64,000 bases of DNA from positions 582,001 to 646,000 of the forward strand of contig NZ_AAYC01000001.1 of assembly GCF_000169455.1 (NCBI RefSeq), written 5' to 3'. This DNA is from Roseobacter sp. SK209-2-6. GTDB taxonomy: Bacteria > Pseudomonadota > Alphaproteobacteria > Rhodobacterales > Rhodobacteraceae. The translations under genes were made by a program, and so were the position numbers. This document shows positions 1 to 64,000 of the stretch, piece by piece (position 1 is the stretch's first letter; each line of letters starts with the position of its first letter). The notes below the pieces were generated by a model. That model searched no databases, was not told where the DNA came from, and saw nothing but the letters and a program-made list of their open reading frames with translations.

Positions 1-227
1 GTAAAGCGCATCACTTGACTGATTTCCGCCAGGGGTTGGCGAAAGGTAAAAAGGGTTTGGCCGACATATTGCACACAGATTGCTGAGGTGAAGGCGATGC
101 CATTGGCCGACAGCTCCCCCAATCCCCACATTTGCAAGAGTGCAAAGGTGGTTACATAGTAAAAGGCCACCCCTCCGCCAACCAAGGCAAAGCGCATAAG
201 TCGCCCAATCTCACCAGGAGAGGTCAT
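1..227 (-). CDS. GtrA-like family membrane protein (partial, C-terminus outside window)
   Basis: The reading frame opens at an ATG on the minus strand at 227 and runs off the left edge without a stop, giving about 75 residues. The visible part starts MTSPGEIGRLMRFALVGGG and continues with two hydrophobic stretches (about residues 10-30 and 38-55), the pattern of GtrA/DPMS-like small membrane proteins thought to help flip or present polyprenyl-phosphate sugars. Its start codon overlaps the stop of the upstream glycosyltransferase (ATGA), so the two are almost certainly co-translated. GtrA and GtrB-type glycosyltransferases are commonly paired in lipid-linked sugar transfer. The family call is fairly secure; the target glycan is unknown. 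Confidence 0.75.
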   Translation of the reverse strand, partial: MTSPGEIGRLMRFALVGGGVAFYYVTTFALLQMWGLGELSANGIAFTSAICVQYVGQTLFTFRQPLAEISQVMRF

Positions 228-1222
228 GCGCGTCTCCGGCTGGTTGCCGGGCGTAGATCCCGCAGTTTGTGCGGATCAGCCTCTGGCGGCGGGCTCACGA
301 CCCCCGGCAGAGTTTCCTGTGACAGAAAGTAAAGCGGCCGCTGTTTCGCTTCCATGTATAGCCTGCCAATATACTCCCCCATGATGCCTAGCGTCAGCAG
401 CTGCACGCCCGAGAAGAACGACATTGCCAGTACCACCGAGGCCCAACCGGGGGCGGTGCTAAACATGATCAAGGAGCCAAATACATAGATCGCCATCAAG
501 GCGGTTACCGCGAGGCTCAGGAAGGAGAGACGTGTCGCAATCTTGAGGGGCTTTGTTGAAAACCCGGTCAGTGCATCCGTCGCAAACCGTAGCATCGCGC
601 GCAGGGGATACTTGGTTTCGCCTGCGATACGGGGATCTCGATTATACTCAATCGCGACCTGGCGATATCCAGCCCAGGCAAACATCCCACGGATGAAGCG
701 GCTGCGTTCCGGCATGGCCAGAACCGCATCCAGGGCTTGACGGCTCACGAGTCGGAAATCACCGGTATCTTTTGGGATCGGAACATCCGACATAGCGTTC
801 AAAAAGCGATAGAACCCCCAGGCTGACACCTTCTTGAACAGGGTCTCACCATCCCGCTTGGCCCGGCGGCCATAAACCACGTCAAAATTCTGATCCATGA
901 TCTTCATCATGTCAGGCAGGAGTTCCGGCGGGTCCTGTAGATCCGCGTCCAGCATAAAGATCCGTTCACCTTTGGCGGCCTCCAGCCCTGCGGTCAGGGC
1001 AACTTGGTGACCGCGATTGGCGGATAGTCTGAGGCCCCGAACCATGGGGTTCAAGGTATGCGCGTCTTCAATTGCTTCCCATGTTGAATCAGAAGAGCCA
1101 TCATCGACAAGAATGATCTCGGCAGAGTTTTTCCAAGGCTCGACCGCTGCAGTGAGACGCTCGACCATCAATGGAATGGCCTCTTCTTCGTTATAGCAAG
1201 GTATGACTACCGATAGTTGCAT
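224..1222 (-). CDS. Family 2 glycosyltransferase, GtrB/dolichyl-phosphate-sugar synthase type
   Basis: A 332-residue GT2 enzyme. The N-terminus MQLSVVIPCYNEEEAIP is the typical nucleotide-sugar fold start, followed by VDDGSSDST and the metal-binding stretch DADLQDPPELL near residues 92-102. Two hydrophobic segments near residues 230-290 are the C-terminal membrane anchors of the DPM1/GtrB/ArnC group. It probably moves a sugar from a nucleotide donor onto undecaprenyl phosphate at the inner face of the inner membrane. The downstream gene (overlap ATGA) is GtrA-like, supporting a flippase-type pair. Substrate and acceptor cannot be told from the sequence. Confidence 0.88.
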   Translation of the reverse strand: MQLSVVIPCYNEEEAIPLMVERLTAAVEPWKNSAEIILVDDGSSDSTWEAIEDAHTLNPMVRGLRLSANRGHQVALTAGLEAAKGERIFMLDADLQDPPELLPDMMKIMDQNFDVVYGRRAKRDGETLFKKVSAWGFYRFLNAMSDVPIPKDTGDFRLVSRQALDAVLAMPERSRFIRGMFAWAGYRQVAIEYNRDPRIAGETKYPLRAMLRFATDALTGFSTKPLKIATRLSFLSLAVTALMAIYVFGSLIMFSTAPGWASVVLAMSFFSGVQLLTLGIMGEYIGRLYMEAKQRPLYFLSQETLPGVVSPPPEADPHKLRDLRPATSRRRA

Positions 1223-1350
1223 TTGGTCGCCTGTCTTTCAAAACTCTGATCAATCTCTGGCCGCTCTTTCGCCGAGCTTGACCTGCAGTTGACCCTTTGA
1301 TTTCGGCGATTCTTGGGCGAGGATGTGGTTTCTTAACACCTTTTAACCTT

Positions 1351-1378
1351 TCTCGACGGCTTTCCTAGATAGTCGAGA
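1351..1378. other. Short inverted repeat between chemoreceptor and glycosyltransferase
   Basis: The arms TCTCGAC (1351-1357) and GTCGAGA (1372-1378) are perfect 7-bp complements with a 14-nt loop. The element lies in the 256-bp gap downstream of the chemoreceptor stop and upstream of the glycosyltransferase start. It could be a weak terminator or an operator; no clear U-run follows on the minus strand. Nothing else stands out in this gap. Confidence 0.3.
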
Positions 1379-1478
1379 GCCAAGGGAGGGGAGGTGTTTA
1401 TGGCTTTGTTTCAGTGTGTTATAACTCAGAAGGCGGTCGCGATCTTAGGGGGGCCGCAACTGCGCCCTCAGATATAGT

Positions 1479-3722
1479 TCAGGAGGCTTTTTGCACGTTT
1501 AAGGCCGGACCACCGGACCAATTGGCCCCCGTTTTGAAATGAGAAACCAGCCGAGACAGGGTTTCTGCATCGTTGTTCAGCATTTTGCTGGCGGCTGTGG
1601 TCTCTTCCACCATTGCGGCATTCCGCTGCGTGACACTGTCCAAATGGGTAACACCGGTGTTGATTTCATTCAGGCCATTGGATTGCTCGGCTGCACTCTC
1701 CGCAATGTTGGAAACCATCTGCGAAATCTCTCCGATCCGGTTCACGATTTTCTCCAATGCATGCCCGGTGTCGCCGACCAGGGTCACTCCACTGGCTACC
1801 TGTCGCGAGGAATCTCCAATGAGGGTCTTGATCTCTAACGCTGCATCCGAAGAACGTTGGGCTAGGGCACGGACCTCTGAGGCAACAACTGCAAACCCCT
1901 TGCCGGTCTCCCCCGCTCTTGCGGCTTCGACGCCGGCGTTCAGCGCCAACAAATTGGTCTGGAACGCAATGTCGTCAATCACACCAATGATATGGTTGAT
2001 TTGGTCTGATGACTCTTCGATGCCAGTCATGGCCTCAACCGCACGTTTGACAATCGCTCCGCTGTCTTCGGCCTCCGATTTTGCCTCAAGCATTGTTTCT
2101 TCAACTCCGCGCGCCGTTGTCGCCGTTGATTGTACGCTGCTGGTGAGCTCATCCATAGCCGCCGCAGTCTCTTCCAAGGTTGCTGCTTGGCTGCTGGTCC
2201 GTTCAGACAAGTCTTCCGAGCCGCGGTTGATCGCTTCACTTCCGCGCGAGATGCTCTCTGCGGTGCCAACCACGTCTAGAACCGTCTTTCTAAGGGTTTC
2301 CTGAGTTTGGTTGAAATGCTTGCGCAGAATGTCATGGTCGCCGGGAAAGGTCACTGTCAGTGGGCGCGAGAAATCACCATCTGCCAGGTCTTTTAGGCCG
2401 CGGCTCAGATGCGTGACCACAAGTTCTTGCTCTTGCTGGGATTCCTCACGCCTTTCATTGGCCTCTCGCGCGCGCAGCAGATCGGATTTCATACGCAATA
2501 GAGTCTGCGCGATCAGGCCAATCTCATCGCCACGCTCTGCGGCTTCGACTTTTACATCATATCGGCCAGAGGCGATGGATTCCATTCGAAGACAGATCTG
2601 TTCAATCGGACGGGTGAGTGTCCCCGCAAAGATCCAGCCCACAACAGAGAAGAGAACCGCCGCGCCCAAGCCGATAAAGGCCATGATCTTCTGTTGCTTT
2701 TCTGCGGGTGCCAGAATTTCTTCTCTGGAGATTTCCGCGACGACTGCCCAGCGGAAGATGCCGAACTTGACGGAGGAGGACGCGGCAACGACCGGGGTGC
2801 CTTCCATATCTTCGGTTTCGACAAAATGTCCACCATCACTAACGAAGGCCGCTTCGATCTGAGGCAGGGATGGCATTTGTTGCAGGACTTCCTGTTTGCC
2901 TCCTACGCGCGATGCGGTGCGCGCCTTGCGATCAGAGCCCACGAGGTAAACATTGAGCGATTCAAAGGCTGAGTTCTCTGTATTGATGATGCTGGAGATA
3001 TGATCGAGTGGAAACTGAAGCGCCAGGATGCCAACAATCTCTCCTTTGGCATTGGGTACCGGGGTAGCTGCAAAGCCAGCGGGAGCATCGCTACTGGGTG
3101 CATATGGCGAGATTTCCGAGTATAGGACACTTCCGGAGGCCTCTTGCAGAGCCGACCTGAAGGCCTCGCCGAGGCCAGAGTCCGCATAGGTTCCATCTTG
3201 CAGATTTGTTCCATAGTCGAGCTCTTTGAAGACACTATAGATGATGTTGCCTTGTAGATCGATGAGGAAGGCGTCGTAGTAGCCGAGATTATCAATGACC
3301 GAGATAAAGCCAGGGTGGAATTCCGCATGAGCACTATTATAGGCATTGTCCCCGGGTGCGCGCATTAATAGGTGCTTTTCACCGATGGCTTCGGGATTGT
3401 CCTCAATATAGTTTCTGCGCAGCGTAGCCCCAACATCTCCCGGAGTTTCGGCCCAAGCCTGTTCGAACTTTTTGATTGCATCAGACGTGGAGGCCATCGC
3501 CGCCAAAGTAACAATGCTTGCGTTGACCCCTTCGAGATACCGTTTCAGCGCATGGCTTCGTTCGCTCGTGATCGCATCGAGGAAGACCTCAGTCTCTTCT
3601 TCGACGCTATTTCTGTAATAGAGCGTGCTAACAGCCGTCATGAGTAGGGCCAGAACAATAGCCGTGCCAACAACAAGCAAAGGCAGCTTTTGCGCCAATT
3701 TCATGGATCCGATGACTTTCAC
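1479..3722 (-). CDS. Methyl-accepting chemotaxis protein (membrane receptor with HAMP and signalling domains)
   Basis: A 747-residue receptor if translation starts at GTG 3722, which has a clear GAGGA ribosome site 7 nt upstream; the frame is open to 4016 but that extra part does not look like protein. Order of parts: TM helix (about residues 12-35), a roughly 300-residue periplasmic Cache-like ligand domain, second TM ([18 protein letters not shown]), HAMP, a linker with a second HAMP-like stretch, then the MCP signalling coiled coil. The hairpin tip [20 protein letters not shown] binds CheA/CheW in this family; the usual NAAVEAA is NAGVEAA here. No che genes are adjacent, so the receptor is an orphan in the window. 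The ligand is unknown. Confidence 0.9.
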
Positions 3723-4395
3723 GTTGTGTTCCTCAGCGTTCGCAATCTGGTTTAGGTCAAGTGAGCTAGGCCCCGTGCATGGACCCTTGATGATGGATTT
3801 CAACTTTTGAAAGATTTCTCTTGCCTTAACTCGCGCTCTTCTTTGCGATGATTTTTCGAAAGCTAGGTACAGCTGCTGATTGCATTGGAGCTGCGGCCGA
3901 GTAAGCAGAGCGCTTTTTTGCGCGAGATGAGAGCTGTTTAGAAAGATGAAGAAGACCTTGCCCGCTGTTGCGATCGAAATGGGGCAGATAGGGGCAAGGA
4001 CCGCCTGTTCTGGCAAAAGAGCCTTAGATCAGGGTGAGGTGAGGGGGAGGAACAACGAGAATTGTGACTGATTCTGGTCACAATTGCGGGAGAATGCGAT
4101 GAGCTTCGGCCTCAAACTCATGAAAATTTCCTTTCAATGCGCCTTCCAGCCATCCTCAGGCCTCAAAAAATACACGAATTTACAGGTGTTTGAAAAAAAA
4201 TGTCGGAATAACCTTAAGGATTTGTGGCCTTTCCCCCCGTTTTTAGAGCATTCTTGGGTATCAATAACCGGGGGGTTAGTGGATTGTTAACTACGTCACA
4301 TTCTGTTCATCATTTCGTCAATCAAGAGCAAGATTGGGCCCCATTCCAGCCGCACGCCTGAACAACGATGCAAGCGTGGGAAATTGGAGTGGAAG
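3723..4395. other. 673-bp intergenic region with two inverted repeats
   Basis: This region lies between the divergent chemoreceptor (minus) and protease (plus). I see no convincing gene. It holds a perfect 9-bp inverted repeat (AATTGTGAC at 4060-4068, GTCACAATT at 4077-4085) and a longer-loop G/C repeat (CCCCCCG at 4233-4239, CGGGGGG at 4269-4275). The stretch around 4170-4230 is AT-rich and could hold promoters, but no clean -35/-10 pair was identified. Confidence 0.4.
4060..4085. repeat. Perfect 9-bp inverted repeat, operator- or hairpin-like
   Basis: The arms AATTGTGAC and GTCACAATT flank an 8-nt spacer. The inner halves resemble CRP/FNR half sites (TGTGA and TCACA), but the distance between them is 10 rather than 6, so a standard CRP site is not supported. 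It lies about 340 bp upstream of the chemoreceptor start and about 310 bp upstream of the protease start. Confidence 0.45.
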
Positions 4396-5109
4396 ATGAA
4401 ACGACTACTTGCTGCAGCCGCGGCATGTCTGTTGACAGGCATGCCCGGTGGCGCAAGGGCGGAAGAGCCGCGTTCAAATGTTCGGTCGCTACCTGGGTGG
4501 GAAGCGGTTGGACGTTTGAATATCTCCGGACGCAATATGTGTACGGGATCCTTGATTGCGCCAAATCTTGTTTTGACCGCGGCCCATTGCCTGTTTGATC
4601 CGGCATCCGGACGTGCGGTTGATCCGACGACAATAAAATTCGAAGCGGGCCTGGTGGGGCGCCGCGCTAAGGCTGCACGCCAGGTTTCCAAGGCGGTTGT
4701 GCACCCAGGGTATGAGTTCCGACGATCCGGAAACTCGCAACTTGGCAGCGACATCGCGGTGCTGAAACTGGCAAGACCGATCAGTTCCAGCCAAATCCAA
4801 CCGCTGGCGATGGCATGGAATGCGGCGCGAGGGGATAGCGTGGGTGTGCTGTCCTACAATTACAACCATGCCACACGTCCGAACTTGGAGCGTAGCTGTC
4901 AGGTTCTGGCCAAGCAAAGAACGACATTGGTTACGTCTTGTCGAGTCGACTACGGTGCTTCCGGTGCGCCAATTCTGGAAGTTGTACCGGGTCGCGTGCC
5001 TAGATTGGTTTCGGTGATTTCGTCGAAAGCAGCCATGGGGAACAGGCGTGTTTCGATTGGAACCGCTTTGGATTCCTCGCTGTGGCGGCTGATGCAAATC
5101 GCCGGGTGA
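4396..5109 (+). CDS. Secreted trypsin-like serine protease
   Basis: A 237-residue peptidase of the chymotrypsin (S1) fold. The start at ATG 4396 is preferred over an in-frame TTG at 4384 because it begins a proper signal peptide (MKRLLAAAAACLLTG, cleavage near GARA-EE) and has GGAG 6 nt upstream. All three catalytic parts are visible: His in VLTAAHC (about residue 60), Asp in SDIAVLKL, and Ser in YGASGAPIL. The Ser motif is GASGAP rather than the textbook GDSGGP, which is common in bacterial secreted members. The protein is probably periplasmic or exported. It is monocistronic, with a strong hairpin terminator after the stop. No substrate can be assigned. Confidence 0.85.
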   Translation: MKRLLAAAAACLLTGMPGGARAEEPRSNVRSLPGWEAVGRLNISGRNMCTGSLIAPNLVLTAAHCLFDPASGRAVDPTTIKFEAGLVGRRAKAARQVSKAVVHPGYEFRRSGNSQLGSDIAVLKLARPISSSQIQPLAMAWNAARGDSVGVLSYNYNHATRPNLERSCQVLAKQRTTLVTSCRVDYGASGAPILEVVPGRVPRLVSVISSKAAMGNRRVSIGTALDSSLWRLMQIAG

Positions 5110-5154
5110 GAAAACGTAGAATTGGCAACGCCCACTCCTGTCGGCGTTTTCCCG

Positions 5155-5186
5155 ACCGTCCCTTGCTAGAATGGCAGGGACGGTTT
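5155..5186 (+). terminator. Rho-independent terminator of the protease gene
   Basis: The 8-bp arms ACCGTCCC (5155-5162) and GGGACGGT (5177-5184) are extended inward by TGC/GCA after a one-base bulge, and a short T-rich run follows. It lies 45 bp after the protease stop and just before the end of the convergent HlyD-like gene, so it may serve both strands. Confidence 0.7.
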
Positions 5187-5204
5187 CTATAGTTAAATCC
5201 AGCC

Positions 5205-6380
5205 TCATGGTTCCCGGAAGGCCTCGCGGGATTTGTAGAGCGGTTTCAGCAGATAATTCAGAACGGTTTTGGAGCCGGTTTGCAATTCGGCTGTTGCGCG
5301 CATCCCTGGGCGCACTTCGATATTTTGCTGGCGTTCGGTAAGGCTACCGCGATCAACGCGAACGGTTACTTTGTAATAGGGTTCGGCGCGGGGGTTGCGC
5401 TCATCTTCAAAAGTATCTGCAGAGACAAAGTCTACCTTACCCATCAAAGAGCCATAGATGGTGTAATCATAGGCCGAGAGTTTGATCGTGGCATCCTGCC
5501 CGCGTTGTACGCTGGCAATATCCTTGGGGTTGACCCGCGCTTCCACAAAGAGCTCTTCGCCCATGGGAATGATCTCAAAGATCTCTTCACCGGGGCGAAT
5601 GACGCCACCAATAGTGGTGACCGCTAGGCTATTGACGATGCCGGACATGGGGGAGGTGATCACGGTACGATGCAACTGGTCCAGCGCAAGATGCTGATCC
5701 TGACGCAAAGAAGCCAGTTCCCGCAGCGTCTCCGAATACTCCTCGGCCAGTTCAAGTTCGGTCTGGGTTCCGATTTCGTTATATTTGGCCTGCGCGTCTG
5801 TAGCAGCCTTCTGAGCGCGGTTCACCTCTATCAGTGCAACAATGTTCTGTTTGTAGAGGCTTTGCATATTCGCCAGCTCATCATTCAGCTGGTCCAGAAT
5901 TTTCCGGGCGCTGTCACGACGGCTGGTGAAATCACTTTGGCGGGCAGAAAGCAGCGCGCGTTCTGAGGCCAGGATTTCAGAGGAGCGAGCGGCCAGTTCT
6001 GGGGAGACCTCAAACTTGTAGGCGCCATCCATTTCGGCTTCGAGGCGGAATTGCTTGATTTCCAAAGCGTCGATCTGGTCCTGCAGCTCATCCGCAGCGG
6101 TGCGAAACTTGGTATCCTGGAGCTTTGCAAGAACTTGACCGGCTTCGACCTCGTCACCCTGGCGCACATAAAGCTCTGCCAGAATACCCCCTTCAAGGTT
6201 CTGAACGATCTGCGCCCGAGAGGAGGAAACAACTTCACCCTCGCCGCGCACGATCTCATCCACCGAAGCAAAAGCCGCCCAGCCCAGGAAGATCAGCAGG
6301 GCTGCTCCGACCAGATAGATGATGCGGCTGGCGCCACGGGCGCTTTCGGCGAGGTCGTAATGCGCGGCTGAAGCTGTCAT
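5205..6380 (-). CDS. HlyD-family periplasmic adaptor of a type I secretion system
   Basis: A 391-residue membrane fusion protein. It has a short cytoplasmic N-terminus, one TM helix (IIYLVGAALLIFLGWAAFA, about residues 20-40), a biotinyl-lipoyl-like beta segment (GEVVSSSRAQIVQNLEGG), a long coiled-coil hairpin (about residues 90-230), and the conserved C-terminal part with RPGEEIFEIIP and VRPGMRATAEL. It bridges the inner-membrane ABC exporter to the TolC-like channel. Its start overlaps the stop of the ABC transporter gene (ATGA), the last step of the operon adhesin-tolC-ABC-hlyD. This is a LapC/PrtE-type adaptor by context. Confidence 0.92.
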   Translation of the reverse strand: MTASAAHYDLAESARGASRIIYLVGAALLIFLGWAAFASVDEIVRGEGEVVSSSRAQIVQNLEGGILAELYVRQGDEVEAGQVLAKLQDTKFRTAADELQDQIDALEIKQFRLEAEMDGAYKFEVSPELAARSSEILASERALLSARQSDFTSRRDSARKILDQLNDELANMQSLYKQNIVALIEVNRAQKAATDAQAKYNEIGTQTELELAEEYSETLRELASLRQDQHLALDQLHRTVITSPMSGIVNSLAVTTIGGVIRPGEEIFEIIPMGEELFVEARVNPKDIASVQRGQDATIKLSAYDYTIYGSLMGKVDFVSADTFEDERNPRAEPYYKVTVRVDRGSLTERQQNIEVRPGMRATAELQTGSKTVLNYLLKPLYKSREAFREP

Positions 6381-8716
6381 TCGCCTTCTCCTGCTGCAAG
6401 ATGGGCCAGGACTTTGTCGCGTGGGCCATCAACAACCATGCGACCATCCTGGAGGATCAGGGTCCGGTTGGTCAGCGACAGGATAGGCATCCTATGGGTG
6501 GCAATAACCGCTGTGCGGCCTTGCAGCCAGGTTTCCAAGCGGCTCACCAGTGTGCGTTCCAGCGTCTGATCCAGTGCTGCCGTGGGCTCATCCAGAAGCA
6601 CCACCGAGGGGTTCTGGAGCCAGAGCCGGGCCCAGCCAATGGATTGACGCTGGCCGATGGACAAGCCGCCGCCGCCGTCGCCAATGTCCAGATCCAGCCC
6701 TTTGTGATGGCCACGCACATAGGCGCCAAGACCGGCAAAATCCAACGCGGACATCAGGCGGCCGTCATCACGCTCCAACTGGTTCAGGTTAAGGTTATCG
6801 CGCAGGGAGCCAGCAAAAAGGCGCACATCCTGGCTGAGGTAACCGATATTGCGGCGCAGATCTCGAGGGTCGATCTGGCTCATATCAGTGCCATCGACCA
6901 TGATGCGACCGCTGTCCGGTGCATAGAGACCAGAGAGGAGTTTGAGCAGTGTGGACTTGCCCGAGCCATTGACGCCCAGCACCGCAACCCGCTGGCCGGG
7001 TGTCACAGCGACACCTGGGACGTCCAGCGTTGGTGCCGCATCATCTTCATAGCGAAAGACCACTTCGCGCAGTTCAAAGCGACCCTGCAGCTGCTCACGG
7101 CGCAGATAGCTGCGCTCGGCTTCCATCTCCTGTGGGGATTTGGCGATGGCCTCTAGCCCTTCCAGGGCGCCCTTCACGTTGCTCCAGCGCGCCAGCGTGG
7201 CGGCAAATTGGGTGAGCGGGGCCAGTGTCCGGCTGGTCAGAATACCTGTGGCGATGATGGTGCCGACGGTGAAGTCACCGGCAAAGACCATTAGCGTGCC
7301 CAGGACAACTGCGGTGATATAGGTTGCCTGCTGTACCCCCTGGGACCAGAAGGTCAGGGCGCTGGAAAGACGGCGTTGCTCTGTCGAGGAATGGGAGGAG
7401 AGCGTATTCAGCTCATCCCACATCCGCATGACCCGATCTTCGCCGCGCTGTGTCTTCACTGTGTCCAGCTCGGTGATCACCTCATGCAAAAGACGACCAG
7501 CCTTCGCATTGGCGCCCTGGGTTTGACGCGTCAGTGCGATCATCTTGCGTTGCAGGAAATAGGCAGGCAGCAGCATCAATATACCGCCAACGACAATGAC
7601 CCAAACGATCGGACCCGCGATCGAAGCGACCAGCAGCAAGAAGACCGCAATGAAGGGAATGTCCGCTAGGGTGGAGATGGTGGAGGAAGTAAAGAACTCC
7701 CGCACAGCGCCGAAATCCCGCATGGCCGCAAAGAGGCCGGAGGGGGGCAGGGGCTTCTTGTCCGAGCGCATACCGATGAGGCGACGCATCAGATTGTGTT
7801 GGACTGAGAGCTCGATCTGACGTCCGGCGGCATCGGTCAGGCGCGCACGCGCCACCTTTAGCAACACCTCCAGCATGATTGCGAGAAAGGCGCCAACGGC
7901 CAAGACCCAGAGTGTGGCGTGGGATTGGTGGGGAACTACTCGATCATAGACCTGGAGCGAAAAGAGAGCCACGGAAACGGCAAGAATATTGGCCACGAGC
8001 GAGCCCAGCATGATCTCGCCCACCTGACGGCGGTACTTTGGGAACTCGCCCCAAAACCAGTGATCGCTGTCGATTTGTGGCGTGTGCCGCGCCGCCATCT
8101 GCTTTAGCGAAGGGCGCGCGGTGATCAATTCGCCGGCATAAAAGGGCTGAAACTCTGCCAGGGGCACCTCTGCCCGATTTCCTGGGCAAGTGGTATCATA
8201 GACCATGATCCGGTCCACGTCCTGCCCCAGAACCAGAACGCATTGGCCGCCTTTCATCAGTGCCAGTGCAGGCCAGTCGCTGGCGGAAAACTCTGCCTGC
8301 TTTTGCAGTTTCACCTGCAAACCTGTGGAGGAGAGCGCCTGTGCAAGGCTGTTGGGGGAGGTGTCGCCAGGATTGTTGTTCCACATATAGGTGGCAATAT
8401 CGCCACTCTGGGTGTCTGTACCTTTAAGCGAGGCAAGGGTTGAGATGAGCGTGGCACGATGCTGAATGCGTGCCGAAGCGCCCTCAATCAGAGAGCCAAC
8501 CTCTCGTCCTTCGCCTTCGATCTGGACGGCTTTGGAGGGGGCATCGATGATTTGCGCGCTCGAAGTGGGCGTGGTGATCTCAGACGCACTGTTGCTGCTC
8601 AGGGTCCTATCCGTCGCGGGGGCGGGTGTAGGAACCGCGCGCAGACTTGGACGAGCGGTCTTCTTCTTGGCAAGCGGGCGGCTTCCGGGGGGGCGGCTGG
8701 CGGTTGTGTCGGTCAA
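6377..8716 (-). CDS. Type I secretion ABC transporter with degenerate C39-like domain (LapB-type)
   Basis: A 779-residue fused permease/ATPase. A Pro/Ala/Thr-rich tail (about 1-80) is followed by a C39-peptidase-like domain (about 90-210) with no catalytic Cys at its start (RATLISTLASLKG). This is the degenerate docking form seen in exporters of large RTX or Bap-type adhesins. Then come six TM helices (about 240-510) and a nucleotide-binding domain with Walker A GVNGSGKST, the signature stretch LSIGQRQ and Walker B VVLLDEPTAALD. It powers one-step export of the neighbouring adhesin. It overlaps both neighbours by 4 bp, so expression is coupled. The N-terminal tail is longer than usual. Confidence 0.92.
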   Translation of the reverse strand: MTDTTASRPPGSRPLAKKKTARPSLRAVPTPAPATDRTLSSNSASEITTPTSSAQIIDAPSKAVQIEGEGREVGSLIEGASARIQHRATLISTLASLKGTDTQSGDIATYMWNNNPGDTSPNSLAQALSSTGLQVKLQKQAEFSASDWPALALMKGGQCVLVLGQDVDRIMVYDTTCPGNRAEVPLAEFQPFYAGELITARPSLKQMAARHTPQIDSDHWFWGEFPKYRRQVGEIMLGSLVANILAVSVALFSLQVYDRVVPHQSHATLWVLAVGAFLAIMLEVLLKVARARLTDAAGRQIELSVQHNLMRRLIGMRSDKKPLPPSGLFAAMRDFGAVREFFTSSTISTLADIPFIAVFLLLVASIAGPIVWVIVVGGILMLLPAYFLQRKMIALTRQTQGANAKAGRLLHEVITELDTVKTQRGEDRVMRMWDELNTLSSHSSTEQRRLSSALTFWSQGVQQATYITAVVLGTLMVFAGDFTVGTIIATGILTSRTLAPLTQFAATLARWSNVKGALEGLEAIAKSPQEMEAERSYLRREQLQGRFELREVVFRYEDDAAPTLDVPGVAVTPGQRVAVLGVNGSGKSTLLKLLSGLYAPDSGRIMVDGTDMSQIDPRDLRRNIGYLSQDVRLFAGSLRDNLNLNQLERDDGRLMSALDFAGLGAYVRGHHKGLDLDIGDGGGGLSIGQRQSIGWARLWLQNPSVVLLDEPTAALDQTLERTLVSRLETWLQGRTAVIATHRMPILSLTNRTLILQDGRMVVDGPRDKVLAHLAAGEGE

Positions 8717-10017
8717 ATCTTGTCCCCATCGGCTAGCAGCCCCATGTCGCGCGCCAACTCCAGCTGGGTCAGCACAACTTCGTATTTCGCATCAATATGA
8801 TCCTGTTTGCGGCGCACCAGTTCTTCATAGATTGAAACCACATCCATGACCGGGCGTTGTCCCGCTTCGAACTGCGCCTTGAACAATCGATAGGTCTCCT
8901 GGCTGGTCCGGGCGAGGGATGCGGTCTCTCCGACCTGGCGCTGGAAGGAGGCGAGACGCTGGATTTTGCGAGAGTAATCTCGCCTTGCGTCTTCCTCCGC
9001 TTCTCCGACCTGTCGGCGCGCGGCTTCTTTGGTAGCTTCGATAGCGCGGAGTGCCGCAGGTGTTCCAAAGCCCAGAGGTTCCGCCATGTTCAGTGTCAGG
9101 CCCGCGCCGGATCCATCGTTGGTGACGGATCCCGCGGCCGCGATCTGCGGCAAGAGGCCCGCGCGACTGATCTTGGCCTCGGCCACATTGCGATTGGCCA
9201 TGGACTGCGTTTGCACGATCGATAGGTACTGGGCCTCTTGTGGCGGGGTGCCGAGATCCAGCTTGCCAGGCTGAGAGGTAAAGTCCTGGCCCGTCATGGC
9301 GCGCAGTTCCGCGCGCGCGGTTGCGGCTGCATCCTGCGCGGTCATCCGGGCATTGCGCATGCCATTGATCTTACTGTCGACCACGTTGAGGTCGGATTGA
9401 TCCGAAAGGCCACCTTCGACCCGGCCACTGACGATGCGGCGGAATTCCTGCATCTGTTTGAGCGCGCGTGAACTGTAGGCGGCTTTCTCTTCGCCTCGCA
9501 GACCAGTGACATAGAGCCCAACAGCCGCTTCAACCCTCTCATTCATATCAATGGAGAGGTTGACGGCGGCGACTTCAACATCGGCGGCGGCAAAATCGCG
9601 TTCGGCCTTGCGTCGTCCATTGTCAAACAAAACCTGTTCGATCAACAGCCCCGCGACGAGGTCACCCAGATCGGTCAAGCTCACTGAGGGGCCGATGCTG
9701 GGAAGCCAGTTTTTTGATTTGGCCTCTGCACGCAGTTTGGCGCTGATCAGTTCCGCCTCTGCCGCTCGTGCCGAAGCCGCAACTGCGGCCTGGCCAACTT
9801 CGTCAAAAATACTGCCTTCTTCCAGAAGGGAGCGGCGGTCCATCAGCGCTGAGATAACGGGAGAGGCATTTTCGACATCTGGCTGTGAAAAATTGCTGAC
9901 CCGGCGTGTGACTCCGGTCTCGCTGCTGGAGGTGCTGTTCAGAAACGGCACGCTGTCTGTGCAGGCCGAAAGGCCGCACAGAAGTGCTATTGCGCCTATG
10001 GGTCGTGCCAAATGCAT
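8713..10017 (-). CDS. TolC-family outer-membrane channel, predicted lipoprotein
   Basis: A 434-residue outer-membrane efflux protein. The signal sequence ends in a lipobox (ALLCGLSAC, Cys near residue 19), so it is probably lipid-anchored, as several TolC/LapE-like proteins are. The rest is the repeated helical architecture of the family with long coiled-coil stretches (about 60-260 and 270-420). It would form the exit duct of the type I system. The gene starts 80 bp after the adhesin stop; the gap contains a 7-bp arm (10073-10079) complementary to the bases just before this start codon (10018-10024), which could mask its ribosome site. Confidence 0.88.
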   Translation of the reverse strand: MHLARPIGAIALLCGLSACTDSVPFLNSTSSSETGVTRRVSNFSQPDVENASPVISALMDRRSLLEEGSIFDEVGQAAVAASARAAEAELISAKLRAEAKSKNWLPSIGPSVSLTDLGDLVAGLLIEQVLFDNGRRKAERDFAAADVEVAAVNLSIDMNERVEAAVGLYVTGLRGEEKAAYSSRALKQMQEFRRIVSGRVEGGLSDQSDLNVVDSKINGMRNARMTAQDAAATARAELRAMTGQDFTSQPGKLDLGTPPQEAQYLSIVQTQSMANRNVAEAKISRAGLLPQIAAAGSVTNDGSGAGLTLNMAEPLGFGTPAALRAIEATKEAARRQVGEAEEDARRDYSRKIQRLASFQRQVGETASLARTSQETYRLFKAQFEAGQRPVMDVVSIYEELVRRKQDHIDAKYEVVLTQLELARDMGLLADGDKI

Positions 10018-10079
10018 ACTGCCCCCTCGCCTTGTTTTTCAGGCTTGTGGTTGGGCCGGGCCGCGCCAAATAGGGCAGT
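10018..10079 (-). promoter_or_regulatory. Candidate hairpin masking the tolC-like ribosome binding site
   Basis: In the minus-strand transcript, ACTGCCC (complement of 10073-10079) can pair with GGGCAGT (complement of 10018-10024), which directly precedes the start codon at 10017 and includes the end of its G-rich ribosome site. The loop is about 48 nt. Such pairing could lower translation of the secretion genes relative to the adhesin. It is 7 bp only, so this is a suggestion. Confidence 0.35.
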
Positions 10080-10087
10080 CCAGCCGA

Positions 10088-10101
10088 CTGATCATGATCA
10101 G
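10088..10101. repeat. 14-bp perfect palindrome over the adhesin stop codon
   Basis: CTGATCATGATCAG is a perfect palindrome that includes the TGA stop of the adhesin gene (complement of 10098-10100). No T-run follows. It could be a small terminator stem, an end-protection hairpin or chance. Confidence 0.4.
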
Positions 10102-13100
10102 ATGATGACGTTGACGTCTTGATCAACAACCAGAGTCGTGCCGTCGTCGCCAACGGTATAGACATTGTATGTCTGCCCATCGACGCTGCGGGTGCCGGTG
10201 TGGGATGCACCTGTGACAGTCAGCGTGTCGTCATTGTCGCCGCCGTGGATTGTCAGGGTGTCCGAGTTGTTCGACAGGGCCCGAATATCCGCTTCGGTTA
10301 AGGTCAGAGAGACATTTGCAGCATAACCGAGGTCGATTTCATCAATATTGAAGCCGCTGAGACCTGCATGATCCAGAGTTCCGGCATTGGTGGCGTCATC
10401 TTCCAGAACCAAGAGCATGCTGGAGTTGTTGCCCGCATCATCTGTGCCGGTGATCACCAGATCAGTTCCATCCGGGATGGGGGTGTCGAAATCAATTTCG
10501 GTTATCCCGCTATCCTCAGCAACGGTCGCGGATGGGGTGCCAACGCTGCCGTCGCCTTCGAGCGTGCCGACTGTATAGCTGTCATCGACACCATCGATGC
10601 CAATCTCGCGCACGTCACCGCTGGAGATCGTGATCGAGTCCAGAGAAGGTGTCTCGTAAGTCGTATCGACGTCAAAACTCTCGCTGATGGTGCTGGAGTT
10701 ACCAACGGGGTCCGTCGCAACAATGGTTGCATCCGCGGTGTATTCTCCTTCGGGCAGGTCGGAGGCGTCAAAGGTTGCGCTCCAATTGCCGCTGGCATCG
10801 ACCGTTGCGGTTTTGGCTACACCCTCAACAGTAACGATTACGGTTGAGCCAGGCTCAACAGTGCCCTGGAGGGTGACACCGGATGTCAGTTCTTCCAGGT
10901 TCACATGGTCGTCTGCAGTTTGGTTGGCCTCAGCGGTGAAGGGCGATACTTCGGTATCGATTTCAAGGCTATGGCTCACGGTGCTGGTGTTGCCAGCAGC
11001 GTCAGTCGCAGTGACCAAAATTGCGGAATCGTAGCTGCCTTCTGGAATGTCAGCAGCGTCAAAAGTAACCCGCCAGTTGCCCAGAGCATCTACTGTGGCA
11101 GTCGCGGTCTCTGCGCCAAGTGCCACCTCCACGGTGGAGCCGGGCTCAACCGTGCCTGTCAAGGTAACGCCGTCAGCTCTTTCGCTGGCAGAGACGATGT
11201 TATCGCCTTCGATTGCCGAACTATCGAGTGTTAGCGGGTCAACCTCGGTATCGAGCGCCACGGTATCTGAGACGCTGGCAGTATTGCCGGCGGAATCGGT
11301 GATGGACGCTGTAATATCCAAGGAGCTGGTGCCCTCGGGGATGTCGGCGGCATCAAAGGTCGTGCTCCAATTGCCGGAGGCATCTGCCACTGCAAGGCTG
11401 GATGCACCGCCAAGTGTTACGGTCACCGTCATGCCTGGTGTAGCCGTGCCGCTGATTTCAACACCGTCCGCGCGCTCTACAGCGTTGATTACGTCATCGA
11501 TTTCGATGGGATCGGGAGAGAGGGCAACAGTACCGGCAACGGTATCGATCTGCAGAGCCGTCGAGGTTGTGGCGGTGTTGCCAGCTGTATCGGTCGCAGT
11601 GACATTGACGGTGGTATTATATTCACCAGCACTGAGCGAGCCCGCTTCATAGGTCACTTCCCAGCGGCCATCAGACCCTGCGGTCGTGGTGCGCGTTACA
11701 CCTTCGACTTCCACCACAACAGTGGCACCAGCTTCGGCGCTACCGGTCAGGGTCACGCCAGCGGTTGCTTCTGCACCGGAGACGATATTGTCGCCCCCCG
11801 CAAGACCACTGTCGATCGCTACATTGGTTTCGGTGTCGATCTGGATCGTATGGCTTTCGGTTGAGCTGTTGCCAGCCGCATCTGTCGAAGTCACTTCGAT
11901 CGTGCTGTCATAGGTCCCGGCAGCAATTTCCGAGGCCTCGTAGTCGATGGACCAGCTGCCATCATCCGCTACCGTGGTTGTTCGGGTAATGCCTTGGAAA
12001 GAAACGGAGATTGATGCACCAGCTTCACCTGTTCCGGTGAGGGTCACCCCATCGGAGGCTTCGGACAGATTAATCGTGTCGTCGCCTTCAACCGTTGAAA
12101 TGCCGATGGCTGGCGCAATGGTATCTACCACCAGAACTTCGGTGTAGCTGTTGCTGTTGCCAAAACTATCAGTGGTCGTGATGGCGATATCGGTTTCATA
12201 TTCGCCAGTGGCAATCGCACCGGAGTCGAATGTGACTGACCAGGTACCATCATCCGCCACCGTTGTGGTCTGAGTGGTGCCAGAGATGACAACGCTGACA
12301 GAAGCCCCAGCTTCACCAGTGCCGCTGATGACTGTCCCAGAGGAATGTCCGTCGCCATTCACCAGATCGCCAGTCGATTGCGTTCCGCTGGTAACTTCCA
12401 GATCAGGTGGGGTTGTGTCGATCACAACCGAAGGCCCATCCAAATCAGTAGCGGTGCCATCAGGATCGGTCACGGTAACGCTTGTATCATAGCTGCCATC
12501 GGCGGGCAGATCGGTGACAGGGAAAGTGACTTCCCAAGTTCCGTCATCGCCTACGGTGCCGGTTCCTGTTGTGCCACCAAGGTCGATCACCACAGTGCCG
12601 CCAGGGGTGCCGGTTCCGGTGATCGTCACGGGGTCGGTGGTTGAGCCGCCAACAGGGTGGGTCGCATCCGGGTCATCAACAGTAGGCGTGATCGAACCGC
12701 CAGTGCCGCCGCCACCAGTGCCACCGCCGCCGCCAGTGCCGCCACTGCCATCTCCCCCGCCGCCGCTGCCAGCAATTACCGCAGCGCCAGCAAGACCTGC
12801 TGCGGCGCCAGCTGCACCCAGCCCACCAAGCGCGGGGGCCACCAGAGGCGCGATAACCGGTTCAATTCGATCTACGTCGAGGAAAACCATCTCATCGTAG
12901 GCGCTCCATTTGCCGGAGAGATCAAGAGGCTCGTAGCTTGCAAAGAGAACCCCCTCGGCTTTGTCCTCCAGAACAACCTCAACAAAGTTGCCTTCTTCAC
13001 TCAGGAACAGGTTTTTGCCACCGGGCGTGCCTTGACTGAAGTAGTTTTGCAGAACGAGGATCTGACCATCTGCAAGAACTAGATGCAGATCACTGCCGCG

Positions 13101-13250
13101 CCGGACATAGCTGTCGATATCCGAGGCGCTGAGGTTCAGCGAGATATCTTTCGCATGGGACGTATTAAGGAGAGAGGGGGAGCCCTCAGGGAAAGTGCTT
13201 TGATGTGTCGTTCCCGACAAATCGCGGGTGATAAATCTAACAATACTCAT
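10098..13250 (-). CDS. Bap-like large adhesin with seven Ig-like repeats, type I secretion cargo
   Basis: A 1050-residue surface protein. Residues 1-130 resemble the BapA-type prefix domain; 131-161 is a hydrophobic Ala/Gly/Val segment; 162-185 is an almost pure Gly linker; about 187-860 holds seven tandem Ig-like repeats of roughly 97 residues with the recurring pattern GVTLTGT-EPGSTV-V...GNWS-TFDA...T-TDAAGNTS. A C-terminal region of about 185 residues carries one RTX-like nonapeptide remnant (GGDNDDTL) and ends in hydrophobic residues after VDQDVN, as expected for an uncleaved C-terminal secretion signal. It has no Cys and is rich in Asp, Thr and Gly, typical of exported acidic adhesins. 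It heads the secretion operon. Probable role: surface attachment or biofilm formation. Confidence 0.88.
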   Translation of the reverse strand: MSIVRFITRDLSGTTHQSTFPEGSPSLLNTSHAKDISLNLSASDIDSYVRRGSDLHLVLADGQILVLQNYFSQGTPGGKNLFLSEEGNFVEVVLEDKAEGVLFASYEPLDLSGKWSAYDEMVFLDVDRIEPVIAPLVAPALGGLGAAGAAAGLAGAAVIAGSGGGGDGSGGTGGGGGTGGGGTGGSITPTVDDPDATHPVGGSTTDPVTITGTGTPGGTVVIDLGGTTGTGTVGDDGTWEVTFPVTDLPADGSYDTSVTVTDPDGTATDLDGPSVVIDTTPPDLEVTSGTQSTGDLVNGDGHSSGTVISGTGEAGASVSVVISGTTQTTTVADDGTWSVTFDSGAIATGEYETDIAITTTDSFGNSNSYTEVLVVDTIAPAIGISTVEGDDTINLSEASDGVTLTGTGEAGASISVSFQGITRTTTVADDGSWSIDYEASEIAAGTYDSTIEVTSTDAAGNSSTESHTIQIDTETNVAIDSGLAGGDNIVSGAEATAGVTLTGSAEAGATVVVEVEGVTRTTTAGSDGRWEVTYEAGSLSAGEYNTTVNVTATDTAGNTATTSTALQIDTVAGTVALSPDPIEIDDVINAVERADGVEISGTATPGMTVTVTLGGASSLAVADASGNWSTTFDAADIPEGTSSLDITASITDSAGNTASVSDTVALDTEVDPLTLDSSAIEGDNIVSASERADGVTLTGTVEPGSTVEVALGAETATATVDALGNWRVTFDAADIPEGSYDSAILVTATDAAGNTSTVSHSLEIDTEVSPFTAEANQTADDHVNLEELTSGVTLQGTVEPGSTVIVTVEGVAKTATVDASGNWSATFDASDLPEGEYTADATIVATDPVGNSSTISESFDVDTTYETPSLDSITISSGDVREIGIDGVDDSYTVGTLEGDGSVGTPSATVAEDSGITEIDFDTPIPDGTDLVITGTDDAGNNSSMLLVLEDDATNAGTLDHAGLSGFNIDEIDLGYAANVSLTLTEADIRALSNNSDTLTIHGGDNDDTLTVTGASHTGTRSVDGQTYNVYTVGDDGTTLVVDQDVNVII

Positions 13251-14060
13251 TTTTGCCGCTCACTTCTAAACCGCACAAAGAAGCTGCACTCCTTTGCGGT
13301 GGTTTGATGCCTGTTCTATTTGCCCAACGGCCGTTCTTTGCGGCCACATTGTGGGTATAATGCGTCGAATTTGAATCAAATGTCTACCCCGACGCGATCA
13401 GGCCTGTGGATGAATTGCATCGCATAGTGTCTTGTTTGCCGCAGGTTTTCCACAGGACCCCCTTTCTGCCCGGTCTGCCATATTTTGCTAACGAAGGGTT
13501 AACGGTGGCCATCTTTCGGAGTGGAAGTATGGCAAAATTTTGGCAGCCCCTACCGATGCAGGCCTGTGTTTTGCTTGGATACATGCTTTGGGGCGCATCC
13601 TGAGCGCTGCCTGCTCCAACAGGTTGAACGGGGAATTCTGCACCAAGTTAGGCGACAGCACCGGCATGCACAGATCTAAGGCCATGGATACGTAAAATGG
13701 AGGGCCATGATCGCAAAGAAACCTCAGCCCATCACATTCATTTTAAGGTGCTGTGAGAAAAATTTTAGTCGAACTGCATGGCAATTAATTAAAAATACAC
13801 CAGTTCTACATAGTATGAATGACGAAAATAGTGTAAACTATCAGAAAAATGATCGGCGCCTGAACACTAGGAATGCCGGGACAGATCCGCCTCTGAAGAG
13901 CGGAAACCGGTTGCCAGCGTAATGGCGTCGAAGAGCAGAATTCAAGAACCAAATACCAACGCGGACATCTTTATTGGCCCACGTACTGGGCGCTCTCTGT
14001 CTGTGCGCGTTGTCTTACCGCCAGGAGGATGGGCGTAACAAACCAGGAGGCTAGACCCCA
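13251..14060. other. 810-bp intergenic region between adhesin and prkA
   Basis: This is a divergent regulatory region. Near the adhesin it has an odd palindrome ATTTGA-A-TCAAAT (13369-13381) and a plus-strand TATAAT (13356-13361). A near-inverted repeat pairs TGCCATATTTTGC (about 13479) with GCAAAATTTTGGCA (about 13535). The stretch 13730-13860 is markedly AT-rich (including TTAATTAA). A 71-codon open frame at 13707-13922 has GGAGG close to its ATG but unconvincing composition; I do not call it a gene. Before prkA there is a strong ribosome site (CCAGGAGG). Confidence 0.45.
13369..13381. promoter_or_regulatory. Palindromic operator candidate upstream of the adhesin operon
   Basis: ATTTGA and TCAAAT flank a single A, a perfect 6+1+6 dyad 119 bp upstream of the adhesin start. 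The sequence is AT-rich against a GC-rich background. The regulator that would bind it is not identifiable here. Confidence 0.3.
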
Positions 14061-15995
14061 ATGAAAGACATTGCCGAGATTTTTGTAGAGCAGTACGGTC
14101 AGGCGCGCGAGCAGGAGATGTCCCTGCAGGACTATCTCATTGCCTGTCGAGATGATCCGAGCATGTACGCGAATGTCGCGGAACGTATGCTCAAGGCAAT
14201 CGGTGAAGAAGAGCTCATTGATACCTCCAAGGACGCCCGATTGGGGCCGATCTTTCAGAATAGGACGGTCAAACGCTACAGTGCCTTCAAAGACTTCTAT
14301 GGTATGGAAGATACGATTGAACGTATCGTGGGCTACTTCCGCCATGCCGCCCAGGGTTTGGAAGAACGCAAGCAGATCCTCTATCTTTTAGGACCGGTAG
14401 GCGGCGGTAAATCCTCTCTGGCCGAGCAGCTAAAGCGCCTCATCGAAGATCAGCCGATTTATGTTCTCAAGGCAGGGGATCAGCTCTCTCCGATCTTTGA
14501 GAGCCCACTTGGTCTGTTTGATCCAGATAAAATGGGCAAGATCCTGGAAGAGGAATATGGCATTGCCCGCCATCGTCTGCCGGGCCTTATGTCGCCATGG
14601 GCGGTCCAGCGCCTGGATGAATTTGACGGAGACATCAGCAAATTCAATGTTGTACGGCTCTATCCCTCCCGCCTGCGTCGCACTGGTGTCGCCAAGGTGG
14701 AGCCCGGAGATGAGAACAATCAGGATATCTCGACCCTGGTAGGTAAGGTTGACATTCGCCAGCTGGAGCATTTCAGCCAGGATAACCCGGATGCCTATTC
14801 TTTCTCTGGCGGGTTGAACCGCGCAAATCAGGGCATCTTGGAATTTGTCGAGATGTTTAAAGCACCGATCAAGATGTTGCATCCGCTGCTGACGGCAACC
14901 CAAGAAGGCAATTACATGGGGACCGAGAGCTTTGGTGCTATCCCCTTCAACGGTCTGGTCCTAGCGCATTCCAATGAAAGTGAATGGCAGGCCTTCAAGA
15001 ACAATAAGAACAACGAGGCCTTTATCGACCGGGTTTCCATCGTCAAAGTGCCCTATTGCCTGCGTGTCAGCGATGAGGCACAGATCTATGACAAGCTTAT
15101 CCAGCATTCAGAGCTGGCAGAGGCGCCATGCGCTCCGGAAACTCTGAAAGTGCTGAGCCGTTTCTCGGTTCTGACCCGGCTCAAACCGCATGAAAACTCA
15201 AACCTCTATTCCAAAATGCGGGTCTATGACGGTGAAAGCCTGAAAGACACGGATCCAAAGGCCAAAACAGTCCAAGAATATCAGGATCGCGCTGGCGTGG
15301 ACGAGGGTATGAACGGGATCTCCACCCGCTTTGCCTTTAAGGTTCTGTCCTCGACCTTCAACTTTGATACCGAAGAGGTCGCCGCAGATCCCGTGCACCT
15401 GATGTATGTGCTGGAGCAGATGATCAAGCGTGAGCAGTTCCCGGCTGAGACCGAGGCCAAGTACCTTGAGTTCATCAAGTCGGATCTGGCACCACGCTAT
15501 GAGGAATTCATCGGCAATGAAATCCAGAAAGCCTATCTGGAGAGCTATACGGAATATGGCCAGAACGTCTTTGACCGTTATATCTCTTATGCGGATGCTT
15601 GGATCGAAGAGCAGGACTATAAGGATCCGGATACCGGCCAGCTTTATGATCGTGAAGTACTGGATGCGGAGCTTTCGAAAATCGAAAAGCCTGTTGGCAT
15701 CGCCAACCCCAAGGATTTCCGCAACGAGGTGGTCAAATTTGCGCTGCGGCATCGGGCCAATACTGGTTCGAACCCGGCCTGGAATTCGTATGAAAAGCTG
15801 CGCGATGTGATCGAAAAGCATATGTTCAGTCAGGTCGAAGAGCTGCTTCCGGTGATTTCCTTTGGGTCCAAGAAGGACAGCAAAACGGAAAGTAAACACC
15901 AAGAGTTTGTCGAGCGTATGCGCAGTCATGGCTACACAGACCGTCAAGTCCGCCGTCTGGTGGAATGGTACATGCGGGTCAACAAGGCCGGGTAA
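14061..15995 (+). CDS. prkA: PrkA-family serine protein kinase / AAA+ protein
   Basis: A 644-residue PrkA (YeaG) protein. The N-terminal AAA+ domain has Walker A GPVGGGKSS at residues 111-119; the C-terminal PrkA kinase-like domain covers roughly 400-644. Length and ends match the family. The ribosome site AGGAGG sits 11 nt before the ATG. It is the first gene of a conserved three-gene unit (prkA, DUF444, spoVR) found in many proteobacteria and linked to starvation, nitrogen and stress responses in enterobacteria. The biochemical substrate in vivo is not well established, and recent views lean toward an AAA+ protease-like function. The gap to the next gene is 18 bp. Confidence 0.94.
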   Translation: MKDIAEIFVEQYGQAREQEMSLQDYLIACRDDPSMYANVAERMLKAIGEEELIDTSKDARLGPIFQNRTVKRYSAFKDFYGMEDTIERIVGYFRHAAQGLEERKQILYLLGPVGGGKSSLAEQLKRLIEDQPIYVLKAGDQLSPIFESPLGLFDPDKMGKILEEEYGIARHRLPGLMSPWAVQRLDEFDGDISKFNVVRLYPSRLRRTGVAKVEPGDENNQDISTLVGKVDIRQLEHFSQDNPDAYSFSGGLNRANQGILEFVEMFKAPIKMLHPLLTATQEGNYMGTESFGAIPFNGLVLAHSNESEWQAFKNNKNNEAFIDRVSIVKVPYCLRVSDEAQIYDKLIQHSELAEAPCAPETLKVLSRFSVLTRLKPHENSNLYSKMRVYDGESLKDTDPKAKTVQEYQDRAGVDEGMNGISTRFAFKVLSSTFNFDTEEVAADPVHLMYVLEQMIKREQFPAETEAKYLEFIKSDLAPRYEEFIGNEIQKAYLESYTEYGQNVFDRYISYADAWIEEQDYKDPDTGQLYDREVLDAELSKIEKPVGIANPKDFRNEVVKFALRHRANTGSNPAWNSYEKLRDVIEKHMFSQVEELLPVISFGSKKDSKTESKHQEFVERMRSHGYTDRQVRRLVEWYMRVNKAG

Positions 15996-16013
15996 CAAGA
16001 GGCGCTGAACAAG

Positions 16014-17345
16014 ATGCATCAATTCATCGACAGGCGCTCCAACCCAAAGGGTAAAAGTCATGGGAACCGGCAACGGTTCCTGCGACGTGCCCGGGAAAAT
16101 ATCAAGGAGCGCGTTGACCGGTCGGTGCGGGACAAATCTATCCAGGATGGTGATGGAGTTCCCGCCGACGGAGAAAAAGTTACAATCCCGTCCAAGGGAT
16201 TGAAAGAGCCAAGGTTTTTCCATGGCTCCAAAGGTGGAAATCGCCAATATGTGCTGCCGGGAAACAAGGATTTTGTTGTCGGCGATACCATCCCGAAACC
16301 GCAGGGCGGTGCCGGGCAGGGCGGCAAACAGGCTTCGGAAGAGGGGGATGGCGAGGATGAGTTTTCCTTTACCCTAACCCGCGATGAATACCTTGAGATC
16401 CTGTTTGACGGGCTGGAGCTGCCGGATCTGGTGGAAAAAAGTATGGTCGAGACAGAGACCATCGGAACCCGCCGCGCAGGCCTCACGACCGCGGGCACGC
16501 CCAATAACCTCAACCTGGTGCGCACCATGCGCAATTCCTTGGGCCGTCGTATCGCGTTACGCCGTCCTTCGGCGCAGGAGGAGGCGGAGCTGGAAGCAAA
16601 AGTCGCAGAGCTGGAAGCGCTGGACAAACGTACAAAGAAGCAGGAAGAACAGCTGGAAGAGCTGCGTAAGAAACTGGATCTGTTGCACCGTAAACGCAAG
16701 GTGGTTGGCTATATCGATCCGCTAGATCTGCGGTATGATACCTTTGTACCCGAGAAGATCCGCAACTCTCGTGCGGTTGTCTTCTGCCTGATGGATGTCT
16801 CCGGCTCGATGCAGGAACGGGAAAAGGATCTGGGTAAGCGGTTCTTCCTCTTGCTACATCTCTTCCTGTCGCGCTGCTACGAGCACACGGAACTGGTCTT
16901 TATCCGCCACACCCACCACGCGCAGGAGGTGGACGAAGAGACTTTCTTCTACGCCCGTGAAACCGGCGGTACCATAGTGTCCACTGCGCTGGACAAGATG
17001 AAAGAAGTCATCGATGAGCGCTATCCACCGGATGAGTGGAACATCTATGGGGCGCAGGCCTCAGATGGGGAGAATTTTGGCAATGACTCGGCACGTTGCC
17101 GAGACCTCTTGCTGAATGATTTGCTGCCGGTCTGCCAATACTACGCCTATATGGAAATCGTCGAAGAAAGTGCCGAGACGCTGCTCTCAAACCCCGAAGA
17201 GGGTGAAGATCTTTGGCAGAACTACCGTCAGGTAAAAGAGCAGGCGCCGCATTTTGAAATGCAGCGGGTCTCACATCCGGCGCATATCTACCCGATCTTC
17301 AGGGAATTCTTCCTGCCACGGGTAAAGGGAGGGCAGAATGCTTGA
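16014..17345 (+). CDS. YeaH/YhbH family protein (DUF444), von Willebrand A-like
   Basis: A 443-residue DUF444 protein. The N-terminus MHQFIDRRSNPKGKS is basic. A Gly-rich acidic linker lies at about 95-115 and a highly charged coiled coil at about 185-225. A vWA-like domain begins near residue 250 with the metal-site motif LMDVSGSM (Asp at 261). It is expected to act as a metal-dependent partner of the PrkA kinase; this pairing is known by gene association. It follows prkA by 18 bp and overlaps the next gene by 8 bp, so all three are probably one transcript. Confidence 0.93.
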   Translation: MHQFIDRRSNPKGKSHGNRQRFLRRARENIKERVDRSVRDKSIQDGDGVPADGEKVTIPSKGLKEPRFFHGSKGGNRQYVLPGNKDFVVGDTIPKPQGGAGQGGKQASEEGDGEDEFSFTLTRDEYLEILFDGLELPDLVEKSMVETETIGTRRAGLTTAGTPNNLNLVRTMRNSLGRRIALRRPSAQEEAELEAKVAELEALDKRTKKQEEQLEELRKKLDLLHRKRKVVGYIDPLDLRYDTFVPEKIRNSRAVVFCLMDVSGSMQEREKDLGKRFFLLLHLFLSRCYEHTELVFIRHTHHAQEVDEETFFYARETGGTIVSTALDKMKEVIDERYPPDEWNIYGAQASDGENFGNDSARCRDLLLNDLLPVCQYYAYMEIVEESAETLLSNPEEGEDLWQNYRQVKEQAPHFEMQRVSHPAHIYPIFREFFLPRVKGGQNA

Positions 17346-18852
17346 TGCAAAACCAGGTACACCCCTGTTGTATGATGGTCCCGAGTGGACATTCCCTCTG
17401 CTTGAGAAGGCTCGGGATGCAATAGAGCAAATCGCTCTCGAAGATCTGGGGTTGAATGTCTACCAGAACCAGATTGAGATCATCTCGGCTGAGCAGATGC
17501 TGGATGCCTATTCCTGCGTCGGCCTGCCGCTGATGTATCAACACTGGTCCTTTGGTAAGCATTTTGCGCGGGACGAGGCGCTCTACCGCACCGGTCGTCA
17601 GGGTCTCGCCTATGAGATCGTGATCAACTCAAACCCCTGCATCAGCTACAACATGGAAGAAAACACCATGTCGATGCAGACATTGGTGATGGCGCATGCG
17701 GCCTTTGGGCATAATCACTTCTTCAAGAACAACTATCTGTTTTTGCAATGGACTGATGCGGATGGCATCCATGACTATCTGGCCTTTGCCAAAAACTACA
17801 TCTCGGCCTGCGAGGAGCGATATGGGCTTGATGCGGTTGAGGAAATTCTAGATGCGGCCCATGCCCTGCAGACCCAGGGAGTCTTTCGCTATGGTCGACC
17901 GCCAAAGCCCACCACCGAAGAGCTGATGGCGATGCAAAAAGTGAGGGACGGCTATGAAAGCAGCCGCAGCCTGTTGGATATCTGGACCGATGCGACTCTG
18001 GGACGGGACAAGGACGCAGAGCGTTCGGAAGAACCCTATAGCCAGCGCCGCAAGCAGATGAACCTGCCGCAGGAGAATATCCTTTATTTTCTGGAGAAGC
18101 ACAGCCCGGTGCTGGAGCCCTGGCAAAAGGAAATCCTGCGTATCGTCAGGGTCCTGGCGCAGTATTTCTACCCGCAGAAACAGACCAAGGTCATGAATGA
18201 GGGCTGCGCGACCTTTGTGCATTACTACATCATCAACAAGCTGTTTGAGCAGGGGCGGATAACCGAAGGCTCTTATATGGAGATGATGCATAGCCACACC
18301 AATGTGGTCCTGCAGCCGGAATATGATGATCCGCGTTATTCAGGCATCAACCCCTATGCGCTGGGCTTTGCCATGATGATGGATATCAAGCGTATCTGCG
18401 AAGAGCCCACTGATGAGGACCGAGAATGGTTCCCGGATATTGCGGGCCATGAGGATTGGCGTGCGGTTTTGCGAGATGCCTGGGCCAACTATCGGGATGA
18501 GAGCTTTATCCAGCAGTATCTCTCGCCAAATCTGATGCGCAAGTTCAAGCTTTTTGCCCTGACGGATAATGCCAACCAGAAAGACATGGTTGTAAGTCAG
18601 ATCCATAATCGGGCTGGCTATAAGGCGATCCGCCGTGCCCTGGCACATCAGTATGACCTGGCCTATCTGGAGCCGGATATTCAGGTCAGCGATGCGGATC
18701 TGCGTGGTGATCGCAAACTGATCCTCACCCATACGGTTCGTGACGGGATCCACCTGGAAGAAGAGAACCGGGAGGAGGTCCTAAAACACTTGCGCCGCCT
18801 CTGGGGCTATGAGGTGGTTCTGGATGCGGTAGAGGTTTCAGCAGAAAGCTAG
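17338..18852 (+). CDS. SpoVR family protein
   Basis: A 504-residue SpoVR-like protein (YcgB in Escherichia coli, 510 residues), full length by comparison. It is soluble, rich in aromatic and acidic residues, with conserved stretches such as NEGCATFVHYYI and GINPYALGFAMM. SpoVR is named from Bacillus spore cortex formation, but the gene is widespread in non-sporing proteobacteria alongside prkA and DUF444; its molecular activity is unknown. GGGAGGG precedes the start, which lies inside the end of the DUF444 gene. Its TAG stop overlaps that of the convergent MFS gene in a shared CTAG. Confidence 0.93.
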   Translation: MLDAKPGTPLLYDGPEWTFPLLEKARDAIEQIALEDLGLNVYQNQIEIISAEQMLDAYSCVGLPLMYQHWSFGKHFARDEALYRTGRQGLAYEIVINSNPCISYNMEENTMSMQTLVMAHAAFGHNHFFKNNYLFLQWTDADGIHDYLAFAKNYISACEERYGLDAVEEILDAAHALQTQGVFRYGRPPKPTTEELMAMQKVRDGYESSRSLLDIWTDATLGRDKDAERSEEPYSQRRKQMNLPQENILYFLEKHSPVLEPWQKEILRIVRVLAQYFYPQKQTKVMNEGCATFVHYYIINKLFEQGRITEGSYMEMMHSHTNVVLQPEYDDPRYSGINPYALGFAMMMDIKRICEEPTDEDREWFPDIAGHEDWRAVLRDAWANYRDESFIQQYLSPNLMRKFKLFALTDNANQKDMVVSQIHNRAGYKAIRRALAHQYDLAYLEPDIQVSDADLRGDRKLILTHTVRDGIHLEEENREEVLKHLRRLWGYEVVLDAVEVSAES

Positions 18853-20204
18853 GCCTGACCTTTATCAGGGGGAAATTCCTGATGTAGGTCATCGATGATA
18901 AATTCATGGGCATGGTTGGAAGGAGTTCCGGCCATGCCCTCTTTTTTATGGGCCAGTAGATGGGGATGGTCCGCTGGTAGATCCGGATGGCTATGTCCGC
19001 GGACTTCCGAATCATGACTGGGCCATGCCCGTATCGCATAGATCAACCCAAGCGTGGCAACCCCGGTCAAAACCAGAAGGGACGGGACCATACCAAGGTG
19101 GCTCATGCTCCATCCTGCCAGTGGATAGGTGATCAACCAGCATCCATGGGACAGGGTGAACTGTGCTGCAAAAACCGCTGGGCGGTCCTCTGCGCGGGCG
19201 GAACGCTTTAGCAGGCGACCTGAGGGGGTGAGGATGGTGGAATAGCCAAGACCAGAGAGGAACCATCCCAACAATACTGCCGCTAACGACGCCCCTGAGA
19301 CCCAGGAGGAAACAGAAACACCCAGTTGTGCGGAGATGGCAATTGCGGCCCCGGCGAGCATCACGGGGCGATCAGAAAAAAGTTCTAGCAGTTTTGGCAG
19401 GGTAAAGGCTGCGAGCATGGAACCGCCGCCAAAGCAGGCCAGCGCCAAGGCGACCATGTCCTCGCTTTGGCCAAGCTCCGCCCGCAAAATGACCACGGTA
19501 TTGATGATCACGATGGAGCTGATTGCCGCCGCCACGGCAGACAGTCCCAGCAACCCGCGCAGGCGGGGAGTTTTCAGATAGATCCGGATGCCCAATGTGG
19601 TCCGGTCATAAAACCCAAGCCGTTTGCTGGGTTTGGGAGAGGGAAGCGCAACGGAGACCACCAGGAGGGCAGAGGCGACAAAGCCAAATGCAGTGCCAAA
19701 AAACAGGGAATCTGCGGCAACTAGTGTGAGGAGGATCGCCGCCAGTGTCGGTGACAGCAGACTTTCGATATCAAAGGCTAGTCGCGAAAGGGACAGGGCC
19801 TTGGTGTAGTCCTCTTCCTTCGGCAACAAATCCGGAATTGTGGCCTGAAACGCAGGCGTGAACCCGGCAGAGGAAGCCTGCATCAGGAAGATCAATACGT
19901 AGATTTGCCAGATCTCGGTGACAAAGGGCAGGGCCAGCGCCACCAGGGCACGGATCACGTCCAGGGTGACCAGCCAAGTTCGACGCGGGTATTGCGTCGC
20001 AAGGGCCGCCGCGATCGGAGCGATAGTGACATAGCTGACCATCTTGATGGTCAGGGCGATGCCTAGAACCAGGGCCGCATCCGCTCCCGCTAGATCATAG
20101 GCAATAAGACCCAGTGCCACAGTTGCCAGCCCAGTGCCGGTAATAGCGATGATCTGGGCCGCAAACATATGGCGAAACGCCCGGTTTCTGAGGATCGCAA
20201 ACAT
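18849..20204 (-). CDS. MFS exporter with His-rich C-terminal tail (NreB/NrsD-like nickel exporter candidate)
   Basis: A 451-residue major facilitator protein with about 12 TM helices in residues 5-395, starting MFAILRNRAFRHMFAAQIIA. The last roughly 55 residues are hydrophilic and contain nine His (including GHSH, DHPH and NHAH). That tail is the hallmark of NreB/NrsD-type nickel exporters. It is encoded 3 bp after a CsoR/RcnR-family metal sensor, which strengthens a metal-efflux role. Nickel is the best guess by analogy with cyanobacterial InrS-NrsD; cobalt remains possible. It ends convergently with spoVR, sharing 4 bp. Confidence 0.8.
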   Translation of the reverse strand: MFAILRNRAFRHMFAAQIIAITGTGLATVALGLIAYDLAGADAALVLGIALTIKMVSYVTIAPIAAALATQYPRRTWLVTLDVIRALVALALPFVTEIWQIYVLIFLMQASSAGFTPAFQATIPDLLPKEEDYTKALSLSRLAFDIESLLSPTLAAILLTLVAADSLFFGTAFGFVASALLVVSVALPSPKPSKRLGFYDRTTLGIRIYLKTPRLRGLLGLSAVAAAISSIVIINTVVILRAELGQSEDMVALALACFGGGSMLAAFTLPKLLELFSDRPVMLAGAAIAISAQLGVSVSSWVSGASLAAVLLGWFLSGLGYSTILTPSGRLLKRSARAEDRPAVFAAQFTLSHGCWLITYPLAGWSMSHLGMVPSLLVLTGVATLGLIYAIRAWPSHDSEVRGHSHPDLPADHPHLLAHKKEGMAGTPSNHAHEFIIDDLHQEFPPDKGQA

Positions 20205-20207
20205 GTC

Positions 20208-20474
20208 TCAGAGGTACCTCGCAATATCTTTGAAAGCTTGGGTGTTGCGCGGCTGCTCCGCCTGGTTGCCTTCAAGACAATGGTCAATATGATCGAGGAT
20301 CAACTCACGCTTGGCATTGGTTATGGCCTTCTCAACCGCGTGCATTTGCTGCGCGATTTCGGAACATGGCCGCCCTTCGTCAATCATGCTGATGACACGT
20401 TTCAAATGGCCATTTGCCCGCTTTAAGCGAGCAGAAATGCGCGGATGGGACTGGTGTGCGTGAGAAGCTGACAT
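20208..20474 (-). CDS. CsoR/RcnR/InrS-family metal-sensing repressor
   Basis: An 88-residue all-helical DUF156 regulator. Potential metal ligands are visible: an N-terminal His cluster (His5, His7, His10), His22, Cys37, and the pair His62/Cys66 in DHIDHC. Cys-His-Cys matches CsoR; the extra N-terminal His residues resemble RcnR and InrS, the nickel sensors. FrmR (formaldehyde) lacks this His arrangement. The gene probably represses itself and the MFS exporter 3 bp downstream through the G/C palindrome just upstream (20483-20501). Confidence 0.85.
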   Translation of the reverse strand: MSASHAHQSHPRISARLKRANGHLKRVISMIDEGRPCSEIAQQMHAVEKAITNAKRELILDHIDHCLEGNQAEQPRNTQAFKDIARYL

Positions 20475-20482
20475 AGTCTATG

Positions 20483-20501
20483 TATCCCCCGGGGGAGGAT
20501 A
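20483..20501 (-). promoter_or_regulatory. Operator candidate for the CsoR/RcnR-type repressor
   Basis: The sequence CCCCCGGGGG (20486-20495) flanked by TAT on one side and AGGATA on the other is a G/C tract bordered by AT bases, the usual layout of operators bound by the CsoR/RcnR/FrmR family. It sits 9-27 bp upstream of the repressor start, where repression of its own transcript would be effective. Confidence 0.55.
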
Positions 20502-20616
20502 TTTTCAACCCGGTTTCCGACGGAGCTTAGCCTGATTGACACCCAAGTGGTGAAATTGGATACAATATTCGCATGATGCCCTGCGAAGGGCGAGGGTTGA
20601 GCAAAGGGAAGATCGG

Positions 20617-21711
20617 ATGACTGGGTGTCTAAAAGAGTACCAAGAATTGGTCGCAGCGCTGCAGGTTGATGGGCTGGCATTGGTTCCCGGCCCCAATTTC
20701 ACCCGCGCGCTTGGGCATAGCTTTATGAGCCATGAACGCCCTTTTGTTGTAGTCATACCTGCAAATGGCGCACCCGCTGCCATTGTTCCCAATCTGGAAT
20801 TGGGTTCCTGGCAGTTGGTTGGTTTTGAAGGTGCCGTGTTTGATTGGCGGGATCAGGATGGGTATGGACAGGCCTTTGCGGATCTGGCCCGGCACCTGCC
20901 CCTGAAGCGCATCGCGGTTGAGGGGCAGGTGATGCGGGTCTTTGTGCATCACGCGTTCAAACAGGCACTGCCGGAGTTGGAGATCCTGGACGCGGAGCGA
21001 GAGATCTCTGGCCTGCGTATGATCAAAACGGCAGCCGATATCGCTGCGATGGAGGCGGCGATCACTATTTCAGAGCGTGCGTTGCACGCGGTTCTGAGGC
21101 AGGTTGAGATTGGTCAGACCGAAAAACAGATTGAGGCGGCTCTTATCCAGGCGCTCTTTGCCGAAGGGGCGGATGATCTGGCCTTTTCGCCCATCGTGGC
21201 CGCAGGGGATAACTCAGCGCGGCCCCATGCCCATGCGCGCAGCGACTACCAGATCCAGGATGGCGATGCGCTGCTCTTTGATTTTGGTGCTAGAAAAAAC
21301 GGTTTTTGCGCCGATATAACCCGCACGGTCTTTGTTGGCAGCGTCAGCGAGGAGGGGCGCGCGGTTTATGAAACTGTGCTGCGTGCCAATCAGGCCGGGC
21401 TGGACATCACCCGTGCAGGCGTAACCGCGCATGAGATTGACGATGCGGTAACCGGCGTACTGGAGGCCTCGCCCTTTGCGGATCGCATCAAGACCAAAAC
21501 TGGCCACGGGTTGGGGCGCGAGGTGCATGAAGCCCCCTATGTGATGCGCGGAAATCATCAGGTCTTACCAGCCGGAACCGTCTATACCAATGAGCCAGGC
21601 CTCTATGCCCTGGACAAATTCGGTGTGCGTATCGAAGATGACATTTTGATCACCGAAGAGGGGTATCGCAGCCTCACGCAGTTTCCAAAAGAGCTGATGA
21701 TCGTGGGATAG
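20617..21711 (+). CDS. M24-family metallopeptidase (Xaa-Pro aminopeptidase type)
   Basis: A 364-residue creatinase/prolidase-fold enzyme. The N-terminal creatinase-like domain spans about 1-130 and the catalytic pita-bread domain 135-360. All five metal ligands are recognisable: Asp in LLFDFGA, Asp in CADITRTVF, His in GHGLGREVHE, Glu in YTNEPGLY and Glu in GVRIEDD. It probably removes N-terminal residues from Xaa-Pro peptides in the cytoplasm; other M24 activities cannot be excluded. It is a single gene with a terminator hairpin after the stop. Confidence 0.88.
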   Translation: MTGCLKEYQELVAALQVDGLALVPGPNFTRALGHSFMSHERPFVVVIPANGAPAAIVPNLELGSWQLVGFEGAVFDWRDQDGYGQAFADLARHLPLKRIAVEGQVMRVFVHHAFKQALPELEILDAEREISGLRMIKTAADIAAMEAAITISERALHAVLRQVEIGQTEKQIEAALIQALFAEGADDLAFSPIVAAGDNSARPHAHARSDYQIQDGDALLFDFGARKNGFCADITRTVFVGSVSEEGRAVYETVLRANQAGLDITRAGVTAHEIDDAVTGVLEASPFADRIKTKTGHGLGREVHEAPYVMRGNHQVLPAGTVYTNEPGLYALDKFGVRIEDDILITEEGYRSLTQFPKELMIVG

Positions 21712-21744
21712 CCTACTCCCGGCAAGGCGGTTGGTTGCAACGGA

Positions 21745-21772
21745 AAGGCGCGGACCAATTCGGCCGCGCCTT
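21745..21772 (+). terminator. Terminator hairpin after the M24 peptidase
   Basis: The 9-bp arms AAGGCGCGG (21745-21753) and CCGCGCCTT (21764-21772) are perfect complements with a 10-nt loop, followed by TCCTAATTCTT. It is placed 34 bp after the stop codon. Confidence 0.7.
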
Positions 21773-21853
21773 CCTAATTCTTGTCAGATTGGAGTGGGCT
21801 AGAGCCTCGTCAAAGTAAACTGAAACGCTTGCGAGGAAGTGCAAGGGTGGCGG

Positions 21854-21926
21854 CTGACCTTGGGAAGGTGCAGAGCGCCTTCCCGCGGGGAAGGTCAGGC
21901 GCTGCCCGGCCCATGAGCCGGGCCGG
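21854..21926. repeat. Dense cluster of inverted repeats downstream of frmA
   Basis: There are three nested or adjacent perfect dyads: CTGACCTT/AAGGTCAG (21854-21861, 21891-21898), enclosing GGGAAGG/CCTTCCC (21862-21868, 21878-21884), and GCCCGGC/GCCGGGC (21904-21910, 21917-21923). The last can act as a terminator stem for the minus-strand frmA, though no U-run follows. The whole resembles a palindromic interspersed element; no second copy was noticed in this window. Confidence 0.5.
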
Positions 21927-21965
21927 ACTTCAAACGCAAATCGTTTTAGGTATTCAGCACTTGGC

Positions 21966-23081
<1,116 letters not shown>

Positions 23082-23403
23082 ATTCGCGGTCCTTCGTCCT
23101 GTTGTCAGAGAGGCTGCTCCTGGGCAGCGCATCTCCTGAAATTCTTGTCCCGCCCGGTTTCCAGCGACCAGAAGTGGCTGAAAATCAAATACCCGGGTCC
23201 GGGCCTGCCTAGCGTTACATTCGCCAAACTCATGAGGCAAGCCTTGCCTTTTTACCTTCCTTTTTACTCTTTTTGTTGCAGGCGACAAAAGCGACGTAAA
23301 ATGGCGCGTTCCGGCCAATTGACCTGAAACAAAGCCAAAGGAGTTAGGCAGAGCCTATCCATTGTTTCGAAAAAACTTTTGCAAGAAAGCGAAAAAGAAC
23401 GCC
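23082..23403. other. Divergent intergenic region between frmA and copA
   Basis: About 320 bp with no gene that I can support. It contains the frmA ribosome site at one end and leads into the CueR-type promoter of copA at the other. A T/C-rich stretch near 23245-23275 and scattered AT-rich bases near 23360 are the only compositional features. Confidence 0.4.
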
Positions 23404-23434
23404 TTGACCTTCCCCTCACTGGAAGCCCCATATC
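23404..23434 (+). promoter_or_regulatory. CueR-regulated copA promoter
   Basis: The -35 TTGACC (23404-23409) is followed by a 19-bp spacer with the dyad ACCTTCC-CCTCACT-GGAAG, then a -10 like CATATC (23429-23434). The long spacer carrying CCTTCC...GGAAG is the signature of MerR-family CueR promoters and closely resembles the E. coli copA promoter. The expected transcript start is near 23441. This rules out the in-frame TTG at 23362 as the copA start. Confidence 0.85.
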
Positions 23435-23448
23435 CGGTGAAGGCAAGG

Positions 23449-25971
23449 ATGACTTCTGGGAAATGCGTAGTGGAACAGCATCAAATAACATTGCAAGTGA
23501 CTGGGTTAAACTGTGCGGGTTGCGCAGGCCGCGCCGAGCGAGCGCTGGCTGCAGTCGAAGGCGTGCAGAGCGCCTCTGTGAACCTCGCAAATGCGCGGGC
23601 TGTGGTAGAAGCCCCTTCAGATCTTCCGGTGTCAAAAATGACGGAGGCATTGGCTCAGGCTGGCTACCCCGCAGCGATCACCAGTCTGACCCTGAACATA
23701 GAGGGGCTGAGCTGTGCCTCTTGTGTGGGCCGTGCTGAGGCCGCATTGCAAGCGGTGCCCGGTGTTGTCTCTGCCGAAGTCAACCTGGCTTCGGAACGGG
23801 CAGAGATCCACTATTTGACCGGAGCAGCAAGGGGCGCGGATTTTGTTGCGGCAGGTGCTGCTGCGGGATACCCGGCTATACTGCACGGGCATGAAGCGGA
23901 TGCGGCAGAGCAGGCCAGTCAACGTAAGGCGGATGAAATCCAAGCGCTCAAACGGCAAGTGCTGATTGCCGGTTTGCTCACACTGCCGGTGTTTGTGATC
24001 GAGATGGGAGGGCATATGGTGCCCGTCTTGCACCATTGGGTCATGGCCAATATCGGCCAGCAGAGCAGCTATCTTTTTCAGTTTGCCCTGACCACACTGG
24101 TTCTGGCCTGGCCGGGGCGGCAATTCTATCAAAAGGGCTTTCCAGCCCTGCTGCGCGGTGCCCCGGATATGAATGCTCTCGTCGCGCTGGGCACTTCGGC
24201 AGCCTATGGGTTCTCACTGGTCTCGACCTTTGCGCCCAACATGCTGCCAGCGGGCACGGCCAATGTCTATTACGAGGCCGCCGTCGTCATCGTGGTGCTG
24301 ATCCTGACCGGGCGCCTCTTGGAAGCACGCGCCAAAGGCCGCACCGGTGCTGCAATCCGCAAGCTGGCGGGGCTGCGGCCCAAAACGGCCTGGCTTTTGC
24401 GCGGGGAGGAAGCGGTTGAAACCGCGGTGGATCAGATCATTGCCGGGGATCTGTTGCGGGTGCGCCCGGGAGAGCGGATCGCGGTGGACGGAGTGGTCCT
24501 TTCCGGCTCGTCCTATGTGGATGAAAGCATGCTCAGCGGTGAGCCCATTCCCGTTGCCAAGGAAAAAGGTGCGGAAGTCTCTGCCGGGACGGTGAATGGC
24601 GCCGGAGTGCTGGAATTCCGCGCCACTCGTGTCGGCCATGAGACCGCCTTGGCACAGATCATCCAGATGGTGGAGCAGGCCCAGGGAGCCAAGCTGCCTG
24701 TGCAGGGGCTGGTGGACCGGATCACGCTCTGGTTCGTTCCGGCAGTGATGGCGGTGGCCGCGCTAACCGTCGTGTCCTGGCTGGTGCTGGGGCCCGCGCC
24801 TGCACTGCCTTTGGCGCTGGTCGCTGGGGTTGCGGTCCTGATCATTGCCTGCCCCTGCGCTATGGGTCTGGCCACGCCAACTTCGATCATGGTCGGGATT
24901 GGACGGGCCGCGCAGATGGGCGTTTTGTTCCGCAAGGGGGACGCGTTGCAGCGCCTGCAAGAGGTCAAGGTGGTGGCACTCGACAAGACTGGGACCCTAA
25001 CACAGGGGCATCCGGCTTTGACGGGTTTCCAGGCGGCAGCGGGTTTTGAACGCGAGGCGGTCTTGCGCCTGGTTGGCGCAGCGGAGGCGCAATCGGAGCA
25101 TCCCATTGCCCGCGCTTTGGTTGCCGCGGCGGGCAGGAACCTGCCCCAGGCCGAGAACGTCGAAGCCATCCCAGGCTTTGGCGTGCGGGCCAGCGTTGAG
25201 GGGCAGGAGGTTCTGATTGGCGCGGCCCGGTTGATGCGCCGTGAGCAGGTCGAATTTGCAGAGCTGGAACAACAGGGCAAAGACTGGGCCGAGAACGGCG
25301 AAACCCCGTTCTACGTGGCCATCAACGGCGAGGCAGCGGCCGCGCTTGCGGTTGCCGACCCCTTGAAACCCGGAACGCCTGAAGCCATCCGACTGCTGCA
25401 ATCTCAGGGGTTGAAGGTCGCCATGATCACCGGAGATGCACAGGGAACGGCTGAGGCCATTGCGACACGTCTTGGCATCGACGCAGTGCGCGCAGAATGC
25501 CTGCCGGGCGACAAGGTTACGGCGATCAACAGTCTGCGGGCGGAATTCGGACCGCTGGGTTTTGTCGGCGACGGGTTGAACGATGCCCCGGCTTTGGCGG
25601 CGGCAGAGACCGGCATTGCTATAGGAACGGGCACCGATGTGGCAATCGAGGCCGCTGATGTGGTGCTGGTTTCGGGTGACTTGCGCGGTGTGTTGAACGC
25701 GCTCACAGTTAGCCGTGCCACCATGCGTAATATCCGCCAGAACCTCGGATGGGCCTTTGGCTACAATGTGCTACTGATCCCGGTGGCGGCTGGTTTGCTT
25801 TACCCCTTTGGTGGACCTCTTTTGTCGCCTGCATTGGCGGCGGGGGCCATGGCGCTCTCCAGTGTTTTTGTCCTCTCTAATGCTTTGCGCTTGCACCGGC
25901 TAAAAGCGCTCATACATGATGAGGGGAAGGTAGCCGCGCCTTCGGTTCTGGCTCCTGGCGCGGCAGAGTAA
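23449..25971 (+). CDS. copA: Copper-exporting P1B-type ATPase
   Basis: An 840-residue Cu(I) pump. Two N-terminal heavy-metal domains carry GLNCAGC (Cys22/Cys25) and GLSCASC (Cys89/Cys92). The membrane metal site is CPC in [11 protein letters not shown] (Cys468-Cys470), the phosphorylated Asp is in DKTGTLT (Asp512), HPIARAL is the class HP motif, and the hinge is [10 protein letters not shown]. The chosen ATG lies just downstream of the CueR promoter with GAAGG 5 nt upstream, so the leader is very short. It pumps Cu(I) from cytoplasm to periplasm. cueR follows after 10 bp, giving a self-regulated copA-cueR operon. Confidence 0.95.
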
Positions 25972-25981
25972 GAGGTTTTGC

Positions 25982-26401
25982 ATGAATATCGGTGATGTTG
26001 CGGCCCGCTCAGGGCTGCCAGCCAAGACAATCCGCTACTATGAGGACATCGGCCTCATCAAACCGCACCGCAGCGAGAACGGCTATCGCTGCTTTGCGGA
26101 GACTGATTTGCACAAGCTGGCCTTTCTGGGCCGTGCGCGGGCGCTGGGTTTCACCATCGAAGATTGCCGCATGCTGATGGCGCTCTATGAGGACAACAGC
26201 CGTGCCAGTGCAGATGTGAAAAAACTAGCAAACGAGCACCTTTGCAAGATCGAAGCCAAGATCGCGGATCTGCAGGCTATGCGCGATACCTTGACCGAGC
26301 TGGTCAAATGCTGCGCCGGCGACGACCGGCCGGACTGCCCGATCCTGAAGGATCTGTCTGGTGAGGCGATGGCTGATACGCCGGAAAGCGGCGGCGCTTA
26401 G
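25982..26401 (+). CDS. cueR: Cu(I)-responsive MerR-family activator
   Basis: A 139-residue MerR protein. The N-terminal winged helix (MNIGDVAARSGLPAKTIRYY) is followed by the dimer helix and a C-terminal metal loop with Cys111 and Cys119 (CCAGDDRPDC), the spacing of CueR for a single Cu(I). It activates copA and itself through the promoter at 23404-23434. Its stop shares 4 bp (TTAG) with the convergent HAD gene. Confidence 0.93.
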   Translation: MNIGDVAARSGLPAKTIRYYEDIGLIKPHRSENGYRCFAETDLHKLAFLGRARALGFTIEDCRMLMALYEDNSRASADVKKLANEHLCKIEAKIADLQAMRDTLTELVKCCAGDDRPDCPILKDLSGEAMADTPESGGA

Positions 26402-27069
26402 CCCCGAAGTTCCAATCCCAGCAAGCCGGGCAGTTGTGCCATGGCGGTAAATGGCTGGGCGCCGAACAGACGGCCCGGCGGGAGGGCACTGGCGGCCGTA
26501 TAGGCAAAGCAACCCATACCCGCCGCCTGTGCCGCCTCTACCCCGCTGGGGCTGTCTTCCACCACCAGACAGTGTTCTGGCGCTGCACCATGAAACTCTG
26601 CCGCATGCAGAAACACATCCGGTGCTGGTTTGCTGCGACCAACCTCGTAGGCAGAATGGATGCGACCCTCAAAGAAGGGCAATAGCCCTGTGCAGGACAG
26701 GGTGATTTCGATCTTGTCCCGCAGCCCGTTGGATGCGACGCAGATGGGAATGCCGCTGCTGGTCAGCGCATGCAACACCTCTGCAATGCCGTCAACGGCC
26801 ACGCAATCGCGCTCCAGCTCGACCATGGCCTCGGAATAAAAGGCTTCGGGCCAATCCGCCGGTATCGGGAGCGCTTGCGAGAGCAGATAGGTTTCCACAT
26901 CGGTTTTGCTTTTGCCAATGAAAGCAGCGCAGCACTCCGTATGTGTCAGGCTGGCGCCAGCCTTGATCAGGTGCCGGTGCAAGACCCGCAGAAAAATCGG
27001 CTCTGAATCTACCAGAACACCGTCGCAATCGAAGATGACCAAAGCGGGCTTGCCTGCTAAAAATGCCAA
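26398..27069 (-). CDS. HAD-superfamily phosphatase (subfamily IA, beta-phosphoglucomutase-like)
   Basis: A 223-residue haloacid dehalogenase-type hydrolase. Motif I is IFDCDGVLVDSEP (nucleophile Asp near residue 14), motif II the Ser in CVASNG, motif III Lys in GRSKPAPD, motif IV EDSPSGVEAA. A cap domain sits between motifs I and II. It probably dephosphorylates a small phosphorylated metabolite. The start appears to be TTG, with AAGGG 9 nt upstream; no ATG precedes motif I. Convergent with cueR. Confidence 0.85.
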   Translation of the reverse strand: MAFLAGKPALVIFDCDGVLVDSEPIFLRVLHRHLIKAGASLTHTECCAAFIGKSKTDVETYLLSQALPIPADWPEAFYSEAMVELERDCVAVDGIAEVLHALTSSGIPICVASNGLRDKIEITLSCTGLLPFFEGRIHSAYEVGRSKPAPDVFLHAAEFHGAAPEHCLVVEDSPSGVEAAQAAGMGCFAYTAASALPPGRLFGAQPFTAMAQLPGLLGLELRG

Positions 27070-27139
27070 AACTCAATTCCCTTGCCTGAAACAGATCGGC
27101 ACTTTAGCGCGCATAGGTTGCAAGGCAAAGGGTGTCAGA

Positions 27140-27985
27140 TCAGGCCGGACGCAGCTCTAGGATCTGTCGGGCCTCCTGCCAAGTGGCGACGGGTCGCTCG
27201 TATTTCTCGCAGAGCTCTACAGCGCGTTGGACGAGAGCGGCATTGGAGGGGGCAAGGGTCTCCCTATCCAGGCGCAGGTTATCTTCCAACCCGGTGCGGG
27301 TATGTCCGCCTGCGGCGATGGCCCATTCGTTGACCTGCAATTGCCCGGCACCAATGCCCGCGCCGCACCATTCGGCCTCTGGTGCCAGTCGCTTTACCGT
27401 CTGGATGTAGAAATCAAATGTCTCTCGATCCACTGGCATGGCGTTCTTCACTCCCATGACAAACTGCACGTAGAGCTTGCCGGGAATGGCGCCCTTGCGG
27501 TTCAGCTTCACCGCCTGGTGGATATGGGAGAGGTCAAAAGCCTCGATCTCGGGCTTGACCTCATATTGCCGCATTTCCGAGGCCAGCCAATCCACAAGAT
27601 CCGGCGGGTTCTCATAGACGCGGGTTGGGAAATTGTTGGAGCCCACCGAGAGCGAGGCCATATCGGGGCGCAGAGGTAGCATTCCGCCACGCGCCTTGCC
27701 CGCACCTGAGCGGCCGCCGGTGGAGAGCTGAATGATCATGCCGGGGCAATGTTCCTGCAGCCCCTCCATCAAGCGGGCAAAACGCTCAGGGTCCGAAGTC
27801 GGCGTGCCGTCCTCCTCACGCACATGGCAATGGGCGATGGCGGCGCCAGCCTCAAAGGCGGCCTGGGTGCTTTCGATTTGTTCAGTGACCGTGATGGGCA
27901 CTGACGGGTTATGCGCCTTCTGCGGCACGGATCCGGTGATGGCAACGCAGATGATGCAGGGTTTGCCCTGAGCTTCAGTTGTCAT
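27140..27985 (-). CDS. BKACE-family beta-keto acid cleavage enzyme (DUF849)
   Basis: A 281-residue protein of the family founded by 3-keto-5-aminohexanoate cleavage enzyme. These zinc enzymes condense a beta-keto acid with acetyl-CoA to give acetoacetate and a new acyl-CoA. Visible motifs are the zinc His pair in AHCHVRE and the later GAGIGAGQL stretch. The start at 27985 follows GGGAG by 9 nt; an upstream in-frame extension was discarded. It sits 13 bp after pcaG in the pca operon, so beta-ketoadipate is a plausible substrate (giving acetoacetate and succinyl-CoA). This is inference from context; the family also accepts other beta-keto acids. Confidence 0.85.
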   Translation of the reverse strand: MTTEAQGKPCIICVAITGSVPQKAHNPSVPITVTEQIESTQAAFEAGAAIAHCHVREEDGTPTSDPERFARLMEGLQEHCPGMIIQLSTGGRSGAGKARGGMLPLRPDMASLSVGSNNFPTRVYENPPDLVDWLASEMRQYEVKPEIEAFDLSHIHQAVKLNRKGAIPGKLYVQFVMGVKNAMPVDRETFDFYIQTVKRLAPEAEWCGAGIGAGQLQVNEWAIAAGGHTRTGLEDNLRLDRETLAPSNAALVQRAVELCEKYERPVATWQEARQILELRPA

Positions 27986-27998
27986 GTCTCTGAACTCC

Positions 27999-28619
27999 CT
28001 AGATGTCGAAGAAGACGGTTTCATCTTCGCCCTGCAGACGGATGTCAAAACGGTAGAGCAACTGGCCCTCTTGGTCGCTGCGTTTTGCGATCAGGGTCGC
28101 GCGGCGGCGTTCCCACTCAACGAGGTTGATCACCGGGTCCTTGGCATTGGCCGCGGCCTCATCATCGAAGTAGATCCGGGTATTGAGGCCGGTATTGATA
28201 CCGCGTGCCACAATCCAGAGGTTGATATGCGGGGCCATCATCTGCCCATTGCGGCCCATGACGGGACCGGGTTTGATGGTATCAAAGCCCCATTCGCCTG
28301 TCTCAAAATCGGTGATGACACGACCCCAGCCACGAAACCCCTCTTCGGTCTCGCCGGGATGCTCGCGGTGGGCGTAAATCCCTGCCGCATTGGCCTGCCA
28401 GGCCTCCAGCAATACGTCCTTGACTGGTGAGCCGGTGCCGTCGATGACCAGACCCTCGACACGGATGCGCTCCCCCTTGGCATTAGGACCTGCGATTTCC
28501 TGTCCCAGCTCTTGCTCGTAGATCTGAAACCCCGCGGCGCCAGGGGCGAGGCCGATATGCACATAGGGGCCTGCGGTCTGAGAGGGGGTTTCCTTGAGGT
28601 AGTTGAGATCCTGCTGCAT
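27999..28619 (-). CDS. pcaG: Protocatechuate 3,4-dioxygenase alpha subunit
   Basis: A 206-residue intradiol dioxygenase subunit starting [20 protein letters not shown]. It shares the fold of the beta subunit but lacks the iron ligands, as alpha subunits do; it has the conserved WQANAAG core motif. With PcaH it opens protocatechuate to 3-carboxy-cis,cis-muconate. It overlaps the stop of pcaH by one base, indicating coupled translation and a 1:1 complex. Confidence 0.95.
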   Translation of the reverse strand: MQQDLNYLKETPSQTAGPYVHIGLAPGAAGFQIYEQELGQEIAGPNAKGERIRVEGLVIDGTGSPVKDVLLEAWQANAAGIYAHREHPGETEEGFRGWGRVITDFETGEWGFDTIKPGPVMGRNGQMMAPHINLWIVARGINTGLNTRIYFDDEAAANAKDPVINLVEWERRRATLIAKRSDQEGQLLYRFDIRLQGEDETVFFDI

Positions 28620-29359
28620 CAGTTTCCCTCCAGCCGGTTTTCAAACAGGGTTGAGCGCCGCCCGCGCAGCACGATGTCGAATTTATATGCGATTGTATCC
28701 AGCGGAATGGTGGCATTCATATCCAGACGCGCAATGAGCTGATCCACCGCAGCCGGATCGGGAATAGTATTCACGATCGGGCAACGGGCGATGAGGGGGT
28801 CGCCTTCAAAATAAAGTTGGGTGATCAGGCGCTGGGCAAAGCCGGTGCCAAAGACAGAGACATGGATATGGGCCGGACGCCAGTCATTGACCCAGTTGCG
28901 CCAAGGATAGGCGCCGGGTTTCACGGTGCGAAAGTAGTAATATCCCTCTGCATTGGTCATGGTCCGCCCGCAGCCGCCAAAATTGGGATCCAGTGCGCCC
29001 AGATAGCTGTCTTTCTTATGCCGGTAGCGGCCTGAAGCATTGGCCTGCCAGATCTCGACAAGTGTCTCCGGTACCGGACGGGCGTTTTCGTCCAGCACCC
29101 GGCCATGGACGATGATGCGCTCTCCAATCGGGCTTTGCCCGGCAGCGGCAAAATTGCTCAGGAGGTCATTGTCGGTTGGGTTCAGATCATTGTGCCCAAA
29201 GGTCGGACCGGTGATCTCGCTGGCGGTATTCTCCAGGCTGATCAAGGGAAACTGAGGGGAACGGGTCACCGAGGTTTTGTAATCCTTGGCATAAGCAGGC
29301 GGATGCCAGCGCCGGTCGCGCTGATAGAACTCTGCCTGCTGTAAAGGCCTGTCTTGCAT
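28619..29359 (-). CDS. pcaH: Protocatechuate 3,4-dioxygenase beta subunit
   Basis: A 246-residue catalytic subunit. The Fe(III) ligands are present: Tyr in GRYRHKKD, Tyr in GAYPWRNW, and the two His of [11 protein letters not shown]. Intradiol ring cleavage of protocatechuate requires PcaG as partner. It is the second gene of the pcaC-pcaH-pcaG-BKACE operon, 36 bp after pcaC. Confidence 0.95.
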
Positions 29360-29395
29360 CTCTGGGTGTCCTTTTCTGTGCTGCTGCGCGAATGC

Positions 29396-29794
29396 TCAGG
29401 TCTGGTCAGCGGAGGTCTCCGCCTCCATCTCAGCATAGGTCTGTTTGGCTAGTTTCAGGGCGTGATTGGCGCGGGGAACCCCGGCGTAGATTGCCACATG
29501 CTGAAAGGCCTCTATCACATCCTGTTTGCTGGCGCCGGTCCGTGCGGTGGCGCGGATATGCATTGGAATCTCGCTGAAATTCCCAAGGGCCGCCAAAAGA
29601 GCCAGGGTCAGCATGGAGCGTTCACGCGGTGCAATGCCATCGGAGGCCCAGACCGTGCCCCAGGCGCCTTCGGTGATCAGGGATTGAAAGGCGGTATCAA
29701 TATCAGTCTTGGCGTCCTCGGCGCGATCAACATGCGCATCGCCCAAGGTGGCGCGTCGGACGGACATTCCTATGTCAAAACGATTTTCTGTCAT
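29396..29794 (-). CDS. pcaC: 4-carboxymuconolactone decarboxylase
   Basis: A 132-residue AhpD-like fold decarboxylase converting 4-carboxymuconolactone to beta-ketoadipate enol-lactone. Conserved stretches are WASDGIAPRERSMLTLALL and EIPMHIRATARTGAS. It is the first gene of the operon, divergent from pcaQ with a 102-bp gap. The enzyme that makes its substrate (PcaB) and the next one (PcaD) are not in this window, unlike the common pcaDCHGB order. Confidence 0.93.
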   Translation of the reverse strand: MTENRFDIGMSVRRATLGDAHVDRAEDAKTDIDTAFQSLITEGAWGTVWASDGIAPRERSMLTLALLAALGNFSEIPMHIRATARTGASKQDVIEAFQHVAIYAGVPRANHALKLAKQTYAEMEAETSADQT

Positions 29795-29854
29795 GCCCTA
29801 TTCCTAGCCACTGTTCCTTGTCACTGTCCCGCGTGTTCTGGGTGATGGAACTGT

Positions 29855-29871
29855 TGCATATCAAAAATGCA
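29855..29871. promoter_or_regulatory. Candidate PcaQ binding site between pcaC and pcaQ
   Basis: TGCAT and ATGCA arms flank a 7-nt AT-rich spacer, and the segment fits the loose LysR T-N11-A layout. It lies centrally in the divergent gap, 26 bp from the pcaQ start. The match to the rhizobial PcaQ box is not obvious, so the assignment is positional. Confidence 0.4.
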
Positions 29872-29896
29872 CTGTATAATGCGAAAATATGGATAA

Positions 29897-30841
29897 ATGC
29901 ATGGCAAAAATGATATGAGATTGTCTGCTCAGCTCAAGCTGCGTCACCTGGAGGTCTTTGTTGAGGTGGCGCGCCAGAACAGTGTGACCCTGGCGGCTGA
30001 GGCGCTGGGGATGACCCAGCCTGCCGCAACTAGGGCCTTGCGAGAGCTGGAAACCGTCTGTGGCAAACCCCTGGTGGAGCGCGATGGCCGGGGTATTCGG
30101 CTCTCTGCCTATGGGGAGATGTTCCGGGATCACGCTGGGCGAAGTCTGGCGCTGGCCCGTGATGGCGTTTCTTTGCTGCAAGGGCTGGAAGCGGAAGAGG
30201 GGACAAGGCTGGCAATCGGTGCTCTGCCAACGGTCGCGGCCAATCTGGTGCCTGACGCTGTGGCGCAGATCAACGCCGAAGGTTCGCGCAGCCGCATTGG
30301 CGTGGTGTCCGGCGACAACAGATACCTTCTGGATCAGCTGCGGCGCGGGCATCTGGACTTGGTTGTCGGGCGCCTGCCTGCACCGGAACAGATGGCGGGG
30401 GTTGAGTTTCAGACGCTATTCCATGAGAGCGTCGCTGTTGTGGTATCCAACACACATCCGCTCGCATCTGAGGTGGAGCTTTCACCGGATACCTTTGAGA
30501 ATTTCCCGGTTCTGATGCCTACCGAGGGGTCTATCATCCGTCCTTTGGTTGAAGGCATGTTCCTGGAGCAAGGGATAATCGCACCCAAATTCCCTCTCGA
30601 GACGGTTTCATCTGAATTTGGACGCCGGTTCGTCTATCAGCATCAGGCCATCTGGATCATCAGCCAGGGTGTCGTCCAAGAGGATCTGGAGCAAGGCCGC
30701 ATGGTTCGCTTGCCCATTCAAACCTCTGGGACATCTGGCCCGGTCGGGATTTGTCTGCGAAGAGAGCATCAGCTCTCGCCGGCTGCGACACGTTTTAGTT
30801 CTGTTTTACGGGAGCTGAGCAAAAACCGGTTTCTGGTCTGA
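29897..30841 (+). CDS. pcaQ: LysR-family regulator of protocatechuate catabolism
   Basis: A 314-residue LysR protein with the N-terminal HTH RHLEVFVEVARQNSVTLAAE-type start and a C-terminal effector domain. Divergent placement beside pcaCHG identifies it as PcaQ, which in rhizobia activates pca genes in response to beta-carboxymuconate or beta-ketoadipate-level intermediates. An internal ATG at 29915 is an alternative start. It reads alone on the plus strand and converges with the TetR gene after 6 bp. Confidence 0.9.
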   Translation: MHGKNDMRLSAQLKLRHLEVFVEVARQNSVTLAAEALGMTQPAATRALRELETVCGKPLVERDGRGIRLSAYGEMFRDHAGRSLALARDGVSLLQGLEAEEGTRLAIGALPTVAANLVPDAVAQINAEGSRSRIGVVSGDNRYLLDQLRRGHLDLVVGRLPAPEQMAGVEFQTLFHESVAVVVSNTHPLASEVELSPDTFENFPVLMPTEGSIIRPLVEGMFLEQGIIAPKFPLETVSSEFGRRFVYQHQAIWIISQGVVQEDLEQGRMVRLPIQTSGTSGPVGICLRREHQLSPAATRFSSVLRELSKNRFLV

Positions 30842-30847
30842 AACAGG

Positions 30848-31459
30848 TCAGGAACGCAGGCTCGCCAGGGCCATGCTGGTCACATCGCGTGCGATTGTAT
30901 CGAGGAACTCCTGCGATGCCCCGCGTTCGGGGCGGAACCAAAAAACCGGTGAGTTGAGAATCAGCATCAGGCCTGCCACGGCGACAGTCAGATTGCGATC
31001 TTCAATAGAGCCCTCGCTGATTCCACGGGCGATTTGCTCTCGAAAAAGCAGCTCATAAGCCCGCTGTCCCTGTCGGACACGATCCTGCAGGTCCTTTTCC
31101 ACATCTGTAACCGCCTTGGCACGCGCGCCTGTGTAAGTCTGCAGAATCACCTTGTGGTAGGCAAGACTGTTCAGGACCGTATAGACATGAGTACGGCTCA
31201 TGTTGGTTAAACACGCCAGGGCCGGGAGTGCGGCGTCGACAACAGGTTCGACGGCAGAATGGGTGAAGCTAGCTGCGCGAAGTTGAACCGCCGCGAGCAG
31301 GGCACCCTTTGAGGGGAAATGATGGTAAATCCGACCTTTAGTAGATCCAAGCCGGGCGGCAATATCATCGATTGAAGCTGCTTCCGCCCCTAGCGACATA
31401 AAACACTCCGCCGCTGCGTCGAGGATTTCACGTTTTGAAGAGCTAAGGGGTTCGAGCAT
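30848..31459 (-). CDS. TetR-family transcriptional regulator
   Basis: A 203-residue regulator if started at ATG 31459; a GTG at 31510 would add 17 residues and neither has a strong ribosome site. The HTH is clear (REILDAAAECF...SIDDIAARLGSTKGRIYHHF). The ligand domain is variable. Divergence from the ABC transporter and acyl-CoA ligase operon suggests that it controls uptake and activation of the transported acid; a CoA ester would be a typical ligand in such units. Confidence 0.85.
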   Translation of the reverse strand: MLEPLSSSKREILDAAAECFMSLGAEAASIDDIAARLGSTKGRIYHHFPSKGALLAAVQLRAASFTHSAVEPVVDAALPALACLTNMSRTHVYTVLNSLAYHKVILQTYTGARAKAVTDVEKDLQDRVRQGQRAYELLFREQIARGISEGSIEDRNLTVAVAGLMLILNSPVFWFRPERGASQEFLDTIARDVTSMALASLRS

Positions 31460-31881
31460 CGTTGCGCCAAGGAAGAAAAAGGATCTTTGAGCTGGTAGCA
31501 GGCTTCCCACCTAGGGCGCAATCTCCGCATGATGTGAGGGTCAGAACCTGTGGCAAAGCACAGACAGCCGAGGGGATTCGGGTGTCGAAATCTTCGCTTG
31601 TGGGTTGATCGCAAGCAACACCAGAGACCGCATTGAGAAGAAACTTCTACAAGACGATTGAAAGTAGCCTAGGCGTGAAAAGGCCTAAAAAACAGGCTGT
31701 ATTTACCGTTCTGACGCTGGGTCGCTGCAATTGACAGGTCAAAAACATACTCTTTAGTCTGTTTTGCAGAGGCTGGGGAAATGCGCACTGGAGAAGGTGC
31801 CTGACGTTTTCGTGAACAGCACAAAAGGCCTGCTTGGCGCAGGCTTGTATTCCGCTCCCAAGAGGGCGGGGGGAGGACAAT
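31460..31881. other. Divergent regulatory region of the ABC importer operon
   Basis: This 420-bp stretch holds no credible gene. It contains TTGAC-AG-GTCAA (31731-31742), a perfect 5-bp dyad that also provides a TTGACA -35 box, followed by AT-rich sequence to about 31765. It ends in a strong GGGAGGA ribosome site at 31871-31877 that marks the TTG start of the first permease. Confidence 0.5.
31731..31742 (+). promoter_or_regulatory. Promoter/operator candidate of the importer operon
   Basis: TTGAC and GTCAA flank AG, and the left arm plus A forms a consensus TTGACA. The dyad overlapping a -35 box is a typical place for a TetR-type repressor to act. A matching -10 is not obvious 17 bp downstream (TTAGTC). 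Confidence 0.4.
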
Positions 31882-32757
31882 TTGGAAGTATTGCAGCTCT
31901 TGGTCAGCGGGCTTGCGAATGGCTGTGTCTACGGCTTGATCGCGCTTGGCTTTGTTCTGATCTACAAGGCCACAGAGGCGGTGAATTTCGCCCAGGGTGA
32001 CTTCATGATGCTTGGCGCCTTTGTGGCGCTTGGACTCACAAATGCGCAATATCTAGATTTGCCATTTTGGATCGCCGCACCCTTGACGATTTCGATCATG
32101 GCGGTGTTCGGGTATCTGCTGGATCTCTTTGTGCTTCGTCATCTTTTTGGGCAGAGTCAAACGGCTGTGGTCATTCTGACGATAGCTATGGGGTTTGTCC
32201 TGCGCTTTATCGCCGGCCTGATCTGGGGGCATGAGCCGCAGACATTGGAAAGCCCGCTGGCGCTTGGGGATTTGCAGTTTGGCGGCGTGGTGCTGGGCAT
32301 GGCGGATGTGGCGGTCATCGTGGTGACCTTCCTGCTGACCTGGTCGCTTTACCAGTTCTTTCAAAAAACCAAACTGGGTTTGGCGATGCAGGCAGCCAGC
32401 CAGAACCAGATGGCGGCCTATTTCATGGGGATCCCTGTAAAACGTGTGCAGGGGCTGATCTGGGGCTTGTCCGGGGCAACTGCAGCCGTTGCGGGGATAC
32501 TTTTTGCCTCCAAAGGGGCGATTGATCCAAACGCAGGACTTCTGGGGATTAAGGCCTTTGCGGCGGCAGTGATTGGCGGCTTTGGTTCCTTGCCTGGTGC
32601 ATTGGCCGGGGGGCTGATCGTTGGCGTCATCGAACCCTTTGCAGCCCGCTATTTTGCTGCTGGGTATTCGCAGATCGCTCCCTATGCGCTTTTGCTGGCG
32701 GTGCTGGTTTTCCGCCCGCATGGGCTGTTCAGCCAAGTGCGCGTAAAGAAGGTCTGA
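31882..32757 (+). CDS. Branched-chain amino acid-type ABC importer permease (LivH-like)
   Basis: A 291-residue inner-membrane permease with about eight TM helices. The TTG start at 31882 is chosen because GGGAGGA lies just upstream and the protein then begins LEVLQLLVSGLANGCVYG, the classic LivH start; the frame is open further to 31834. The conserved NFAQGDFMMLGAF segment follows. It pairs with the LivM-like permease 4 bp downstream. The transported molecule is probably a carboxylic acid rather than an amino acid, given the acyl-CoA ligase in the operon. Confidence 0.9.
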   Translation: MEVLQLLVSGLANGCVYGLIALGFVLIYKATEAVNFAQGDFMMLGAFVALGLTNAQYLDLPFWIAAPLTISIMAVFGYLLDLFVLRHLFGQSQTAVVILTIAMGFVLRFIAGLIWGHEPQTLESPLALGDLQFGGVVLGMADVAVIVVTFLLTWSLYQFFQKTKLGLAMQAASQNQMAAYFMGIPVKRVQGLIWGLSGATAAVAGILFASKGAIDPNAGLLGIKAFAAAVIGGFGSLPGALAGGLIVGVIEPFAARYFAAGYSQIAPYALLLAVLVFRPHGLFSQVRVKKV

Positions 32758-32761
32758 TCAG

Positions 32762-33847
32762 ATGCGGATCCATTTCAAAACCTCTTACGAACACGATATC
32801 CGACTGTTTCAGGACCGCTGGACCTTGGGTGTCTATGCTGCGCTTCTGGCTTTGGCTTTTGCGTTGCCCTACTTGATTGATGAGTTTTACCTTGGCGAAG
32901 TCACCAATGTACTGATCTGGGCGATTGCCGGTCTTGGTTTGATGTTGCTTACCGGTCAGACCGGCCAGGCCAGCCTGGGGCACGCGGCCTTTCTGGCGGT
33001 GGGCTGCTATACCAATACGATCCTGATTGAACAGGGTTTGCCCTTTGTCATTGCTTTCCCGCTTGCCGGGGTCATCACCGGTGTAATCGGAACGATAGTC
33101 GCCATTCCTGCACTTCGTCTGCATGGGATTTACCTGGCGATTGCCACCATTGCTCTGTCGATCCTGGCGGATGACATCATTGTTTTGATGGAGCCCTGGA
33201 CCGGTGGGGTTTCCGGCAAGTTCCCGGAAATGATAACTATTTTCGGGTTCGAGATCGAACGTTGGACCATGCCATCGCGGTTCTACTATCTGGTTCTGGT
33301 CGTCACTATTTGCTGCACATTGTTCTACCGCAATCTGCTGCGTTCCCCCTTGGGGCGTGCCTTTGCGGCGGTGCGCGATAGTGAGGTCTCTGCCACTGCG
33401 ATGGGCGTGCATATCGCGCGTACTAAGGCAACCGCCTTTGGGCTTTCCTGCATGATCACCGGCTGGGCCGGGGCCCTGATGGGCTACTATGCCGGCACCT
33501 TCAACAACGAGACCTTCTCGATCGTGATCTCCATCACCTTGTTGATGATGATTGTTATTGGCGGCTTAGGATCGATCCATGGTGCCTTTTTCGGGGCCGT
33601 AGTTGTCGCCTTCCTGCCGCAGGCGCTTTCGATCCTGAAGGATGGACTGGTTGGCGGTGGGGTTGCCATTCCAGGGCTGGAGACCGGGGTCTTTGGTATG
33701 ATCCTGATCCTGTTCATCCTGTTTGAGCCCATGGGTATCTACGGGCGTTGGCTCAAGATCCGCATCTGGCTGGAGCTCTTCCCCTTTGCCCGCAAAGACA
33801 TGTTCCGTCGCCAGAAATCCTATCTGAAAACGGAGCGCCTGAGATGA
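32762..33847 (+). CDS. Branched-chain amino acid-type ABC importer permease (LivM-like)
   Basis: A 361-residue permease with a hydrophilic N-terminal extension (about 25 residues) and roughly nine TM helices. The conserved family segment LTGQTGQASLGHAAFLAVG is present near residues 64-82. The C-terminus is basic (RRQKSYLKTERLR). It overlaps the first ATPase gene by 4 bp (ATGA). Confidence 0.9.
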   Translation: MRIHFKTSYEHDIRLFQDRWTLGVYAALLALAFALPYLIDEFYLGEVTNVLIWAIAGLGLMLLTGQTGQASLGHAAFLAVGCYTNTILIEQGLPFVIAFPLAGVITGVIGTIVAIPALRLHGIYLAIATIALSILADDIIVLMEPWTGGVSGKFPEMITIFGFEIERWTMPSRFYYLVLVVTICCTLFYRNLLRSPLGRAFAAVRDSEVSATAMGVHIARTKATAFGLSCMITGWAGALMGYYAGTFNNETFSIVISITLLMMIVIGGLGSIHGAFFGAVVVAFLPQALSILKDGLVGGGVAIPGLETGVFGMILILFILFEPMGIYGRWLKIRIWLELFPFARKDMFRRQKSYLKTERLR

Positions 33848-34611
33848 GCCTTTTGGAAATCAACAATGCCACGCTCAAATTCGGCGGTGTGGTCGCGGTG
33901 AATGATCTGAGCTTTTCGGTGGAGGAAGGCGAAGTCTATGCGATCGTCGGGCCCAATGGAGCCGGAAAGTCCACGGTCTTCAATCTGATCTCTCGCTTTT
34001 ATGAACCCTTCGCTGGCAAGTTTACTTTTGATGGTCAGAACCTGTTGGATCGCGAACCGGATGAAGTTGCGGATCTGGGCATTGCCCGGACCTTCCAGAA
34101 TATCGAACTCTTTGATCATGCGACCGTGCTGCAGAACCTACTGGTCGGCCGGCACCGGCACCGCAAGACCACACTTCTAGAGGAGATGTTCTTTGCCCCA
34201 CGTGTGCGGCGGGAAGAGCACCGTCACAGGGAGGCTGTGGAGGAGGTCATCGATTTCCTTGATCTGCAGCCTTACCGCAACAAGATGATCGCAGGGTTGC
34301 CTTATGGGGTGCGCAAAGTGGTGGAGCTGGGGCGTGCTCTTGCCTCTGGCCCGCGCCTGCTGCTCCTGGATGAGCCGGCTTCAGGCCTCTCGGTGGAGGA
34401 AACCCAGGACATGCGCTGGTGGATTGATGACATCCGCAAGCAGATGGGCATCACCGTTTTGATGGTGGAACACGATATGGGTCTGGTCTCTGGTGTTTCT
34501 GACCGGGTTCTGGCCTTGGCCGATGGCGCAAAACTGGCCGAAGGCACACCCGCAGAGGTGCAATCCAATCCGGCGGTGATCGAGGCCTATCTGGGAGCGG
34601 GGGCGGCGTGA
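33844..34611 (+). CDS. ABC importer ATPase (LivG-like)
   Basis: A 255-residue ATPase. Walker A is GPNGAGKST, the Q-loop region is ARTFQNIELF, the signature is the LivG variant LPYGVRK, Walker B is LLLLDEPASGLS, and the H-loop His is in VEHDMG. The start at 33844 is inside the end of livM; an upstream open frame was discarded. Together with the LivF-like partner it drives import. Confidence 0.92.
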   Translation: MSLLEINNATLKFGGVVAVNDLSFSVEEGEVYAIVGPNGAGKSTVFNLISRFYEPFAGKFTFDGQNLLDREPDEVADLGIARTFQNIELFDHATVLQNLLVGRHRHRKTTLLEEMFFAPRVRREEHRHREAVEEVIDFLDLQPYRNKMIAGLPYGVRKVVELGRALASGPRLLLLDEPASGLSVEETQDMRWWIDDIRKQMGITVLMVEHDMGLVSGVSDRVLALADGAKLAEGTPAEVQSNPAVIEAYLGAGAA

Positions 34612-35384
34612 TGGGGGAAGCTTTGCTGGAAATCAACAACCTGGAGAGCTTCTATGGCCCGATCATGGCGATCCGAGGGGTGTCATTGAAAGTTGACAAG
34701 GGGCAGATCGTAGCCGTGCTGGGGGCCAATGGCGCCGGTAAGTCCACATTGCTCAAGACCATTTCCGGGATCATGGATCCCGAAAAGGGCGAGGTGCTCT
34801 TCGATGGTCAACCGATCCAGGGGCACGAACCGCACAAGATTGTGGAGCAGGGCATCGTGCATGTGCCAGAGGGGCGTGAGGTGTTTCCACTTCTCACCGT
34901 GGATGAGAACCTTAGCCTTGGCGCCTATACGCGCGGTGACAGGGCAGAGATTGAGCGGGATCGGGAAATGGTCTTTGACTATTTTCCAATTCTGGCGGAA
35001 CGTCGTGGTCAAGAAGCTGGGACGCTTTCGGGTGGACAGCAGCAGATGCTGGCCATTGGCCGCGGGCTGATGCTGCGGCCAAAGATCATGTTGCTGGATG
35101 AGCCGAGCCTGGGCCTGTCTCCTCTGCTGGTGCAAGAAATCTTTGCTATTCTACGTCGCCTGAACAGCGAAGAGCATGTGACCATGATGCTGGTTGAACA
35201 GAACGCGCGCATTGCGCTGGAGCTCGCCGACATTGGCTATGTGATGGAGATCGGGCGCATCGTGATGGATGGTTCAGCGGATCGCCTGATGGAAAGCGAG
35301 GATATCAAATCCTTCTACTTGGGGCATCAGGAAGAAGGTCAGCGCGGCGAAAAACGCTGGAAACGCAAGAAGACCTGGCGCTAG
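34611..35384 (+). CDS. ABC importer ATPase (LivF-like)
   Basis: A 257-residue ATPase with Walker A GANGAGKST, signature TLSGGQQQ and Walker B LLDEPSLGLSP. The C-terminus has an unusual basic tail (GEKRWKRKKTWR) beyond the normal LivF end near the FYLG motif. Either GTG 34608 or ATG 34611 may start it; both overlap the LivG stop. The acyl-CoA ligase starts 10 bp later. Confidence 0.92.
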   Translation: MGEALLEINNLESFYGPIMAIRGVSLKVDKGQIVAVLGANGAGKSTLLKTISGIMDPEKGEVLFDGQPIQGHEPHKIVEQGIVHVPEGREVFPLLTVDENLSLGAYTRGDRAEIERDREMVFDYFPILAERRGQEAGTLSGGQQQMLAIGRGLMLRPKIMLLDEPSLGLSPLLVQEIFAILRRLNSEEHVTMMLVEQNARIALELADIGYVMEIGRIVMDGSADRLMESEDIKSFYLGHQEEGQRGEKRWKRKKTWR

Positions 35385-35394
35385 GGGGATTGAA

Positions 35395-37290
35395 ATGAAC
35401 ATGCAGACTTCAGTCACGGGGACACCCTCACAGATAGAAATCAATGGCGTCTCCTTTAATGCCGATCCTGGCCAACGCCCCATTCTGGTGGACGGTTGCG
35501 ATACCATTCCAAAACTGTTCGAGACCCGTTGCAAAACCCTGGGCGTCCGGACGGCGCACCGGGAAAAGGACATGGGGATCTGGAAGAGCTACTCTTGGTC
35601 GGATTACTGGGACCATGCCAAGTGGATCGGGCTGGGCCTCCTCTCTCTGGGTTTGAAACGCGGCGAGGTTATCTCGATCCTTAGCGAAGACAGGCGTGAG
35701 TGGCTTTACACGGATATGGGGGTGCAGGGGGCAGGCGGCATCGCCTCGGGTGTCTATACTACCGACTCCGCCGCGCAATTGGCCTATCTGGTCAATGACA
35801 GCGACAGCCGCTTCCTGTTTGTTGAAAACGATGAGCAGCTCGACAAATATCTGGAAATTGCGGATCAGGTTCCCGGCCTTGCCAAGGTCATCATCTATGA
35901 GCGTGATGGGCTGCATGACCTGGAACATGATGCCTGTTTATTCCTGGATGAGCTCTACGATCTGGGTCGCGCCTATGAGGCGCAGCATCCGGGCAGCTTT
36001 GAAGCGGAGATCGCGAAATCCCGACCTGAGGATACTGCGCTTTTGATCTATACCTCTGGCACCACTGGTATGCCCAAGGGCGCGATGCTGGGGCATGAGA
36101 ACGTGCTGGCCTCTATGGAGTCCGGGGCCCGCGCCCTGGAAGTGAGCCGTGAAGATGAGCAACTATGCTTTTTGCCGCTCTGCCACATTCTGGAACGCAA
36201 TGTCTCGGTCTATTTCCCGCTTGGCGCCGCTAGTACGGTGAATTTTGCTGAAAGCCCCGAGACGGTTTTTGACAACATGCAGGAAGTCTCACCCGCGACT
36301 TTCTTTGCGGTGCCGCGCGTTTGGGAGAAAATCTACTCGCGGGTGCTTGTCCTGGCACAGGAAGCAACGCCGCTGGGGCGCTGGGCTTTCCATCAGGCGA
36401 TCAAGGCGGGCGCAGCACGCGCCGACTATGTGATGACCGGAAGAGAGGCCCCCAGTGGTGTGTCTGCACGATATGCCTTTTGGGACTTTGCTGTCTTGCG
36501 CAACCTGCGGCGGATGCTGGGCATGGATAAGATGCGCCGGGGTGGCACCGGTGCGGCGCCCATCTCACCAGAGCTGTTGAAATGGTACTGGTCTATCGGT
36601 GTGCCCCTGATCGAAGGCTATGGAATGACCGAGAATGCGGGCATTTCCACCATCAACACGCTTGAGAAAAACAGCCCCGGCACAGTTGGGCGACCGGTTC
36701 CTGGCGTTCAGCTCAGGATCTCGGAGGAGGGAGAGATTCAAACTCTGGGCCTGAACAATTTTCAGGGCTACTGGCGTAACAATGAGAAGACCGCCGAGAC
36801 CTTTACCGCCGACGGCTGGTTGCGGACAGGGGATGTTGGCCGCGTTGATGAAAACGGGGATTTGACAATTACTGGTCGTATTAAAGATATAATTATTACA
36901 GCCGGAGGAAAAAATATTACCCCAGCGGAAATAGAAAGCCGCCTAAAATTTAGTCACTATATTGCCGATGCAGTTATTATTGGAGATCGGCGCAAGTATT
37001 TGACCTGTCTGATCATGATTGACCAGGAAAATGTGGAAAAGTTTGCACAAGACAGGAAGATACCCTTTAGTGATTTTGCGTCTCTTTGTGCTGCTCCGGA
37101 AGTTGTTGAACAAATTCGGCAAGAGGTCGAAGCGGTGAACAAGGATTTCGCCCGCGTTGAGCAAATCAAGGACTTCCGCCTGATCAATGTTCTTTTGACA
37201 GCAGAAGACGACGAGCTCACCGCGACTATGAAACTGAAACGCAGCTTCGTGGAGAAGAAACACAAGGCATTGATCGAAGAGATGTACTGA
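35395..37290 (+). CDS. AMP-forming acyl-CoA ligase (long-chain fatty acid-CoA ligase type)
   Basis: A 631-residue adenylate-forming enzyme. The P-loop LIYTSGTTGMPKGAM lies near residues 218-233, the A5 region GYGMTENAGI near 410, the hinge LRTGDVGRVDENGDL near 480, and the catalytic Lys region is at the C-terminus (ELTATMKLKR). It activates a carboxylic acid with ATP and CoA. Its place inside an ABC importer operon suggests that the imported acid is trapped as its CoA thioester. A stretch at about 36865-36990 is strikingly AT-rich, with rare codons such as ATA, CTA and AAT, although it encodes a conserved motif (GRIKDIIITAGGKNITPAEI). Confidence 0.92.
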   Translation: MNMQTSVTGTPSQIEINGVSFNADPGQRPILVDGCDTIPKLFETRCKTLGVRTAHREKDMGIWKSYSWSDYWDHAKWIGLGLLSLGLKRGEVISILSEDRREWLYTDMGVQGAGGIASGVYTTDSAAQLAYLVNDSDSRFLFVENDEQLDKYLEIADQVPGLAKVIIYERDGLHDLEHDACLFLDELYDLGRAYEAQHPGSFEAEIAKSRPEDTALLIYTSGTTGMPKGAMLGHENVLASMESGARALEVSREDEQLCFLPLCHILERNVSVYFPLGAASTVNFAESPETVFDNMQEVSPATFFAVPRVWEKIYSRVLVLAQEATPLGRWAFHQAIKAGAARADYVMTGREAPSGVSARYAFWDFAVLRNLRRMLGMDKMRRGGTGAAPISPELLKWYWSIGVPLIEGYGMTENAGISTINTLEKNSPGTVGRPVPGVQLRISEEGEIQTLGLNNFQGYWRNNEKTAETFTADGWLRTGDVGRVDENGDLTITGRIKDIIITAGGKNITPAEIESRLKFSHYIADAVIIGDRRKYLTCLIMIDQENVEKFAQDRKIPFSDFASLCAAPEVVEQIRQEVEAVNKDFARVEQIKDFRLINVLLTAEDDELTATMKLKRSFVEKKHKALIEEMY

Positions 37291-37309
37291 CGGTGCCCTT
37301 GGCGCACCG
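37291..37309 (+). repeat. Intercistronic hairpin before the binding-protein gene
   Basis: CGGTGC (37291-37296) and GCACCG (37304-37309) form a 6-bp stem directly after the ligase stop and ahead of the binding-protein ribosome site (GGGAGG). Such hairpins often protect the downstream, highly expressed binding-protein mRNA from decay. Confidence 0.45.
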
Positions 37310-37333
37310 CAAAGGAACTTAGGGAGGAAAACT

Positions 37334-38494
37334 ATGAAAAAACTGACATCCATTGCCGTGGCTGGGGCTTTTGCTCTGGCTTCGGGCACGACAGCTTGGG
37401 CAGAGACGCAAGGCGTTAGCGATAGTGAAGTGGTTTTTGGGTCGGTAAATGACCTGAGCGGGATCTTCGCTGCGGTTGGCGTACCCGCCGTGAACGGCGC
37501 AAATATGCGGTTCGAGGAAGCCAATGCTGCGGGTGGCGTGCATGGCCGCCAGCTCCGCTTTGTTGTGGAAGACAATGGCTATCAGATCCCACGTGCGATG
37601 CAGGGCTATAACAAGCTGCTCAATCGTGACAAAGTCTTTGCGATGCTGCTGTCTTTAGGCACCCCGATGAATATCGCCGGGTTCAAGCTGCTCGATCCGA
37701 AAGGCATTCCTAACGTGGGCCCTCTGACCGCCGCACGGCAGATGCTGCAGGACCCGGTTGAGAACAAGTTCATTGGATTCTCAAGCTACTATGATCAGGT
37801 GCATGCGGGTGTCACCTATCTTGCGGGTGAGTTTGGCGCCAAAGAAGTTTGCTCTATGTATATCCCTTCTGATTTTGGTAAGGAAATTCAAGAGGGTACG
37901 GCGGAAACGGCAAGGGAGCTGGGACTGTCTTTTGCTGCTGAAACCACCCATAAGCCGGATGAGTTGGATTTTGTGGGATCCTTGACCAAACTCAAAGCAG
38001 CCGGCTGTGATGTGGTGACCATGGCTCTGGGCGTTCGCCAGGGCATTACCGTGGTCGGAACCGCCAAGAAGATTGGCTGGACGGATGTGAAGTTTCTGAA
38101 CACCTCCGCAGGCTTCTTGGACGTGGTTGCCGCTGTGCCTGGTGGTGTCACCGAAGGTCTCTATGCGGCTGCCGGTTGGGTCGACCTTGTGGCCCGTGCT
38201 GAGGACCCGGTTCCGGCCAAATTTATGGCGGACTATGAGGCCAAGTTTGGTCACCCGGCCAGTGGATTTGCGATGCTGGGATATTCGGCTGCAGATACAG
38301 TGGTGCGAGCGCTGGAGGCAGCGGGTCAAGATCTGACACATGAGAGCTTTATCAAAGGCATGGAAAGCTTGAACTACTTCGACGATCTTACCGACTCAAA
38401 GGTTACCTATGGCCCGGATGATCATCGCGGCGCGGATGACATTGTTATCTCTGTGGTTGAGAACGGAAAATGGAAAGTTCTGAGCCGTCAATAA
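37334..38494 (+). CDS. Periplasmic substrate-binding protein of the Liv-type importer
   Basis: A 386-residue type I periplasmic binding protein with signal peptide MKKLTSIAVAGAFALASG and cleavage near AWA-ET. The fold's opening FGSVNDLSGIFAAVG and the conserved GVHGRQL are typical of LivK/amide/aromatic acid binders. A very good ribosome site (GGGAGG, 8 nt) suggests high expression. It captures the substrate for the permeases and ATPases encoded upstream. Its specificity cannot be read from sequence; hydrophobic or aromatic carboxylates are a reasonable guess from the operon's CoA ligase. Confidence 0.92.
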   Translation: MKKLTSIAVAGAFALASGTTAWAETQGVSDSEVVFGSVNDLSGIFAAVGVPAVNGANMRFEEANAAGGVHGRQLRFVVEDNGYQIPRAMQGYNKLLNRDKVFAMLLSLGTPMNIAGFKLLDPKGIPNVGPLTAARQMLQDPVENKFIGFSSYYDQVHAGVTYLAGEFGAKEVCSMYIPSDFGKEIQEGTAETARELGLSFAAETTHKPDELDFVGSLTKLKAAGCDVVTMALGVRQGITVVGTAKKIGWTDVKFLNTSAGFLDVVAAVPGGVTEGLYAAAGWVDLVARAEDPVPAKFMADYEAKFGHPASGFAMLGYSAADTVVRALEAAGQDLTHESFIKGMESLNYFDDLTDSKVTYGPDDHRGADDIVISVVENGKWKVLSRQ

Positions 38495-38547
38495 GCCCTG
38501 GGGAGGGGCTTCTCGCTAGGCCCCAACCTCACAACTGACACATTCGG

Positions 38548-38580
38548 CCCGGCTCTCGTCCAGAGTGCCGGGTTCTTTGT
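38548..38580 (+). terminator. Terminator of the ABC importer operon
   Basis: CCCGGC (38548-38553) and GCCGGG (38567-38572), with an internal TCT/AGA extension, form a stem followed by TTCTTTGT. It lies 54 bp after the binding-protein stop. Confidence 0.65.
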
Positions 38581-38902
38581 TCTAGCAGCCAGAGGGAAGA
38601 AGGCTATCTGGCAAGGATAGTAGCGCATGGCTGCGCGACCATTTTGTCCTCATCAAGTGAAGGGCAAAATGAGGTGAGACCCTGCAAAGTGCGTCACGTG
38701 GGCGACCAATCTGTCTATCGCGTGTCTCTGCTGCGGTACTTCTGCATTGCGTGGTTCAGGAAAAACGGGTCTATAAGCTTGAGTCTTTGGTTGTGGTGTG
38801 CGCTTCTTGCTATTCCTTAACTTGTAAAGCAATGAAAAATAGTCTAGATGCGTCACACATGGGGATTTGCGATCCGGTTGCGGATCTACCTCTTTGTTAT
38901 TG

Positions 38903-38926
38903 TTGCAACTCCCTCGATGGTTGCAA
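38903..38926. promoter_or_regulatory. Operator candidate upstream of the orphan TPR regulator
   Basis: TTGCAAC and GTTGCAA are perfect 7-bp inverted arms with a 10-nt spacer, about 125 bp upstream of the regulator start at 39053. Nearby (38871-38886) a second 6-bp dyad exists. The binding protein is unknown; autoregulation is possible. Confidence 0.35.
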
Positions 38927-39052
38927 AACATTTAGACAAGTCATCGAAGTAATCGATTGATGCCATTTTGAGTGTGAATGATTTTTTTTATTTACAAGTT
39001 TGCTTTGTATTGTTGTAATTTGACTGTGGGGTGATTGTATTAGGAATGTATT

Positions 39053-40699
39053 ATGAGTACCTTGCTTAGAATTCGAAAATTTGGTGCCTTTCTGGTTGCC
39101 TCTCCGAGCGGTGAGACAATTCCTCTGGGAGCGAAACATCAAGCTCTGTTGGCCTTGTTGTCTACCGCTGAATCGGGTGTGAGAACTCGCGCTTTCTTGG
39201 AGCAGACACTGTGGAGTTTGGCACAGCCCGAGCAGGCTAAGGCAAGCTTGAGAACAGCCCTTTCGACCCTTCGCCGACATCTAGGCCCCGAAGCTGCGCG
39301 CTTGATTGATGCCAACCGCGAAAGAGTGACGCTGGATCTGCAGCGCATATCCTTTGAGGAAAACGTGCGCGGTCTGGAATTCATGGAGGGGTTCGAACTC
39401 CCCTATGAGGCAAACTTTGGAAAGTGGCTTAAGCAGACACGCGAGGAACTATCTTCGAGCCCTGTGGTTGAGACTTTTCAGGACTTTCGCCCAAGGTCAG
39501 CCCCTCTTCTGCCGCTGATCGCGGTTCTCCCTTTTGTGCAGATCGCTCCTGGAGAAGATACCTCTCCCCTAGGATCCTTGATCTCCGAAGAGCTGTCGCG
39601 TTGCCTTGCACGCAGTCAAGCCTTCACAGTGACCTCTTATCTGGCCTCGCGCCAGTTTGATCTGGCAAGGGTGCGGCCATCTGAGGTTTCTGCCGTCGCA
39701 GGCGTCAAATTCTTGGTTTCCGGATCAGTACGGGCCAATGGGCAGCAAATGTCAGCAGAAATAGAGCTGCACGATGCTGAGCGAGAGCAGGTGATCTGGT
39801 CGCGTCACTTCGAAGGGGCCTTGTCAGATCTGATGCTCGGTAAAAGTGCGGCGCTGGAACAAGCGACGCGTCAAATAGGTCAGACCTTGGTAGGTGATGC
39901 CGTTAGGGTTTCCGGGTTTAAACCGCTATCCAGTTTGGAAGGGCATACCTTACTGATGGCGGCTATTTCCATGATGCAGGAAATGACGCCTGATCGCTTT
40001 GGTCGTGCGCGTGAGATTCTAAATGTCCTCTTGGATCGGGATCCCAAACATCCTTTGGTCCTCACCTGGCTTGGCTTCTGGCATGTGTTCCGTGTGCAAA
40101 AAGGCTTCTCGAGTGATCGGCAGTTGGATGCTCAATTGGCAACTCAACTCGCCAGTAGTGCCTTGACTGCGGACCCTTCCTTTTCTTTGGCGCTCACCCT
40201 GAAGGGGGCCATTGCAAGCCACCTGCTGTTCCACTTTGATTTGGCACAAGAATCCTATGATCTCGCCCTAAAAGACAACCCGAATGAAGCCCTGGCGATA
40301 CTGTTAAAAGGAGCGACCAGTGCGTATCAGGATCATCCTATCGAGGCTGTGAAGCTGACTGATGCAGCGCGAAAGCTCACGCCTCTGGGTCCACAACGCT
40401 ACTATTTTGACTCTGTCGCGGCTTTTGCCAATCTCTCAGCGCAGAACTATGAAAGGGCGATTGAACTCGCGGATAGCTCTCTGCAGATACATTCAAATTA
40501 TCCCGGGAGCCTGCGCACCAAGGCTATCGCACTGCAACTCAGCGGGAGAGAGGGCGAAGCCAAGGCGGTGGTGAAGGATTTGATCGCAAGCAGTCCAGAT
40601 TTCAATATCACTCAATACAATCGCAACCATCCAGCCGCAGGTACTCCAGCGGGCGGGGAATGGGCTCATGCGCTCAAACAGGCCGGTGTGCCAGACTAA
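39053..40699 (+). CDS. Winged-helix (SARP/BTAD-like) regulator with TolB-like and TPR regions
   Basis: A 548-residue cytoplasmic protein. Residues 1-100 form an OmpR/SARP-type winged helix (LLRIRKFGAFLV...ASLRTALSTLRRHLG). Residues 155-290 match the TolB-like segment often seen in adenylate cyclase- or CadC-like regulators (IAVLPFVQIAPGED, FLVSGSVRANGQQM). The rest is helical TPR-like repeats. No TM helix is visible. It stands alone between an AT-rich upstream region and a quinone reductase, so its targets are unknown. Confidence 0.78.
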   Translation: MSTLLRIRKFGAFLVASPSGETIPLGAKHQALLALLSTAESGVRTRAFLEQTLWSLAQPEQAKASLRTALSTLRRHLGPEAARLIDANRERVTLDLQRISFEENVRGLEFMEGFELPYEANFGKWLKQTREELSSSPVVETFQDFRPRSAPLLPLIAVLPFVQIAPGEDTSPLGSLISEELSRCLARSQAFTVTSYLASRQFDLARVRPSEVSAVAGVKFLVSGSVRANGQQMSAEIELHDAEREQVIWSRHFEGALSDLMLGKSAALEQATRQIGQTLVGDAVRVSGFKPLSSLEGHTLLMAAISMMQEMTPDRFGRAREILNVLLDRDPKHPLVLTWLGFWHVFRVQKGFSSDRQLDAQLATQLASSALTADPSFSLALTLKGAIASHLLFHFDLAQESYDLALKDNPNEALAILLKGATSAYQDHPIEAVKLTDAARKLTPLGPQRYYFDSVAAFANLSAQNYERAIELADSSLQIHSNYPGSLRTKAIALQLSGREGEAKAVVKDLIASSPDFNITQYNRNHPAAGTPAGGEWAHALKQAGVPD

Positions 40700-41015
40700 G
40701 GTTTCGATCTGTAAAACCGCGAATGGTGCGCAGCTCTAGTGACCTGAGGGAGAGGTACCAAAACAGAAACCCTTTGTGCACTCAGGGTAAGGGGTATTGG
40801 GTTTGTCGCTAACTCAAAGCGCAGGTGCGACCCCTGGGTTTCTATCTCTTTGACGAGACACATGTTGCTTTGTTATGCTGGTCACGCTCACTTTCCCGCG
40901 CCGGGGTGTCGCAAGTTCCGTCTTTTACCATGTTTGGCAAGACCTTTGGTTTTGCTTGCATGTCCTTGCATGATGGCTTTGGCTGCAGCGGACTAGGGAA
41001 AGAAGGAAATCCGAG
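40700..41015. other. Intergenic region before the quinone oxidoreductase
   Basis: About 316 bp. I see no gene, RNA or strong palindrome. It ends with a purine-rich ribosome site (GAAAGAAGGAAA) upstream of the ATG at 41016. Confidence 0.35.
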
Positions 41016-42002
41016 ATGAAGGCTGTAACTTACCGGCGCTTTGGTGCGGCAGATGATGTGTTGCAAATTGAGGAAGTTGCTCTACCAGAGCCAAGAACCG
41101 GAGAAGTCCGGGTGGATTTGGCCTTTTCCGGGATCAATCCATCGGATGTAAAGATGCGCACCAGAGGGCAGCCTGGTCTGAGTGGATTTCCCTGGGACTA
41201 CATCATTCCGCACAGCGACGGTTCCGGAGTGATTACAGCAGTGGGGGGCGGGGTTCCAAAAGAACGGATCGGTCAGAGAGTTTGGCTGTGGAATGGGCAG
41301 TTTCGCCGTTCCTGCGGTACAGCGGCTGAGCAGATTGCCCTACCTGCGTCTCAAGCCGTCCCCTTGCCCGAGAGCGTCAGCCTTGAAGAGGGCGCCGTGT
41401 TGGGGATTCCTGGTTTAACGGCTTGCTTTGCCGTCTTTGGAAACGGCCCCGTTGCGGGAAAAACCATTTTGGTGCAGGGCGGCGCAGGCACTGTTGGAAT
41501 GTTGGCGGTGCAATTGGCCAAGTGGGGCGGGGCACAGGTCATTGCGACCTGTAGCGCGGCCCATTTTGATCGGGTCAAGGATGCAGGGGCAGGAGCCGTT
41601 TTGGACTATTCTGACCCAAATCTTGCCGACAAAATTCTGCAGGCCAATGCGGGACAGAAAATCGATCAGATCATTGAGGTCGAGTTTGGCGCCAACCTCG
41701 CAGTGGATGCCGAAGTCGTTGCGGAAAACGGCCGAATAGTTGCCTATGGTTCAGCAAAAGAAATGCAGCCGGAATTTCCCTTCCTGCCGCTCCTTTTTAA
41801 GGCCGTCACGGTCGAGATCATCCTTGTTTATCTCTTGACCGAAACGCAACGCTCCAATGCCATTGCCAAGCTGCACGAAGCCCTGGAAGCAAAGGCTGTG
41901 ACTGTCGAAATCGAGAAAATTTACGACTTTTCAGATGCTTGCGATGCTCACATGGCTGTGGAAACAGGTAATAGAGAAGGTGCTGTTCTGCTGCGGATCT
42001 AA
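41016..42002 (+). CDS. NADPH:quinone oxidoreductase-like MDR enzyme
   Basis: A 328-residue zinc-free medium-chain reductase (zeta-crystallin/Qor group). The catalytic fold begins MKAVTYRRFGAADDVLQIEE; the cofactor-binding site is LVQGGAGTVGMLAVQLA (about residues 152-168). No structural zinc Cys cluster is present. It probably reduces quinones or enones with NADPH. Single gene; the chromosomal neighbours give no pathway clue. Confidence 0.88.
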   Translation: MKAVTYRRFGAADDVLQIEEVALPEPRTGEVRVDLAFSGINPSDVKMRTRGQPGLSGFPWDYIIPHSDGSGVITAVGGGVPKERIGQRVWLWNGQFRRSCGTAAEQIALPASQAVPLPESVSLEEGAVLGIPGLTACFAVFGNGPVAGKTILVQGGAGTVGMLAVQLAKWGGAQVIATCSAAHFDRVKDAGAGAVLDYSDPNLADKILQANAGQKIDQIIEVEFGANLAVDAEVVAENGRIVAYGSAKEMQPEFPFLPLLFKAVTVEIILVYLLTETQRSNAIAKLHEALEAKAVTVEIEKIYDFSDACDAHMAVETGNREGAVLLRI

Positions 42003-42124
42003 GCCAGAGCGGGGTGTGAGATCAAATTTGGCGCTGCTTCGAGGGGGCGGAAAAAAAATGTTCCCAAATTGTAAGAAACCCCCTTGCGCCCCCCTCAAAC
42101 TCCCACTAGAACGCGGCTCACCGA
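42003..42124. other. Spacer between quinone oxidoreductase and tRNA-Gln
   Basis: A 122-bp gap with a G-rich stretch followed by an A-run (about 42040-42060). No gene is seen. Confidence 0.3.
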
Positions 42125-42199
42125 TGGGGTGTGGCCAAGTGGTAAGGCAACAGTTTTTGGTACTGAAGATCGTAGGTTCGAATCCTACCACCCCAGCCA
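42125..42199 (+). tRNA. tRNA-Gln (anticodon TTG), CCA encoded
   Basis: The cloverleaf can be drawn completely. The acceptor arms are TGGGGTG (42125-42131) and CACCCCA (42189-42195); the D-stem is GCC/GGC; the anticodon loop TTTTGGT reads TTG; the T-arm is GTAGG-TTCGAAT-CCTAC; then discriminator G and an encoded CCA (42197-42199). The outermost anticodon-stem pair is an A-A mismatch. It decodes glutamine CAA and CAG. Confidence 0.93.
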
Positions 42200-42691
42200 C
42201 TTCTCATGAAAAGACGAAGAAAAAGAGAGCTTTCGCGGGCTCATTTTAGGAAATGTGTCTCAGTCAATCGAAATTGTGACACTGTGTGTAGTACAATCCG
42301 TTGCGCACAATGCGCGCTAGCGCTCCGACTCCTACCATAAGAAACCAAAACACTGCGTCGGCCTTTACCTCATGCGATGTGGGCGGGCCTTCTATTTCCG
42401 CAAACGCCTTTCCAGGAGGCTATCAAGCTCATTTCTCTGTATTTCCCCGCGTACTGACCTCCCGCTCGGCACCGTGAAACGAGCCGCCAGGCTTCTCACG
42501 GTCTATGAACGAACGGAGAAAGAAATCGTGGACGCCTCTAACTCGCCGGATGTGAACCCTGCGGGAACCAAGGGCAGAGGAGGGCAGGCTCCCTCACCCT
42601 TGGAGTAAATAGAAGGCGGGTTTTTAGATTTGTCCACATAGTTGCCTTTGTCGTAGCAGGAGAAGCTGCTGCCAATGGGAGTGTTCAATCC
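42200..42691. other. Gene-poor region downstream of tRNA-Gln
   Basis: About 490 bp. A weak hairpin GAGC/GCTC near 42226-42242 followed by ATTTT may terminate the tRNA. An open frame at 42372-42608 has no recognisable domain or good ribosome site and is not called. No integrase, and no repeat of the tRNA 3' end, is visible. Confidence 0.4.
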
Positions 42692-43630
42692 TCAGGTGGT
42701 GCGTCTTTTCCCGACGAGCAGCATCTGCTCTAGGGAAGGGGCTTTCTCATCAGGCAGATTGTCCTTGTGAACGACAAACAAATACAGGCTGGTGAAGTAG
42801 AGGCTTTTTGCAAAGACCGTCGCTGCAGCTATGAAGCCGGAAAGGGTAAAGCTGAGCGCGAGGACACTAAGTGAAGGCAGTGTGTTTACTGTGATCTCAC
42901 CAAACTGGGCCTGAAATCCGTGAGGAAGGTTGTCAGCAAAAAGGTAACCAAAAGCGCCACCGCCAAAAAGGCCAACTACAACGCTGCCTGCGAATATGGA
43001 CTGTGCCACGCCGCCTGCCAGGTCAATACCGATAACGCCCACTAGGGCCTCTGGGACATGGCTGCGCAGCTCTTTCAGGCGTGTGACCAGCGTTTTGATA
43101 CCGGCTTTTTCAACGACAATTGCGGAAATCCCGAAGTTCGATACCAGATCCCAAACCTCTGCGACAACGAAGACCACGATCGCAATTAGAAATCCCAGAA
43201 ACCCCTCTTGTTTGCTATCCGATGCTCGCCGAACCAAGACCGAGATTAAGCCGATGAACAGCAGGGAAAACAGGTTGCCGAACAGGGTCTTTGCAATCCC
43301 GATACTGCTGACCTGACCACTGATCAGTACATCCCGTGTCATTTGGCTCATCGCTGCCTGCAGGAAAATCTGGACAAGAATTTCGAAGGGCAAATACGCC
43401 AGAAAGACAAGCATCAAAGGAAAGGCCTGATCCCAATTCTGGGTCACAAAACCAAGGTAAAGCAGATAGAGGGCCAAAAGCCCCCGACCGGCTTTCAGGA
43501 CAAAGAGGATCAGGAACGGAAGGAAAACTCGGACATCTGATCCCAGGACAGAGAGCGATGCCCGGATCATTTCGCCAATACGGCCTGTTTTCGCCCCAAA
43601 CAGGGCGAGCATTTGAGGTATAAATTGCAT
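42692..43630 (-). CDS. Multi-pass membrane protein of unknown function
   Basis: A 312-residue integral membrane protein with about six hydrophobic segments (for example VFLPFLILFVLKAGRGLLAL, FLGFLIAIVVFVVAEVW and IFAGSVVVGLFGGGAFGYL). I recognise no catalytic motif. It begins 8 bp after the vWA gene and is the last gene of a three-gene minus-strand unit. A role as membrane partner of the vWA protein is inference. Bacterial membrane proteins annotated DUF6159 have a similar topology, but I cannot confirm membership. Confidence 0.7.
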   Translation of the reverse strand: MQFIPQMLALFGAKTGRIGEMIRASLSVLGSDVRVFLPFLILFVLKAGRGLLALYLLYLGFVTQNWDQAFPLMLVFLAYLPFEILVQIFLQAAMSQMTRDVLISGQVSSIGIAKTLFGNLFSLLFIGLISVLVRRASDSKQEGFLGFLIAIVVFVVAEVWDLVSNFGISAIVVEKAGIKTLVTRLKELRSHVPEALVGVIGIDLAGGVAQSIFAGSVVVGLFGGGAFGYLFADNLPHGFQAQFGEITVNTLPSLSVLALSFTLSGFIAAATVFAKSLYFTSLYLFVVHKDNLPDEKAPSLEQMLLVGKRRTT

Positions 43631-43638
43631 GTTTCAGC

Positions 43639-45078
43639 CTATTCGACAGAGAGGGAGCGGGTGGCCACAATGCGGTCCGCCTCAGCATAGAAAAAGCGCA
43701 GCTCATATTGACCCGGTTCGTCAGGCGCGGTGAGGCGAATGAAATGGCTGTCCGTTGCAGCATAACCACTCAAATGTGGGAGTGGGTCGTCAGGTTTGGC
43801 CAGCGCGATATAGTCACTTGGATTGGGGACAAGGCCTGTCCAAAGAACGCCAAACTCTACTCCGGCTGAGACCGAGGCCGGAGCCTTCAATTTTAGCTTT
43901 GGATCTGACAAAGAAATTGGGGTACGGGCCAGTACTGTCCAGGGATCTGTTGTGGCTATGTATACAATTTCATAGTCCCCTGGATGAGAGGGCATACGCA
44001 GGGATTGTTGCGCGGCACCGATGGTTTCGAAATAGAAACTGGTGGCCGGAAAGCCCTCTGCTTTGGGTGCGATGCCGACAAAGTCTTTTTCTGATCCGCG
44101 ACCTTGCCAGTTGACCAACACAGAGCTTCCGGTAGTGCCAGAGGCGGGGGCGCTGATGGAGGCCACCATTGGGGTTACTTCAAGCGGTTGTCTGGCTAAA
44201 ACTTCGCCGGTTTCTGCCTGTACATATACAAGATCATAGGGGCCCTCTTGCGGCGGCACAGGAAGAGGAGCTGGATTGCCGTGATCAATACCGATCCGAG
44301 ACGAAAAGGCGCCTACGTCAGCATTCGGAGCAAGGGTGCCGATCCAGTCTCCGGCTTCGCCTGGACCTTGCCATGCGATTTCTATCACCTGGCCAGCCCG
44401 GGCTTTGGCGGGACCAGTTAGGGTTGCTTTGGCCGCAGCAGCCTCTGGACCTGTAGCCGCTTTGGTCACATGGCTAAGCGCCGCAGACAACCCCTCTGCG
44501 CCCTTGGCATCCAGATAGACCCCACCTGTGTTTTCAGCCAGGCATTGCAATTGCGCTCGCGCGGCGTCATCGGCGATGCCGAAGCCGATCGCATGCAAGG
44601 TGAAATCAACACCAGCGGCTTCCAGCTCCGCCCCGATGGCACAGGGATCACGTCCACAGGTTTCCTCACCATCGGAAATCAGAATGACGGTTGCTTTCTC
44701 TTCGCTGAGGTGCAGGCCTTCGGCGGCCTGTATCACTGCAGCAGAGAGAGGCGTCTTTCCTTTTGGAGTGATCGCATCAACCGCTTTGGAAATTGCTTCT
44801 CGGGTACCCGCAGCAGGGGCAATCAATTGCTCAATATCGCTGCAATCTCCCTTTTGCCGGTGCCCATAGGCCATGAGGCCGACTTCTTGATTTGGTGACA
44901 GGTCCACCAACAGTTTCTGCAAGACCTGTTGGGCTATGGTTATCTTGGCGACTCCTTCAATTTGTCCCCACATTGACCCTGAGGCATCAAGCACAAAGGT
45001 GCTGCGTGTCGTTTCGTTGGCGGCAAGGGGGGCGGAAACTCCTGCCAACAAAGTGGCAATCATCAGTTTTTTCAGCAT
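43639..45078 (-). CDS. Secreted von Willebrand A protein with three Ig-like repeats
   Basis: A 479-residue exported protein. A signal peptide (MLKKLMIATLLAGVSAPLAA) is followed by a vWA domain (about 25-205) with an intact metal site DASGSM at 31-36 and downstream ISDGEETCG. Then come three repeats of about 85-95 residues (about 218-303, 306-393 and 396-479), each with the pattern AGxxxxVxWxG...DxIxI...PGxYELxY...LAxxPL, resembling Ig-like or carbohydrate-binding beta domains. Conserved Cys pairs suggest disulfides in the periplasm. It sits between a secreted partner and a membrane protein, all within 13 bp of each other. Binding to envelope or extracellular ligands is likely; the precise role is unknown. 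Confidence 0.85.
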   Translation of the reverse strand: MLKKLMIATLLAGVSAPLAANETTRSTFVLDASGSMWGQIEGVAKITIAQQVLQKLLVDLSPNQEVGLMAYGHRQKGDCSDIEQLIAPAAGTREAISKAVDAITPKGKTPLSAAVIQAAEGLHLSEEKATVILISDGEETCGRDPCAIGAELEAAGVDFTLHAIGFGIADDAARAQLQCLAENTGGVYLDAKGAEGLSAALSHVTKAATGPEAAAAKATLTGPAKARAGQVIEIAWQGPGEAGDWIGTLAPNADVGAFSSRIGIDHGNPAPLPVPPQEGPYDLVYVQAETGEVLARQPLEVTPMVASISAPASGTTGSSVLVNWQGRGSEKDFVGIAPKAEGFPATSFYFETIGAAQQSLRMPSHPGDYEIVYIATTDPWTVLARTPISLSDPKLKLKAPASVSAGVEFGVLWTGLVPNPSDYIALAKPDDPLPHLSGYAATDSHFIRLTAPDEPGQYELRFFYAEADRIVATRSLSVE

Positions 45079-45082
45079 TGTT

Positions 45083-45886
45083 TCAGTCTCCTACCCGGAT
45101 CCAGTTCCCGGTCGAGATCGCCGCGCAATGGTCTGTTTTGAAAACTGCGATAGCTTCTGGTGGCAGGGCAACATGCATCTCGGAGCGATGTGAGATCCGA
45201 TCCGGACTGTTCACGGTCAAGGTCCACTGCAGATAGGAACGTTTTCCGCCATAGGCCGGTGATTGCGCAAAAACATGCTCCATCGCACGGGTTTCCCAGT
45301 TGCCAGGTGCTGTTGCTTTCCATTGTGATGCATAGGCGTTCATTTGCAGCTGGTCTGGATGGAAGGGGGAGGCAAAGGTCAGGCGCTGCGGCGTTGTTGC
45401 CTCTGCGGGCAATGCCACCATATTGGCGGGCATGCTTTGGGTCATGATTGCCGGGCAACCTTCAAAGGTGACCGGCGTTGCTTCCAGTTTCCAGAGGCCC
45501 GATTTTGGCTGTACGCCAGTATCAATGGAAACCACCTGATCGCCGGTTGGAGTAAGATCAAGCGCGATTGGCAGATCGTTAGGTGCACAGTGATCTGGTC
45601 CAATGTAGTGAAAACTATCCACTCCTAGACCGAGGACGACCTGCGCCGCATCCAGATCCTGGCGGGGCACCCAATAGCCATCCCCTTCATATGTCACCAA
45701 GAGATGATCAGCACTCGGCGCAGACCCATAGTCGCGGTGTCTCAAGGTGGCCTCATCGGCGTCAGGCACGATGTATTCGGCGGTACCCTTGTCAGAAAAG
45801 CGGATGGTCGCAGGCAAGCATTCAGCAGCGGATAGCGTCGCGGGCAACAGGAGTAACCCTGCACTGAAGACAAAAAATAGGCGCAT
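45083..45886 (-). CDS. Secreted protein of unknown function
   Basis: A 267-residue protein with signal peptide MRLFFVFSAGLLLLPATLSA and mature start at AECLP. It has six Cys and is beta-rich, with no family I recognise. ATG 45886 was chosen; the frame is open to 45907. First gene of the unit with the vWA and membrane proteins (4-bp gap), and divergent from the LuxR/hydrolase fusion (128 bp). It may be an extracytoplasmic partner of the vWA protein. Confidence 0.7.
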   Translation of the reverse strand: MRLFFVFSAGLLLLPATLSAAECLPATIRFSDKGTAEYIVPDADEATLRHRDYGSAPSADHLLVTYEGDGYWVPRQDLDAAQVVLGLGVDSFHYIGPDHCAPNDLPIALDLTPTGDQVVSIDTGVQPKSGLWKLEATPVTFEGCPAIMTQSMPANMVALPAEATTPQRLTFASPFHPDQLQMNAYASQWKATAPGNWETRAMEHVFAQSPAYGGKRSYLQWTLTVNSPDRISHRSEMHVALPPEAIAVFKTDHCAAISTGNWIRVGD

Positions 45887-46014
45887 GAGTATCCGAAGTC
45901 CTTCCAATCACTTTCAAATCTTTTGAGATCTGCCTTACCGGCTTTGCTCTTACGCCTCATGACCAGTTTTGGTTATATGCGGTGAGAAAACTGAGATGCC
46001 ATGACAGGGGTGCG

Positions 46015-47640
46015 ATGAAGGAGCAGGATGATTTCACCTCGCTAGTTGGTTCAATCTATGCGACGGCGGTGGACCCCAGCGGCTTTGCCGAACTGCTGGC
46101 CCTGGCGGATTCGCGCCTGGCTGAAGATAGCAGCAGACGCAGGTTTGAGGCTCTGCTCAGTGATTTCGAAGACCATGTGCTCAGGGCTGAAGCGTTGCTT
46201 GCCGCTCTCCCTGAGGCCGGGCAACAAGCGCACGACGGCGCTGAACATTGCCCCAGGTTCCGTATAAATCGACAGGGGCGCATTTTTGCACCCAACCTCT
46301 TGGCATGTGAACTCCTGGGGCTGGTTGAGGGTCAGTCGTTGGACAGGCTTGAACTCTCTGCCGACACGCTAGGGGCGGTTCAGCGTTTCTCGCGCGGGCA
46401 AAGTCAGCACGCCCCTGTGCTCCGGTTGATGCGCAGAGATACCGGCAAACCTATCCTGCTGCGGTGTGAGGCGCTGGAAGATGGAGAGGGGGTACAATGT
46501 CTTGCAGTTGACATTCCCTGGCACGCGGGCGCTGAGATGGCAATGCGGGCTCTCTATGGGCTTACACCTTCGGAGAATGCTGTGCTTGGGCTGCTGGTCG
46601 AAGGGCACAGCCCGCAAGAAGCCGCCCATTTGCGGGGCCGTTCAGTTGAGACCATTCGACAGCAAATCAAAGCGATCTTCGTCAAAACTCACACCTCAGG
46701 GTTACAGGACTTGCTGCATCTGGGGCGGGTGGTCAGTGTGTCCAGCCCACAGCTGGATCGCGCGACCGCAGTCGCAGGACAGACCAGTGAACTGCGCCTC
46801 CCCGATGGGCGAGTGCTGAGCTATCGCCAAATCGGTGACCCGTCGGGACGCCCGGTGATCTTTTTGCACGGCTGCCTGGGTGGCAACCAGTTGCCCCGCG
46901 CAGCCGAGGTGGAGCTGTACCGGCTTGGTCTGCGCTGGATCGCACCGGCACGCCCCTGGCATGGGGGGTCTTGCGGCTGGCCGGGGCTGCTATCGCACCC
47001 GGAAAACTATGGCGAGGATCTCGCGGCCTTGGCGGATCATCTTGACCTCAATGAAGTGACCCTGGTGGGCTATGATGCGGGGGCAATTCTCGCTTGTTGC
47101 GCCGGGGAGAAACTCGGGTCGCGCTTACATAAGACATTTGCCTTAGCGATCACCCCGCCAATGTGCAGCCTGCGCGATTTTGCTGCCGCACCAACACAAC
47201 AGAGGATCCTTGCGCTCGCTGCACGAACCTCACTGCCTTTGCTGCGCTATTTGTCCATTCTGGGGGATCGCAAACTGCGCCTCGAGGGGCAGAGCGCCTT
47301 TGCACAGACCGTATTTCGGGACGCCCCAGCGGATCTGGAAGCCTGTCGTGACCCAGAAGTGCTTGAGTTGATGTGGCAGGGGCATTTTTTCCATGTTGGC
47401 GCGGGAAACGACAGTTTTATCAACGATTGTCGTTTGATTGCCTCCGAATGGCGCCCCCGTGTCACAGAACATCCTGCCCCGTTGGTCTTCTTACACGGGA
47501 GAGAGGATCGAATTGTGCCTTTGCCGCGCGCGCGCAGCTTTGCTGAGGAGCTGAAGGCCAATTTGATCGTCGTGAAAGGAGCCGGGCACAGTCTGCCGTT
47601 CAGCCATTGGCAAGCCGTTCTGGCGGCGCTGTACCCATAG
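46015..47640 (+). CDS. LuxR-type HTH fused to an alpha/beta hydrolase
   Basis: A 541-residue fusion. Residues 1-170 are a PAS-like sensory region (RFRINRQGRIFAPN...LLRCEALEDGEG). Residues 178-245 are a LuxR/GerE HTH (LTPSENAVLGLLVEGHSPQE...VETIRQQIKAIFVKT). Residues 260-541 are an alpha/beta hydrolase with oxyanion HG (FLHGCLGG), nucleophile elbow GYDAG (Asp354 in place of the usual Ser), acid Asp498 (HGREDRIV) and His525 (GAGHSL). An Asp nucleophile is usual in haloalkane dehalogenases and epoxide hydrolases. ATG 46015 follows AGGGG by 5 nt; a GTG at 45982 is less likely. Divergent from the vWA unit, which it may control. HTH placed before a hydrolase is known in Rhodobacteraceae but uncharacterised as far as I know. 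Confidence 0.85.
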   Translation: MKEQDDFTSLVGSIYATAVDPSGFAELLALADSRLAEDSSRRRFEALLSDFEDHVLRAEALLAALPEAGQQAHDGAEHCPRFRINRQGRIFAPNLLACELLGLVEGQSLDRLELSADTLGAVQRFSRGQSQHAPVLRLMRRDTGKPILLRCEALEDGEGVQCLAVDIPWHAGAEMAMRALYGLTPSENAVLGLLVEGHSPQEAAHLRGRSVETIRQQIKAIFVKTHTSGLQDLLHLGRVVSVSSPQLDRATAVAGQTSELRLPDGRVLSYRQIGDPSGRPVIFLHGCLGGNQLPRAAEVELYRLGLRWIAPARPWHGGSCGWPGLLSHPENYGEDLAALADHLDLNEVTLVGYDAGAILACCAGEKLGSRLHKTFALAITPPMCSLRDFAAAPTQQRILALAARTSLPLLRYLSILGDRKLRLEGQSAFAQTVFRDAPADLEACRDPEVLELMWQGHFFHVGAGNDSFINDCRLIASEWRPRVTEHPAPLVFLHGREDRIVPLPRARSFAEELKANLIVVKGAGHSLPFSHWQAVLAALYP

Positions 47641-47877
47641 TTCTGTCCGCAAATGATACGCTGATTGCCGCTGTCTGGCAGGTCTGGTGGGAGGTGACGG
47701 CACTGCAGCTCATGCGCCAGGGAAGGCAGGGTAATTCCCTCTGCACGGATCTTCGTGGCCAGTCTGTCGAGGCCTGTTATCTTCTACTCCTCTTGCGCCT
47801 TACTCTTTTGGGGCTAGGCAATGCCGCCTCGAGCCGTCATTCAGGTCGAGTGTTTTGGGAAGCTAAGGAGAGACCGG

Positions 47878-48918
47878 GTGCTACGCATTTTAATTCTTGC
47901 AGCTCTGATCTGGTGGGGCGGAAAGTTCCTGCGGTTTTCGCGACTGCTTCGGCTGAGTGTCGTAGGATTGCTCTACTGCGTGGTGCTTCTTTTGCATCTC
48001 ACCTTGCCCCCGCTACATGGGCTCCGGCAATCTACAGGGGGATCGGTCGAACCCTGGCTCCTTCTGGGCGGATTTGGCCTCTTGGCTCTTGGGTACTGGC
48101 GTATTATCTCAATGCTACGGACGCGCGCGCAACCCAAGGAACCGCCCATGTCAGACGCTGCACCAACCTTTTCAGGAACCGAGCTGGAACGATATGCGCG
48201 TCATATCGTGCTGCGGGAACTTGGTGGTCCTGGGCAAAAGCGATTAAAGCAGGCCAAGGTCCTGGTAATCGGAGCAGGTGGCCTGGGCGCCCCTGCCTTG
48301 CAATATCTTGCCGCTGCCGGGGTGGGCACAATTGGTGTCATCGATGATGACATCGTTGAAAATGCCAATTTGCAGCGCCAGGTCATCCATCGAGACAAAG
48401 ATATCGGCACCCCAAAGGTATTCTCGGCACAGGCCGCGATGGAGGCGCAAAACCCCTATGTCATCGTACGCCCCTATCACCGACGTTTGGATGCGGAAAT
48501 CGCTACGGAGCTTTTCTCTGAATATGATCTCATTCTAGATGGCACCGATAATTTTGATACTCGCTATCTGGTAAACAGAACTGCGGTGGCGTTGGGCAAG
48601 CCATTGATTTCCGGTGCACTGTCTCAATGGGAGGGGCAGCTCAGCCTTTTCCATCCGAAACAGGGCGGGCCCTGCTATCAATGTATCTTCCCAGAAGCTC
48701 CTGCAATGGGGTTGGCGCCTTCCTGTTCTGAGGCGGGGGTTATCGGGCCTTTGCCCGGTGTGGTTGGATCGATGATGGCAGTTGAGGCAATAAAACACAT
48801 CACGGGTGCGGGGATGGTCCTGCGGGATGAGCTGCTGATCTATGATGCGCTCTATGGAGAAAGCCGGAAAATCCGACTTTCTCGAAACGAAGAGTGCCCG
48901 ATCTGTAACGCCACCTAA
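47878..48918 (+). CDS. MoeB/ThiF-family E1-like adenylyltransferase with N-terminal membrane region
   Basis: A 346-residue protein. The GTG start follows AAGGAG by 8 nt. Residues 1-80 hold two or three TM helices; the E1-like domain starts near 91 (MSDAAPTFSGTELERYARHI). ATP-binding GAGGLGAP and DDDIVENANLQRQ are intact. Two Cys pairs (CYQC and CPIC) bind structural zinc, and PSCSEAG carries a further Cys. It adenylates the C-terminus of a sulfur-carrier protein (MoaD/ThiS type) for molybdopterin, thiamine or related sulfur transfer. An internal ATG at 48148, with its own AAGGA 7 nt upstream, could yield a soluble form. No sulfur-carrier gene is adjacent. Confidence 0.88.
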   Translation: MLRILILAALIWWGGKFLRFSRLLRLSVVGLLYCVVLLLHLTLPPLHGLRQSTGGSVEPWLLLGGFGLLALGYWRIISMLRTRAQPKEPPMSDAAPTFSGTELERYARHIVLRELGGPGQKRLKQAKVLVIGAGGLGAPALQYLAAAGVGTIGVIDDDIVENANLQRQVIHRDKDIGTPKVFSAQAAMEAQNPYVIVRPYHRRLDAEIATELFSEYDLILDGTDNFDTRYLVNRTAVALGKPLISGALSQWEGQLSLFHPKQGGPCYQCIFPEAPAMGLAPSCSEAGVIGPLPGVVGSMMAVEAIKHITGAGMVLRDELLIYDALYGESRKIRLSRNEECPICNAT

Positions 48919-49035
48919 AAGCGCTTGAAACTCCTTCTTTGGCTCTGATCTCATCAGTGTCGCGACCGGTTCGATGACTTGCCCGATTGCGACGCTTTGG
49001 CTTTGCCGTTAGCCTTGGCCACAAAGGAGTTTTTC

Positions 49036-51051
49036 ATGTCAAACCTGCTTCTCTCTCAATGGGATACCCGTTTTGAAATCGCACCATTCGACCGCATCTC
49101 GGATGAGGATTTTTCCCCGGCCCTGGATGTGGCCTTGGAACAGCACAAAATCCAGATCGATGCGATTGCCAGTAATCCGGAGCCTGCAAGTTTCTCCAAT
49201 GTGATTGAGGCGCTGGAAACCCCGTGTCGGGAATTGGAGCAGGTGCTTGGGGTCTTTTTCACCGTTGCAGGTGCGGACAGCAACCCAAAGCGAGAAGAGC
49301 TGCAACGGGAGTTCTCACCAAAACTGGCAGCGCATTTTTCCGAAATCACAGCCAACAAGGCCCTCTATGCGCGTGTCAAATCCGTTTGGGATCAACGTGA
49401 AGAGCTGGCTCTGAGCGATGAGCAGCAGCGCGTGCTACTGTTGACGCATCGTGGGTTCGTCCGCGGAGGTGCCGCGCTGGAAGGTGACGAAGACCAGCGC
49501 ATGCAGGAAATCAAAGGCCAACTGGCCACTCTGGGCACCCGCTTTACGCAGAACCTTCTGGCTTCTGAGCGTGACTGGTTCATGGAGCTGGCCGAAGTCG
49601 ATCTGGAAGGGCTGCCCGGTTTTGTGGTGGAAGCCGCAAAGGCGGCTGGCGCTGAAAAAGGGGTCGATGGCCCGGTTGTGACCCTCTCGCGCTCTCTGAT
49701 TACGCCATTTTTGCAATTCTCAACCCGTCGGGATCTGCGCGAAATCGCTTTCAGGGCCTGGGCGGCGCGCGGCGAAGGGGAGGGGGAAGCCGACAACAGA
49801 GGCATCGCTGCCGAGATCCTGAAACTGCGCCAGGAACGGGCAGAACTGTTGGGGTATAGCAGTTTTGCCGACTACAAGCTGGAAACCGAGATGGCCAAAA
49901 CGCCCGATGCGGTGCGCGGCCTTTTGATGGATGTCTGGGAGCCGGCCAAGGCACAAGCAGAAGCGGATGCCAAAGTGCTGACAGAGATGATGCGCGAGGA
50001 TGGCATCAATGGCTCTTTGGAGCCCTGGGACTGGCGCTACTATGCGGAGAAGCGACGTAAGGCTGAACATGACCTGGATGAGGCAGAGCTGAAACCTTAT
50101 TTGCAGCTCGACCGAATGATCCAGGCGAGCTTTGATTGCGCAACCCGGTTGTTCGGTATGACCTTTGCACCCTTGGATGTCCCGCTTTATCATCCAGATT
50201 GTCGCGCCTGGGAGGTGACCCGTGACGGGCAGCATTTGGCCGTCTTTATTGGAGATTACTTTGCGCGCGGTTCCAAACGCTCTGGAGCCTGGTGCTCTGC
50301 AATGCGCCAGCAGGCGAAATTTCCGGCGATCCAGACCCCAGTGGTGATCAATGTCTGCAACTTCGCCAAAGGCGATCCTGCACTCCTCTCTTGGGATGAT
50401 GCACGCACCCTGTTCCATGAATTTGGCCATGCCCTGCATCAGATGCTTTCGAATGTGACCTATGAAAGCATCTCCGGCACGTCAGTGGCGCGCGATTTCG
50501 TCGAACTGCCCAGCCAACTTTATGAGCATTGGTTGGAGGTGCCGGAAGTTCTGCAGAAATTTGCCACCCATGCGGAAACTGATGAGGCAATGCCTGAGGA
50601 CATGTTGAAAAAGGTGCTGGGTGCCGCGAATTTCGACATGGGCTTCCAGACTGTGGAATATGTGTCTTCCGCGCTCGTGGATCTGGCCTTTCACGAAGGG
50701 GCGGCTCCAGAAGATGTCATGGCCAAGCAGAATGAGGTATTGGCGGGTATCGGAATGCCTGAAGCAATCACCATGCGCCACGCTTCTCCTCAATTCGCGC
50801 ATGTTTTCTCGGGAGATGGCTATTCCTCCGGCTATTACAGTTACATGTGGTCCGAAGTGATGGATGCAGATGCTTTTGCCTCTTTCGAGGAGGCCGGAGG
50901 CGCTTTTGACGCGGATCGGGCTAAAGCGCTGGAGGAGCATATCCTGTCAACCGGAGGCTCTGTTGATCCGGCGGATCTATACACGGCTTTTCGTGGGCGA
51001 CTGCCCGGTGTTGAGGCCCTGCTCAAGGGCAGGGGCCTTGCGGCCAAATAG
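49036..51051 (+). CDS. dcp: M3-family metallopeptidase (oligopeptidase / peptidyl-dipeptidase Dcp type)
   Basis: A 671-residue thimet-like oligopeptidase. The zinc motif HEFGH lies in LFHEFGHALHQML near residue 460, with the downstream Glu in SRDFVELPSQ-type context (VARDFVELPSQLYEHW). Start at ATG 49036 because AAAGGAG precedes it by 6 nt; the frame is open upstream to 48979. No signal peptide, so it acts in the cytoplasm on short peptides. Single gene. Dcp versus OpdA cannot be decided from motifs alone. Confidence 0.9.
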   Translation: MSNLLLSQWDTRFEIAPFDRISDEDFSPALDVALEQHKIQIDAIASNPEPASFSNVIEALETPCRELEQVLGVFFTVAGADSNPKREELQREFSPKLAAHFSEITANKALYARVKSVWDQREELALSDEQQRVLLLTHRGFVRGGAALEGDEDQRMQEIKGQLATLGTRFTQNLLASERDWFMELAEVDLEGLPGFVVEAAKAAGAEKGVDGPVVTLSRSLITPFLQFSTRRDLREIAFRAWAARGEGEGEADNRGIAAEILKLRQERAELLGYSSFADYKLETEMAKTPDAVRGLLMDVWEPAKAQAEADAKVLTEMMREDGINGSLEPWDWRYYAEKRRKAEHDLDEAELKPYLQLDRMIQASFDCATRLFGMTFAPLDVPLYHPDCRAWEVTRDGQHLAVFIGDYFARGSKRSGAWCSAMRQQAKFPAIQTPVVINVCNFAKGDPALLSWDDARTLFHEFGHALHQMLSNVTYESISGTSVARDFVELPSQLYEHWLEVPEVLQKFATHAETDEAMPEDMLKKVLGAANFDMGFQTVEYVSSALVDLAFHEGAAPEDVMAKQNEVLAGIGMPEAITMRHASPQFAHVFSGDGYSSGYYSYMWSEVMDADAFASFEEAGGAFDADRAKALEEHILSTGGSVDPADLYTAFRGRLPGVEALLKGRGLAAK

Positions 51052-51070
51052 GGGCGGTGTTTGCTTGGCT

Positions 51071-51092
51071 CTGCCCCTGATGAAAGGGGCAG
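51071..51092 (+). terminator. Hairpin after the M3 peptidase gene
   Basis: CTGCCCCT (51071-51078) and AGGGGCAG (51085-51092) form a perfect 8-bp stem with a 6-nt loop, 20 bp after the stop. There is no T-run, so it may be rho-assisted or bidirectional with the convergent gene at 51143. Confidence 0.5.
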
Positions 51093-51142
51093 GGCGCGTT
51101 GAAAAGGGGAGGGTGCTAGGGCAGCTTCCCCATGTTTCTGTT

Positions 51143-52069
51143 TTAATATCCCAATTGTCGGTCTACTTGATGGAGGAAGGGTTCACCCGCTTCGCCTCGT
51201 CGGAGGTTTTCGGCAATAACTTCGGCTGCTGTGCTGGCGCGGGTTTCAGCCGCGATATGCGGAGTAACCGTGACATTTGGATGCCCCCAATAGGGATGAT
51301 CTTGGGGCAGGGGTTCGACTCGGAAGACATCAAGCGTAGCATGTCCGATCTGTCCTGTTTCCAGCGCGGCAAGAAGCGCATCATCGTCGACCAATGGTCC
51401 GCGGCCTGGATTGATGATCCGCGCACCCTTGGGCAGCATTGCCAGAGTTTCGGCATCCAGGGTGTTCTCCGTGGCGGCGGTGTCAGGCAACAAAAGGATC
51501 ACAATTTCCGCAGTTCTTAGGGCCTCTTTCAACCCGTCCTCTCCGTGCAGGCAGTTGATATTGGGGATGTCTTTTGCGGATCGTGACCAGCCGGTGACTG
51601 GAAAACCCAGGCCCACAAGTGCCTGCGCACAGGCAGTTCCCAGGGCGCCCAGGCCAAGCATGGTGATCGGGCGTTCCCGGGCCAGTGGAGGGACAATGGG
51701 GTTCCAGCGATCCTGTTCAGCGAGGCTGCGGTCGATATCCAGGTGATAGCGCAAAACATGGCCGGTCACCCATTCCACCATTCCAGCCGTTAATCCGGGA
51801 TCGACCATACGGCATAGCGGCATGGTGAGTGTGCTATTGCCCGTGATCTTTTCGACCCCGGCCCAAAGGCTGAGTACAGCCTTGCAGCGGCTATGATGGG
51901 AAAAATCTTGTAGATCCGAATTGGGCGCATAGACAACATAGTCGACCTCGCTCGGCGCATGATCCAGGCGCAGGTCCACCTCTAGCCCGGCGTTTTGAAA
52001 GGCTGTTCTGAGTGGGGCTTCATAGCTGGCCCAACGCTCGGGCAGGGCAGCAAATTGCACGTTGATCAT
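51143..52069 (-). CDS. GhrA-like glyoxylate/hydroxypyruvate reductase
   Basis: A 308-residue D-2-hydroxyacid dehydrogenase. The NAD(P) motif is MLGLGALGTACA; the catalytic Arg is in NPGRGPLVDD, Glu in DVFRVEPLP and His in VTPHIAAET. Length and pattern fit GhrA (glyoxylate/hydroxypyruvate reductase A). It probably reduces glyoxylate to glycolate or hydroxypyruvate to D-glycerate in the cytoplasm. It overlaps the upstream VOC gene by 4 bp. Confidence 0.88.
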   Translation of the reverse strand: MINVQFAALPERWASYEAPLRTAFQNAGLEVDLRLDHAPSEVDYVVYAPNSDLQDFSHHSRCKAVLSLWAGVEKITGNSTLTMPLCRMVDPGLTAGMVEWVTGHVLRYHLDIDRSLAEQDRWNPIVPPLARERPITMLGLGALGTACAQALVGLGFPVTGWSRSAKDIPNINCLHGEDGLKEALRTAEIVILLLPDTAATENTLDAETLAMLPKGARIINPGRGPLVDDDALLAALETGQIGHATLDVFRVEPLPQDHPYWGHPNVTVTPHIAAETRASTAAEVIAENLRRGEAGEPFLHQVDRQLGY

Positions 52070-52482
52070 ATAGCAAAGACTCCTTCCATATCAGCGAACC
52101 CTTTGATTTCGATGGGGTTGCCCGCGGGATCATGAAAGAACATGGTGCATTGCTCGCCTGGCTCCCCGGCGAAGCGGGTGGTTGGGGCGATGGTGAAGGC
52201 AATGCCCTCATCTTGCAAGCGCTCTGCGAGGCTGCGCCAGGCTTCGAGAGGTAAGATCACCCCAAGATGCGGCATTGGCACCAGATGCTCCCCGACTTTG
52301 CCCGTTTTGGATGTTGCAAAGATGGGGCCAAGGTGCAGGCTGATCTGGTGGCCAAAGAAGTTGAAATCAATCCAGGTCTCGGTGCTACGGCCCTCCTTGC
52401 AGCCTAAGAGGCCGCCATAAAAGGCCCGTGCTTTGTCCAAATCGTCAACGTGGTAGGCCAGATGGAAAATGCTTGTAGTCAT
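52066..52482 (-). CDS. VOC-superfamily (glyoxalase-like) protein
   Basis: A 138-residue vicinal oxygen chelate protein starting MTTSIFHLAYHVDDLDKARA. Putative metal ligands are His8, the His in QISLHLGP and the C-terminal Glu in GNPIEIKG. It could be a dioxygenase-like or lyase enzyme; no specific reaction is assigned. First gene of a two-gene unit with the GhrA-like reductase, divergent from a LysR gene (111 bp), which may regulate both. Confidence 0.82.
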   Translation of the reverse strand: MTTSIFHLAYHVDDLDKARAFYGGLLGCKEGRSTETWIDFNFFGHQISLHLGPIFATSKTGKVGEHLVPMPHLGVILPLEAWRSLAERLQDEGIAFTIAPTTRFAGEPGEQCTMFFHDPAGNPIEIKGFADMEGVFAI

Positions 52483-52593
52483 TCGCGCGTTCCTTGCATT
52501 CGGTTTGGTTCCTTAGAGTGTGCATTGGGGGTTTACCGTCTTTGCGGAAGAATAGGTTAGCTAATTCCTCTTTCTTCAAACATAAGGGAAACT

Positions 52594-53445
52594 ATGGATA
52601 TACGATTTGTTGAAAGTTTGGTCGCGGTTGTGGAGGTCGGTTCCTTGGCGGCGGCTGCTCGACAACAAAACCTTACAGCGGCAGCGATTTCCCAACGTGT
52701 TGCTGCACTCGAAGCCGAACTTCATGTCGCGCTCTTGCTGCGAGAGGGAAGGCGGGTGGTCCCGACCCCGGATTGTGAGGCTTTGCTGCCGGATTTCAAT
52801 CGGATGCTTCGCATACGAGCTGGGTTGAAACAGCGGTTGATGCAGGGGCGGTTGAAAGGGACATTCCGGTTGGGCGCGATTTCCACAGCGATAGGTGACT
52901 ATGCGCCTGGCTTGGTCGAAGTGCTGAGGGCGGAGGCGCCGGAGGTGGAGCTGTCTCTCATGCCTGGGTCCTCTTCCGAGATTTTTCACAAATTCGAAAG
53001 TGAGGCCTTGGATGCCGCACTGATCGTTGAACCTCCATTTGTCCTGCCTAAATCGATGGTGTTCGAGGTGGTGGGGCGGCAGCCTTTGGGCTTGCTGACG
53101 CCGAAAGAGCCCGGGCAGGACTTGCCCTATATTGTCTATGGGCGCGAGGCCTGGGGTGGGTCAGCATGTTGGGCAGCACTTGAGCGGCTGGAAACTGCCC
53201 CCAGGATCCTGTGTGAGATGGATGCGCTGGAGACCATTGCGCAAATGGTGGGGGATGGGCTGGGGCAAGCCCTGCTTCCAAGATGGGAGGGTTTGTTACG
53301 ACATTTCCCCCAAACCTGCTTTGCGCCGATTGATGCATCCGCGCGAAACGTTGGTTTGCTCAGCTGGCGGCGCGATAGAGATCGCCCGGTCATGGAGTTG
53401 CTGCGGCAGGGACTCGGTTTGGCCCAGGGGGTGACGCCGTCCTAG
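52594..53445 (+). CDS. LysR-family transcriptional regulator
   Basis: A 283-residue LysR protein. The HTH begins at the first residues (MDIRFVESLVAVVEVGSLAAAA), followed by the effector domain. Divergent from the VOC/ghrA-like pair, suggesting that it controls them. The ligand is unknown. Its TAG shares CTAG with the convergent rodA stop. Confidence 0.87.
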   Translation: MDIRFVESLVAVVEVGSLAAAARQQNLTAAAISQRVAALEAELHVALLLREGRRVVPTPDCEALLPDFNRMLRIRAGLKQRLMQGRLKGTFRLGAISTAIGDYAPGLVEVLRAEAPEVELSLMPGSSSEIFHKFESEALDAALIVEPPFVLPKSMVFEVVGRQPLGLLTPKEPGQDLPYIVYGREAWGGSACWAALERLETAPRILCEMDALETIAQMVGDGLGQALLPRWEGLLRHFPQTCFAPIDASARNVGLLSWRRDRDRPVMELLRQGLGLAQGVTPS

Positions 53446-54581
53446 CGGGGCCGGTGGATATTGGCGCTTTGGACCAGACCAAAGGCCGCCAACAGGACGA
53501 GCATCGCAGAACCGCCGTATGAAACCAGCGGCAGCGGCACGCCCACAACCGGGGCTAAGCCCATGACCATCGACATGTTTACCGCAAAAAACAGGAAAAA
53601 GGTGATCGCAACCCCAAGCGTGACCAGTGAGGCAAAACGGTCTTTGGTTGCAAATGCCGTGGCAACACAGAACACGATGATCAGCACATAAATTGAGAGA
53701 AGGGTAAAGCCGCCGATAAAGCCAAACTCTTCTGCCAATGTTGTAAAGATAAAATCGGTGTGTTTTTCAGGCAGAAAGTTCAGCCGCGATTGGGTGCCTT
53801 GCATATAGCCCCGGCCAGACCATCCGCCAGACCCCAGCGCGATCTTGGATTGGGTGATGTGATAGCCAGCGCCAAGCGGGTCTTGCGAGGGGTCCAGAAA
53901 GGTGTCGATACGCCGATACTGGTAGTTTTTCAGCAATTGCCAATCGGTGCCTCGGCTCTGAAACACGGCGCTGACAAGGGCAACGGCAGAAGCGATGACG
54001 GCGGCAAAGTAGCTCCAATGCACCCCCGCCAGGAACATCACCCCACCACCTGCAGCCATCAGCAAAATGGATGTTCCCAAATCGGGTTGCCGCAGAACCA
54101 GGAAGGTGGGCAGGAGGATCATCAAGACTGGCAAGAACACCCAAACCGGCTTTGAAATGCGCTCTGCTGGCAGCCAGTCATAATAGGCTGCGAGAAGCAT
54201 AACCAAGGTTATTTTGGTAAGTTCGGACGGCTGAAGCCGCATGAAACCCAGATCAATCCAGCGCTGCGCCCCCATGCCGACAGAGCCAAAGAACTCAACC
54301 GCGATGAGCAAAAGCAAGGATAGGAAAAAGGCCAAAGCAGAGATATTTCGCCAGAACCAGGTCGGCACCATGGCGACGATGAGCATCGCCGCAATCCCCA
54401 GCAAAAAGCGTTTGAACTGGGGTTCTGCCCAGGGGCTGAATGATCCGCCTGCAACGGAATAGAGCATCAGGAAGCCAACGCCAGCAGCGGTGACCAGCAA
54501 CAATGTCAGAGGCCAGTTCAGATAGAGGATTTTGCGCAGACCCGAAGGCGTCGTCTTAGCGTGATACTCTAGATAGCTCAT
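53442..54581 (-). CDS. rodA: SEDS peptidoglycan glycosyltransferase RodA
   Basis: A 379-residue polytopic protein with about ten TM helices. Conserved SEDS features include the segment FLPEKHTDFIFTTLAEEFGF and the C-terminal GLPLPLVSYGG-like stretch (VGVPLPLVSYGGSAML). It polymerises lipid II for cell elongation together with PBP2. Last gene of the mreBCD-mrdA-rodA block; its start overlaps the mrdA stop by 4 bp (ATGA). Confidence 0.95.
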   Translation of the reverse strand: MSYLEYHAKTTPSGLRKILYLNWPLTLLLVTAAGVGFLMLYSVAGGSFSPWAEPQFKRFLLGIAAMLIVAMVPTWFWRNISALAFFLSLLLLIAVEFFGSVGMGAQRWIDLGFMRLQPSELTKITLVMLLAAYYDWLPAERISKPVWVFLPVLMILLPTFLVLRQPDLGTSILLMAAGGGVMFLAGVHWSYFAAVIASAVALVSAVFQSRGTDWQLLKNYQYRRIDTFLDPSQDPLGAGYHITQSKIALGSGGWSGRGYMQGTQSRLNFLPEKHTDFIFTTLAEEFGFIGGFTLLSIYVLIIVFCVATAFATKDRFASLVTLGVAITFFLFFAVNMSMVMGLAPVVGVPLPLVSYGGSAMLVLLAAFGLVQSANIHRPR

Positions 54582-56524
54582 GCTCGATCACTGCTCCGGC
54601 CTTGCTGTGGTCGGATACGCTCCCGCTCCAGGCGCTCTTGCTGAGCCTTGATGCGACTGCGATCGCCTTTGGGGTAGGCCGCAAGAGGCGGTGTGCCATT
54701 ATAGAGTGCTTGCAACATTACATCGCGCGCAATCGGGGCCGCAGCCTTAGAGCCGCCTCCACCGTGTTCAACAACCACGGCTACCGCGTAGCGCGGATTG
54801 TCATAGGGGGCGTAGCAGACGTAAAGCGCATGGTCACGTCTTTCCCAGGGCAGATCTTCGTTGCGAATAACACCCGCAGCGCGTTCCGCAGCGGTGATGT
54901 TACGGACCTGACTGGTTCCGCTCTTGCCAGCCATCCGCATGTCTTCGGCAATGATGCGCGCCCGATAGCCCGTGCCGCGTCGGTCATTGCTGACCGAATA
55001 CATCCCGCGCCGGACCATACGCAAATTGTTTTCACCCAGACCCAAAGAGAGACCTTCGCCGCTTTCCTGTTCGATCCCGTCAATGGATTTGACCAGTCGC
55101 GGGGTTATGCTGCGGCCGGTTGCAATTCTGGCGGTCATCACGGCCAGTTGGAGCGGAGAGGCCAGCATAAAGCCCTGTCCGATTGAGACATTTACGGTAT
55201 CACCAACCAACCAGTCCTGCCCGTGAACACGCGATTTCCAATCCCGATTGGGAGCCAACCCACGGGCGACCGCTGACATAGGTAGGTCGTGGCGGATGCC
55301 AAGCCCCAGACGGTTGGCCATGGCAGAAATCTTGTCGATACCCACCTTAATGGCCAGATCATAGTAATAGACATCGCAGGATTGTTTCAGCGAGGTATTG
55401 AGGTCGACATGCCCATGGCCTGCGCGCTTCCAGCAGTGGAAGCGACGCCCTGAAACTTCCAAATGGCCGGGGCACCACACAGTATCCTCAGGCCCGATCA
55501 GCCCCTCTTCCAAAGCGGCAAGGGCGGCGACCATTTTAAAAGTTGATCCGGGCGGGTAGGTGCCCTGGACGGACTTGTTTGCCAGCGGACGATAAGGGTC
55601 CTCGGTTAGCAACCGGTAGTCAGCAACCGAGATTCCACGGACAAAGAGATTTGGGTCAAAGCTGGGTGCGGAGGCGATGGCGCGAAGATCACCGTTCTTG
55701 CAATCCACGATAACAGCTGCGGCGCTCTCCCTGCCGAGGCGGGCCTGAACGTAATTCTGCAGCTCAGCATCCAGTGTCAGCTGCATATCCGTGCCGGCTT
55801 GCCCCTCTTTCCGGCTTAGCTCACGCATGACGCGGCCTGTTGCGTTGACTTCAACCCGTTTGGTGCCAGCGGAGCCTCTCAGGCTGTCTTCGCGTTTGGC
55901 TTCGAACCCAACTTTACCAATCTGAAAACGCGGGATCCGCAAAATGGGATCCGGCGTTTCCAATTTGCCGAGGTCATAGTCCGAGACCGGACCAACATAG
56001 CCGACGACATGGGCAAAATCACCAAGTTGCGGGTAGACACGTGTCAGGCCCACCTCCGTGGTGATACCGGGCAGGGCAGGGGCATTCACCGCAACTTTGG
56101 AGATTTCCTCCCAGCTCAGCTGATCCGCAAGTGTGATCGGCAGGAAAGGTGGTGAGCGGCGCATCTCTGCCAAGGCGCGCTCGATATCTTCGGGGTCCAA
56201 AGAAATCAGCTGGGATAGTTTTTCGATGACTTCACCGATGTCGCCCGCGTCTTCCGGAACAACAGTGACCCTGTATGAGGGCGAGTTATGCGCCAATGAG
56301 AAGCCGTTGCGGTCAAAAATCTCTCCGCGTGCCGGGGGAAGCAACCTGATGTTGATGCGATTTTCTTCGGCCAAAAGCCGGAACTGATCGGCCTGATCCA
56401 CTTGCAAGTAACGCATCCGGGCGGCAAGTCCGCCTGCAAAGACCAATTGAATTCCACCCAAAAGCAAAGCACGCCGGGACATGCTGCGGTGTGTGGTTTC
56501 AACTTCTTTGGGATTGCGTTTCAT
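54578..56524 (-). CDS. mrdA: Penicillin-binding protein 2 (peptidoglycan transpeptidase)
   Basis: A 648-residue class B PBP. One N-terminal TM helix (RALLLGGIQLVFAGGLA) anchors it in the inner membrane; the pedestal domain spans about 60-250. The active-site Ser lies in GSTFKMV (SxxK), followed by QSCDVYY (SxD form typical of PBP2) and KSGTSQ (KTG-like). It crosslinks peptidoglycan during elongation as RodA's partner. The basic C-terminal tail (about 620-648) is rich in Arg and Gln. Overlaps both neighbours by 4 bp. Confidence 0.95.
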   Translation of the reverse strand: MKRNPKEVETTHRSMSRRALLLGGIQLVFAGGLAARMRYLQVDQADQFRLLAEENRINIRLLPPARGEIFDRNGFSLAHNSPSYRVTVVPEDAGDIGEVIEKLSQLISLDPEDIERALAEMRRSPPFLPITLADQLSWEEISKVAVNAPALPGITTEVGLTRVYPQLGDFAHVVGYVGPVSDYDLGKLETPDPILRIPRFQIGKVGFEAKREDSLRGSAGTKRVEVNATGRVMRELSRKEGQAGTDMQLTLDAELQNYVQARLGRESAAAVIVDCKNGDLRAIASAPSFDPNLFVRGISVADYRLLTEDPYRPLANKSVQGTYPPGSTFKMVAALAALEEGLIGPEDTVWCPGHLEVSGRRFHCWKRAGHGHVDLNTSLKQSCDVYYYDLAIKVGIDKISAMANRLGLGIRHDLPMSAVARGLAPNRDWKSRVHGQDWLVGDTVNVSIGQGFMLASPLQLAVMTARIATGRSITPRLVKSIDGIEQESGEGLSLGLGENNLRMVRRGMYSVSNDRRGTGYRARIIAEDMRMAGKSGTSQVRNITAAERAAGVIRNEDLPWERRDHALYVCYAPYDNPRYAVAVVVEHGGGGSKAAAPIARDVMLQALYNGTPPLAAYPKGDRSRIKAQQERLERERIRPQQGRSSDRA

Positions 56525-57060
56525 GCGCGGGCTCCCAGGGCATCTGCTTCTGCAGGGGATAGCTTGCGCACGCCCAGCAGGTTTTGGCTAAACAGAGCCG
56601 CCAAAGGATAGGCCATTACAGTGGCAAGCATTTCGATAATAGAGAGGCCGAAGGGCGCCTGCTCCACCGCAAGCACGAATAAGACGAACCTATTTGCTAG
56701 GACTATTGCCGCGATAACAACCGCAGCGGCCAGCCACTCTGCCAAGAATGTGGCTTCGCGATGTGGTTGTGCCCGCGTTTTAAGGAACTCACATCCAATC
56801 AGAACCAAGAGCGCCATTAGACCAGGTGGTCGGTGGAACAGAAAATCCATGATCACAAAGGTACCGGCAAGCAGCAGAGCAGGAACATAGTCGGGGCGGC
56901 GCACAGACCAAGCAAGCGCCAGCACCAGAATGAGATCTGGAGGCGCCCAGCTGCGCGGGTTTGTTTCCAGCGGGAGCAGGCGGAAGAAGACAACAGCCAA
57001 GGCAAGGCCGGCAAAGCTGCATCGCATAAGATGGACCTTGGCTGGTGTAACATCAGCCAT
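56521..57060 (-). CDS. mreD: Rod shape-determining protein MreD
   Basis: A 179-residue inner-membrane protein with about five TM segments. ATG 57060 is preferred: it begins MADVTPAKVHLMRCSFAGLA and overlaps the end of mreC by 8 bp, whereas the open frame to 57111 would lie wholly within mreC. It links the MreB/MreC cytoskeleton to the elongation machinery. Its stop overlaps the mrdA start. Confidence 0.9.
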   Translation of the reverse strand: MADVTPAKVHLMRCSFAGLALAVVFFRLLPLETNPRSWAPPDLILVLALAWSVRRPDYVPALLLAGTFVIMDFLFHRPPGLMALLVLIGCEFLKTRAQPHREATFLAEWLAAAVVIAAIVLANRFVLFVLAVEQAPFGLSIIEMLATVMAYPLAALFSQNLLGVRKLSPAEADALGARA

Positions 57061-58006
57061 TGTCAGCGCTTTCCACAGTTGCTGCATTGGGCAGAGAGGG
57101 TGTTGGTTCAAAATCTGACGGGCGGAGTTTCGGGGTGGCGCTGCCCGGTGCCGGAACGATCAACCCACCTGGATCACGGATCGCGCGGGTGCCCTGTCGA
57201 CGCAACACGCGCAGGAATTCCAGACGTTGATAGTCGGCGGAGAGACGCACGCGAAGCCGTCCACTCCGGTCTTCGGTCATTTGCCCTACCAAGAGGCCAG
57301 GAGGGAACACATCCCCATCGCCAGAGGTAATCACCCTGTCGCCAGGGCGGACGAGGTCCGGGTTTTCCAAGAAAGTAATCAGTGGGGCTGCACTGTTGTC
57401 CCCGGTGATGAGGGCGGTCTGGCCTGAGGGCTGGATGGTGACAGGAACCGCGCTGGCGGCATCCGTCAGCAATACAACGCGCGAAGTGTCCCGCCCGGTC
57501 CCTGAGATCCTACCAACCAGGCCGATACCATCCATTGTGGCCCACCCGTCGCGAATACCGTCCCGGGAACCAACATTCAGCAAGACCGACTGACGAAACG
57601 GCGAGCCGCTATCGGCCATGACCACTCCCGTTATATAGGAAAGCTGCGGATCCAGGCGCACATTGTTCAGGTCCAACAAACGCGCGTTCTCTTGCTCCAG
57701 CTGGAGGGCAGCCTCTTTCCAGGCGCGCATCTGGCGCAACTCAGAGCGCAGCTCGCGGTTTTGCTCGGCCAGGCGCTGATAGCTTTGAAAATCGCGGAAC
57801 AGATTGATAGTGCCGGTTACCGGAACCATGGCCCATTCCATATTGGGGACGACACGATCGATCAATTGCGCTCGAAACCGCTCTACCCTTGGGCTGTCGA
57901 TCCGCCAGAGCAGAAACAGCGCCAATAGGCACAAACAAAGCAACCCCAGCAGCAAACGGCGCAGTGGGGTTGTATAGTCTTCACGCTGGGAACGGTCTTT
58001 GGCCAA
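57053..58006 (-). CDS. mreC: Rod shape-determining protein MreC
   Basis: A 317-residue bitopic protein: a cytoplasmic N-terminus, one TM helix (LLLGLLCLCLLALFLLW), a periplasmic coiled coil (about 75-115), and the paired beta-barrel MreC core (about 120-275). The C-terminal 40 residues are Pro/Ser-rich. It scaffolds PBP2 activation. It follows mreB by 58 bp. Confidence 0.95.
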   Translation of the reverse strand: MAKDRSQREDYTTPLRRLLLGLLCLCLLALFLLWRIDSPRVERFRAQLIDRVVPNMEWAMVPVTGTINLFRDFQSYQRLAEQNRELRSELRQMRAWKEAALQLEQENARLLDLNNVRLDPQLSYITGVVMADSGSPFRQSVLLNVGSRDGIRDGWATMDGIGLVGRISGTGRDTSRVVLLTDAASAVPVTIQPSGQTALITGDNSAAPLITFLENPDLVRPGDRVITSGDGDVFPPGLLVGQMTEDRSGRLRVRLSADYQRLEFLRVLRRQGTRAIRDPGGLIVPAPGSATPKLRPSDFEPTPSLPNAATVESADNG

Positions 58007-58064
58007 AGGGCTCCTTTCCCCTTTTGTCTGGTCTTAGACGCCGCAGCGGCCGCTTCAGCTGAGA

Positions 58065-59210
<1,146 letters not shown>

Positions 59211-59368
59211 TTATCTTTAACTAGCGTCTTTTCGCCGGTCTTTGATCACTTTCCCAATGAGGCTTGTCTTTGCGCAGGGGTGCCTTTTTCCAAAAAACAG
59301 ATTCGCGGGCTGTACCCGCTGCAGGATCAGAGGTTTCGTGAGCCTCGAAAAGCGGTTAGAGGAAGCAG

Positions 59369-60157
59369 ATGCTCTCTTATCAACACATATATCATGCCGG
59401 GAACCTGGCCGACGTTCAAAAGCACGCGCTTTTGGCTTGGGTATTGTCCTATCTGACCCGCAAGGAAAAACCTGTTAGCTACATCGAGACGCATGCAGGG
59501 CGTGGTCTTTATGATCTGAAGGCGCCGGAGGCGGTGAAAACCGGAGAGGCCGCCGCAGGCATTGACCGCGTTCTGCGCGCAGAGATCTTTCCTGACGGTC
59601 ACCCACTGCTTGCAGCGTTGGAGGCCAGTCGGCAGATGCATGGTGCCGCAGCCTATCCGGGGTCGCCTCTTGTAGCGGCGTCGCTTCTGCGTCCCACTGA
59701 CAGCCTGCATCTTGCAGAGCTGCATCCCAAAGAACATGAGGGCCTAAAGGAGGCGCTGCCCAGAGGACGGGCCAAGCTATACCAGCAAGACGGGTTTGAG
59801 TTGGCGCAATCCCTGACACCTCCGATGCCGCGTCGTGGTATGATGCTGATTGATCCCAGCTATGAGATCAAATCCGACTATGGGCGCATTCCAGGCATTA
59901 TTTCCACGCTTCACCGGAAATGGAACGTCGGGATCATCGCTCTGTGGTATCCGATCCTGACCGATGGCAGCCATCGCGCGATGCTCAATGCGCTGATGCG
60001 GCAAGATCTGCCAGGCGCAATCCGCCATGAGGTCAACTTTCCACCTGCGCGGGAGGGCCATCGAATGGTGGGCTCTGGCATGTTTGTAGTTAATGCGCCC
60101 TATGGGATGGATGAAGAATGCAAGAGGTTGGACCGGGTGTTCGCAGCGCTCAAGTAA
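59369..60157 (+). CDS. rlmJ: 23S rRNA (adenine-2030-N6)-methyltransferase
   Basis: A 262-residue SAM-dependent methyltransferase starting MLSYQHIYHAGNLADVQKHA, the highly conserved RlmJ N-terminus. The SAM-binding region is IETHAGRGLYDL and the catalytic motif is DPSYE (DPPY-type). Modifies A2030 of 23S rRNA. Single gene on the plus strand, followed by a bidirectional terminator shared with leuA. Confidence 0.94.
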   Translation: MLSYQHIYHAGNLADVQKHALLAWVLSYLTRKEKPVSYIETHAGRGLYDLKAPEAVKTGEAAAGIDRVLRAEIFPDGHPLLAALEASRQMHGAAAYPGSPLVAASLLRPTDSLHLAELHPKEHEGLKEALPRGRAKLYQQDGFELAQSLTPPMPRRGMMLIDPSYEIKSDYGRIPGIISTLHRKWNVGIIALWYPILTDGSHRAMLNALMRQDLPGAIRHEVNFPPAREGHRMVGSGMFVVNAPYGMDEECKRLDRVFAALK

Positions 60158-60231
60158 AGGTTCTCCCTAAAATCTTGGCCAACCGATGAGCATGAACCAG
60201 GGCTCTGTAGAATAGCTGCGCATTTCAAAGA

Positions 60232-60263
60232 AAAAGCCCCGAACCTCTCAGTTCGGGGCTTTT
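60232..60263. terminator. Bidirectional rho-independent terminator between rlmJ and leuA
   Basis: The perfect 13-bp arms AAAAGCCCCGAAC (60232-60244) and GTTCGGGGCTTTT (60251-60263) with a 6-nt loop give a strong hairpin with A-run on one side and T-run on the other, so it works for both convergent genes. Confidence 0.93.
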
Positions 60264-60285
60264 CGTTTTGCTGGTTGAGCCAGTC

Positions 60286-61860
60286 CTAGGCGAGATCTTT
60301 GTAAGAAATTTCGCGGGTGTCGACCCCTTCGCCGACCTTGCCACGGCGTACGATCAAACGGTTCAGCGCGTTCACATAGGCCTTGGCTGAGGCAACAACA
60401 GTATCCGTATTTGCGCTTTCACCGGTTGCAATGACACCATCCTCTTCCAGGCGGACAGAAACGGTCGCCTGGGCATCTGTGCCCTCGGTTACTGCGTGCA
60501 CCTGATAGAGCTGCAGGCGCGCAGTGTTCGGGTGGATCTTGCGGATCGCCTTAAAGGTCGCATCCACAGGGCCATCGCCTTCGGAGGTGGCGCTGACATC
60601 TTTGCCGTCAACTTCCATCTCGAGGGTGCTTTCAGCAGGCCCACCGGTGCCGCAAACTACTTTCATGGAAACGATTTGCAGGTAGTCGTTTTCGGCATCT
60701 TCGCCAGACCGCATCAGCGCGATGAGATCATCGTCAAAGACTTCTTTCTTGCGATCCGCCAGCTCTTTGAAACGAACAAAGACGTCCTTGAGTTGGTTAT
60801 CGCCAACCTCAAAACCCAAGTGTTCCAACTTGTCGCGCAGGGCTGCACGGCCAGAGTGCTTGCCAAGGGGCAACGAGGTGCCGGAGAGACCCACATCCTC
60901 TGGGCGCATGATCTCAAAGTTCTCGCGGTTTTTCAGCATGCCATCCTGGTGGATACCGCTTTCATGGGCAAAGGCGTTTTTGCCCACGATAGCCTTGTTA
61001 GGTTGCACCACAAAGCCGGAGACAGTCGAGACGCGACGCGAGATATGCATGATCTTGGTTGCATCAATGCCGGTGCTCCAAGGCATGATGTCATTGCGTG
61101 TCTTCAGCGCCATCACCACCTCTTCAAGTGCTGTATTGCCCGCGCGCTCGCCCAGGCCGTTGATGGTGCATTCGATTTGGCGGGCGCCGCCAGCAACGGC
61201 TGCCAGGGCATTGGCGGTCGCCATGCCAAGATCGTTGTGACAATGGGTGGCAAAGATCACTTCATCCGCACCGGGAACCGTTTCGATCAGGCGCTTGATC
61301 AGATCCGCGCTCTCTGCCGGGGCAGTGTAGCCCACGGTATCAGGGATATTGATGGTAGTGGCACCCGCCTTGATCGCGATCTCGATCACGCGACAGAGGT
61401 AATCCCATTCGGTGCGGGTGGCATCCATTGGTGACCATTGCACATTGTCCACCAGATTACGGGCATGGGTGACTGTCTCGTGGATCTTGTCCGCCATCTC
61501 ATCCATGGTGAGGTTCGGAATGGCGCGATGCAGTGGCGAGGTGCCGATAAAGGTATGGATGCGGGGCTGAGCGGCCTTGCGAACCGCTTCGGCGCAGCGA
61601 TCGATGTCCTTGAAGTTGGCGCGAGCGAGGCCGCAGATCACCGAGTTCTTCGAGCGTTCTGCAATCTCGGACACCGCACGGAAATCGCCTTCGGAGGCGA
61701 TTGGAAAACCGGCCTCGATGATGTCCACGCCCATTTCATCCAGAAGCCCGGCAATCTCCAGCTTCTCGTCATGAGTCATGGTGGCGCCGGGGCTTTGCTC
61801 GCCATCGCGCAGAGTGGTGTCGAAGATCAATACGCGATCTTTTTCAGTCAAATTGGTCAT
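60286..61860 (-). CDS. leuA: 2-isopropylmalate synthase
   Basis: A 524-residue enzyme condensing acetyl-CoA with 2-oxoisovalerate in leucine synthesis. The catalytic HMGL-like barrel begins with the metal-binding IFDTTLRDGEQSPGA; further conserved residues lie in ATHCHNDLGMATAN. The C-terminal dimer domain (about 395-510) is the leucine-feedback region. It is preceded by a leucine-rich leader peptide gene and alternative hairpins (61861-62043), indicating attenuation by leucine supply. It stands alone without leuBCD in the window. Confidence 0.96.
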   Translation of the reverse strand: MTNLTEKDRVLIFDTTLRDGEQSPGATMTHDEKLEIAGLLDEMGVDIIEAGFPIASEGDFRAVSEIAERSKNSVICGLARANFKDIDRCAEAVRKAAQPRIHTFIGTSPLHRAIPNLTMDEMADKIHETVTHARNLVDNVQWSPMDATRTEWDYLCRVIEIAIKAGATTINIPDTVGYTAPAESADLIKRLIETVPGADEVIFATHCHNDLGMATANALAAVAGGARQIECTINGLGERAGNTALEEVVMALKTRNDIMPWSTGIDATKIMHISRRVSTVSGFVVQPNKAIVGKNAFAHESGIHQDGMLKNRENFEIMRPEDVGLSGTSLPLGKHSGRAALRDKLEHLGFEVGDNQLKDVFVRFKELADRKKEVFDDDLIALMRSGEDAENDYLQIVSMKVVCGTGGPAESTLEMEVDGKDVSATSEGDGPVDATFKAIRKIHPNTARLQLYQVHAVTEGTDAQATVSVRLEEDGVIATGESANTDTVVASAKAYVNALNRLIVRRGKVGEGVDTREISYKDLA

Positions 61861-61894
61861 GCTGGTAGCTTTCTATTCTGTCCTAAGTCCATTT

Positions 61895-61951
61895 TCTGGC
61901 GCGCTTGCAAACCCTCTGAGCGGACGCGCCAAAGAATGGCACGCTCAGAGG
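61895..61951 (-). promoter_or_regulatory. Alternative hairpins of a leu attenuator-like leader RNA
   Basis: Two stems can form in the minus-strand leader. Stem A: CCTCTGAGCG (complement of 61942-61951, containing the last Leu codon and the stop of the leader peptide) with CGCTCAGAGG (complement of 61913-61922), 10 perfect pairs. Stem B: TTTGGCGCG (complement of 61925-61933) with CGCGCCAGA (complement of 61895-61903), 9 pairs with one G-U. The 5' arm of B lies in the loop of A, so the stems interfere. No U-run follows B, so the outcome may be translational or rho-dependent. Confidence 0.6.
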
Positions 61952-62031
61952 CAGCTTAGGAGCAGTAGGGCACGCAGAGACAGCCCGCGGGTCGCGGAGT
62001 CGGTCACAAGGATATCTGCGTTCAAAGTCAT
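61945..62031 (-). CDS. Leucine-rich leader peptide of leuA
   Basis: A 28-residue open frame starting MTLNADILVTD and ending RALLLLSCL: nine of 28 residues are Leu, with four in a row (CTA CTG CTC CTA) near the end. There is no ribosome site, but a TATAAA -10 box (62038-62043, minus strand) lies 6 nt before the ATG, so the transcript probably begins at the start codon (leaderless). The stop codon is inside an attenuator-like stem, 84 nt before leuA. This matches ribosome-mediated attenuation of leu genes, as known for leader peptides of other amino-acid operons. Confidence 0.8.
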   Translation of the reverse strand: MTLNADILVTDSATRGLSLRALLLLSCL

Positions 62032-62037
62032 GGGGGA

Positions 62038-62043
62038 TTTATA
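62038..62043 (-). promoter_or_regulatory. -10 box of the leuA leader transcript
   Basis: TATAAA on the minus strand, 6 nt upstream of the leader-peptide ATG at 62031, predicts transcription starting at or next to that A. A convincing -35 is not seen (CTTCCC at the 17-bp position). Confidence 0.55.
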
Positions 62044-62138
62044 CAGCGCCCAAAAGGAATGGGAAGAGGGAAATTTTGCGAAACGCAAAGCGGGCACGCG
62101 GCCAAGTCATCCTCTGCCTAAATTCCTTGTGGCAGCGT

Positions 62139-62720
62139 CTAGTAATGTGGCGGGGTAACGGCCCAGACGAGGACGGTTCGCTTGGGGCCGGGATTGTGAT
62201 AGCGATGTGGCCGTTCAGAGGAAAACTGAATTGTATCTCCTGCTTGCAGCAAGACGGTTATGTCATCGACGGTGACTTCCAGCTGCCCCTCAGCGATGTA
62301 CCCTGCTTCCTCACCCTTGTGTGAGTATAGCTCCGCACCGGAACCTGCGCCGGGTTCAAAGGTTGTCAGCACCATTTCCAATTGACCCGAGAGGGATGGG
62401 CTGAGCAATTCGTCGCGCAGGCCGGATGCAAAGCGCAAAGAGCGCCGCTGCCCTGCACGGACGACAAGGCCAGCTTCAGGGCCTTCTTGATCCTCTGGTC
62501 CCGGGAAAAACCAATTGATGCCGACCCCCAGTGCTTTGCCAATGACGTTCAGGGCCCGAATGGAGGGATCCGCATCCTGGCGCTCCAATTGGCTGAGATA
62601 GCCAATAGAGAGACCTGTTTCCGCAGCCAGCTGTTTCAGTGTCAGGTGCTTGGCTTTGCGCAACTCACGCATTCGCGCGCCGATGATGGGTTGCGTTTCC
62701 CGTTTTTTTTGGTCGTCCAT
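62139..62720 (-). CDS. XRE-type HTH regulator with C-terminal cupin domain
   Basis: A 193-residue regulator. The N-terminal HTH (about 15-70, LTLKQLAAETGLSIGYLSQL) is followed by a cupin barrel (about 110-190) with conserved His/Glu positions (SHKGEEAGYIAEG). This MerR-independent PuuR-like class often senses small metabolites such as polyamines or amino acids. It is divergent from the MFS gene, with a perfect dyad between them as a likely binding site. Confidence 0.88.
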   Translation of the reverse strand: MDDQKKRETQPIIGARMRELRKAKHLTLKQLAAETGLSIGYLSQLERQDADPSIRALNVIGKALGVGINWFFPGPEDQEGPEAGLVVRAGQRRSLRFASGLRDELLSPSLSGQLEMVLTTFEPGAGSGAELYSHKGEEAGYIAEGQLEVTVDDITVLLQAGDTIQFSSERPHRYHNPGPKRTVLVWAVTPPHY

Positions 62721-62774
62721 TTCCCTTGACTCATCTTAATTTGGGGTGAAAAATTATTATAATGAATCATATCG

Positions 62775-62792
62775 TATCTGAAAATTCAGATA
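62775..62792. promoter_or_regulatory. Operator candidate between XRE regulator and MFS gene
   Basis: TATCTGAA and TTCAGATA are perfect 8-bp inverted arms separated by AA, in an AT-rich 94-bp divergent gap. Position, symmetry and composition fit a binding site for the adjacent XRE-cupin regulator. It lies 23 bp before the MFS start. Confidence 0.6.
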
Positions 62793-62814
62793 AAGGGTGG
62801 AGGGGTTGGGGCCT

Positions 62815-64000
62815 ATGTTTCGCACAAAGTTTTTTCAGGCCTATGGGTTTTGGCACTGGGGGGAGGGGCTGCAGACCGTTCTGTTTACCTGGTACATGAC
62901 CTTTCATGCAGGAATGTCCGCCAGCGAAATTGGGTTTTATCAGGCATTGGTCCTGTCTCCGTTTCTATTGTTCACGGTTGCAGGTGGGGCGCTGACCGAC
63001 CGGATCGGTGCCGGGCGTTGTTATCTTTGGTCAACATTGGGGTTTGCCGGAGTCCTTGCGGGCTATGGGCTGATGGATCACGCCTTTGGCGTATTGCCCT
63101 GGGCGTTTTTTGCCTATTGTCTGCTGGCAGGGATCACCAGCGCCGTTTCGAACCCCGCCATTGATACCTTTATCCCGGCGGCATCCCCACGCTCTGTTCA
63201 GGCCAATGCGCTCCTTGCCGCAACTGCCCATAACGTGGCCAAGCTGGCGGGCACTCTGACAGGTCTTGCTTTGCCCTGGCTACTGGCTTTGGGTGGTTTT
63301 GGCTTGAATGCGCTTTTGATGGTGATGAGTGTGGCCCTACTCTCGCTGCATCTACGCATGTTGGCGGCTCAACACGTGGGGCCAGAAAAGGGCCAAGCCA
63401 TGAGGCCTGCTCCTGTGTTCAGCCGCCTGCGTGCGCATTACCGGGACTGCGCAGAAAACACTGATATTCTGTTGTCCAGCGCGATGCTCGGATTGCTGGT
63501 TGTGCCGGCGGGCTATATCCTCTGGCCGTTGCTATTGCGTGAGCGTTTCCCAGAGTTTGGAGGCATGCTTGCTCTTCTCTATATCTTTGCCTGGCTGGGG
63601 GCGATCGGGGTGACCGGGCTTGCGGGGCGATACGCGGCGCGGTTGCAATGGCCAGGCCGTTTGGCACTATTTGTCTGGCTCGGTTGGGCTATTGTTCTCG
63701 CACTTCTGAGCCAAGTTCAGAGTTTTTGGCAGATGTGTCTTCTCACTGGCGTGCTAGGCAGCGTCAAGATTGGCAAGGCGCTGGTCTACGGGCGTTACCT
63801 GTACAACAGTCCAAGTGAGAGCCGTGGGGTTCTGATCGCAATGGACCAGACTGCCTTTTGGGGGCTCGCGACCTTTGGGACTTTCCTGATGGGGCTGGCG
63901 GCGGAACAACTGGGCGTTACCACCTCCATTTTACTGATCTCCTGCCTGGTTGTTCTGTTCGTTCTGTTACTTGCTGCGCGCCGAAACCTAGCCGGAATAA
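62815..64000 (+). CDS. MFS transporter (partial, right end outside window)
   Basis: An open frame from ATG 62815 with GGGTGGAGGGG upstream runs to the right edge without a stop (395 codons). It begins MFRTKFFQAYGFWHWGEGLQ and shows about 11-12 hydrophobic segments, with a typical MFS loop motif GGALTDRIGAGR between TM2 and TM3. Probably nearly complete. The substrate is unknown; the divergent XRE-cupin regulator and shared palindrome suggest local, substrate-responsive control. Confidence 0.85.
   Translation, partial: MFRTKFFQAYGFWHWGEGLQTVLFTWYMTFHAGMSASEIGFYQALVLSPFLLFTVAGGALTDRIGAGRCYLWSTLGFAGVLAGYGLMDHAFGVLPWAFFAYCLLAGITSAVSNPAIDTFIPAASPRSVQANALLAATAHNVAKLAGTLTGLALPWLLALGGFGLNALLMVMSVALLSLHLRMLAAQHVGPEKGQAMRPAPVFSRLRAHYRDCAENTDILLSSAMLGLLVVPAGYILWPLLLRERFPEFGGMLALLYIFAWLGAIGVTGLAGRYAARLQWPGRLALFVWLGWAIVLALLSQVQSFWQMCLLTGVLGSVKIGKALVYGRYLYNSPSESRGVLIAMDQTAFWGLATFGTFLMGLAAEQLGVTTSILLISCLVVLFVLLLAARRNLAGI

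Follow-up and report, generated by a model that had tools for sequence, protein, structure and literature searches.

The leader region of leuA in Roseobacter sp. SK209-2-6 probably acts as a leucine-responsive, ribosome-operated translational attenuator of this gene. The region lies on the minus strand of the window, the stretch of 64,000 nucleotides that was analysed, and contains a Leu-rich leader ORF, a pseudoknot that includes the leader stop codon, and a base stem in which Leu codons of the leader pair with the ribosome-binding region of the first downstream gene. The product of leuA (60286–61860, minus strand), 2-isopropylmalate synthase, has the Pfam domains HMGL-like, HCS_D2 and LeuA_dimer and carries out the committed step of leucine synthesis, a step that appears to be controlled by this element in nearly all Rhodobacterales, abundant marine bacteria included.

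The leader ORF and its promoter

The leader ORF (61945–62031, minus strand, stop codon included) is leuL-like and conserved in Rhodobacteraceae. Its 28-residue product, MTLNADILVTDSATRGLSLRALLLLSCL, includes nine Leu residues, and the coordinates and counts given for it in the first-pass annotation are correct. The ORF ends 84 nt before the leuA ATG at 61860. Four Leu codons, CTA CTG CTC CTA, follow each other at 61957–61968; this run had been placed next to the stop codon, but it is separated from the stop by Ser, Cys and Leu codons.

The loci of relatives were gathered via LeuA, and a leader ORF was detected at 155 Rhodobacteraceae loci. The leaders found upstream of leuA in these relatives are typically 26–32 residues long, and many have the C-terminus LLLLSRL directly before the stop codon. 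Counted from the leader stop, codons −21 to −12 retain Leu in 122–155 of the 155 leaders. At codons −21, −18 and −15, the entropy is low at the first two positions and higher at the third, which indicates that Leu itself is under selection. Codon −12 is Leu without exception (155/155), 151 of these leaders having CTT or CTA there; in the sequenced parts of leuA from the same loci, these two codons together make up 8.6% of all Leu codons. By this coding signature, the leader ORF is translated and encodes a real Leu-rich leader peptide. Residues 6–7 of the leader (62011–62016 in the window, minus strand) are His-Ile or Asp-Ile (CATATC or GATATC) in most leaders and are better conserved than the middle of the peptide; no explanation for this was found.

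Upstream of the leader ORF is a −10 box, TATAAA (62038–62043, minus strand), with the transcript start predicted at or beside the leader AUG. The distance of 6 nt between TATAAA and the A of the ATG is exactly that described previously. In the relatives, a −10-like box is found 6–8 nt 5′ of the leader ATG in 149 of 154 leaders, and the box has at least five of six matches to TATAAT in 116 of 154. A sequence resembling a Shine–Dalgarno (SD) occurs 5′ of the leader ATG in only about 1% of leaders. Given this conserved spacing between the TATA box and the ATG and the lack of an SD, the transcript very probably begins at the leader AUG and the leader is very probably translated leaderless, in agreement with what had been suggested from the single sequence. 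A putative −35 element, CTTCCC (62061–62066, minus strand), is located 17 nt from the −10 box. The family consensus at this site is CTTTTC, and ctTTTCaT is conserved at about the same distance in the aligned upstream regions of 104 relatives. This family-wide CTTTTC-type −35 differs from the TTGACA consensus, and a generic sigma-70 scan found no TTGACA/TATAAT promoter. A gene for a regulator with helix-turn-helix and cupin domains (62139–62720, minus strand) lies directly upstream in the same direction.

The pseudoknot and the base stem

The 5′ arm of stem 1, CCTCTGAGCG (61942–61951, minus strand), holds the leader stop codon UGA and forms a perfect 10-bp stem with the 3′ arm, CGCTCAGAGG (61913–61922, minus strand). 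Inside the stem 1 loop is the 5′ arm of stem 2, TTTGGCGCGT (61924–61933, minus strand; core GGCGCG at 61925–61930), which makes 10 pairs, G-U included, with the downstream 3′ arm, GCGCGCCAGA (61895–61904, minus strand; core CGCGCC at 61898–61903). That a perfect 10-bp stem encloses the stop codon, and that the second 5′ arm sits within its loop, had been recognized in the first-pass annotation; comparison with the relatives bears out both. A stem 1 over the leader stop is present at all 155 Rhodobacteraceae loci, its commonest length being 10 bp, and stem 2 (GGCGCG with a downstream CGCGCC) was detected at 154 of them. The linkers are short (L1 about 8 nt, L2 mostly 0–3 nt and L3 mostly 4–12 nt). 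The two stems cross, and the loop lengths allow them to coexist sterically. This does not support mutually exclusive antiterminator and terminator stems, the arrangement of competing hairpins that had been read from the sequence; the other part of that reading, ribosome-mediated control of leuA, stands as the likeliest function.

Of the cells in a 53-sequence MAFFT alignment, 93.8% pair in the pseudoknot, and two-sided (compensatory) changes occur in 8 of its 17 pairs, examples being GGTGCG:CGCACC and GCTGAGCG:CGCTCAGC. Cells with two-sided changes numbered 33, compared to 8.4 in shuffled alignments, with none of 500 shuffles as high, and slid controls were far lower. Alignment of the relatives had been suggested as a check on the first reading, and it reveals conservation of the Leu codons and compensatory changes in both stems, rather than the lack of conservation that would have spoken against it. 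By covariation, stems 1 and 2 are thus an H-type pseudoknot. The minimum free energy z-score of the single sequence was only −2.1, so that the evidence consists of conservation and covariation and not of the single-sequence fold. It is possible that the 5′ arm of stem 2 pairs instead with GTGCC (61938–61942) to make an alternative hairpin: this inner helix, GTGCC:GGCGC within the stem 1 loop, is paired in 95.8% of cells, with little covariation. RNAalifold, which cannot represent pseudoknots, picked stem 1 together with this inner hairpin.

The third helix was not part of the first-pass annotation and joins the Leu codons to a segment that lies about 19 nt before the first gene's start codon. 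In the window, the 5′ arm of this base stem, TCCTAAG (61955–61961, minus strand), is formed by the Leu-Leu-Ser codons and pairs with the 3′ arm CTTAGGA (61881–61887, minus strand), which ends 20 nt before the leuA AUG. The helix flanks the upstream side of AGAAAG (61869–61874, minus strand), the probable leuA SD. (A short ORF that overlaps the start of leuA, ATGGAC..GCATGA, was considered for possible translational coupling and dropped, since it is in another frame in the congener L002.) The region spanning the Leu codons to the Arg codon paired with its own downstream region at −13.8 kcal/mol and with that of other species, in permutations, at −11.1 kcal/mol (z = −13). Another leader segment, taken as a control in the same test, gave a z of only −3, and relatedness alone therefore accounts for only a small part of the base-stem signal. 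An exact 6-nt complement of the Leu-codon segment exists at 56% of loci, compared to 9% after shuffling; at the remaining loci, about 44%, there is no such complement between stem 2 and the AUG.

In the last Leu codon, the synonymous third base and the pairing partner covary: CTT occurs with TAAG in a ratio of 43:1 and CTA with TTAG in a ratio of 26:0. The corresponding Fisher p of 2e-18 ignores phylogeny and is not usable as a probability. Along the LeuA tree, the codon changes nine times and the partner ten times, 68 of 69 rows being concordant, and the well-supported branches hold only 2–3 independent codon–partner pairs. From the end of the partner arm to the AUG of the first gene, the median distance is 19 nt (interquartile range 17–21), and the base stem (−26 to −18) mostly flanks the SD (about −15 to −7). 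By this coevolution of its two sides, the third helix connects the Leu codons with the ribosome-binding region of the first gene, and its location points to control of translation initiation.

The strong conservation of the stem sequences (CCTCTGAGCG and CGCTC) and the compactness of a pseudoknot with a base stem would also suit an aptamer or a site bound by a regulatory protein, in which the Leu run is kept for RNA pairing and not for leucine sensing. A precedent of this kind has been argued for the actinobacterial LEU element (PMC1262725). Such a site is very unlikely to be the explanation, however, because Leu is retained from codon −21 to codon −15 while the wobble bases vary freely, which is a coding signature, and because the conserved spacing from promoter to ATG argues for translation of the ORF.

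Loci with an inserted gene bear on the target of the base stem. At 11 Rhodobacteraceae loci (L292, L294, L295, L296, L298, L014, L035, L080, L118, L122 and L124), a small gene for a 118-aa cupin (Cupin_2) intervenes between the leader and leuA. There the sequence complementary to the Leu codons is located at the ribosome-binding site (RBS) of the cupin gene, mostly on the SD and 4–11 nt from the start codon, and the Leu-codon pairing is stronger at the cupin RBS than at the leuA RBS in 10 of the 11 loci. The pairing thus seems to track the first translated gene, which is expected for control of translation initiation but not for a terminator. These insertions constitute a natural experiment, and the target that they indicate is translation initiation.

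Proposed control of leuA translation

A U-run follows stem 2 at 5 of 154 loci, T-rich tracts are found at 3 of 155, and a terminator scan of the window returned no terminator-like site. An intrinsic terminator (a GC stem with a U-run) before leuA was rejected on the rarity of the U-run and the negative scan; across the loci compared, intrinsic terminators appear to be practically absent. The missing U-run had already raised the suspicion that the final step might not be classical, and the comparison justifies it. Attenuation could still act on transcription if stem 2 (GGCGCG:CGCGCC) or another hairpin terminated without a U-run, or if Rho acted on the unshielded leader, with stem 1 as the antiterminator. 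The leader peptide with its regulatory amino acid and the stop codon in stem 1 fit such a scheme, in which stem 2 would remain free to form when a ribosome is at the stop codon. It also has an alphaproteobacterial precedent in trpL of Sinorhizobium meliloti, a leaderless transcription attenuator that works through transcription termination and releases an sRNA (PMC10117765, PMC7298713). Like trpL, the leuA leader would have its ORF at the 5′ end of the transcript of an alphaproteobacterial amino-acid operon and would be under ribosome-mediated control; in contrast to trpL, which terminates transcription and yields an sRNA, it has no terminator. We consider control of transcription unlikely, since it is at odds with the scarcity of U-runs and T-rich tracts and with the scan of the window, and leaves unexplained the base stem, its fixed distance from the start codon and its shift to the cupin start.

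For translational attenuation, the leader ORF, the promoter spacing, both stems of the pseudoknot, the base stem, its position at the RBS of the first gene and the absence of a terminator come from sequence comparison, and we infer the transcript start, leaderless translation, stalling, the direction of regulation and the action of repression on translation. When leucine is plentiful, ribosomes would pass through and leave the leader, and the Leu codons would become free. The free Leu-Leu-Ser codons would pair with the segment directly upstream of the leuA SD. The resulting base stem would close over the pseudoknot, which consists of the stem with the stop codon and the GC stem crossing it, and would hinder 30S subunits from loading on leuA. 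Under a shortage of leucyl-tRNA, a ribosome would stall on the Leu codons, the last of which is nearly always CUU or CUA, codons that are otherwise uncommon. The stalled ribosome would cover the 5′ arm of the base stem, and leuA would be translated.

The effect of a ribosome was modelled in constrained folds, which exclude the pseudoknot. When the Leu codons were masked, the expected number of pairs in the base stem fell from 9.5 to 0.2, and stem 1 persisted. With a ribosome on the Leu codons, the unpaired fraction of the region from −35 to −12 rose from 0.45 to 0.57, and the modelled accessibility of the leuA SD changed only from 0.51 to 0.60. Such modest changes are what one might expect if the pairing mainly set a constitutive level of leuA translation or the stability of the mRNA, with no response to leucine. 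We give this almost no credence, since it would then be a coincidence that a leader rich in Leu, with uncommon codons for it, stands specifically in front of a leucine-pathway gene. A ribosome at the leader stop codon led to an opening similar to that caused by stalling on the Leu codons. The OFF state of the translational attenuator therefore requires that ribosomes leave the leader, and this requirement is the weakest step of the model.

Distribution and relation to other leaders

A covariance model (R1) was built from the leader regions of 53 relatives. It has exactly one match per genome in 196 of 197 Rhodobacterales genomes, a recurrence beyond chance. In the genome of SK209-2-6, the one significant match is at leuA (E = 3e-15), the next match having an E of 1.3. 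In Rfam 15, the element had no match above the gathering score to any leader family. Outside the family, R1 matched in 11 sampled alphaproteobacterial genomes at E ≤ 0.05, and 3 of these 11 matches (G039, G051 and G053) directly adjoin leuA of the same genome. Leaders that end in LLLL-S-R-P and have their stop codon in a CCCCTGAG..CTCAGGGG stem occur in Bradyrhizobium, Bosea, Methylobacterium, Asaia and others. At the non-Rhodobacteraceae loci, there is weaker evidence that the Leu codons pair with the leuA RBS (z = −2.4). A loose pattern, YTGAGCG-N-CCGCTC, was tried across the class and abandoned as uninformative, chance matches being too many. A literature search found no paper joining leuA and a leader peptide with Rhodobacter or Rhodobacterales; a 2004 survey of proteobacterial attenuation lay outside the search, and an alphaproteobacterial leu attenuator may have been predicted before.

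The classical leu attenuator of enterobacteria is leuL of the leuABCD operon, represented in Rfam by Leu_leader (RF00512). The Rhodobacterales element shares with it a Leu-rich leader peptide before leuA and helices beside the leader stop codon, but differs in having neither a U-run terminator nor a match to an Rfam leader family. In the translational attenuators of erm and cat genes, a ribosome stalled on a leader ORF rearranges a downstream hairpin that holds the RBS. The proposed exposure of the downstream RBS by a ribosome stalled on the leader ORF is similar, except that the strand that represses in the leuA leader appears to consist of the regulatory codons themselves. This suggests a terminator-free readout of amino-acid supply, in which the codons that sense the amino acid also repress.

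A closer parallel in layout is the LEU element upstream of actinobacterial leuA (Seliverstov et al. 2005, PMC1262725). As described there, the element comprises an upstream ORF with a run of Leu codons that pairs with the leuA SD (the base stem) and either a pseudoknot or an alternative hairpin; a terminator is not described, and the mechanism was left open, with a binding protein proposed. The same paper cites the similarly laid-out leader of Streptomyces coelicolor leuA, in which leader mutations were inconsistent with classical attenuation, and these results count against a ribosome-operated attenuator as the explanation here. A Leu-run ORF before leuA, a pseudoknot and a base stem formed by the Leu run are common to both elements, and a terminator is neither described for LEU nor found here. 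They differ in that LEU is actinobacterial, whereas the present element belongs to Alphaproteobacteria and has a leader that is very probably leaderless. Furthermore, the leader stop codon here is part of pseudoknot stem 1, and the base stem lies mostly just 5′ of the SD, mostly covering the SD only in the cupin loci. The Rhodobacterales element may therefore be called LEU-like in layout, a likeness drawn from the published description and not from sequence homology.

A broader claim seems to us evenly balanced between right and wrong: that this RNA element, uncatalogued and present in nearly all Rhodobacterales, has relatives throughout Alphaproteobacteria; that its leader is translated leaderless and the regulatory Leu codons serve also as the strand repressing the downstream ribosome-binding region, locked by a pseudoknot containing the stop codon; and that it is the proteobacterial counterpart of LEU and would give LEU a ribosome-sensing mechanism. 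The mechanism of LEU, left open in 2005, becomes directly testable in cultivable roseobacters.

Two further observations were made at the leuA loci of other genomes. At alphaproteobacterial loci outside Rhodobacteraceae (L048–L083 and L103), the leaders end in LLLL(S/T/I)(R/C/S/G)P before the stop codon, which is in a CCCCTGAG-type stem. In genome G024 (contig C1, 312734–314304), leuA matches as two overlapping pieces in different frames (residues 1–184 and 180–523), which suggests a frameshift or an assembly error.
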